From positions 1 through 33,914 of the forward strand of contig CAMDBU010000056.1 in assembly GCA_945889495.1 (NCBI GenBank): a DNA stretch of 33,914 nucleotides, given 5' to 3'. Positions 1 to 33,914 of the stretch are shown here, piece after piece. Within the stretch, counting starts at the first letter, position 1; each line of letters begins with the position of its first letter. Made by a program: the position numbers and the translations under genes. The stretch comes from Syntrophobacter sp. SbD2. GTDB taxonomy: Bacteria > Desulfobacterota > Binatia > UBA9968. Below the pieces are notes generated by a model, which was not told where the DNA came from, did no database searches, and saw nothing but the letters and a program-made list of their open reading frames with translations.

Positions 1-1440
1 ATCTTCGGCGCCGACAAGCGCATCGTCGGCGTCGCCGTGGTCGACTATCATGTGCCGAAAAGTTTGACCAACCGAGCCAAGCAGATCTCCGAGTCCTACG
101 AGCAATACAAGTATCTGACCTTTCTCAAGGCGCCGGTTAAAAACAGCTATATCTTGACGCTGTTTTTGATCACCCTGGTGATAATATTTTCCGCCACCTG
201 GTGGGGCTTTTACCTGTCCAAGGGCATCACCGTGCCGATTCAAAAGCTCGCCGAGGGCACCCATGAAGTGGCCCATGGCAATTGGGATTATAAGATTGAA
301 ACCAGCGGCGACGACGAGATCGGCGTGTTGGTCGATTCATTCAACCAGATGACCGGCGATTTGAAACAGATCACCCTGGAGCTCGAACGGCGCGGCAAGG
401 TGGTGCAGACGTTGCTCGCCAACATCGCCGCCGGCGTGGTGTCGGTGGATCCGGCGGGCAACATCACGACGTGGAACAAAGCCGCTGAGCAAATGTTGGG
501 CGTCAAATCCGAGCAGGCGTTGGCGAAAAACTATCATGAGGTGTTGGCGCCAGAGCCCTTGCGGTTGGTCGGCGAGATCATCGATAGCGTCAAGGACCGG
601 GAAAAAATCGAGCGCGAAATCAAAATCCCTCAGCGCGAGCAGCAGCTGACCGCGGTGGTGACGGCGGCGACGCTGCGCGACGACGACGGTTCGGCATTGG
701 GCGTCATGGTGTTTATCGAGGACATTACGCAGATTCAAAAGGTTCAGCGCATGGAAGCCTGGCGCGAAGTGGCCCGGCGCATCGCTCATGAGATCAAAAA
801 TCCGCTGACGCCGATCCAATTGTCCGCCGAGCGGCTGCGCAAGCGCTACGCCAACCTGCTCGGCGGCGACGGCGGCATCTTGGATAAATGCACGACCACG
901 ATCATTCAGCAGGTCGAAGAGTTGAAAAGCTTGGTCAACGAGTTCTCCCAGTTCGCCCGGCTGCCGGCGGCCAAGCTGTCGACCCAGGATTTGAACGAGA
1001 TCGTCAATGAAGCGCTGTTTCTTTTTAATGAAGGGCATAACGGAATACAATTCGATTTCCGCGCCGGGGTGATTCCGACTCTCGACTTGGACCGCGACCA
1101 GATCAAGCGGGTGCTGATCAATCTGCTCGACAACGCGGTGGCGGCGGTGCAAGATGATGGCGAGATCAAGCTAGCGACGCTTTACGACCGAGGGCGCGGC
1201 GTGGTGACCCTGGAAGTGGCCGATAACGGCAGCGGTCTGGCGCCGGAGATGCGCGCGAAAATCTTCGAGCCCTATTTCTCGACCAAGGAAAACGGCACCG
1301 GCTTGGGACTGACCATCGTCAGCCAGATCGTCGAAGATCATCGCGGTTACATCCGCGCCCTAGCCAATGAGCCCAGGGGGACGCGCTTTAGCATTGAATT
1401 TTCCGCGACTGAGGTTGCCAAACGGGCGGCCCATTCGTAA
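1..1440 (+). CDS. NtrY-like sensor histidine kinase, 5' truncated by window edge
   Basis: Membrane sensor kinase that autophosphorylates on histidine and passes the phosphate to a receiver protein. The reading frame is open from base 1, so the true start lies upstream and the first ATG at 37 is internal. Counting from base 37, there is a membrane segment at about residues 39-60, a HAMP linker at about 61-115, a PAS domain at about 120-235, and the phospho-acceptor region RRIAHEIKNPLTP with H251. The ATPase domain follows, with the N box NLLDNA, then DNGSGL and GTGLGL. This order (periplasmic part, TM, HAMP, PAS, HisKA, HATPase) is that of NtrY. The next gene starts 12 bases after the stop and carries an NtrX-type receiver, so the two are probably cognate. 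The sensory domain is outside the window, so the signal cannot be judged. Confidence 0.93.
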   Translation: MFGADKRIVGVAVVDYHVPKSLTNRAKQISESYEQYKYLTFLKAPVKNSYILTLFLITLVIIFSATWWGFYLSKGITVPIQKLAEGTHEVAHGNWDYKIETSGDDEIGVLVDSFNQMTGDLKQITLELERRGKVVQTLLANIAAGVVSVDPAGNITTWNKAAEQMLGVKSEQALAKNYHEVLAPEPLRLVGEIIDSVKDREKIEREIKIPQREQQLTAVVTAATLRDDDGSALGVMVFIEDITQIQKVQRMEAWREVARRIAHEIKNPLTPIQLSAERLRKRYANLLGGDGGILDKCTTTIIQQVEELKSLVNEFSQFARLPAAKLSTQDLNEIVNEALFLFNEGHNGIQFDFRAGVIPTLDLDRDQIKRVLINLLDNAVAAVQDDGEIKLATLYDRGRGVVTLEVADNGSGLAPEMRAKIFEPYFSTKENGTGLGLTIVSQIVEDHRGYIRALANEPRGTRFSIEFSATEVAKRAAHS

Positions 1441-1452
1441 GTTGGAGGCAGA

Positions 1453-2748
1453 GTGGAAGAGCTGGCGGCGAACAAAACTATTCTAGTGGTGGATGACGAA
1501 GACGATGTCCGGGAATCGGTGCGCGAAGTCTTGCGCGACGAAGGCTACCGGGTGATCGACACCGGCGACGGCACCCAGGTGTTGGAAATGATCCGCCAGG
1601 AGCGGCCCGAGCTGGTGCTACTCGACATCTGGATGCCGCAAGTGGACGGCATCGGACTGCTCAAGGAAATTAAATCCCAGGAGCCCGATCTCAACGTCGT
1701 CATGGTCTCCGGCCATGGCAACATCCACACCGCGGTGACCGCGACCAAATTCGGCGCCTTCGATTTTCTCGAAAAGCCGGTGTCTTTGGATGGCTTGTTA
1801 TTGACCGTGCAGCGCGCTCTCGGCGAGTCGTCGAACGCGGCGGCGCAGCAGGGCGGCGCCAAGAAAAAACGCGCCGTGGCTAAATCCAGCGACGCCGCGG
1901 CAGGGGTCGGCGCACCCAGCAGCATCAAGCAAAAGACTCTGAAAAAAAGCGTCGTGCTGTCAGGGCAGGGGCTCCATTCCGGCGTCAAGACCGGTTTGAT
2001 CTTACACCCGCTGCCGCCCGACAGTGGCATCCGCTTCACCGGTCTCTCCGGCGAGGTGACGGTGCCGGCGCATTTGGATTACGTCGGCTCCACCGGCTAC
2101 GCGACCTCGCTCCGCACCCAAGGCTTCGCCGTCGGCACGGTGGAGCATTTGCTCGCCGTGCTGCATAGCTACGGCATTACTAATTTATTGATCAAAGTGC
2201 AGGGCGAGGTGCCGATCCTCGACGGTTCGGCGTTGGAATTCTGCCAGGCCATCGAAGAAGCGGGCATCGAGCAGGAAGACCAAGAAATTAGCGAGATCGT
2301 CATCGACCGTAGCTACCGGGTCGACGCCAAGGGTGGCGAATCGATTTCGATTGAACCGGCGGATGCATTTTCGGTGCACTACGAGTTGCGCTATCCGGCG
2401 CCGGTGGGGGAGCAGGATTATCTCTACCGTCATAGCGGTGCCGATTCGTTTCGCGACGAGATCGCGCCGGCGCGCACCTTCGGCTTCCTCAAAGACATCG
2501 CCAAACTCCAGACCATGGGGCTCGCCAACGGCGGGCGGCTCAGCAACTTCATCCTGATCGACGACGAGAAAATTGTGAACACCGAGCTGCGCTTTGCCGA
2601 CGAATTCGCGCGCCACAAGATTCTCGATATCCTCGGCGATTTTTATCTCCTCGGCCGGCCGCTGCGCGGCGCGATCCACGCACGCATGACCGGCCACTCG
2701 GACAACATCGCGCTCTTGCGCAAGATTCGTGAAGGCTTGAAGCTCTAG
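1453..2748 (+). CDS. lpxC: NtrX-type receiver domain fused to LpxC (UDP-3-O-acyl-GlcNAc deacetylase)
   Basis: One uninterrupted 431-aa frame with a GTG start behind a GGAGG. Residues 8-122 are a response-regulator receiver: acidic pair D14/D15, phospho-acceptor D58, S86 and K108, with the VSGHGN and GAFDFLEKP signatures usual in NtrX. A Lys/Ala/Ser-rich linker follows (about 125-158). Residues 160-431 are a full LpxC, the zinc deacetylase that commits UDP-acyl-GlcNAc to lipid A synthesis: GQGLHSG at 171-177, E231-H232, H388-K389 with D392, and H415. By family knowledge H232, H388 and D392 bind zinc, and E231 and H415 act in catalysis. The AAA+ and DNA-binding domains expected in NtrX are absent. 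All key residues of both halves are present, so this is unlikely to be a broken gene. Control of LpxC by phosphorylation is an inference from the fusion and from the neighbouring kinase. Confidence 0.93.
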   Translation: MEELAANKTILVVDDEDDVRESVREVLRDEGYRVIDTGDGTQVLEMIRQERPELVLLDIWMPQVDGIGLLKEIKSQEPDLNVVMVSGHGNIHTAVTATKFGAFDFLEKPVSLDGLLLTVQRALGESSNAAAQQGGAKKKRAVAKSSDAAAGVGAPSSIKQKTLKKSVVLSGQGLHSGVKTGLILHPLPPDSGIRFTGLSGEVTVPAHLDYVGSTGYATSLRTQGFAVGTVEHLLAVLHSYGITNLLIKVQGEVPILDGSALEFCQAIEEAGIEQEDQEISEIVIDRSYRVDAKGGESISIEPADAFSVHYELRYPAPVGEQDYLYRHSGADSFRDEIAPARTFGFLKDIAKLQTMGLANGGRLSNFILIDDEKIVNTELRFADEFARHKILDILGDFYLLGRPLRGAIHARMTGHSDNIALLRKIREGLKL

Positions 2749-2775
2749 CGCCGCCAGATTCGAAAGAACGTAACC

Positions 2776-3219
2776 ATGGACCCGAATTTTCCGCGTTTGT
2801 TTACCGTCAACGAAGCCAACGGACTGTTGCCGATCATTCGGCCGCTGGTGGACCAGATCCTCGAAAATATCCGGCGCTTGAAGGGCGTCAGTGAAACCGT
2901 CATCCGGCGCGAACAGCTCGATCCCGACGCGCCCAACTTGATGGAAAAGCTGCGCGAAGACAAGGAAGTCTTGAAGCTGGTCACGCAGATCAAGGATTGG
3001 GTCACGGCGATCAACGGCCATGGCTGCGTGTGCAAAGGCGTCGAGCAGGGCTTGATCGATTTCCCCTGCATGCTGGGCTCCGAAGTAGTGTTTCTCTGCT
3101 GGCAGATCGGCGAAGCCAGCGTGGCCCATTACCACCGCATCGAAGACGGTTTCGCCGGCCGCAAAACTCTGCTCGAAGATGTCGACGCCGAGCCGGAGAC
3201 TAAGCCTTCCTACCATTGA
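2776..3219 (+). CDS. DUF2203 family protein
   Basis: A 147-aa soluble protein starting at ATG 2776, 27 bases after the lpxC fusion and probably in the same operon. It matches the DUF2203 pattern: an N-terminal FTVNEANGLLPIIRPL motif, a central helical hairpin (about residues 20-75) and a C-terminal block with GCVCKGVEQGLIDFP, then a VFLCWQIGE stretch and an H-x-x-x-DGFAGR motif. The N-terminal helices look able to form a coiled coil. No catalytic site is recognised and the family function is not established. No signal peptide or membrane segment is visible, so it is probably cytoplasmic. Confidence 0.85.
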   Translation: MDPNFPRLFTVNEANGLLPIIRPLVDQILENIRRLKGVSETVIRREQLDPDAPNLMEKLREDKEVLKLVTQIKDWVTAINGHGCVCKGVEQGLIDFPCMLGSEVVFLCWQIGEASVAHYHRIEDGFAGRKTLLEDVDAEPETKPSYH

Positions 3220-3254
3220 GCGTGGATTGTTGGGGCGAGTTTCGGATTCGGATA

Positions 3255-3338
3255 ATTCTCTCGCAAAGGCGCCAAGGCGCAAAGTTCGGAGAGAATAATT
3301 TCCTCTATCCCCACTCTGTGTTCTCTGTGCCCTCTGTG
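3255..3338. repeat. intergenic repeat: 8-bp inverted arms plus a triple CTCTGTG motif
   Basis: The gap between the DUF2203 gene and queG holds two word-like pieces. The first is an inverted pair, ATTCTCTC at 3255-3262 and GAGAGAAT at 3289-3296, enclosing AAGGCGCCAAGGCG. The second is three CTCTGTG copies at 3314, 3323 and 3332 with a 9-base period. Neither resembles a promoter or a terminator. Confidence 0.6.
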
Positions 3339-3364
3339 GTGAAAATTCTTTTGGTCCTAACTTC

Positions 3365-4534
3365 ATGAGCTCGCCTTCCGCCACTGAAGCTGAATCTCTC
3401 GCCGCCCAGATCAAAAGTGCGGCGCAAGAGTTGGGCTTCGAGCTGGTCGGCATTTCACCGGTCAAATTGCCGCCCCATGGCGAGTCCTTCGCGCGCTGGC
3501 TGCGCGATGGCTTTGCCGGCGAGTTGGGTTACATGAGCCGCACCGAAGCGTTGCGTCGCGATCCCCATGAGCTCGTGCCCTGGGCCAAGTCGATCATCTC
3601 CGTCGGCATGAATTACTTCACGCCGCATGGGCGGCCGGAGAATTCCAATAACGCCGAGGGTTGGATCTCGCGTTACGCCTGGGGCGATGACTATCACGAT
3701 CTGATGAAAGGGCGCTTAGACAAGTTACTCGAAACCGTTCGCGCTCTCTGCGGTGAAGCCATCGAAGGCCGTGCCTTCGTCGATTCCGGGCCGGTGTTGG
3801 AACGAGACTTTGCCGGCGTCGCCGGTCTTGGCTGGGTCGGCAAAAACACCCAGCTGATTTCGCCCAAGCGCGGCTCGTGGTTTTTTTTGGGCGAACTGTT
3901 TGTCGACTTAGCGCTCGCCTACGACCGGCCGATCCGCGACCGTTGCGGCCAATGCGATTTGTGTTTGAAAGCCTGCCCGACCCAGGCCTTCGTCGGACCT
4001 TACGTGCTCGACGCCCGGCGCTGCATTTCTTATCTCACCATCGAACTCAAAGGCGCCATGCCGCGCCATCTGCGGCCGCTGGTCGGCAATCATATATTTG
4101 GCTGCGATATCTGCCAGGAAGTTTGTCCGTATAACGTCAAGGCCGAGGCGACGGCTGAGGCCGCCTTCGGTCCGCGCGCCGGATTGCACGCGCCACAATT
4201 GATCCCGCTTCTTTCCATGACCGAAACAGAATTTCGCCAGCGCTTCCGCGGCAGCCCGATCCTGCGCGCCAAGCGGAAGGGCTTTCTGCGCAACGTCGCC
4301 GTGGCGCTGGGCAATTTGAAATCTCTTGAGGCTGTGCCGGCGTTGATCGCCGCACTTGACGATGCTGAGCCCTTGGTGCGCGGGCATGCGGCTTGGGCGT
4401 TGGGGGAGATTGCTTGTTTATCCGCAGGTGATGCATTTCGGCGCCGTTTGGAGATTGAAGAGGATGATGCGGTGCGGGTCGAGATTGAAGCGGCAATAAT
4501 TCGATTGAGTGAACCGTTGGATTTCACCGATTGA
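3365..4534 (+). CDS. queG: epoxyqueuosine reductase QueG
   Basis: Reduces epoxyqueuosine to queuosine in the wobble position of tRNA, the last step of queuosine synthesis, using a cobalamin cofactor and two [4Fe-4S] clusters. The protein has 389 aa. The signature DSGPVLERDFA includes D140, the family's proposed general acid. The cluster region has C194, C197, C200 and C204 (CGQCDLCLKACP), then C220 in DARRCISYLT, then C247, C250 and C254 (CDICQEVCP). Residues from about 310 form HEAT/PBS-type helical repeats (VPALIAALDDAEPLVRGHAAWALGEI region), as in long QueG proteins. The ATG at 3365 is used. It is separated from the gene before by a 145-base repeat-bearing gap, so it may have its own promoter. 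Confidence 0.95.
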   Translation: MSSPSATEAESLAAQIKSAAQELGFELVGISPVKLPPHGESFARWLRDGFAGELGYMSRTEALRRDPHELVPWAKSIISVGMNYFTPHGRPENSNNAEGWISRYAWGDDYHDLMKGRLDKLLETVRALCGEAIEGRAFVDSGPVLERDFAGVAGLGWVGKNTQLISPKRGSWFFLGELFVDLALAYDRPIRDRCGQCDLCLKACPTQAFVGPYVLDARRCISYLTIELKGAMPRHLRPLVGNHIFGCDICQEVCPYNVKAEATAEAAFGPRAGLHAPQLIPLLSMTETEFRQRFRGSPILRAKRKGFLRNVAVALGNLKSLEAVPALIAALDDAEPLVRGHAAWALGEIACLSAGDAFRRRLEIEEDDAVRVEIEAAIIRLSEPLDFTD

Positions 4535-4711
4535 GGCATGCCGCAGATGGATAGCATTGAAGTTGTCGTCGCGTACCGCAGCCAAACCAATGAATCACGC
4601 CGTATCGCGAACATTAAACTCCCCTCAGTCAATTCTAATTTATCATAATCGTTCCGAGCGCTCGGCCGTTAAATCAATCAAAGCAACTCGATGACTAGCT
4701 ACGCCGTGGAT

Positions 4712-4741
4712 TTGACAAGTCGTAGGTCGTTGGCAGATATT
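4712..4741 (+). promoter_or_regulatory. candidate sigma-70-type promoter for the phosphoesterase-CHAT pair
   Basis: A perfect TTGACA at 4712-4717 is followed after 18 bases by GATATT (4736-4741), a 4-of-6 match to the -10 box. It sits about 30 bases before the phosphoesterase start. The rest of the 236-base gap 4535-4770 shows no convincing gene. Confidence 0.4.
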
Positions 4742-4770
4742 CTGCTCGCGACCCACGGAGGATGAGGATC

Positions 4771-6264
4771 ATGGAAAATCAACCCCAGCACGACGAAATT
4801 CATGTCATCTCAGACATTCATATGGGCGGTAGTCCGGGTTTCCAAATCTTGAAGGAAACCACCCGTCTGGCCGGTTTTATTGGCTGGGTAGCGGTCCAAC
4901 GTCCGGATCAAAGTGTCGCACTCGTCTTGAACGGCGACATCATCGATACCCTCGCTGAGGACGCGCTCCAAGGTTACATCGCTATCACGAATGCGGCGGA
5001 GATTGTCAGTCGCATTATGACCGACCCGTCGTTCGCCGTCATCTGGCAAGCACTCGCAGATTTTGTTAAGCGGCCGCATCGTAAACTGGTCTTGATCGTC
5101 GGCAATCACGATTTAGAACTCGCATTCCCGTCGGTGCAACGAACCATTACGGAACGTCTGGCAGGCGACGATCTGGAGGCGCGGGCACGCATCGAGTTCT
5201 CGACCATCGGCGCCGGGTATACCTGTAACGTCGGCAATGCGACGGTCTATTGTACCCATGGCAACGAAGTCGACGAGTGGAATTTTACTCGGTACGAAGA
5301 TATTTCCAAAGCTGCGCGACGTTTGGGTGCAGGACTTGGGCTGGAACCGGACGAGTGGCGCCCCAACGCAGGCACGAAAATGGTGCGCGATGTGATGAAT
5401 GAAGTGAAACGGAAGTATCGTTGGGTCGACCTGCTCAAACCCGAAATGGAAGCGGCGGTCAGCGTGCTCAGCGTGCTCGATGCCTCGGTGCTGGCGAAAC
5501 TCGGCAGTGTGGCCGCCTTGTTGACGGAGGCGAAGATCGAAAAGGCCGAGGCGGACGCACGGTTATCTGGCACGCTGATCAACGTCGCGCGCGAGTCGGT
5601 CGCGAATGTGAGAGTCGATTCTCTGCTGGGGCGCAATCTCCTGCAGGCGATCGATCCAAGTGCGGACACCAGTGGGGCGAGCGCGGACGACATGCTACTC
5701 GACGCAGAACGGTCATTGAGCGAACCGCGTAGGCAAAGGCCGGCATCCGCACAGGGGACGCTTGGGCGATGGCAATATTATATCGATCGCATACGCGGCG
5801 TCGAACCCGAGGAAGCCTTGCGTCGAGCGGTTATCGATTGGATCAGAGATGACCAAAGCTTTGTCGTCGATCATCCGGACGATACATTCAAACAAATCAA
5901 TGACGTGGTTTCACCGGCCATCGATGTGGTGATTACCGGGCACACCCATCTCGCTCGCTCGATAAGCCGCGGCGGCGGCAAACACTACTTTAATACTGGA
6001 ACGTGGATTCGGTTAATGAAGTTCACTGCGGCGATGTTAGATAGTAAGAACTCGTTTGAACCAATCTATCGTGTCCTGGTGAAAGGGGATATCGAAGGGA
6101 TTGATTCCCCTCCACCAGGAGTTGGACCGATCCTGTTCGATCGCACTAGCGCGGTGACGATCAGTGCTGACCAACAGGGAGTTACCGGACACCTGCTCGA
6201 CGTCACCGGTAATGGCACGACCCAGGTACAGGCGATGGGTGCGGCCGAGTTTCTCAAGCCGTAA
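4771..6264 (+). CDS. calcineurin-like metallophosphoesterase, partner of the CHAT gene
   Basis: A 497-aa soluble protein with all metal-binding motifs of calcineurin-like phosphoesterases: D15-x-H17 (SDIHMGG), G55-D56, G111-N112-H113-D114, H163 (THGNE) and G390-H391-T392-H393. It should therefore be an active two-metal hydrolase of phosphoesters, but the substrate cannot be told. Between H163 and GHTH lies an unusually long insert of about 200 residues, largely helical, including an Ala/Leu-rich part (about 225-270) and an Arg/Glu-rich part (about 310-350). Start: ATG 4771 has GGAGG at 4757-4761 with 9 bases between; an upstream in-frame ATG at 4762 lies too close to that site. The CHAT gene follows after 18 bases, so the two are co-transcribed. 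The pair has no obvious link to its housekeeping neighbours. The coding bases look less GGC/GCC-rich than in adjacent genes, which suggests transfer. Confidence 0.85.
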   Translation: MENQPQHDEIHVISDIHMGGSPGFQILKETTRLAGFIGWVAVQRPDQSVALVLNGDIIDTLAEDALQGYIAITNAAEIVSRIMTDPSFAVIWQALADFVKRPHRKLVLIVGNHDLELAFPSVQRTITERLAGDDLEARARIEFSTIGAGYTCNVGNATVYCTHGNEVDEWNFTRYEDISKAARRLGAGLGLEPDEWRPNAGTKMVRDVMNEVKRKYRWVDLLKPEMEAAVSVLSVLDASVLAKLGSVAALLTEAKIEKAEADARLSGTLINVARESVANVRVDSLLGRNLLQAIDPSADTSGASADDMLLDAERSLSEPRRQRPASAQGTLGRWQYYIDRIRGVEPEEALRRAVIDWIRDDQSFVVDHPDDTFKQINDVVSPAIDVVITGHTHLARSISRGGGKHYFNTGTWIRLMKFTAAMLDSKNSFEPIYRVLVKGDIEGIDSPPPGVGPILFDRTSAVTISADQQGVTGHLLDVTGNGTTQVQAMGAAEFLKP

Positions 6265-6282
6265 GTCAGGAGCTATCGATCC

Positions 6283-8250
6283 ATGTCAGAACCGATCCGT
6301 CCTATCCGCGATCTCCGCCTCGAACTCCTTCGTCCTGGGCCAGCGCATAATCAGTTATTATCGCCGCTGACACCGTATATTGCGCTTTGTGGCGCCGACG
6401 GTCCGGTAACTATCAACATCCCCTACGAGCACCGCCAGCTACTCACGCGCCTCAATCGTCTGCGTTACGAGGTCGACGGCATAGAGATCGCCCGCGAGCA
6501 GCGGGAGGCCGAGATTCGCGAGCTTGGCGAGACCCTGGGCAAAGTGCTCGGCTCAATCCCGTCGTTTTTCACCGAGCTTGGCAACGCCCTTTGCGAGCGT
6601 GATCGTCTTGTCCATCTCAGACTGTGCCTTTCCGGAGCGGAACTTGGCCTGCTTCCCTTCGAGGCAGCAATTGCGCCCGATGGTCTACCAGGTTCGGGTT
6701 CGCCACTGTTTCTTTCGCCCGGTACGCCGATCATCCTCACGCGCGAAGTACGCCGAACGCGGCCACTTACGGTAAATTGGGATCGGCCGCCGCGCATCCT
6801 GTTCGCGTTTGCCTCTCCCGAGGGTTACGCACCTGTTCCCGCACAGGACCATCTCGAAGCACTTCGGGGCGCAATCGAGCCCTGGATCGCAATCGAAAAC
6901 GATGGCAAGAAGCGTTTGCCGGAGGTTAAAAAATTCTTGACCGTTCTGCCGAATGCTACGCTCAAGGACATTGGTCGAGCGTGCGTTCAACAGGAGTACA
7001 CGCACGTGCATATCCTGGCCCATGGTGACGTCTTCGAAAAGGCCGGCGAACGTCGCTTCGGACTGGCGCTTGGGAGTGATCAGGGCCGGGCGCACGAAAT
7101 CGTCGACGGCGAACAACTCGCCATCGCAATCATGGGGCGGGACTCGAGCGGCCGGGCACTGCGCTGCCCCGCGCTGGTATCGCTATCGAATTGTGACTCT
7201 GGCAATAGCGGATCTGTGCTCGCGCCCGGCAGTAGTATTGCGCACGACCTTCACGTCCATGGAATTCCCTGGGTCATCGCCTCGCAGTTTCCGCTTTGGA
7301 TGCGGGCATCAACGGTTGCGACCAAATGTCTGTTCGACGCGCTCATCCGTGGCGACGACCCTCGTTGGGCATTGTGCGAGTTGCGCCTTCGCTTACGCGC
7401 TGATTTCCCGGCAACCCATGACTGGGCCAGTATCGTCGCGTACGTCACCGTGCCAGGGGATTTCGACGCCCAAGTCTTCACGTTTCGCAGCCGGCAAATC
7501 AAGGCGCGGACCGAAGTTCTGTTCAAACGCATCGATGCTTTGCTCGGTCAGAACACAGCGGGTGCTGTTGCTGCCGATCAGCAGGCTCGTCAACCGGATG
7601 TGACTCACGAGATTCTCACTCATTGCGATGCGATCCGAACCCAACTTGTCCGGTGGCGCAACGAGACACTGGTTCACCTGCCGGAAATTGAGGCTAAGCG
7701 GGAAAAGTCGGAGCGTCTTGGTGTCAGCGGAGCGAGCGAAAAACGGATCGGCGTTGCGCTGTACAGAGCGACCGGACAGGATGCCGGAGTTGTCACTGCG
7801 TACAACCAATCGATGGATTTCTACCGTAAAGCGGTCGAGGCGGACCCGAACAACCATTGGGCTATGACTCAATTCCTATCGATCCGCGCAATCGCTCCAG
7901 GCGGAGGTAAGGAAGCCTATCGCCGTTGGTGGCTAGCCGCGCGCGCATTGGCCGACATGCAGAGGGAGACAACCCAAGGCCGAGACCGCGCCTGGGCGCT
8001 TGGTACGCTGGCGGAGCTCGAGCTGCTTGGCACGACCTACGATGGGCGTGCTTTTAGAAAGGCCAAGGTGCGGAGCGAAATCCAATCTCTTTGCCGAGAA
8101 CTTGTCGATTGCGTTGAGGCGGGTGATTTTGCCATTGGCTCCACGGAACGACAGTTTCGGCGCTACGTCGACTACTGGTCAACCGGCCACCCAGACTGGA
8201 AAGATCTCGCTCAAGCGGCTTTGGATGCGCTCAAAGCCCCAGTGGCTTAG
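6283..8250 (+). CDS. CHAT-domain (caspase-like) protease with helical/TPR-like C-terminal region
   Basis: A 655-aa protein. Residues about 110-400 match the CHAT fold of clan CD cysteine peptidases. LSGAELGLLPFEAAI (117-131) corresponds to the family's LPWE strand, the catalytic histidine is H247 in HILAHGD, and the catalytic cysteine is C304 in LSNCDSGNSG. The stretch GIPWVIASQFPLW (327-339) is also typical. Both catalytic residues are present, so activity is expected. An N-terminal segment (1-105) includes a charged helix at about 65-85. The C-terminal 250 residues are helical, with one TPR-like unit near 505-535. There is no signal peptide or membrane segment. An AGGAG at 6268-6272 serves ATG 6283. 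CHAT proteases are known from bacterial immune systems, where they are unleashed on protein targets; a role for this pair in defence or regulated cleavage is inference. Confidence 0.87.
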   Translation: MSEPIRPIRDLRLELLRPGPAHNQLLSPLTPYIALCGADGPVTINIPYEHRQLLTRLNRLRYEVDGIEIAREQREAEIRELGETLGKVLGSIPSFFTELGNALCERDRLVHLRLCLSGAELGLLPFEAAIAPDGLPGSGSPLFLSPGTPIILTREVRRTRPLTVNWDRPPRILFAFASPEGYAPVPAQDHLEALRGAIEPWIAIENDGKKRLPEVKKFLTVLPNATLKDIGRACVQQEYTHVHILAHGDVFEKAGERRFGLALGSDQGRAHEIVDGEQLAIAIMGRDSSGRALRCPALVSLSNCDSGNSGSVLAPGSSIAHDLHVHGIPWVIASQFPLWMRASTVATKCLFDALIRGDDPRWALCELRLRLRADFPATHDWASIVAYVTVPGDFDAQVFTFRSRQIKARTEVLFKRIDALLGQNTAGAVAADQQARQPDVTHEILTHCDAIRTQLVRWRNETLVHLPEIEAKREKSERLGVSGASEKRIGVALYRATGQDAGVVTAYNQSMDFYRKAVEADPNNHWAMTQFLSIRAIAPGGGKEAYRRWWLAARALADMQRETTQGRDRAWALGTLAELELLGTTYDGRAFRKAKVRSEIQSLCRELVDCVEAGDFAIGSTERQFRRYVDYWSTGHPDWKDLAQAALDALKAPVA

Positions 8251-8329
8251 TTGATTCGGCTAGTGTGATGGCAGCGCCGCAGGTACACGCCGAAATCCAG
8301 ACCACAATTGCGCAGTGGCAATCTCGCCT

Positions 8330-8758
8330 CTAGCCGCTTTTCTGCTGTTTCGCCAACTCCACCGCATCCGCGAGCAGCTTCGGAATCCGTTTCACCTGGC
8401 CCTCGCGGTCGATGCAGGCGTGTTTGGTCGAGCCGGTGGCGAGGATGAGTTGGTCTTCTTGGCGGGAGATTTTGTATTCGAATTTGAGATAGACCCGGCT
8501 CAGGTCGACCAGCGTGGTGGTGATTTCAATAATATCGTCGTAGCGCGCCGACTGGGCGTAGCGGCAATTCACTTCAGCAACCGGAAAGTGAAATCCGGCG
8601 GCTTCGATGTTGGCGTAGGGGACGCCGATCTGGCGCAGAAATTCCGACCGGCCGCGCTCGAACCAGCGCAGATAATTGGCATAGTAGACCACGCCCATTT
8701 GATCGGTGTCGCCGTAGATCACCCGGTAACTCGTGAGGTTTGTTAAGTTTGGCGTCAT
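8330..8758 (-). CDS. YbgC-type acyl-CoA thioesterase (hotdog fold)
   Basis: A 142-aa protein of the 4-hydroxybenzoyl-CoA thioesterase / YbgC group, hydrolysing acyl-CoA thioesters in the cytoplasm. The signature YGDTDQMGVVYYANYLRWFE near the N-terminus contains the catalytic aspartate of the family (second D of GDTD, D19). The FHFPVAEVNCRY segment in mid-protein is also characteristic. ATG 8758 is chosen because the family starts about ten residues before the first strand; the frame continues open to a TTG at 8824, but that extension resembles nothing. It converges on the CHAT gene with 79 bases between stops. No tol-pal genes are nearby, so the link of YbgC to that system does not help here. 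Confidence 0.88.
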   Translation of the reverse strand: MTPNLTNLTSYRVIYGDTDQMGVVYYANYLRWFERGRSEFLRQIGVPYANIEAAGFHFPVAEVNCRYAQSARYDDIIEITTTLVDLSRVYLKFEYKISRQEDQLILATGSTKHACIDREGQVKRIPKLLADAVELAKQQKSG

Positions 8759-8817
8759 GGAAGCGCTAAGGTAGATCTTTTCGCCGCGTTTCTCAAAGCG
8801 CGTTTGGCGCCATCGCC

Positions 8818-8846
8818 TTGACAATTCAAACGGAAGTATGTTTTAA
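8818..8846 (+). promoter_or_regulatory. candidate promoter for the Pro/Ala-rich lipoprotein
   Basis: TTGACA at 8818-8823, a 17-base spacer, then TTTTAA at 8841-8846 (weak -10). It lies about 70 bases upstream of the lipoprotein start and inside the gap between two divergent genes. Confidence 0.35.
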
Positions 8847-8914
8847 GCTGAGGAAATATTTTTTCCATTACGTCAACGCAAAATTTCGATTTCACGGTTT
8901 GAGGAGGAAAGGGA

Positions 8915-9382
8915 ATGAATAAGTTAGTTCAATGCGCAACCTGGTCGGGCAGCGCCGTGGTCGCGAGTTTAATTATTTTTGCCTGTAGTTCGGTGGATGA
9001 GAAACCCGCGGCGCCGGCGCCGAAACCAGCCCCGGTAGTTGCGCCAGCACCTGCTCCGGCACCAGCGCCGGCTGCCGCACCGGCAAAGACCGAGGCGGTC
9101 AAGGCGACCAAGACCAAAGCCGTCGAAGTCGAAGGCGTGATCAGCGCCGTGGGCCAGCGGACGATCACGTTCCAGCTGGAGCGCAAAGGAAAAATCCGCG
9201 AAGAGGTTGTCGGGGTCGACGACAAGACCAAGATCGAAAAGGGTGGCGCCAATGTGAAGTTGGGCGCGCTGGAAGCGACCGATAAGGGCATGATCAATTA
9301 CGAGCCCGACTCTTACACGCCGGCGCTGGGTATTAAGATCACCGGCAAGGGCGAGATTAAGAAAGTCGGCGGCGACGATTAG
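8915..9382 (+). CDS. Pro/Ala-rich putative lipoprotein with a DUF5666-like beta domain
   Basis: A 155-aa exported protein of unknown function. Residues 1-23 form a hydrophobic signal ending in LIIFAC, a lipobox-like site with Phe at -2, which is unusual; C24 would be lipidated. Residues 30-58 are an almost pure Pro/Ala/Val spacer. Residues 70-150 form a compact beta-rich domain (VEGVISAVGQRTITFQL, then VGVDDKTKI) that resembles DUF5666/OB-like modules. AGGAGG at 8902-8907 supports ATG 8915. Its stop codon overlaps the stop of the converging PDZ gene. Probably anchored to a membrane and facing the periplasm. I recognise no substrate or partner. Confidence 0.75.
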   Translation: MNKLVQCATWSGSAVVASLIIFACSSVDEKPAAPAPKPAPVVAPAPAPAPAPAAAPAKTEAVKATKTKAVEVEGVISAVGQRTITFQLERKGKIREEVVGVDDKTKIEKGGANVKLGALEATDKGMINYEPDSYTPALGIKITGKGEIKKVGGDD

Positions 9383-10284
9383 GTCGTGCGGTAACGGTCG
9401 GCGCGATCGCCGCCGACCACTTCGACTTCCACCGCTTCATCATCGCGAATCACCCGAAACAAGATCCGTTCTCCCGGAAGCTTTTTCCACATCTCGTGGT
9501 AAAGCTCCTGGCGGGAACGGATCTTGTTGTTTTCCACCGATAGAATCACATCGCCGGGCTTGAGGCCGTATTTGGCCGCCGGGCCGTTGCCCGAGACATT
9601 GCCGATCACCACCATGCCGGCGATGCCCTGGGTGTAGATGCCCAGCCACGGGCGGCGCGGCCGGCTGCGCACCTGGCCATGTTGTTTCAGCTCTTGCTCG
9701 TAGGTCTGGTAGTATTCCACCGGGATGGCCATGGTGAATTTGCCGACCTCGTTCAAATTCAACGACACGATGCCGGCCAATTCGCCGCGAAAATTCGCCA
9801 AGGTGCCGCCGCCGAAACCGGGATTGAACGCGGTCACCCGGATCGACTTGTCGATCATATATTCCCACTCGCCGTCGTAGCCGGCCATGGAGCTGACATA
9901 GCCGCCGCTGACCCGCCGGCTGGTTTTACCGCTGCTGGCGACCATGACGACGGCTTGGCCGAGTGCCAGCGAATCGGCTGGCGCCATTTTTAAAAAGGGG
10001 AAATCTCGGCCGGGGATTTTTACCAGCGACAAGCCCGACTCCTGGTCTTGGCCGACCACTTGGCCGGGATATTCTTCGCCGTCGGACAGAGTGACGGTGA
10101 TCGATGCCGCGCCGATGGTGACATAGTGAACCGTGAGGATGTAACCGCTGGGATCGATGATCGTGCCCGAGCCGACCCGTTCGGCGCCAAGGTTGCGCGC
10201 TGAGGGATGGCTCTCGGGGATGGTGACTTGCAGATCGACGGTTGCCGGGACGATGGAATGAATGAGTCCGATATGGCCGTTCAA
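9379..10284 (-). CDS. HtrA/DegP-like protein with PDZ domain and lost catalytic triad (pseudoprotease)
   Basis: A 301-aa protein with a trypsin-like domain (about 1-205) and a PDZ domain (about 212-292, WLGIYTQGIAG to KPGDVILSVENNKI). The trypsin half keeps the frame of HtrA: GSGTIIDPSGYILT, then NPGFGGGTL where active enzymes have NPGNSGGP. The serine site is Gly158. The histidine site carries Tyr54 (TVHYV against TNxHV, although H53 is adjacent). The aspartate site is Gly84 (SGLSLVKI against DLALLKI). All three catalytic residues therefore appear lost, while glycine and beta-strand framework positions are kept. No signal peptide is seen, so it may act in the cytoplasm as a binding protein. 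Its ATG overlaps the stop of the radical SAM gene by 4 bases, which indicates translational coupling. Confidence 0.85.
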   Translation of the reverse strand: MNGHIGLIHSIVPATVDLQVTIPESHPSARNLGAERVGSGTIIDPSGYILTVHYVTIGAASITVTLSDGEEYPGQVVGQDQESGLSLVKIPGRDFPFLKMAPADSLALGQAVVMVASSGKTSRRVSGGYVSSMAGYDGEWEYMIDKSIRVTAFNPGFGGGTLANFRGELAGIVSLNLNEVGKFTMAIPVEYYQTYEQELKQHGQVRSRPRRPWLGIYTQGIAGMVVIGNVSGNGPAAKYGLKPGDVILSVENNKIRSRQELYHEMWKKLPGERILFRVIRDDEAVEVEVVGGDRADRYRTT

Positions 10285-11279
10285 GTGACTGCTCCTTCGC
10301 TGGACATGACCGGTAGGCTATGCCGAATCCCGGGCTTTGTATAGAGCCGGCCTTGCCATGCGTCGCGTTCAATCAGCGCGCGCGCAATCGCGTTGTGCAT
10401 GCCGCGTTTGTCCACCGACCAGGGCGGCGCCACGGTGATCGCCCGATGGGCTTCGGCGGATAGCCGATGCATGACGATCGCGGGATTTAACCGTTCGAGA
10501 AAATCCACCACCAGTTGGGCGTACTGGGCTTGGCTCATCAGCGGCACCGCACCGGCCAGGTAATATTTTTCCAGGACGGTATTCTTCAGCACATGAAGAT
10601 TATGCAGCTTGACGCCGGCGATACCCAGCCGGTTGAAAAACTCCGCAGTCTCGAGCATCGCATCGCGGCTTTCGCCGGGAAAGCCTAAAATCAAATGAGT
10701 GCAGATGCGCAGGCCGCGCCGTTGGGCGCGCTCGACGGCGTCGACATATTGCGCCAAGTCATGACCGCGGTTGATCCATTTCAAAGTGCGGTCGCGCATG
10801 GACTCCAGTCCCAGTTCCAGCCACAGGTAAGTCTCGCGCGCCAGTTGCGCCAATAGATCTAAAACTTCGTCGGCGACGCAATCGGGCCGGGTGGCGATGG
10901 CCAGGCCGACGACGCCGGGAAAGGCCAAGGCTTCGCGATAAAGTGTTTCCAGCCGGGCGACATCGTCGTAGGTGTTGGAGTAGCTTTGAAAGTAGGCGAT
11001 GAAGCGCTCGGCCTGGTGGCGCCGGTGGATCGCCGCCGCGCCCTGTTGGAGCTGTTGGGTGACCGACAGACGCGGCTGGTAGTTGGCCGGCGTGTGGCTC
11101 GCGTTGTTGCAATAGATGCAGCCGCCGACGGCGACTTTGCCGTCGCGATTGGGGCAGGTGAAGTCGAGGCGCAGGCCAATTTTATACACTCTGGCGGCAA
11201 AATCGTCGCGCAGCACGCCATTGAACGAGTTAAAGCGCTTGCCATGCCAAAGATTTTGCAGATGGGCGGGGAATTTCAT
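10281..11279 (-). CDS. radical SAM protein, YhcC family
   Basis: A 332-aa radical SAM protein of the YhcC/TIGR01212 type. The cluster-binding cysteines are in the family's special spacing, CPNRDGKVAVGGCIYC near residues 42-57. Other marks are an N-terminal RFNSFNGVLR segment, the ELGLES motif and a KLHNLHVLKNT stretch. It should bind [4Fe-4S] and cleave S-adenosylmethionine; the biological reaction of this family is not settled. Start ATG 11279 has only a poor ribosome site. It is the first gene of a two-gene minus-strand unit with the PDZ pseudoprotease and diverges from yceD across a 214-base gap. Confidence 0.9.
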   Translation of the reverse strand: MKFPAHLQNLWHGKRFNSFNGVLRDDFAARVYKIGLRLDFTCPNRDGKVAVGGCIYCNNASHTPANYQPRLSVTQQLQQGAAAIHRRHQAERFIAYFQSYSNTYDDVARLETLYREALAFPGVVGLAIATRPDCVADEVLDLLAQLARETYLWLELGLESMRDRTLKWINRGHDLAQYVDAVERAQRRGLRICTHLILGFPGESRDAMLETAEFFNRLGIAGVKLHNLHVLKNTVLEKYYLAGAVPLMSQAQYAQLVVDFLERLNPAIVMHRLSAEAHRAITVAPPWSVDKRGMHNAIARALIERDAWQGRLYTKPGIRHSLPVMSSEGAVT

Positions 11280-11435
11280 GACCGGACAGAAAAAGGGTTA
11301 ACAAAACGGCACCGAGTTCACAAGCCAATTACCAGTGTTTTAGATTTCATCGCGGAGTCTGCTTGCAGCGTTGCACTTCGAGCGGAAGTGCTGAATAAAT
11401 CATGCACTTTTGCCGCCCGGCTGGGAGCGCTCGGC

Positions 11436-11464
11436 TTGACTTCGGGGCCGATTGCCGATATTGA
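11436..11464 (+). promoter_or_regulatory. candidate promoter of the yceD-rpmF-plsX-fab operon
   Basis: TTGACT at 11436-11441, 17 bases, then TATTGA at 11459-11464. It is placed about 30 bases before the yceD ATG, in the gap shared with the divergent radical SAM gene. Confidence 0.35.
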
Positions 11465-11493
11465 ATAGCTACTAATTGGCCCGCTTATCGCCG

Positions 11494-12030
11494 ATGAAAA
11501 TCTCCATCGACGAGATTCCTCAAACCCCCAAAGAGATCTTTTTCTCCGAAAGTGTTGAGGAACTCAATAAAATATACAGCCAAAGCAACAATCGCGAGTT
11601 TGGCTTCCCAGCGTCCTTGGAGGTCGAGCTACGATACTCGCGGATGGCTGCGGATCTGTTTTTTGACGGGCGAGTGACCGGCGAATTGAGCGGCGTATGC
11701 GGTCGCTGCGTCGAAGAATACCGCTTTCAGTTGGATCACCGTTTCGACTTGGTGTTGATTCCCGATCCGGCTAAAGCCGGGCGCAAAGCCGGCGCGCTTC
11801 ATCGCGACGATTTGGGCTTGAGCACCTATTCGGGCGATGAAATCGATCTGACGCCGCTGATTGTCGAGCAAGTTATTTTGGCGCTGCCGACTCAGCCGTT
11901 GTGTTCCGAGGAGTGCCGGGGGCTGTGCAGCAGTTGCGGCGTCAATCTCAATCGTGAGAGCTGCGCTTGCCAGTCGCCGAGCGGCGATTCGCGCCTGGCG
12001 GTATTGAAAACTCTTAAAGTGGGCCACTGA
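11494..12030 (+). CDS. yceD: DUF177 / YceD family protein
   Basis: A 178-aa protein of the YceD (DUF177) family, which is almost always encoded next to rpmF and has been linked to 23S rRNA accumulation. The signatures are the central CGRCVEEYRF segment, the PLIVEQVILALPTQPLCSE stretch and a C-terminal cysteine cluster (C in CSEEC, GLCSSCGVN and CAC) that probably binds zinc. ATG 11494 is preferred to the upstream in-frame TTG at 11476 because the family begins with a short MKISIDEI-like strand. First gene of the fatty acid operon. Confidence 0.9.
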   Translation: MKISIDEIPQTPKEIFFSESVEELNKIYSQSNNREFGFPASLEVELRYSRMAADLFFDGRVTGELSGVCGRCVEEYRFQLDHRFDLVLIPDPAKAGRKAGALHRDDLGLSTYSGDEIDLTPLIVEQVILALPTQPLCSEECRGLCSSCGVNLNRESCACQSPSGDSRLAVLKTLKVGH

Positions 12031-12050
12031 AGAAAATATTTTAGACGCGA

Positions 12051-12065
12051 CTGCCGCTGCGGCAG
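12051..12065 (+). other. short perfect hairpin ahead of rpmF
   Basis: CTGCCG-CTG-CGGCAG, a 6-bp stem with a 3-base loop, 20 bases before the rpmF start. No T-run follows, so it is not a normal terminator. It could influence processing or translation of rpmF. Confidence 0.35.
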
Positions 12066-12085
12066 GGAAAGATAGGACGAATCAT

Positions 12086-12268
12086 ATGCCGGTACCTAAA
12101 CGACGCACTTCCAAACGGGTCAAGAACCAACGCCGTTCCCATGACCATCTGACCGCGCCTCAGTGGAGCACCTGCGCCAATTGCGGTGAGACCACCTTGC
12201 CTCACCGCGCTTGCACCCATTGTGGTTTTTACCGCGGTCGCGCCGTGATCCAAACCGAAAATAGCTAA
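12086..12268 (+). CDS. rpmF: 50S ribosomal protein L32
   Basis: A 60-aa basic protein with the L32 start MPVPKRRTSK. Cysteine pairs C30-x2-C33 and C43-x2-C46 mark the zinc-binding form of L32. It is part of the large ribosomal subunit, near the peptide exit side. It lies between yceD and plsX, the standard arrangement, 18 bases ahead of plsX. Confidence 0.97.
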   Translation: MPVPKRRTSKRVKNQRRSHDHLTAPQWSTCANCGETTLPHRACTHCGFYRGRAVIQTENS

Positions 12269-12286
12269 ACTTCAGCTCCGCCAGCT

Positions 12287-13405
12287 ATGCCGAAAATCGC
12301 CGTCGACGCGATGGGTGGCGACCGTGCCCCCGGAGTAGTGATCGAAGGAGTGTTGCTCGCCCAGCGCGAGCTGGGCGTTGAACTGGTGCTGGTGGGTCCG
12401 CCGGATATCATCAAGGCTGAGCTCGCCAAGCATCCGGGCGCACCGGAAATCGCCATCGCGCCGGCATCCCAAGTGGTGCCGATGCATGAGTCGCCGAGCG
12501 CGGCGCTGCGCAAAAAAGATTCGTCCATGAGGGTCGCCTTCGATCTGATGAAGCGCGGCGAAGCCGATGCGGTAGTGAGCGCGGGCAACTCCGGCGCCAT
12601 GATGGCGCTCGGCATGTTCGTCATTGGCAAACTTTCCCAAGTGGCGCGGCCGGCGATTCTGGTCGTAGTGCCGAGCTCGGGCAAGGGCACGGTGATTGTC
12701 GATGCCGGCGCCAACGTCGATTGCAAACCCAGACATTTACTCCAATTCGGTCTCATGGGCTCGATCTATGCCGAAAGCGTGCTTGGCGCCGCCAAGCCGC
12801 GGGTCGGCGTGCTCAGTAACGGCGAAGAGCCGACTAAGGGTACCGAGCTCACCCGCGCCGCCAGCGCGTTGTTAGGAGCCACGACGCTCAACTACATCGG
12901 CTATGTCGAGGGGCGGGATATTTTCAACGACAAAGTCGACGTCGTGGTCTGCGATGGTTTTACCGGCAACGTTGCGCTCAAAACTATGGAGGGCGTCGCC
13001 AGCTTCGCCGGCGAAGTGCTCAAGGGCGCGTTTCAAAATAATCTTTCTAGCAAGGTCGGCTATCTGATGAGCCGTAATTCGCTGCGCGCAGCCTTTAAAA
13101 AATTGGACTACGCCGAGTATGGCGGCGCGCCGCTGATCGGCTTGGACGGCGTCGCCATCGTCGCCCATGGCGGGTCGAGTCCGCTGGCGATCAAGAGCGC
13201 CATTCGATTGGCCAGGGATGCCGTCGACCATGGCGTCAACCGGCAGATCTCCCAGCTCTTGGGTGAGCAGGATGGCGCCGAGGGCGAAAAAAAAGAAGGA
13301 CTGCCGGGCAAGCTCTGGGCCCGACTCAAATCGAAGATCGATTCCTTGGGCGATAAGGCCGATCCGGCGGCGAGCGACGACGAACGGAGGGGTGGTGGCG
13401 AGTAG
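12287..13405 (+). CDS. plsX: phosphate acyltransferase PlsX
   Basis: Makes acyl-phosphate from acyl-ACP for phospholipid synthesis (with PlsY) and acts at the inner face of the membrane. The 372-aa protein opens with KIAVDAMGGDRAPG and has AGNSGAMMA, PSSGKGTVIVDAGAN, GFTGNVALKTMEG and GGAPLIGLDGV, all typical of PlsX. The C-terminal 40 residues are charged and probably disordered. The fabD start lies inside the end of this gene (11-base overlap), so the two are translationally coupled. Confidence 0.96.
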   Translation: MPKIAVDAMGGDRAPGVVIEGVLLAQRELGVELVLVGPPDIIKAELAKHPGAPEIAIAPASQVVPMHESPSAALRKKDSSMRVAFDLMKRGEADAVVSAGNSGAMMALGMFVIGKLSQVARPAILVVVPSSGKGTVIVDAGANVDCKPRHLLQFGLMGSIYAESVLGAAKPRVGVLSNGEEPTKGTELTRAASALLGATTLNYIGYVEGRDIFNDKVDVVVCDGFTGNVALKTMEGVASFAGEVLKGAFQNNLSSKVGYLMSRNSLRAAFKKLDYAEYGGAPLIGLDGVAIVAHGGSSPLAIKSAIRLARDAVDHGVNRQISQLLGEQDGAEGEKKEGLPGKLWARLKSKIDSLGDKADPAASDDERRGGGE

Positions 13406-14330
13406 CGATCTGGCATTTGTATTTCCCGGCCAGGGTTCCCAGACCGTCGGCATGGGCAAGGATTTTTGCGATCAGTTTACTATCGCGAAAAGAGTTTTTG
13501 CCGAAGCCGACGACGCGCTGGGATTTTCTGTCAGCCAACTTTGTTTTGCCGGTCCCGAAGCGGATTTGAAACTCACCGAAAATACCCAACCGGCGATTCT
13601 CACCATGTCGGTGGCCGCGCTGCGGGTGCTCGAAAGCGAAACCGACCTGCGCCCGGCGCTGGTCGCCGGCCATAGCTTGGGCGAGTATAGCGCGCTGGTG
13701 GCAGCGGGCGCCTTGAGCTTCGGCGACGCGGTGCGCATCGTCCGCGAGCGCGGCCGGTTGATGCAACAGGCGGTGCCGGCAGGCGAGGGGGCGATGGCGG
13801 TGATCCTTGGCCTCGATATGGACGCTGTGCGCCAGCTTTGCCTCGACGCCAGTGACCACGACCTCGTCGCGCCGGCTAACTACAACGGTGGTGGCCAGAT
13901 CGTCATCGCTGGCGCGAAAAACGCCGTCGTGCGCGCCATGGCATTGGCTAAAGAACGGGGCGCCAAGCGCGCGCTGGATTTGCCGGTGAGCGCGCCGTTT
14001 CATTGCCAGCTCATGGGGCCGGCGGCCGAGGGGCTTAAGCAAGTTTTACAAAATGTCACGGTCAAGCCCTTTGCCGTCGGGGTCGTCACCAACGTCGAGG
14101 CTGAGATCAATCGCGACAGCCAGCGGGTAAAAGAGTTGTTGGTCGACCAGGCGGTGCGGCCAGTGCGTTGGGAAGAATCGGTCAACAAAATCTTTCAATC
14201 GGGCTGCCAGCGCGCCATCGAGATCGGTCCCGGCAAAGTGCTCAAGGGTTTGATCAAGCGCATCGCGCCAGCTTTGGAGACCGAAAATTTCGAAACCCCG
14301 GCGGATCTCGCCCGGATGAAAGCCGCTTAG
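13395..14330 (+). CDS. fabD: malonyl-CoA:ACP transacylase FabD
   Basis: Loads malonate from CoA onto acyl carrier protein for fatty acid elongation. The protein has 311 aa from a GTG at 13395; GTG 13392 is also possible. Both lie just behind GGAGG at 13386-13390, and the family starts a few residues before FVFPGQGSQ. The frame is open much further upstream, but that part overlaps plsX and is not coding. The nucleophile is S94 in AGHSLGEYSA, and the catalytic histidine is H203 in SAPFHCQL. The Q-x-A-I motif (TQPAI) is present. fabH, which usually stands between plsX and fabD, is absent. Confidence 0.95.
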   Translation: MASSDLAFVFPGQGSQTVGMGKDFCDQFTIAKRVFAEADDALGFSVSQLCFAGPEADLKLTENTQPAILTMSVAALRVLESETDLRPALVAGHSLGEYSALVAAGALSFGDAVRIVRERGRLMQQAVPAGEGAMAVILGLDMDAVRQLCLDASDHDLVAPANYNGGGQIVIAGAKNAVVRAMALAKERGAKRALDLPVSAPFHCQLMGPAAEGLKQVLQNVTVKPFAVGVVTNVEAEINRDSQRVKELLVDQAVRPVRWEESVNKIFQSGCQRAIEIGPGKVLKGLIKRIAPALETENFETPADLARMKAA

Positions 14331-14331
14331 C

Positions 14332-15078
14332 ATGGCTAGTCTCGAAGGTCAGGTCGCGCTGGTCACTGGCGCCAGCCGAGGCATCGGCCGGGCCATCGCG
14401 CTGGCATTGGGCCAAGCCGGCGCCTATGTGGTGATCAACTACAAGGGCAACCAGGCGGCGGCGGAAGAGACGTTAAGTCTACTTCAGAGCGCCGGCGCCA
14501 AAGGCGAGCTCAGTATTTTCGACATCGCCGATGAAGCCCAGGTCGAAGCGGCGGCCAAGCGGATCGTCGAGGCCCATCAAAAGATCGATATCCTGGTCAA
14601 CAATGCCGGCGTCACCGCCGACAGTTTGCTCATGCGCATGAAATCTTCGGACTGGGATCTGGTCATGGGCACCAATCTGAAGGGCACCATGCTGTGCACC
14701 AAAGTGGTGTCGCGCCAGATGATCAAGCAGCGCGCCGGCCGCATCGTCAATCTCTCTTCGGTGGTCGGCCAGATGGGCAATACCGGTCAGTCGCTCTACG
14801 CTGCCACCAAGGCCGGCATCATCGGCTTTACCAAGTCCATGGCGCGGGAGCTGGCCTCCCGTTCGATCACCGTCAATGCCGTCGCGCCGGGCTTCATCGA
14901 CAGCGATATGACGGCGGGCTTGCCGGAGAAATTGCGCGAGGAATTTCTCCGCTCGATTCCCTTGGGGCGCTTTGGCACTTGCCAGGAAGTCGCTGATATG
15001 GTGTTGTTTCTAGCCGGACCTGGTGCCGGCTACGTGACCGGCCAGGTGTTTAACGTCAACGGCGGATTATACATGTAA
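14332..15078 (+). CDS. fabG: 3-oxoacyl-ACP reductase FabG
   Basis: NADPH-dependent reduction of 3-oxoacyl-ACP in the elongation cycle. A 248-aa short-chain dehydrogenase with the nucleotide motif TGASRGIGRA (12-21), NNAG (90-93), and the catalytic set S143, Y156 and K160 (LSSVVG, then YAATK). The C-terminal GYVTGQVFNVNGGLYM is typical. Its ATG lies one base after the fabD stop. Confidence 0.96.
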   Translation: MASLEGQVALVTGASRGIGRAIALALGQAGAYVVINYKGNQAAAEETLSLLQSAGAKGELSIFDIADEAQVEAAAKRIVEAHQKIDILVNNAGVTADSLLMRMKSSDWDLVMGTNLKGTMLCTKVVSRQMIKQRAGRIVNLSSVVGQMGNTGQSLYAATKAGIIGFTKSMARELASRSITVNAVAPGFIDSDMTAGLPEKLREEFLRSIPLGRFGTCQEVADMVLFLAGPGAGYVTGQVFNVNGGLYM

Positions 15079-15103
15079 GGATTCACAGAGGAGGTAAGGG
15101 AAG

Positions 15104-15340
15104 ATGGCGGGATCGATTAAGGATAGAGTGAAGGAAATTGTCTGCGAGCAATTGGGTGTCAGCGCCGAAGAGGTCACCCCGGAAGCGTCGTTCATCGAGG
15201 ATCTGGGCGCCGACTCGCTCGACATCGTCGAGCTGGTGATGGCCCTGGAAGAAGAGTACGAGATGGAAATCTCCGACGAAGACGCGGAGAAGATCAAGAC
15301 GGTGCAGGATATCATCGGCTATATCGAGGCGCATCGCTAG
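15104..15340 (+). CDS. acpP: acyl carrier protein
   Basis: A 78-aa acidic carrier of growing acyl chains. The phosphopantetheine attachment serine is S38 in [19 protein letters not shown] strong GAGGAGG precedes ATG 15104. It is the last fatty acid gene of this run: a terminator-like hairpin follows, and fabF, which usually comes next, is absent. Confidence 0.97.
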
Positions 15341-15427
15341 TCGCCTCTTGATCCGCCGGCGCGCGCGCCCCGAGTGGGCAGCCCCGCCGCGGGTTAAATC
15401 ACTGCAAGATTGTTTTCGTTATCGCTG

Positions 15428-15470
15428 AAGCGCCGGTGGTCCAAGGCCGCGCTTCGGCGCTTTTCTTTTT
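15428..15470 (+). terminator. probable intrinsic terminator after acpP
   Basis: An 8-bp stem AAGCGCCG (15428-15435) / CGGCGCTT (15455-15462) with a 19-base loop, followed by TTCTTTTT. It ends the fatty acid part before rpiB. The rest of the 175-base gap shows nothing gene-like. Confidence 0.65.
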
Positions 15471-15515
15471 CTGAATCGAGTCGGTATTGGATTATCGCTG
15501 GGAGCGGGTGAAATC

Positions 15516-15971
15516 ATGATCGCCATCGGCAGCGACCACGGCGGCGTGGAGTTGAAGGATTTTTTAGTCGGCCATCTGCGTGGGCAGGGCGCCGAGGTTT
15601 GCGATGTCGGCACCCAGGGGCGGGATTCCGTCGACTATCCTGATTATGGCCGGGAGGTCGCCCAGCGGGTCTCTGTGGGCCAGGCCGAGCGTGGTCTTTT
15701 GGTTTGCACCAGTGGTATCGGCATGTCGATCGTCGCCAATAAATTCCCCGGCGTGCGCGCGGCGCTGGTCGGCGATCTCGACGGCGCGCGCTCGAGCCGC
15801 GAACATAACGATGCCAATATTCTGGTCTTGAGCGGCGCCAAGACCGCGGCGGCGCTGGCGCGCGCGATTGTCGATACCTGGCTCGCCACCGAGTTCGCCG
15901 GTGGCCGGCACCAGCGGCGGGTCGATAAGATCAGCGCGGTGGAACGGGAGTTTTCCAAGTCCAACCAGTGA
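15516..15971 (+). CDS. rpiB: ribose 5-phosphate isomerase B
   Basis: Interconverts ribose 5-phosphate and ribulose 5-phosphate, the latter being a precursor for the DHBP branch of riboflavin synthesis. A 151-aa RpiB/LacAB protein with SDHGGVELK (D7, H8) and the active-site cysteine C64 in VCTSGIGMSI; REHNDANIL is also typical. First gene behind the terminator and 24 bases before glyA. Confidence 0.94.
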   Translation: MIAIGSDHGGVELKDFLVGHLRGQGAEVCDVGTQGRDSVDYPDYGREVAQRVSVGQAERGLLVCTSGIGMSIVANKFPGVRAALVGDLDGARSSREHNDANILVLSGAKTAAALARAIVDTWLATEFAGGRHQRRVDKISAVEREFSKSNQ

Positions 15972-15995
15972 AATTTGAAATTTAAGGAAGTCGAA

Positions 15996-17249
15996 ATGTC
16001 ATTTCTCGAATCGGTAGATGCCGAGGTGTTCGCGGCGATTCAACGTGAAACCAACCGGTTGGAGGGCAACCTCGAACTGATCGCCTCGGAAAACGTGGTC
16101 AGCGAGGCGGTGCTCGAAGCCCAGGGCTCGGTGATGACCAACAAGTACGCCGAGGGTTATCCAGGCAAGCGCTACTACGGCGGCTGCGAGTTCGTCGACG
16201 AAGTCGAATCCCTGGCCATCGCCCGGGCCAAGGAATTGTTCGGCGCCGATCACGCCAACGTCCAACCCCATTCCGGCTCGCAAGCCAACATGACGGTTTA
16301 CCTGGCGGTATTGAAACCGGGAGATAGCTATCTCGGCATGAACCTCGCCCATGGCGGCCATCTGTCCATGGGCAGTCCGGTTAATTTTTCCGGCTTTATT
16401 TACAACGTCATTCCCTACGGCGTTTCCGAAAAGACTGAAACCATCGATTACGATGAGGTCGAACGGTTGGCCAAGGAGCACCGGCCCAAGTTAGTCATCG
16501 CCGGCGCCAGCGCCTATCCGCGCATTATCGATTATCCGCGCTTTCGCAAGATCGCCGACGACATCGGCGCGCTGTTGATGGTCGACATGGCGCATATCGC
16601 CGGCTTGGTCGCCGCCGGTTTGCATCCGAGCCCGGTGCCCTACGCCGATTTCGTCACCACGACGACGCACAAAACTTTGCGCGGGCCGCGCGGCGGCATG
16701 GTGCTGTGCAAGGCCGAGCACGCCAAGATCGTCGACAGCCGGGTGTTCCCAGGCATGCAGGGCGGGCCGCTCATGCATGTGATCGCCGCCAAGGCGGTGG
16801 CGCTCAAGGAAGCGCTCACTCCGGAGTTTAAAATTTATCAGCAGCAGATTGTCAAAAACGCCCAGGCCTTGGCGCAGTCTTTGATCGCCAACGGTTTCCG
16901 CTTAACTTCCGACGGCACTGACAATCATCTGATGCTGGTGGATCTGCGCAAGTCCGAGCTCACCGGCAAAGTCGCTCAGGAGACCTTGGACAAGGCGCGT
17001 ATCACGGTCAACAAGAACGGCATTCCCTTCGACACCCGCTCGCCGTTTGTCACCAGCGGCATTCGCATTGGCACGCCGGCGGTGACCAGCCGGGGCATGA
17101 AAGAACCGGAGATGACGCAGATCGGCAACCTGATCGCCAGAGCGCTGGGAGCGGTGAGTGACGACGCCAAATTGGCCGCGGTGGCCGACGATGTCGGCAC
17201 GCTATGCAAAAAATTCCCCGTCTATCCGCACCGTTTGAACGCAAAATGA
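15996..17249 (+). CDS. glyA: serine hydroxymethyltransferase
   Basis: PLP enzyme that converts serine and tetrahydrofolate to glycine and methylene-tetrahydrofolate. The protein has 417 aa from ATG 15996, which has AAGGAAG just upstream (15984-15990); the frame also offers a TTG at 15975. The PLP lysine is K226 in [21 protein letters not shown], the [11 protein letters not shown] motif and [14 protein letters not shown] are conserved. The position between rpiB and nrdR is usual for deltaproteobacterial-type genomes. Confidence 0.97.
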
Positions 17250-17271
17250 TGCTGCGCGTTTCGAGTTACGA

Positions 17272-17321
17272 GTTTCGGGTTTCGAGTTGGAACCCTGAAC
17301 GCAAAACCCGGAACCCGAAAC
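17272..17321. repeat. intergenic inverted repeat built of GTTTCGGGTT-like words
   Basis: Arms of 13 bp with one mismatch (17272-17284 and 17309-17321) flank a 24-base spacer in the glyA-nrdR gap. Further GTTTCGAGTT-like words lie at about 17258-17267 and inside the left half. No T-run follows, so a terminator is unlikely. Confidence 0.6.
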
Positions 17322-17334
17322 TGGGTCTTACGCT

Positions 17335-17838
17335 ATGAAATGTCCCTTCTGCCACGAAATCGAGAATCGTGTCATCGATTCGCGCCTGAGTAAGGACAGC
17401 AACATGATTCGGCGCCGGCGTGAGTGCGAGCGCTGCACGCGCCGTTTCACCACCTACGAGCGGGTCGAGGAGATGATGCCGCTGTTGGTCAAGAAGGACG
17501 GCCGGCGCGAGGGCTATGACCGGGTCAAAATCATCAACGGTCTCAAGCGCGCCTGCGAAAAGCGGCCGGTGAGCATCAATACCATCGAAGCGATCGCCGA
17601 CCGCATCGAGCGCACGCTGCAAGAGCGCGGCGAAAAAGAAATCGCCAGCGCGGTGATCGGCGAGGCGCTGATGCGCGAACTGCACGACACCGATCCGGTG
17701 GCGTACGTGCGCTTCGCCTCGGTGTACCGCTCCTTCAAAGACATCGGCGAATTCATGGTCGAGCTCGAAGAGCTGATCAAGGAACGCAAAAGCCAGCCCC
17801 ATGGCAAAGCCGGTGACGCCCGTCCGAGAAAGGAATAG
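17335..17838 (+). CDS. nrdR: transcriptional repressor NrdR
   Basis: ATP/dATP-sensing repressor of ribonucleotide reductase genes. The 167-aa protein carries the N-terminal zinc ribbon (C3, C6, C31, C34) followed by an ATP-cone domain (about 49-140: [15 protein letters not shown], then [11 protein letters not shown]). Its targets are not in this window. ribD starts two bases after its stop. Confidence 0.96.
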
Positions 17839-17840
17839 CT

Positions 17841-18944
17841 TTGGCAAGCTCGCGGGAACTTGCCCAGGACGAGCGCTATCTGCGCTTGGCCTGCCGCCTG
17901 GCGCGTAAGGCCGCCGGCCGCACCAGCCCCAATCCGATGGTCGGCGCGGTGATCGTGCGCGGTGGCAAAATCGTCGGCCGGGGCTATCACCATTTCGCCG
18001 GCGGCCCCCACGCCGAGATCAACGCGCTCAAACAAGCCGGCGCCAAGGCCAAGGGCGCGACGCTTTATATCACGCTGGAACCTTGCAGCCATCATGGGCG
18101 TACGCCGCCCTGTGCGCGGGCGCTGATCGCCGCCGGCATTCATCACGTCGTCGCCGGCATGAAGGACCCCAATCCGCTGGTGGCGGGCCGCGGCTTTCAA
18201 CAACTGCGCCGCGCCGGCATCGAAGTCCGCAGCGGCGTCTGCCAATCGGAATGCGCCGAGTTGATCGAAGCCTTCGGCAAATTCATCAGCCAAAAAACTC
18301 CCTTCGTCACGCTCAAGCTGGCGGCGACTCTTGACGGCAAGATCGCCACGGCGAGCGGCGACTCCCGTTGGATCAGCGGCGAAAAATCGCGCGCGTTGGT
18401 GCACCAATGGCGCAACCGGATGGACGCCGTGCTGGTCGGCATCGGCACGGTGCGCGCCGATGATCCGCAGTTGACCTGTCGAATTCCTAAGGGGCGTAAT
18501 CCCTATCGCGTGGTTCTCGATAGCCAGTTGAAGATTTCTCCGTCGGCGCAGTTGCTGCGCTTGCCAGACCCCGCTAAGACCATCATCGCGACGACTGAGG
18601 GAGCGCCGGCGCAGAAAATTCGCGCGCTCGAAAAGTTGGGTGTGGTGGTTTGGCGTTTGCCGGCACGGGACGGTCAGGTGGCGTGGCCGGCGTTGTTGCG
18701 CAAGCTCGCCGGTATCGGCGTGGTCAGCGTGTTGATCGAAGGCGGCGCCGCCGTGGCGGCTTCCGCGTTGAAACATAAAATCGTCGACAAGCTGGAGCTT
18801 TTCTACGCGCCGAAAATCGTCGGCGGCGACGGCGCCGCGATGATCGCCTCGTTAGGCATCGGCAAAATGGCCCATGCCTTGGCGCTCAAGCGCGTTAAGC
18901 TCGGGCGCTCGGGGGATGACATTTTAATTTCGGCCTATTTATGA
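17841..18944 (+). CDS. ribD: bifunctional riboflavin deaminase/reductase RibD
   Basis: Deaminates and then reduces the pyrimidine intermediate of riboflavin synthesis. The 367-aa protein has a deaminase half (about 8-145) with the zinc site H57-x-E59 (HAEINAL) and C82/C91 in PCSHHGRTPPC, and a reductase half (about 148-365) starting at PFVTLKLAATLDGKIA. The start is TTG 17841, with AGGAA at 17831-17835; no ATG near the family N-terminus competes. No FMN riboswitch is visible upstream, as the gene is tightly behind nrdR. Confidence 0.95.
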   Translation: MASSRELAQDERYLRLACRLARKAAGRTSPNPMVGAVIVRGGKIVGRGYHHFAGGPHAEINALKQAGAKAKGATLYITLEPCSHHGRTPPCARALIAAGIHHVVAGMKDPNPLVAGRGFQQLRRAGIEVRSGVCQSECAELIEAFGKFISQKTPFVTLKLAATLDGKIATASGDSRWISGEKSRALVHQWRNRMDAVLVGIGTVRADDPQLTCRIPKGRNPYRVVLDSQLKISPSAQLLRLPDPAKTIIATTEGAPAQKIRALEKLGVVVWRLPARDGQVAWPALLRKLAGIGVVSVLIEGGAAVAASALKHKIVDKLELFYAPKIVGGDGAAMIASLGIGKMAHALALKRVKLGRSGDDILISAYL

Positions 18945-18957
18945 GGTGGATCAAAAA

Positions 18958-19551
18958 ATGTTTACCGGATTGATCGAAGATGTCGGCAAGATCGCCGCCC
19001 TGCGCCTACGCAACGGTGCGGCGGTGCTCACCGTGCAAACCAAACTGCCGGTGCGAAAGATGGCCATGGGTGCCAGCGTGGCGGTCAACGGCGCCTGCTT
19101 GACCGTGGTCAAAAAACTTAAAAACGCCTTTACCGTCGACGTCTCGCCGGAGACACTGGCGTGCACCAATTTAGACACGCTCAAGGCCGGCAGTCTAGTC
19201 AATCTCGAACAGCCCATGCGTTTGAACGAGCGCTTAGGCGGCCATCTGGTCACCGGCCATGTGGACGGCGTCGGCAAGATCGCCGGGATTGAAAAACAGG
19301 GCGAGTTTACGATTTTTACTTTTCAAGTCGCCAAATCGTTGAGTAGCTTGCTGGTGTCGAAAGGCTCGGTGGCGGTGGACGGCATCAGCTTGACGGTCAA
19401 CCAGTGCCGGCCCGAGCGTTTCTCGGTGGCGATCATTCCGTTTACGCTGCAGCACACTAATTTGCAGAACCGCGGGGTTGGTGATAAGGTCAACCTCGAA
19501 ACCGATTTGATCGGTAAATATGTCCAGAGTTTCCTGGTCAAACGTAAATAA
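18958..19551 (+). CDS. ribE: riboflavin synthase, alpha chain
   Basis: Dismutates two molecules of dimethyl-ribityllumazine to riboflavin. The 197-aa protein consists of two homologous lumazine-binding halves: MFTGLIEDVGKI (1-12), then LVTGHVDGVGKI near residue 100. ATG 18958 gives the universal MFTG start and has GAGGTGG at 18943-18949; the GTG at 18946 inside that site is rejected. Called ribE or ribC depending on the naming tradition. Follows ribD after 13 bases. Confidence 0.95.
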   Translation: MFTGLIEDVGKIAALRLRNGAAVLTVQTKLPVRKMAMGASVAVNGACLTVVKKLKNAFTVDVSPETLACTNLDTLKAGSLVNLEQPMRLNERLGGHLVTGHVDGVGKIAGIEKQGEFTIFTFQVAKSLSSLLVSKGSVAVDGISLTVNQCRPERFSVAIIPFTLQHTNLQNRGVGDKVNLETDLIGKYVQSFLVKRK

Positions 19552-19576
19552 GTTTTTCAACTAGCTAATTTTAATC

Positions 19577-20803
19577 ATGGCGATCGCGACAATCGAACAG
19601 GGGCTGGCCGATATCCGCGCCGGCCGGATGGTGATCCTGATCAACGAGGACACCCCGGAAGACGACGGATTTTTGTGCATGGCGGCGGAAAAAGTCACGG
19701 CCGAAAGCGTCAACTTCATGATGCATCAGGGCCGCGGGATTATTTATGTGACCTTGACCGACGAGCGGGTGCGCGAGTTGGGCGTGCCGCTGGTGCCGGA
19801 GGAAAATAGCCGGTTGTCCGGCCTGCTCTGCGGCGCGGCATTCTCGGTCAATTTGCCGGGCGTCCATGGCGTCTCCGCCCAGGGGCGGGCCCACACCATT
19901 CGCTCGGTTATCGCCGACAGCACCAGGCATGAAGATCTCATGGTGCCGGGCCATGTCCAACCGCTGCAAGCGCGCAGCGGTGGTGTCTTGGCCCGTTCCG
20001 GACGCACCGACGCGTCGGTGGATTTAGCTCGGCTCGCCGGCTTCAAACCGGCTGGGGCGATCTGTCAAATCCTCGATGACGATGGTTCGGTGGCGGCGTT
20101 GCCGTCCTTGGAAAAATTGGCCCAGCGCCAGGGCTTGAAAATCCTTTCGGTGGCGAGCTTGATCGCCTACCGGCTGCGCACCGAGAGTCTGGTGCGCCGG
20201 GTCGCCGAAGAAGAATTTCCCACCCTCCATGGCGGTCAGTATAAAGCGATCGTTTACCGCAATACCGTCGACGGCGCCGAGCATATGGCGCTGGTCAAGG
20301 GCGATATTTCAAAAGTCTCCCATGTGCTGGTGCGCTTGCATTCCGAATGTTTGACTGGCGATGTCTTCGGTTCGGAACGCTGCGATTGCGGCGACCAGAT
20401 TCGCGAGTCCTTGCGCCGTATTGACGAGCAGGGCTGCGGCGTGTTGGTTTACATGCACCAAGAGGGGCGCGGCATCGGTCTGACCAACAAGATCAAAGCC
20501 TATGCCTTGCAGGACCGTGGTCGGGACACCGTGGAAGCCAACCTCGAACTAGGATTTAAAGAAGACCTGCGCGATTACGGTATCGGCGCGCAAATCCTGC
20601 GCGATCTGCATGTGGAAAATATTTCGCTCTTGACCAATAATCCGCGCAAGATTTCCGGTTTGGAAAGCTACGGCGTCAAGGTAGTGGAGCGCGTGCCGCT
20701 GGAAGCGCTGCCGCTCACCAGCAACATTGATTATCTGCGCACCAAGCAGAAAAAGTTGGGTCATATGTTGTCCAACCTCGACGACAAGAGCGCTAAGCGT
20801 TAG
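19577..20803 (+). CDS. ribBA: RibBA: intact GTP cyclohydrolase II, eroded DHBP synthase domain
   Basis: A 408-aa two-domain protein. The C-terminal half (about 208-400) is a normal GTP cyclohydrolase II: zinc cysteines C258, C269 and C271 in SECLTGDVFGSERCDCGDQ, then QEGRGIGL, DTVEAN and TNNPRKI. The N-terminal half (1-205) aligns with DHBP synthase along its length, but key positions differ. The acidic loop reads NEDTPEDDGF (23-32) where active enzymes have EDRENEGD. The metal histidine motif GHTEA is GRTDA (R143). The glutamate of CE(I/L)M is Q164. The SAxDRA motif is SAQGRA. GHVxPL (H126) is kept. This half probably cannot make DHBP in the normal way; a second ribB elsewhere, or altered chemistry, would be needed. 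Lies between ribE and ribH. Confidence 0.9.
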   Translation: MAIATIEQGLADIRAGRMVILINEDTPEDDGFLCMAAEKVTAESVNFMMHQGRGIIYVTLTDERVRELGVPLVPEENSRLSGLLCGAAFSVNLPGVHGVSAQGRAHTIRSVIADSTRHEDLMVPGHVQPLQARSGGVLARSGRTDASVDLARLAGFKPAGAICQILDDDGSVAALPSLEKLAQRQGLKILSVASLIAYRLRTESLVRRVAEEEFPTLHGGQYKAIVYRNTVDGAEHMALVKGDISKVSHVLVRLHSECLTGDVFGSERCDCGDQIRESLRRIDEQGCGVLVYMHQEGRGIGLTNKIKAYALQDRGRDTVEANLELGFKEDLRDYGIGAQILRDLHVENISLLTNNPRKISGLESYGVKVVERVPLEALPLTSNIDYLRTKQKKLGHMLSNLDDKSAKR

Positions 20804-20820
20804 CTCCGGCGGCAAATCCC

Positions 20821-21288
20821 ATGGCGAAAATTCTCGAAGGAAAACCGGACGCCCAGGGGCTCAAGATCGGCGTGGTGGTGAGCCGCTTCAATAGTTTCGT
20901 CACCGAGAAGTTGCTCGAAGGGGCACTCGACGGCTTTATCAGCCATGGCGGCGCCGACAACGACATGACCGTGGTGCGGGTACCGGGCGCCTTCGAGATT
21001 CCCATCGTCGCCGACAAGATGGCCAGCAGCGGTAAGTACGATGCGCTGGTTTGCTTGGGCGCGGTGATCCGTGGCGATACGCCGCACTTCGATTATGTCT
21101 GCGAAGCGGTGACCCAAGGGTTGGGCGACGCGGTCAAGACCCATAAAATCCCCGTCGGCTTCGGAGTGCTCACCACCGACAATGTCCAGCAGGCCATGGA
21201 CCGCGCCGGCAGCAAGGACGCCAACAAGGGCTACGAAGCCCTCTTGGTCGCCGTCGAGATGGTCAACGTCCTGCGGCAGGTATCGTAA
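20821..21288 (+). CDS. ribH: 6,7-dimethyl-8-ribityllumazine synthase
   Basis: Condenses the RibD product with DHBP to form lumazine, just before riboflavin synthase. The 155-aa protein has VVSRFNSFVTEKLLEGA near residue 20, VPGAFEIP, and RGDTPHFDYV with the active-site histidine. ATG 20821 follows the ribBA stop by 17 bases. These proteins assemble into cages or pentamers. Confidence 0.96.
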   Translation: MAKILEGKPDAQGLKIGVVVSRFNSFVTEKLLEGALDGFISHGGADNDMTVVRVPGAFEIPIVADKMASSGKYDALVCLGAVIRGDTPHFDYVCEAVTQGLGDAVKTHKIPVGFGVLTTDNVQQAMDRAGSKDANKGYEALLVAVEMVNVLRQVS

Positions 21289-21294
21289 CTTTCC

Positions 21295-21792
21295 GTGTTC
21301 GCCGCTGGCAATTCATTCGAGCGCCCCTTGTCACAGGAATCACCGGATACTTCGGATACTTCGCCCGGCGCGCCTCGCACCATGCGCCGCAAGGGGCGCG
21401 AGCTGGCGCTCCAAGCGCTTTATCAAATCGAAATCACCGGCGACTCGTCGATCGCGGCGCTGGATTTATTTCTCCAGCACTTTGAAGGCGCCGCCAAGGC
21501 CAAGGAGTTCGCCCGCCGGCTGGTGTCCGGCGTGGTCAGCCAGCGGCCCGAGCTCGACCGATTGATCACCGAGTCCACCGAACACTGGAAATTAGAGCGT
21601 TTGGCCAAGGTCGAACATGAGCTGTTGCGCTTGGCGGCCTATGAAGTGGTGTTCTGTCCGGATATTCCGGTGCCGGTGAGTCTCGACGAAGCGGTGGAGA
21701 TCGCCAAGCGTTTCGGCAGCGAGGATTCCGCCGGCTTCATCAACGGCGTGCTCGATCACATCGCCAAAACCAGCGCCAATAAATCTCTGTAG
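21295..21792 (+). CDS. nusB: transcription antitermination factor NusB
   Basis: RNA-binding factor that works with NusE (S10) in antitermination on rRNA operons. The domain starts at [17 protein letters not shown], an ATG at 21382. The frame extends to a GTG at 21295, adding 29 residues rich in Ser/Pro/Thr that resemble nothing. Neither start has a good ribosome site, so the N-terminus is uncertain. [24 protein letters not shown] at the C-terminus is diagnostic. Follows ribH by 6 bases on the long start. Confidence 0.93.
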
Positions 21793-21800
21793 GCAGTGTC

Positions 21801-24392
21801 ATGGATCAGCGTTATCAAGCCAAAGCGATAGAAGAGAAGTGGCAGAAGCTGTGGGCCGACGAGCAATCTTTCGAGGTCACTGAAGACCCGGCCAAGCCCA
21901 AGTATTACGTTCTGGAAATGTTTCCCTATCCGTCCGGGCGCATTCACATGGGCCATGTGCGCAACTACTCCATCGGCGATGTGGTGGCGCGCTACAAGCG
22001 CATGCGCGGTTACAACGTGCTCCATCCCATGGGCTGGGACGCCTTCGGCCTGCCGGCGGAGAACGCCGCCATCGAGCGCAAAGTTCATCCCGAAGCCTGG
22101 ACCCAGGAAAATATTCTTTACATGAAGACCCAGTTGAAACGCATGGGTCTGTCCTACGATTGGCGGCGCGAGCTCGCCACCTGCCAACCGGAATATTACC
22201 GTTGGAATCAATGGATTTTTTTGCAGTTCTACAAAAAAGGGCTGGCCTACAAAAAAAGCTCCTTCGTCAACTGGTGTCCGTCCTGCGCCACGGTCTTGGC
22301 CAACGAGCAGGTGGTCGACGGTGCCTGCTGGCGCTGCGACTCGGCGGTGGCGCAAAAAGAGTTGGAGCAGTGGTTTTTCCGCATCACCGACTACGCTGAA
22401 GAGCTACTCAAGGATCTCGACCAGTTGACCGGCTGGCCGGACAAAGTCCTGACCATGCAGCGCAATTGGATCGGTAAATCGATCGGCGCCGAGATCGAGT
22501 TTCCGCTGGTCGGCCATGACGGCGCGCTGAAAATATTTACTACCCGGCCCGACACTATCTATGGCGCGACCTTTGTTTCCTTGGCGGTGGAACATCCGCT
22601 AGCTTTGCAATTGTCATCGGGCACGGCCCAGGCCGATGCCGTCAAGCAGTTCATCGAGCGCTATAAAAACATCAGCACGGCCAAACGCGGCGCCGACGAG
22701 GGCGAGAAAGAAGGCGTGTTCACCGGCGCTTACTGCCGCAATCCATTTACCGGTGAAGACATTCCGATCTATCTCGCCAACTTCGTCTTGATGGAATATG
22801 GCACCGGCGCGGTAATGGCGGTGCCGGCCCATGATCAGCGCGATTTTGAGTTCGCGAAAAAATATTCACTGCCGATCCGCGTGGTGATTCAGCCCAAAGA
22901 CCAAGAGCTCCATGGCGATACCCTGAAAGAAGCCTACGTCGACGAAGGCGTGATGCGCGACAGCGGCGAGTTCTCCGGCACGGCCAACGTCGCCGGCAAG
23001 GAAAAGATCGCCGTCTATGCCGAGGCTAAGGGGTTCGGCAAAAAAGCTATTCGCTTTCGTCTGCGCGATTGGGGCGTGTCGCGCCAGCGTTACTGGGGCA
23101 CGCCGATCCCGATAATTTATTGCGATAAGTGCGGCGCCGTGCCGGTGCCGGAAAACTTCTTGCCGGTGGAATTGCCCAAAGACGTGCCGTTCTCCGGCAA
23201 GGGCGGTTCGCCGTTGCAGGAAAGCGCGGTGTTTCTCCATGTCGATTGTCCCAAGTGCGGCGCCCAGGGACGGCGTGAGACCGATACCATGGACACCTTC
23301 GTCGATTCGTCCTGGTATTATTTGCGCTACGCCTCGGCCGACGCCAACTCCGCGCCAGTGGACGCGCGCGGCCGCTATTGGATGGCGGTGGATCAGTATA
23401 TCGGCGGCGTCGAGCATGCCGTGCTGCATCTGCTTTACGCGCGCTTTTTCACTAAAGCGCTGCGCGATATCGGGCTCACCCATGTCGACGAGCCGTTCAG
23501 TAATTTACTGACCCAGGGAATGGTTTCCAAGGAAACCTACAAGTGCGCCGAGCATGGCTGGCTGTTTCCCAACGAATTGGCCGGTGGAGAAAAAGACGGC
23601 TGGCAATGTCCGCAGTGCCAACGCGCCGTCGACAAGGGCCGGGTCGAGAAGATGTCCAAGTCGAAAAAGAACATCATCGATCCGGAAGATCTGATCGCCG
23701 CCTATGGCGCCGACACCGCGCGGCTGTTCACGCTATTCGCCGCGCCGCCGGAAAAAGATCTGGAGTGGAGCGATCAGGGGGTCGAAGGGGCGTTCCGATT
23801 TCTCACCCGGCTATGGCGCTTGGTGCAGCAGCATGGTGAATTGTGGACGTCTAACGGTTCTGGCGATGGCGCCGCGCCCAGCGCCGAGCTGCGTGAGTTG
23901 CGCCGCCAGGTTCATCGGACGATAAAAAAAGTGACCGATGACATCGACGGCCGATTTCATTTCAACACCGCCATCGCGGCGATCATGGAGCTCTTCAATG
24001 CGCTCAGTCTCGCGGCGCAGGATACGACTAAGAGATCGGCCGGCGCGGCGATCATCCGCGAAGGGCTGGAGTCGATTATCTTGCTCTTGGCGCCCTTCGT
24101 GCCCCACGTCGCCAGCGAGCTGTGGGAGCAGTCGGGCCACAAAGAACGTCTCGACCGCGTTCCTTGGCCGAGTTATTCCGAGGCGGCGCTGGAAGAAGAG
24201 CAGCTGCTGATCGTCGTTCAGGTCAACGGCAAAGTGCGCGGCAAGATGACCGTGCCCGCCGATATTACCCAAGAGAGGATCGAGCGCATGGCCATGGAAG
24301 ATGGCCGCGTGATGAGTTTTTGCGACGGCAAAAAAATCACCCGGCTGGTCTATGTGCCGCGGCGTCTGGTCAACATCGTGGTGGAGGGGTGA
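21801..24392 (+). CDS. leuS: leucyl-tRNA synthetase
   Basis: Class I synthetase of 863 aa that charges tRNA-Leu. The HIGH motif is HMGH at 49-52 ([13 protein letters not shown]), and KMSKS is at 617-621. A zinc-type insert has C159, C162, C176 and C179; further cysteine pairs lie in CDKCG, CPKCG and CPQCQ. The editing domain sits in the usual CP1 insertion ([28 protein letters not shown]). The C-terminal [10 protein letters not shown] is typical. Starts 8 bases after nusB and ends 3 bases before lptE. A tRNA-Leu gene lies about 4.8 kb downstream, probably by coincidence. Confidence 0.98.
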
Positions 24393-24395
24393 ACT

Positions 24396-25010
24396 ATGTT
24401 ATCTCCGTCAATGCGGCAATGGCGTAGTGGGTGGTGGGTATGGGCGGGCTGGGCCGTGTTCGTGCTGACTGGCTGCGGTTACCAATGGGTTGGCCAATCC
24501 TCGCTCTTGCCCAAGGATGCGCGAACCGTATTCGTCGAGCCGTTTATCAATCGTGGCCGCGATGTCGGTATCGAAAAGGAGTTGACCTCGGCGCTGCGCG
24601 GCGAATTTTATCGGCGTGGCCAGTTGCGGGTCGTCGACGTCTCGGACCAGGCCGATATTATTCTCAGCGGTGTGGTTCGTTCGCTCGATAGTTCGGTGGC
24701 CTCAGTCAACCGCAACGACGAAGTCTTGCAATACGAATCGGTGCTGGTGCTCGACGCTACCCTGCGCCGGCGCGAGCCCAATGAAATCCTCTGGCGCGGC
24801 CAGTCGCTGCGGCTTAGCGAAATCCACGCCGGTTCTCGCGCCGCGGTGGTGACCACGTCGTCGGAATTTCGCACCTCGACGCTCAACTCGACTGATGTGC
24901 GGCGCCTGACCGATATTCAGTTGACCGAAGGCGAACGCCGGGAGGTGCGCGAGCGCCTCATGGAGCGCTTCGCCAAGGAACTGCACCAGCGGATCATGGA
25001 GATGTTCTAA
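24396..25010 (+). CDS. lptE: LPS-assembly lipoprotein LptE
   Basis: Outer-membrane lipoprotein that plugs LptD and helps deliver LPS to the surface. The 204-aa protein has a signal with lipobox LTGC (C27) followed by GYQWVG, then the LptE-like pattern VFVEPFINRGRDVGIEKELTSALRGEF. The C-terminal part is helical (ERREVRERLMERFAKELHQRIMEMF region). It is directly behind leuS, the standard place. The next gene in many relatives, holA, is not present: a bidirectional terminator and rpsT come instead. Confidence 0.88.
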   Translation: MLSPSMRQWRSGWWVWAGWAVFVLTGCGYQWVGQSSLLPKDARTVFVEPFINRGRDVGIEKELTSALRGEFYRRGQLRVVDVSDQADIILSGVVRSLDSSVASVNRNDEVLQYESVLVLDATLRRREPNEILWRGQSLRLSEIHAGSRAAVVTTSSEFRTSTLNSTDVRRLTDIQLTEGERREVRERLMERFAKELHQRIMEMF

Positions 25011-25017
25011 AAACAAA

Positions 25018-25058
25018 ATCGGCGGCAACCCCTGTCGCCGCCGATCGAGTGTTTTAGG
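25018..25058. terminator. bidirectional terminator between lptE and rpsT
   Basis: A perfect 9-bp stem: ATCGGCGGC (25018-25026) / GCCGCCGAT (25037-25045). On the plus side GTGTTTT follows. On the minus side the stem is followed by TTTTGTTTTT, a strong tail, so it is best suited to end rpsT and also serves lptE. Confidence 0.8.
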
Positions 25059-25079
25059 ATGCCGTTGGAACGAAGTGGT

Positions 25080-25352
25080 TTAACTCGCCGACTTACTGCG
25101 GTGCGCCGAGCGGGACAGGCGAGATAACCAGCGCGACGCGGTGTTCTTTTTGACCACGCCCTTGCTGACCGCTTTGCCGAGCGCTTTGTTGACGGTCTGG
25201 ATTTGACTGGCCGCCGCTTCAGAGTTCTTCGCCTCGATCGCTTGCCGGGCTTTTTTCACGAGCGTGCGCAGCCGCGACTTGATTTCGATATTGCGCGTAC
25301 GCCGTTTCAAGCTCTGGCGATGGCGCTTTTCAACTGATGGATGATCTGCCAA
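25080..25352 (-). CDS. rpsT: 30S ribosomal protein S20
   Basis: A 90-aa Lys/Arg-rich protein of the small subunit. The family start ADHPSVEKRHRQSLKRRTRN is preceded by a TTG at 25352, which has a perfect GGAGG (minus strand, 25359-25363) six bases ahead. The frame is open further upstream to 25505, but that part is unlike S20. TTG initiation is known for S20 in enterobacteria, where it limits expression. Confidence 0.95.
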   Translation of the reverse strand: MADHPSVEKRHRQSLKRRTRNIEIKSRLRTLVKKARQAIEAKNSEAAASQIQTVNKALGKAVSKGVVKKNTASRWLSRLSRSAHRSKSAS

Positions 25353-25382
25353 GGAATGCCTCCAGTAAAATTTACGTATGCT

Positions 25383-25411
25383 TTTGTAACATCGGCTCGA
25401 CCGAGAGTCAA
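25383..25411 (-). promoter_or_regulatory. rpsT promoter
   Basis: On the minus strand, TTGACT (25406-25411), exactly 17 bases, then TACAAA (25383-25388). Transcription would start near 25376, about 13 bases before the ribosome site of rpsT. Confidence 0.65.
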
Positions 25412-25598
25412 CGCGAAGAAAGCCGCTGAGCGCGATAACGGAAACTGGCCCAAACCGCTTCATTGCAGCGCGGCACCATGGTCGAATAATTGTCGTTGCC
25501 GCCAAGTTGGCAAACTAGAGAACAATCGCGCGCCAGGAATTTAGGCAAAACGCTGGGCGGCGCTATTTTGTGCAGGCGCCGACCCAACGCCATGGCAG

Positions 25599-25618
25599 TT
25601 ATCCACAGGATATTCACA
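25599..25618 (+). other. two adjacent DnaA-box matches
   Basis: TTATCCACA at 25599-25607 is a perfect match to the TTATNCACA box. ATATTCACA at 25610-25618 matches at all but the first base. They lie in the same direction with an 11-base pitch, about one helical turn. Confidence 0.5.
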
Positions 25619-25715
25619 AATGCTGTCAACACCGTCGTGAGCGTTGCGCCGAAGGCCAGGATGTTGAGTCGTTTTACGGCTGCGCCCAATGGACGCGTCG
25701 CCGCGATGGCTGGGC

Positions 25716-25749
25716 TGGAGCGTCAAACTGGCGCCAGTTTGACGCTCCA
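25716..25749. repeat. 34-bp perfect palindrome
   Basis: Two 17-base halves (25716-25732 and 25733-25749) are exact reverse complements with no spacer, centred on GGC|GCC. No T-run follows on either side, so it is not a terminator. It could form a cruciform or bind a dimeric protein. Confidence 0.85.
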
Positions 25750-25854
25750 TTGCGGCTCTTCGGCCTGGTTAGCTCGGCGGATTGCTTGAATCTCCGCGAC
25801 ACTTATGTAATAAAAATCAGACTAAGTATGTGGTTTCGATCGATGTGTGACGGG

Positions 25855-25865
25855 AAAGGAGGTGA
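25855..25865 (+). promoter_or_regulatory. full-length Shine-Dalgarno site of the small lipoprotein gene
   Basis: AAAGGAGGTGA is complementary to the whole 16S rRNA 3' tail and ends 8 bases before ATG 25874. It fixes that start in preference to the in-frame ATG at 25847. Confidence 0.75.
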
Positions 25866-25873
25866 ACAAAGTA

Positions 25874-26107
25874 ATGCGTAATAAATTTGTTTCTTTATCA
25901 GCGATTGCGCTGTTTGCTCTTACCTTGACGGTAGTCGGTTGTGGCAAGAAAGAGGAACCAGCACCGCCTCCGCCGCCGCCAGCACCGGCTCCGGCCGCGC
26001 CTGCGGAAGCAGCGGCTCCTGCCGCTGAACCAGCGAAGGATGGTGCTCCGGCAGCCGAAAAGGCAGCTGAGAAGCCTGCGGAAAAGAAGGAAGAGGCTAA
26101 GAAGTAG
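25874..26107 (+). CDS. small Pro/Ala/Lys-rich lipoprotein
   Basis: A 77-aa protein. The signal peptide MRNKFVSLSAIALFALTLTVVGC ends in a good lipobox (VVGC, C23). The mature part has no fold of its own: KKEEPA, a run of prolines, then Ala/Pro/Glu and a Lys/Glu-rich tail. Such proteins can act as spacers or wall-linked lipoproteins; the lysine-ended tail recalls Lpp, but no coiled coil is seen. The unusually complete ribosome site and a strong terminator close behind suggest high expression from a single-gene unit. Similar in style, not in sequence order, to the lipoprotein at 8915. Confidence 0.75.
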   Translation: MRNKFVSLSAIALFALTLTVVGCGKKEEPAPPPPPPAPAPAAPAEAAAPAAEPAKDGAPAAEKAAEKPAEKKEEAKK

Positions 26108-26133
26108 TTGATTGGTTTTTAGCTTCGGCAACC

Positions 26134-26167
26134 AAAAAAGGGGAAGGGATCAACCTTCCCCTTTTTT
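26134..26167 (+). terminator. strong intrinsic terminator after the small lipoprotein
   Basis: A perfect 14-bp stem: six A, GGGGAAGG (26134-26147) paired with CCTTCCCC, six T (26154-26167), with a 6-base loop. The A/T runs make it able to work in both directions. Confidence 0.9.
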
Positions 26168-26210
26168 GCAATCTCACGGTTTGTTTTGACGAGTGACGAC
26201 CTTGGCTAAC

Positions 26211-26921
26211 ATGACCCTGACGGAGCACCTTGAGGAGCTTCGTTGGTGTTTGTTGAGGTCGGTGATCGCGGTCCTGGTCGGATCGACGGTTTGTTATTTC
26301 TATTCCAATTGGATCTTCGCCTTCATGGTTGCGCCGCTGCGAGAAAATCTGCAGCCTGGGCAGAGCTTGATTGGAACCAGTGTTACCGAGGCCTTTTTCA
26401 GCGAGATCAAGGTTGCCATCGCGGCGGGGGTGTTTTTCTCCTGTCCGTATATTTTTTATCAGATCTGGCGTTTCATCGCGCCCGGTCTGTCCGGCGGCGA
26501 GAAACGGTTGGTGCTACCCTTCGTGCTTTGCGCGACCGGGTTTTTTCTCGCCGGCAGTTATTTTTGCTATCGCGTCGTTCTTCCGGTGGCGTTTAAATAT
26601 TTTGTCGAGCAGTACGAATCCATGGGAGTCCTGCCGGCGATCCGAATCGGCGAATATTTTACGTTTTTTTTCCGCATGGTATTGGCCTTTGGGATTACGT
26701 TCGAATTGCCGGTGTTTACGTTTTTTCTGGTGCGGTTGGGTTTATGGAATTACCGCTTGATGATCAGTTCGTTTCGCTACGCGATTCTGGTCATTTTCGT
26801 TTTAGCGGCAATGCTGACGCCAACCCCGGATATCATCAATCAGTGTCTATTGGCGTTGCCGATGTTGGTGTTGTACGTGTTCAGTATCGGCGTCGCCTAT
26901 GTGTGGCGCAAAACGGATTGA
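26211..26921 (+). CDS. tatC: Sec-independent (twin-arginine) translocase subunit TatC
   Basis: Inner-membrane receptor for twin-arginine signal peptides. About 236 aa with six hydrophobic segments. MTLTEHLEELRWCLLRS at the N-terminus carries the conserved glutamates that read the RR motif. CPYIFYQIWRFIAPGL and LTPTPDIINQ are family signatures. ATG 26211 gives the usual N-terminus; the in-frame GTG at 26193 is possible and neither has a clear ribosome site. tatA/tatB are not adjacent. The pyrophosphatase follows after 32 bases, perhaps on the same transcript. Confidence 0.95.
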   Translation: MTLTEHLEELRWCLLRSVIAVLVGSTVCYFYSNWIFAFMVAPLRENLQPGQSLIGTSVTEAFFSEIKVAIAAGVFFSCPYIFYQIWRFIAPGLSGGEKRLVLPFVLCATGFFLAGSYFCYRVVLPVAFKYFVEQYESMGVLPAIRIGEYFTFFFRMVLAFGITFELPVFTFFLVRLGLWNYRLMISSFRYAILVIFVLAAMLTPTPDIINQCLLALPMLVLYVFSIGVAYVWRKTD

Positions 26922-26953
26922 ATCAAGTTAGTTCACAGGGATGAGGAGGAGTC

Positions 26954-29083
26954 ATGGTTCCATTTGTTATAGTGATTAGTTGTCTGTCGCTGGTTTTTGC
27001 GGTGTACCTGGCGCGCCAGGTGCTGAGCAAGGACACCGGCACGCCAAAGATGCGGGAGATCTCGGACGCCATCAAAGAGGGCGCGGAAGCTTTCATGTCG
27101 CGGCAAAACCGCACCATCATCATTTTGTCCGCGGTCTTGGCGGTGCTGATTTTTGTCCTCTACGCCTACGTGCGGACGCCGAGCAAGGCCGACTCGGTGC
27201 CGCCCATGGAAACCGCTTTTTGGACGACGCTCTCTTTCGTGCTCGGCGCGGCCTGTTCGCTGATCGCGGGTTATGTCGGCATGTGGGTTTCAATCCGCGC
27301 TAACATACGCACAGCCTCTGCGGTTCGTTCCAGTCTCAATGAAGCGTTGCAGATCGCCATGCGCGGCGGCGCGGTGTCCGGCTTGTTCGTCGTTGCCATG
27401 AGCCTCCTCGGCGTCGGTGGTCTGTACGCTTTGCTTGAAGCCCTTGGACATGATCCGCGAAAAATCCCTTTTACTATCGTCGGCTATGGCTTCGGCGCTT
27501 CCTTTGTCGCGCTCTTCGCCCAGTTGGGCGGCGGTATTTATACCAAGGCGGCTGACGTCGGCGCCGACCTGGTCGGTAAAGTCGAAGCCGGCATTCCCGA
27601 AGACGATCCGCGCAATCCGGCGGTCATCGCCGACTTGGTCGGCGACAACGTCGGCGATTGCGCCGGCCGTGGCGCCGATCTATTCGAGTCCACTGCGGCG
27701 GAAAATATCGGCGCGATGATCTTGGGCGTCGGCTTGTATCCATACTTCGGCTTGAAGGGGATTCTTTTCCCGCTGGTGGCGCGTGCGCTGGGCTTGGTGG
27801 CTTCGATCGTCGGCATCATGGCGGTCAAGTGTAAAGAAGACGGCGACGCCATGGCGGCGCTCAACAAGGGGTATTATATTACCAGCGCGTTGGCGATTGT
27901 CGGATTCTTTTTTACCTCGAAGTACTTGCTCGCCGTCGATGTGGCTAAATATCCGGAAGCCGCATCGGCGTGGTTTTATTTCTTCCTGTGCGGCGTGGTC
28001 GGTATCGCCATGGCCCAGGCCTTCGTTTACATCACCCAATACTATACCGAGTATCGTTATCGCCCGGTGCGCGAAATCGCCGAAGCGTCGAAGACCGGTC
28101 CGGCGACCAACATCATCGCCGGCATCGCGGTGGGCTTGGAGTGTACGGCAATCCCGGTGTTGGTGATCTCGGTGGCGATCATCACTTCTTATTATCTCGG
28201 ATTGAATAGCGGCGTGAAGCACGCCGGCCTGTTCGGCACCGCGGTGGCGACCATGGGCATGTTGGGCACCGCCGCTTACATTCTCGCCATGGACACCTTC
28301 GGTCCGATCACCGACAACGCCGGCGGCATTGTCGAGATGAGCGGCCAGCCCGAAGAAGTGCGCCACAAGACCGACCGTTTGGATGCCGTGGGCAACACCA
28401 CCAAGGCGTTGACCAAAGGCTACGCCATCGGTTCGGCGGCGCTGGCGGCGTTCTTGCTTTTCTCCGCTTATCTCGACGAGGTCGCCCATTACGGCCATCC
28501 GTTGGAAGTCGTCAACATCGCCAAGCCGGAAGTGTTCGTCGGCGGTTTGTTGGGCGCCATGTTGGTTTTTCTGTTTTCATCGTTTGCCATTAGAGCCGTC
28601 GGCAAAGCGGCCTACTACGTCATCAACGAGGTGCGCCGCCAGTTCAGAGAAAACCCCGGCATTCTCCTCGGCACGGTGAAACCCGACTACCGGCGCTGCG
28701 TCGACATCGTCACCGTCGGCGCCTTGAAAGAGATGGTGGTGCCCGGTTTACTCGCGGTTACCATGCCGGTAGCCGTCGGTCTGGTTTTCAAGATGTTCGG
28801 CATCGGCGCCGAGGTGGTGGCGGCGTTCTTGATGGTCGGCACCATCACCGGCATCTTGATGGCGACGTTTTTCAACAACAGCGGCGGCGCCTGGGATAAC
28901 GCCAAGAAATATATCGAGAGCGGCCAGTTCGAGGGCGGCGGCAAAGGTTCCGAGCCGCATAAAGCCGCGGTCGTCGGCGATACCTTGGGCGACCCGTTCA
29001 AAGACACCGCCGGCCCGAGCTTGCACGTCTTGATCAAACTGCTCGCCACCATCACCCTGGTGTTGGCACCTCTGTTTGTCTAA
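26954..29083 (+). CDS. hppA: membrane-bound ion-pumping pyrophosphatase
   Basis: Couples pyrophosphate hydrolysis to pumping H+ (or Na+) across the membrane. The 709-aa protein is largely made of membrane helices. The catalytic loops are present: TKAADVGADLVGKVE, then DDPRNPAVIADLVGDNVGDCAGRGADLFES, and near the C-terminus GGAWDNAKKYIE, with GDTLGDPFKDTAGPSLH. The segment GNTTKALTKG (480-489) has lysine at K484, where potassium-dependent members carry alanine, so this should be the potassium-independent, proton-pumping type. AGGAGG precedes ATG 26954. A terminator follows. Confidence 0.96.
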   Translation: MVPFVIVISCLSLVFAVYLARQVLSKDTGTPKMREISDAIKEGAEAFMSRQNRTIIILSAVLAVLIFVLYAYVRTPSKADSVPPMETAFWTTLSFVLGAACSLIAGYVGMWVSIRANIRTASAVRSSLNEALQIAMRGGAVSGLFVVAMSLLGVGGLYALLEALGHDPRKIPFTIVGYGFGASFVALFAQLGGGIYTKAADVGADLVGKVEAGIPEDDPRNPAVIADLVGDNVGDCAGRGADLFESTAAENIGAMILGVGLYPYFGLKGILFPLVARALGLVASIVGIMAVKCKEDGDAMAALNKGYYITSALAIVGFFFTSKYLLAVDVAKYPEAASAWFYFFLCGVVGIAMAQAFVYITQYYTEYRYRPVREIAEASKTGPATNIIAGIAVGLECTAIPVLVISVAIITSYYLGLNSGVKHAGLFGTAVATMGMLGTAAYILAMDTFGPITDNAGGIVEMSGQPEEVRHKTDRLDAVGNTTKALTKGYAIGSAALAAFLLFSAYLDEVAHYGHPLEVVNIAKPEVFVGGLLGAMLVFLFSSFAIRAVGKAAYYVINEVRRQFRENPGILLGTVKPDYRRCVDIVTVGALKEMVVPGLLAVTMPVAVGLVFKMFGIGAEVVAAFLMVGTITGILMATFFNNSGGAWDNAKKYIESGQFEGGGKGSEPHKAAVVGDTLGDPFKDTAGPSLHVLIKLLATITLVLAPLFV

Positions 29084-29101
29084 AAGTTAATCGCAACCGC
29101 A

Positions 29102-29134
29102 GAAGGCCTCTCCCGCGAGAGGCCTTCGCATTTT
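29102..29134 (+). terminator. intrinsic terminator after hppA
   Basis: A perfect 11-bp stem GAAGGCCTCTC (29102-29112) / GAGAGGCCTTC (29117-29127) with a CCGC loop, followed by GCATTTT. Confidence 0.85.
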
Positions 29135-29182
29135 CTGGCCAGACTTTTTGTGCTAGAAATTGACTCGTTCGATCCCGTCCCC

Positions 29183-29271
29183 GCCCGGATGGTGGAATAG
29201 GTAGACACAAGGGACTTAAAATCCCTCGGACCGAAAGGTCTGTGCCGGTTCGAGTCCGGCTCCGGGCACCA
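29183..29271 (+). tRNA. tRNA-Leu (anticodon UAA)
   Basis: The acceptor arms GCCCGGA (29183-29189) and TCCGGGC (29261-29267) pair fully, then ACCA is encoded in the DNA. The anticodon stem AGGGA/TCCCT encloses CTTAAAA, giving anticodon TAA at 29217-29219. The long variable arm and the GGTTCGAGTCC T-arm fit leucine. The accessory block begins just behind it, as is common where elements integrate at tRNA genes. Confidence 0.97.
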
Positions 29272-29349
29272 GTTGAATTCATTTGATCGCGAGCGGCGAT
29301 TTCCGCTAGTCTGTGGATATCGTTATGTGTGTGACGACTCACCATCGCA

Positions 29350-30918
29350 ATGCTGACTTCTGAAATTCGCAGCCAAATCGACCAAATCTGGAATGCCTTC
29401 TGGTCCGGCGGGATTTCCAATCCGCTGGAGGTGATCGAGCAGATCACCTACTTGCTGTTCATCAAACGGCTCGACGAGCTGCAGACGCTCGAAGAGTTGA
29501 AAGCCACAAGGCTAAAGACGCCCATCGAACGGCGCTTTTTCCCCGAGGGCGATGACGACCATCCGCGCTCGCCGCGACCCTACGCGGACTATCGCTGGTC
29601 GCGGTTCAAGCATTTCGCGCCGGCCGACATGTACACGGTGGTGGGCGAGCATGTTTTCCCGTTCCTTCGAACTTTGGGCGGCGATGAGTCGACCTACGCG
29701 CATCACATGAAGGACGCGCGCTTCACGATTCCCAATGCCGGTTTGCTGGCGAAGGTCGTCGACATGATCGACCAGGTGCCGATGGAGGAGCGCGACACCA
29801 AGGGTGACTTGTACGAGTACATGCTCGCCAAGATCGCTACCGCCGGTCAAAACGGCCAGTTCCGCACGCCGCGCCATATTATTCGCCTGATGGTCGCGAT
29901 GGTCGCGCCGACGCCGGGTGATATTCTCTGCGATCCGGCCTGCGGCACCGCCGGCTTTCTGGTCGCCGCGGGCGAATATCTGCGCGAGCGCCACCCGGAG
30001 ATTTTTCGCGACGCCAAGCTGTCGCGTCATTTTCATCACGAGTTTTTCCACGGTTTTGACTTCGATAACACCATGCTGCGCATCGGCAGCATGAACATGC
30101 TGCTGCACGGCGTGGAAAATCCAGACATCCGCTACCGCGACTCGCTGGCGCAGGATCACGCGGGCGAGGAGGAAAAATACACGCTGGTCCTCGCCAATCC
30201 GCCCTTTGCCGGGTCGCTTGACTACGAGAACACCGCCAAGGATCTCCAGCAGATCGTCAAGACCAAGAAGACCGAATTGCTTTTCCTCGCACTCTTCCTG
30301 CGTCTGCTCAAGCCCGGCGGACGCGCCGCCGTCATCGTGCCCGACGGCGTGCTCTTCGGTTCGTCCAACGCGCACAAGACGCTGCGCAAGATACTCGTCG
30401 AGGAACAGAAACTCGACGCCGTCATTTCGCTGCCGGGCGGCGTGTTCAAACCCTACGCCGGCGTCTCCACCGCGATTCTTCTCTTCACCAAGACCAACTC
30501 CGGCGGCACGGACCAAGTCTGGTTCTACGACGTGGACGCCGACGGCATGTCGCTGGACGACAAACGCACGGAACTCTTGCCGTCGGAAAAACTCGGCCCG
30601 ATTCCCAAAGTCGCACTCAGCGCCGATGAACACCTTAAAAACAATCTCCCAGACATTCTTCAGCGTTGGGCGACAATCCAAAATCGAAAATCCAAAATCC
30701 AAAATGAAGAGATGGGCCGCCCGCGCACCGCGCAAAGCTTCTGCGTCCCCAAGGCCGACATCGCCGCGCAGGGCTACGATCTCTCGCTCAATCGCTACAA
30801 GGAAGTGGTCCACGAAGAAGTCGCGCACCGCCCGCCGGGCGAAATTCTGAAAGCCCTCGGCCAACTGGAGGCGGAGATTCAGCAGGGCATGAAGGAACTG
30901 GAGGGGATGCTGAAGTGA
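29350..30918 (+). CDS. hsdM: type I restriction-modification system, DNA methyltransferase subunit
   Basis: N6-adenine methyltransferase of a type I R-M system, acting with HsdS. The 522-aa protein has the helical N-terminal HsdM domain (1-135), the SAM-binding motif DPACGTAGF (195-203) and the catalytic NPPF (283-286), followed by the conserved LPGGVFKPYAGVSTAILLFTK region. Near 443-452 the peptide IQNRKSKIQN is encoded by a repeated AATCCAAAATC-type word and looks like an in-frame insertion into a variable loop. The stop codon overlaps the GTG of hsdS (GTGA), so the subunits are translationally coupled. The tRNA-Leu lies 78 bases before it. Confidence 0.96.
   Translation: MLTSEIRSQIDQIWNAFWSGGISNPLEVIEQITYLLFIKRLDELQTLEELKATRLKTPIERRFFPEGDDDHPRSPRPYADYRWSRFKHFAPADMYTVVGEHVFPFLRTLGGDESTYAHHMKDARFTIPNAGLLAKVVDMIDQVPMEERDTKGDLYEYMLAKIATAGQNGQFRTPRHIIRLMVAMVAPTPGDILCDPACGTAGFLVAAGEYLRERHPEIFRDAKLSRHFHHEFFHGFDFDNTMLRIGSMNMLLHGVENPDIRYRDSLAQDHAGEEEKYTLVLANPPFAGSLDYENTAKDLQQIVKTKKTELLFLALFLRLLKPGGRAAVIVPDGVLFGSSNAHKTLRKILVEEQKLDAVISLPGGVFKPYAGVSTAILLFTKTNSGGTDQVWFYDVDADGMSLDDKRTELLPSEKLGPIPKVALSADEHLKNNLPDILQRWATIQNRKSKIQNEEMGRPRTAQSFCVPKADIAAQGYDLSLNRYKEVVHEEVAHRPPGEILKALGQLEAEIQQGMKELEGMLK
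30675..30705 (+). repeat. tandem AATCCAAAATC-type words inside hsdM
   Basis: Three or four imperfect copies of a roughly 10-base word (TCCAAAA / TCGAAAA) run through 30675-30705 in a GC-rich gene, keeping the frame open. Base composition differs sharply from the surrounding codons. Confidence 0.7.
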
Positions 30919-32096
30919 GCTTGTCTCGAAGTTCCTTCGGATCCGTCTGCCATTTGGTGAACGGCAAGGCGTTCAAACCGACTGACTGGAGCGGTACAGG
31001 TGTCCCGATCATTCGAATTCAAAATCTAAATGGCCCAGACAAACCGTTCAACTACTGGGCTGGCGCTCTCGACAATCAGGTGTTGGTGAAGACCGGCGAT
31101 CTCTTGCTTGCATGGTCGGGGACTCCCGGGACTTCATTCGGTGCTCATATCTGGAGTGGGCCGAACGGAATTTTGAATCAGCACATTTTTCGCTGCGATC
31201 TTGACCACAAAGCGATCACGAAAGAATGGGCGAGAATAGCTGTTAACCATCGGCTATATCGGCTGATCGAGCAGGCGCATGGCGGTGTCGGGCTCCAGCA
31301 CGTCACTCGCGGAATGGTCGAGGATCTTGAAATCCCTCTGCCGCCGCTGGCGGAGCAACGGCGGATTGCGGATGTGCTGGACCGGGCGGAGGCGTTGCGG
31401 GCCAAGCGCCGCGCGGCCCTCGCCCAACTCGACTCCCTCACCCAATCCCTCTTCCTCGACCTCTTCGGCGACCCGGTCACAAACCCAAAAAATTGGCCAC
31501 GAGTCAAGTTCGGCGACTTGCTCGCGAACATCGATAGCGGATGGAGTCCAAAGTGTCTCGACCGTCCGGTACGCGGCGAAGAGTGGGGCATTCTCAAGCT
31601 TGGTGCGGTGACGTGGTGCGAATACGACGCAGCGGAGAACAAGGCGCTCCCTCCGGATGTTGAACCGGACACTGAGCTTGAGGTGAAACCTGGTGATTTG
31701 CTGTTCGCGCGAAAGAATACCTACGAGTTGGTAGCCGCGTGTGCGCTGGTTCGCGAGACTCCGTCCAGATTATTGATGTCCGACCTCATCTTTCGTTTCC
31801 GACTGTGTCCAGAAGCGAAAGTGGATTCCTCTTTTCTCCACCAGCTTTTAATTTACCCGACGAAGCGTCGTGAGATTCAAAAGCTCGCTGGAGGTTCTGC
31901 TGGTTCGATGCCCAACATCTCAAAAGCGCGGCTGCAAACTACGGATGTTGAAGTTCCACCCCTCCCATTGCAGCGCGAATTCGCCCGGCGAGTGACGGCG
32001 GTGGAAAAGCTGAAGACGGCGCATCGCGCATCGCTGGCGGAGTTGGACGCGCTCTTCGCTTCGCTGCAGCACCGTGCCTTTCGAGGGGAGCTGTAG
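30915..32096 (+). CDS. hsdS: type I restriction-modification system, specificity subunit
   Basis: DNA-recognition subunit for the methyltransferase. The 393-aa protein has two target-recognition domains (about 1-140 and 186-345), each followed by a helical conserved spacer: LPPLAEQRRIADVLDRAEAL onward (about 142-190), then LPLQREFARRVTAVEKLKTAHR to the end. The GTG start overlaps the hsdM stop, with GGAGGGG just upstream. The last 77 bases are repeated about 1 kb downstream (32989-33065), after an unrelated gene. No restriction subunit gene follows within the window. Confidence 0.95.
   Translation: MSLSRSSFGSVCHLVNGKAFKPTDWSGTGVPIIRIQNLNGPDKPFNYWAGALDNQVLVKTGDLLLAWSGTPGTSFGAHIWSGPNGILNQHIFRCDLDHKAITKEWARIAVNHRLYRLIEQAHGGVGLQHVTRGMVEDLEIPLPPLAEQRRIADVLDRAEALRAKRRAALAQLDSLTQSLFLDLFGDPVTNPKNWPRVKFGDLLANIDSGWSPKCLDRPVRGEEWGILKLGAVTWCEYDAAENKALPPDVEPDTELEVKPGDLLFARKNTYELVAACALVRETPSRLLMSDLIFRFRLCPEAKVDSSFLHQLLIYPTKRREIQKLAGGSAGSMPNISKARLQTTDVEVPPLPLQREFARRVTAVEKLKTAHRASLAELDALFASLQHRAFRGEL
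32020..32096 (+). repeat. direct repeat copy 1: 3' end of hsdS
   Basis: 77 bases that match 32989-33065 at 66 positions by hand count. Most differences are silent: the encoded ends ASLAELDALFASLQHRAFRGEL and the copy with E for Q are otherwise the same. Confidence 0.85.
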
Positions 32097-32098
32097 GA

Positions 32099-32935
32099 AT
32101 GCGTGGAGAGCTTCTTCCAGTCTGGGCAGAGATGTGGCCGCACGTTTGGAGCCCACTGGGAAAAGTGGCCAAAAGACTTCGGCATCCCGACGTATTTTGC
32201 GAACTCTACCGCGAACTCAATAAAGCGTTAGTCGCACCGAAGTCCGTTGAAGCACTCGCAGACATTACCGACAACGTCGATCAAGCGCGACTCCAGTTCC
32301 GTAAAACAAAGTCTAACGAGATTCAGGGGGAAGCCGCTGTCGTCTCATTTCTTGAGTCCAGCTACGAAACGCTTGAAGAGTTGGGTGGCGACCCACTGGC
32401 TAACGCGTTCTTCATACGATTAGAGCAATTCCTTTTGAGATTCAGCCTTCGTTATGACTTGCGCAGGCCGTGCAGCCTCTGCCCGACATTGCCGGGTGTA
32501 TTCTCTAGCCTTGTACTTCAGCTACGAACTTTGACAAGGCGGGACGTTCACCTTGATGCATTGATGAAAGAGTTTGAGAACGCAATCCGCGATCTACGTA
32601 CAGACTGCTCGGGTGGTCGTATAAAAACCTGCATCCAGAAACAAGTGAATTTGTTGGAAGCAATCGGCCGTATTGATCCATTAGTTACAGAGACGGAGCT
32701 TGCCGGTATTTGCAATCAAGTTGGTAGTTGGCCTCACAACGCAATCAAAGCTTCGCTGAAAAATCTGTACGGGTTTGCCTCCGACTATCCAGGGATCCGG
32801 CACGGCGGGACGGCATCCCATGCGCTGCGAGCGATCGATACGCGCGATATGATCGCCATGTCCATATTACTGGTCGGGTTCACACCGTATCTAACAGACC
32901 TTATCAATGCCGATGTGGTTTATCGAGGAGCATGA
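32099..32935 (+). CDS. uncharacterised 278-aa protein lodged in the hsd locus
   Basis: Starts two bases after hsdS. I do not recognise it with confidence. It is mostly helical and soluble, with a CSLC motif in RRPCSLCPTLPGVF (about 122-135) and a C-terminal region ending in SDYPGIRHGGT, ALRAIDTRDMIAM and a hydrophobic helix. The last part recalls, weakly, C-terminal helical domains of abortive-infection proteins. Genes of unknown function inside type I R-M operons often act in defence, but no catalytic site is visible. Its base composition is less GC-rich than that of hsdM. It lies between two copies of the hsdS 3' end, so it may have arrived as cargo. Confidence 0.75.
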   Translation: MRGELLPVWAEMWPHVWSPLGKVAKRLRHPDVFCELYRELNKALVAPKSVEALADITDNVDQARLQFRKTKSNEIQGEAAVVSFLESSYETLEELGGDPLANAFFIRLEQFLLRFSLRYDLRRPCSLCPTLPGVFSSLVLQLRTLTRRDVHLDALMKEFENAIRDLRTDCSGGRIKTCIQKQVNLLEAIGRIDPLVTETELAGICNQVGSWPHNAIKASLKNLYGFASDYPGIRHGGTASHALRAIDTRDMIAMSILLVGFTPYLTDLINADVVYRGA

Positions 32936-32988
32936 TTTGAAGATATTCGGAGTTTTGCGGAGCCTATGTCTCGACGTTCGATGGGTGC

Positions 32989-33065
32989 CGCAGCGCGCGT
33001 CGCTGGCGGAGCTGGACGCGCTCTTCGCCTCGCTCGAGCACCGCGCTTTTAGAGGGGAACTTTAG
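32989..33065 (+). pseudogene. hsdS 3'-end fragment (direct repeat copy 2)
   Basis: Encodes RASLAELDALFASLEHRAFRGEL and a stop, nearly identical to the hsdS C-terminus at protein level. The preceding codons back to 32937 are unrelated to hsdS, and no start with a ribosome site is seen. It is a remnant of a second hsdS allele rather than a gene. Confidence 0.8.
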
Positions 33066-33226
33066 TGAACACGCTGCGGCGATTTAGCGCCGGACAACAT
33101 TCCTCTCTCTGGACCAAAATCGGCTCTGACAAGAAAGGGTAATGTCCGTAAAAGAGGGTAATAAAGAGGGTAGCGACTTGAGCCAGTTTGCTTTTCTCCA
33201 GTAAGAATGGGCAATGGCAATATCAC

Positions 33227-33262
33227 GGAAATGAAGTGGGAAATGAAGTGGGAAATGAAAAC
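33227..33262 (+). repeat. 12-base tandem repeat, three copies
   Basis: GGAAATGAAGTG at 33227 and 33239, then GGAAATGAAAAC at 33251. The copies contain ATG codons but no good frame follows. Confidence 0.75.
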
Positions 33263-33353
33263 CCTGTGAAAGTGCGCGATGTAGATATAACTAGCAGACT
33301 TGCCACGCTTTTCTTGGACAGCGTTAGGCATTCCTCTCGGAAATGAACTGGGC

Positions 33354-33359
33354 TACAAT
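33354..33359 (+). promoter_or_regulatory. -10 box placed for a leaderless Fic transcript
   Basis: TACAAT ends 6 bases before ATG 33366, so the first base of the message would be about the start codon itself. No ribosome site precedes the ATG. The -35 is not clear. Confidence 0.35.
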
Positions 33360-33365
33360 AGATTT

Positions 33366-33785
33366 ATGACGATCCCCTACGAGATGCCTCGGCAATGGAT
33401 TCTGTTCGACTTGGCGGCCCTCCAAGTCGAACTGCTGGGAGCGAAGGCGGCGATGTTGGCGCTGACCCAGATCCCCTATCAGCGTAGTTGGGCTGAGCAA
33501 CTTCAGCAAATCCAGCTCAAGCGGGAGGTCGCTGGGACATCACGGATCGAAGGCGCGGAGTTCACCGAAAGAGAACTGGACGCGGCGATGCGGGAGACGC
33601 CGCAACAACTTGAGACTCGATCGCAGCGCCAAGCGGCGTGCGCGTTGGCGACATATCGATGGATCGCCAAGCTTGAAACGGACCGGCCGGTCGACGAGGC
33701 TTTGATTTGCGAGATCCATCGCCGCATTGTCTCCGGTTGCGACGACGATCATTGCCCTCCGGGGCGGCCTAGCAGCCCGTGGTAG
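33366..33785 (+). pseudogene. Fic-family protein, truncated before the catalytic loop
   Basis: The N-terminal part of a Fic-domain protein, enzymes that usually transfer AMP to target proteins. MTIPYEMPRQWILFDL and the helical Fic_N region are intact. The self-inhibition motif (S/T)xxxE(G/N) is present in GTSRIEGAEFT, about residues 60-70. The frame continues to IHRRIVSGCDDDHCPPGR, the standard segment ahead of the Fic core, and then ends five codons later in PSSPW. The catalytic HPFxxGNGR motif is therefore missing. The break falls at a CTAG (33769-33772) behind which the sequence looks like an insertion-sequence end. The remnant may still be translated but cannot be an AMP transferase. Confidence 0.8.
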
Positions 33786-33914
33786 AAGTCCGATTTTCAC
33801 AAAACGCTAGGCATCAGTGCGAGGCGGTGACGAGAGATCATAAATATTCTCCGATCGAGTCCTCGGCGCCGATGAGCAGCGACTTGGTCACGTAGTCGCA
33901 CCCACAGAGCAAAA
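33771..33914 (-). mobile_element. probable end of an insertion sequence, cut by the window
   Basis: Sequence starting AGCAGCCCGTGG directly behind the break in the Fic gene. It resembles the terminal repeats of insertion sequences whose ends read like CAGGCTGTTGAAAAA. On the minus strand a frame runs into the window and stops at 33838, as a transposase 3' end would. The family cannot be named from this little. Confidence 0.35.
33838..33914 (-). CDS. 3' end of a minus-strand gene, possibly transposase
   Basis: An open frame entering from the right edge encodes LLCGCDYVTKSLLIGAED, then four more residues and a stop at 33838-33840. Only about 25 codons are visible, so identity is a guess from position beside the apparent insertion-sequence end. 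Confidence 0.25.
   Translation of the reverse strand, partial: LLCGCDYVTKSLLIGAEDSIGEYL

Follow-up and report, generated by a model that had tools for sequence, protein, structure and literature searches.

One open reading frame in the window (the whole stretch of DNA analysed here, 33,914 nucleotides of a contig of Syntrophobacter sp. SbD2, class Binatia) joins an NtrX-type receiver domain to a complete LpxC deacetylase. LpxC catalyses the committed step of lipid A synthesis, is the chief point at which that pathway is regulated and serves as an antibiotic target; its control seems to have been moved into the enzyme itself, one phosphate away from a sensor kinase, across the whole class and beyond. 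The most likely reading of the comparative sequence evidence, with a probability of roughly 0.6, is that phosphorylation of the receiver would control the activity of the LpxC to which it is tethered.

The receiver-LpxC gene and its product

The fused gene is a single open frame with a GTG start at 1453 and its stop at 2748, encoding 431 amino acids; the upstream kinase gene has its end at 1440, leaving 12 bases to the GTG. The features of this part of the window are:

1..1440, + strand: NtrY-like sensor histidine kinase, N-terminal part missing at the contig start; HAMP, PAS, HisKA and HATPase_c (Pfam)
1444..1448, + strand: likely ribosome-binding site GGAGG, 4 bases before the GTG of the fused gene (from sequence)
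1453..2748, + strand: receiver-LpxC fusion gene, 431 aa (Pfam and TIGR00325)
1480..1809, + strand: NtrX-type receiver domain, residues 10-119 (PF00072); the closest solved receivers, highest-scoring by sequence, are 4d6x and 5m7n
1624..1626, + strand: codon of D58, the predicted phosphorylation site (D in 136/136 filled rows of the class alignment)
1828..1917, + strand: linker, residues 126-155, predicted disordered and fast evolving (pLDDT and dN/dS)
1930..2727, + strand: LpxC deacetylase domain, residues 160-425, zinc and catalytic residues intact (PF03331, TIGR00325, fold match)

In the fused protein, Pfam places Response_reg (PF00072, 108 bits) at residues 10-119 and LpxC (PF03331, 277 bits against a cut-off of 27) at residues 160-425, and the LpxC equivalog model TIGR00325 scores 242 bits against a cut-off of 187. 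The receiver signature is complete (acid pair D14/D15, phospho-acceptor D58, S86, K108), and alignment to P. aeruginosa LpxC (5u39) places E231-H232, H388, D392, D396 and H415, which we take to be the zinc and catalytic residues of the enzyme. Domain models and residue positions thus agree with what the sequence-only reading had reported, an NtrX-type receiver with all its phospho-transfer residues in frame with a complete LpxC. That reading also held that NtrX's AAA+ and DNA-binding regions are gone, and neither is found in the 431-residue protein by Pfam or by the NtrX model NF051870, which covers residues 9-132 only and scores 142 bits against a cut-off of 600. Judged by its sequence, the fused protein is not an NtrX; the receiver alone is of the NtrX type. 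Nor is it a CheB: Pfam yields Response_reg and LpxC only, with no methylesterase domain, and it reaches a score of 70 with the CheB model NF001965, whose cut-off is 293.

An AlphaFold model built from 21 sequences (mean pLDDT 82) renders most of both halves well, with low confidence at the linker (residues 127-151, pLDDT <50) and at residues 344-377 of LpxC. In fold comparisons, P. aeruginosa LpxC aligns with the LpxC half at Z 34.5, and several receivers align with the receiver half at Z 21-22, including that of Brucella NtrX (4d6x; Z 21.9, 51% identity). Each of the best 50 structure matches covers LpxC or the receiver separately; no chain spanning both is among them. The linker, ~30-40 residues long in the window protein, is unconserved and predicted to be disordered, and docking of the receiver on LpxC is accordingly putative.

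The upstream kinase has the NtrY core HAMP-PAS-HisKA-HATPase, with the codon of its H-box histidine presumably at about 787-789 (by motif); the contig begins inside the gene, and an NtrY_N region would lie outside the sequence. Three full-length kinases that precede fused genes in relatives (L007, L014, L026) carry NtrY_N (PF19312) above its cut-off. The description of the adjoining kinase as NtrY-like is upheld by these domains of the window kinase and its relatives.

The genome to which the window belongs (5.64 Mb in 239 contigs, 95.6% complete) has the receiver-LpxC frame as its sole LpxC match; a second, separate LpxC was looked for and none matched. With one lpxB match and two lpxA matches above curated cut-offs and this single LpxC, lipid A synthesis is expected and the fusion is its LpxC; the receiver-LpxC protein is accordingly expected from its sequence to serve as the LpxC of this genome, with deacetylase activity predicted. 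The two LpxA matches, at G000:C33:22378-23139 and C14:36416-37171, both lie above the curated cut-off, yet there is one LpxC. An NtrX query returns 12 other matches in the genome at E 1e-20, seven of which span receiver and AAA+.

Elsewhere in the window, a metallophosphoesterase gene (PF00149) is followed by one for a CHAT-domain protein with a sub-cut-off TPR-S match (4762-8250); as a guess, these two genes may form a defence or death module linked to a protease. A type I restriction-modification methylase, HsdM, is encoded at 29350-30918.

The fusion across the class

LpxC matches occur in 140 of 148 Binatia genomes, at 141 places, and in 92 of the 95 genomes of good quality; the eight genomes in which no match was found include three of these 95. 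All 141 places were examined, and at 137 of them the receiver precedes LpxC in the same frame, the single-contig genomes G400, G401 and G497 included. At three of the remaining places (L157, L159, L232) a contig end interrupts the sequence. The last of the four, L096, is a separate LpxC of 320 aa on a 3.1-kb contig of G510, a genome that also has a fusion; it groups with the separate LpxC proteins in the tree described below and is treated here, without proof, as foreign or contaminating. In one class fusion (L170, in G486) an in-frame TGA lies within the LpxC part.

The active sites of both halves are preserved throughout these class fusions. D14, D15 and D58 are kept in 136/136 filled rows and K108 in 137/137, while position 86 holds Ser in 125 rows and Cys in 12; E231 and H232 are invariant (137/137), as are H388, D392, D396 and H415 (133/133 in filled columns). 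Between the receiver and LpxC domain matches lie 23-44 residues. A kinase frame on the same strand is found upstream of the fusion in 133 of 137 cases, and the other four have ≤144 bases of upstream DNA.

Fusions beyond the class

A genome scan brought up relatives in which receiver, Sigma54_activat, AAA_lid and then LpxC follow one another in one frame of 690-750 aa. An LpxC match is present in 20 of the 24 Nitrospinota genomes, always in a frame of 538-962 aa; 19 of these frames also contain receiver and AAA+ parts, and the remaining one is truncated at a contig end. Among 395 sampled genomes of the window's phylum, 16 have a full-length long fusion, which in one of the 16 is broken by a TAG. 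Domain checks of fetched loci identified receiver-LpxC frames without AAA+ in families f14, f16, f17, f30, f33, f57, f58, f76, f83 and f89, and a receiver-AAA+-LpxC frame without a helix-turn-helix (HTH) region in f60. Plain LpxC frames of ~300 aa occur in many other families of the phylum, and the samples of f16, f33, f54 and f89 hold both fused and plain forms. Relatives with separate genes at this place had been named as a finding that would refute the sequence-only reading: within the class there is no complete separate LpxC but the foreign-looking L096, and outside it separate genes do exist, in a similar cluster.

The 93 fusions from outside the class collapse to 73 distinct proteins, all of which keep D14, D15, D58 and K108 (73/73), with Thr or Ser at residue 86. 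A pseudo-receiver in fusions that have no adjoining kinase was considered and dismissed, the site being intact in all 73. The kinase neighbour that the sequence-only reading had proposed to look for stands firmly within the class (133/137) and is mostly missing beside the receiver-LpxC fusions outside it, 33 of 34 of which lack a kinase frame in the 250 bases before them; adjacency is therefore a feature of the class, not a general one, and outside the class a kinase partner is often not evident. For the 39 AAA-bearing fusions, a kinase lies upstream in 17, none in 11, and upstream DNA is lacking in 11.

Several single loci deserve mention in their own right. One genome has two receiver-LpxC genes far apart on a single contig (G393:C1; L355 and L356). 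In family f39, two genomes have, in addition to a normal LpxC, a frame of 441 aa with a weaker one (G208:C9:45276-46106, G252:C162:4531-5361). In the long fusions L023 (G529) and L280 (G104) one in-frame TAG splits the receiver from AAA-LpxC, be it through sequencing error, as a pseudogene or as a real separation. Three LpxC entries titled Bacteroidota (L034, L035, L053), in frames of 468-499 aa that the receiver query did not match, are presumably of the bifunctional LpxC/FabZ kind.

A decayed AAA+ middle

The AAA+ part that lies between receiver and enzyme in the long fusions is degenerate. Of its Walker-B 'DE' motif nothing is kept in full among the 39 AAA-bearing fusions and the Glu survives in one; the G[AS]F.GA loop is kept in none and Walker A in 37. 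The corresponding counts for 25 unfused NtrX-like proteins are 19 for 'DE', 25 for its Glu and nine for the loop. Degenerate AAA+ parts are thus also present among the unfused proteins (6/25 without 'DE', 16/25 without the loop), and loop loss being common there too, the decay of AAA+ may have set in ahead of the fusion. On these motifs the long fusions would hardly act as sigma-54 activators, and the parts maintained in them are, to judge from their sequences, the receiver and the enzyme. Those AAA-bearing fusions that have an HTH-like region may still bind DNA; this label denotes likeness to residues 386-452 of L022 together with an NtrX model that reaches its last position there, and in the nine proteins checked no HTH had a Pfam match.

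Selection and fusion-specific residues

Comparisons of the window gene with six relatives yield dN/dS values, rough ones with dS mostly near or above 1, of 0.03-0.11 for the receiver and, in the five of six comparisons that could be computed, of 0.10-0.19 for LpxC and 0.39-1.10 for the linker. The receiver value is lower than that of LpxC in 5/5 computable comparisons, and the linker is nearly free of constraint. Fusion-specific residues are few. At R121, in the last receiver helix, 154 receiver-LpxC rows (170 given) have Arg, and 17 of 24 NtrX proteins have Asn there; K248 of LpxC is Lys in 95/95 fused proteins and Glu in 47 of 53 separate ones. The two could be candidate contacts between the domains, or marks of the clade only.

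Origin of the fusion

In a quick tree of 148 LpxC domains, a single branch (SH-aLRT 99) splits the 95 fused from the 53 separate proteins, so that the fused/separate label changes once on the tree, against 43.6 times in shuffles. (Every sixth class locus and every second locus of L066-L095 were sampled; L034, L035, L053 and L311, which are too long, and rows with <250 LpxC residues, or <240 for separate proteins, were left out.) On the fused side, the receiver-LpxC proteins of the class lie near the midpoint root and the AAA-bearing forms are nested inside; the tree alone therefore does not show that a full NtrX fused first and that AAA+ was lost later. The C-terminal tails of the two kinds also differ: 14-33 residues follow the last His motif in fused LpxC (group medians 16-18, n=95), against 13-61 in separate LpxC (median 43, n=53).

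Gene order speaks for a shared cluster of lpxC, kinase and NtrX. The order lpxC, DUF4390, kinase, NtrX is found in 8/8 named loci that have a separate lpxC and an NtrX gene, and DUF4390, kinase, fusion in f10, f57 and f107 and in Nitrospinota L026, L361 and L367. In the class, 14 of 17 named loci read ruvB, kinase, REC-LpxC, and a ruvB match is present in 54 of 78 wider class loci with near-full flanks, which span just 3.5 kb upstream; a locus titled Syntrophus (L036) reads ruvB, lpxC, DUF4390, kinase, NtrX. Of 50 genomes in which both genes were located, 29 have lpxC on the strand of the NtrX-like frame and 2.2-3.3 kb upstream of it, and 21 do not, counts from an unfair sample of hand-read, top-scoring rows only, a further seven of which have no listed LpxC place and four no LpxC.

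A proposed mechanism and its alternatives

NtrY phosphorylates the receiver of NtrX at a conserved Asp, and receivers relay the resulting change through their alpha4-beta5-alpha5 face. By extension, the NtrY-like kinase encoded just upstream of the fusion would sense an envelope or metabolic signal and hand its phosphate to D58; phosphorylation would alter the alpha4-beta5-alpha5 face, and with it the docking of the receiver on the tethered LpxC, and deacetylase activity would be raised or lowered by a presumed allosteric effect. In CheB, a receiver joined to a methylesterase that functions in chemotaxis, phosphorylation relieves inhibition, and this analogy tips the balance a little towards relief of LpxC inhibition; in alphaproteobacteria, however, the action of NtrYX on lpxC transcription is negative (PMC12444477), and the sign of control could therefore be the reverse. 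As to origin, the ntrX gene of an lpxC-DUF4390-ntrY-ntrX cluster would have fused to lpxC, its AAA+ and DNA-binding parts then decaying and finally being lost, a presumed order of steps. We put at even odds the broader proposition that lipid A synthesis is controlled through receiver phosphorylation on LpxC in Binatia, in Nitrospinota and in numerous other families of the window's phylum, an NtrX-type transcription factor of the same envelope cluster having been turned, as it fused and its AAA+ and DNA-binding parts decayed, into an allosteric domain of an enzyme that it had formerly served.

The sequence-only reading had ventured that a two-component kinase may act directly on the enzyme. Comparison lends this support, through the invariant receiver site, the low receiver dN/dS, the kinase neighbour in the class and the decayed AAA+, and the alternatives are best weighed against the same facts. 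The phosphorylated receiver might set the amount of LpxC rather than its rate, taking the place of the C-terminal tail as a protease adaptor or a switchable degron within the protein itself. This is unlikely: in its favour, E. coli LpxC is under FtsH control (PMC12444477), exerted via its C-terminal end (by the title of a work cited in PMC3333781), and the tails of fused LpxC are mostly shorter (medians 16-18 against 43), but FtsH control of LpxC is largely confined to Enterobacteriaceae (PMC12444477), some separate LpxC proteins are short-tailed too (minimum 13), and tail loss fits activity control equally well. It is quite unlikely that the receiver serves chiefly for tethering or assembly, whereby it would bring LpxC to the membrane-bound NtrY-like kinase or make it dimerise, with phosphorylation tuning location and not catalysis. 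The kinases of relatives do have NtrY_N and HAMP, typical of membrane proteins, and Ght of N. meningitidis is proposed to place LpxC at the membrane as its partner (PMC12444477); yet a pure tether needs no full phosphorylation site, and the site is invariant, nor would tethering explain fusions without an adjoining kinase gene.

A receiver that has no effect on LpxC, be it left over from the fusion or acting as a phosphate sink, is very unlikely. Fused domains can be neutral passengers, and 33 of 34 non-class receiver-LpxC fusions are not beside a kinase; against this, dN/dS is lower for the receiver than for either of the other two parts, and 137 fusions of the class and 73 others all share an invariant receiver active site, while AAA+ decayed. 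An assembly or frame error joining two neighbouring genes, which the origin of the window as a contig of a fragmented 239-contig assembly might invite, is scarcely credible and was rejected, the frame being continuous at 137/141 class places, three single-contig genomes among them. Control of LpxC activity by phosphorylation of its receiver remains the reading that we prefer.

Comparison with known systems

Response regulators with enzyme outputs are a known kind, but we know of no description of LpxC as such an output. Like CheB, the window protein has an N-terminal receiver, a flexible linker and a C-terminal enzyme; it differs in that the enzyme of CheB is unrelated to LpxC and its role is in chemotaxis. 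Among the literature matches listed, none describes a receiver-LpxC or NtrX-LpxC protein by its title or the start of its abstract, although InterPro may hold automatic annotation of the architecture. In a 2025 review, according to which control of LpxC outside E. coli and Pseudomonas is still emerging, no passage matches 'receiver', 'response regulator' or 'fused' (PMC12444477).

Two bodies of work nevertheless come close. Studies of alphaproteobacteria have NtrYX acting negatively on the lpxC transcript (PMC7240162; PMC12444477), and R. sphaeroides without NtrYX has lpxC mRNA up 8.8-fold and increased LPS, with no NtrX site found at lpxC (PMC7240162). In D. vulgaris, the sole target of the response regulator DVU2934 is lpxC, a gene that in S. 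fumaroxidans lies directly upstream of an operon orthologous to that of DVU2934 (PMC3333781). The fusion links the alphaproteobacterial NtrYX-lpxC connection and the Desulfovibrio lpxC-specific regulator to a physical protein, and the intermediates, in which a degenerate AAA+ stands between an intact receiver and the enzyme, suggest that a transcription factor was recycled as an enzyme switch.

The window protein shares with separate LpxC (TIGR00325; E. coli, P. aeruginosa, Aquifex) its fold (Z 30-34) and its zinc and catalytic residues, and is set apart from it by an N-terminal receiver, a short C-terminal tail and clade-specific residues such as K248. With NtrX/NtrY it has in common the NtrX-like receiver, the gene cluster and, in its relatives, kinases with NtrY_N, HAMP, PAS, HisKA and HATPase, whereas the fusion has neither AAA+ nor HTH and its output is an enzyme. 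The NtrYX systems of R. sphaeroides and C. crescentus (PMC7240162, PMC12444477) belong to the same kinase and regulator family and have the same target, lpxC, but act by transcription, apparently indirectly in R. sphaeroides; here the regulator is part of the enzyme. DVU2934 of D. vulgaris likewise places LpxC under two-component control (PMC3333781), but does so as a DNA-binding regulator encoded by a separate gene.
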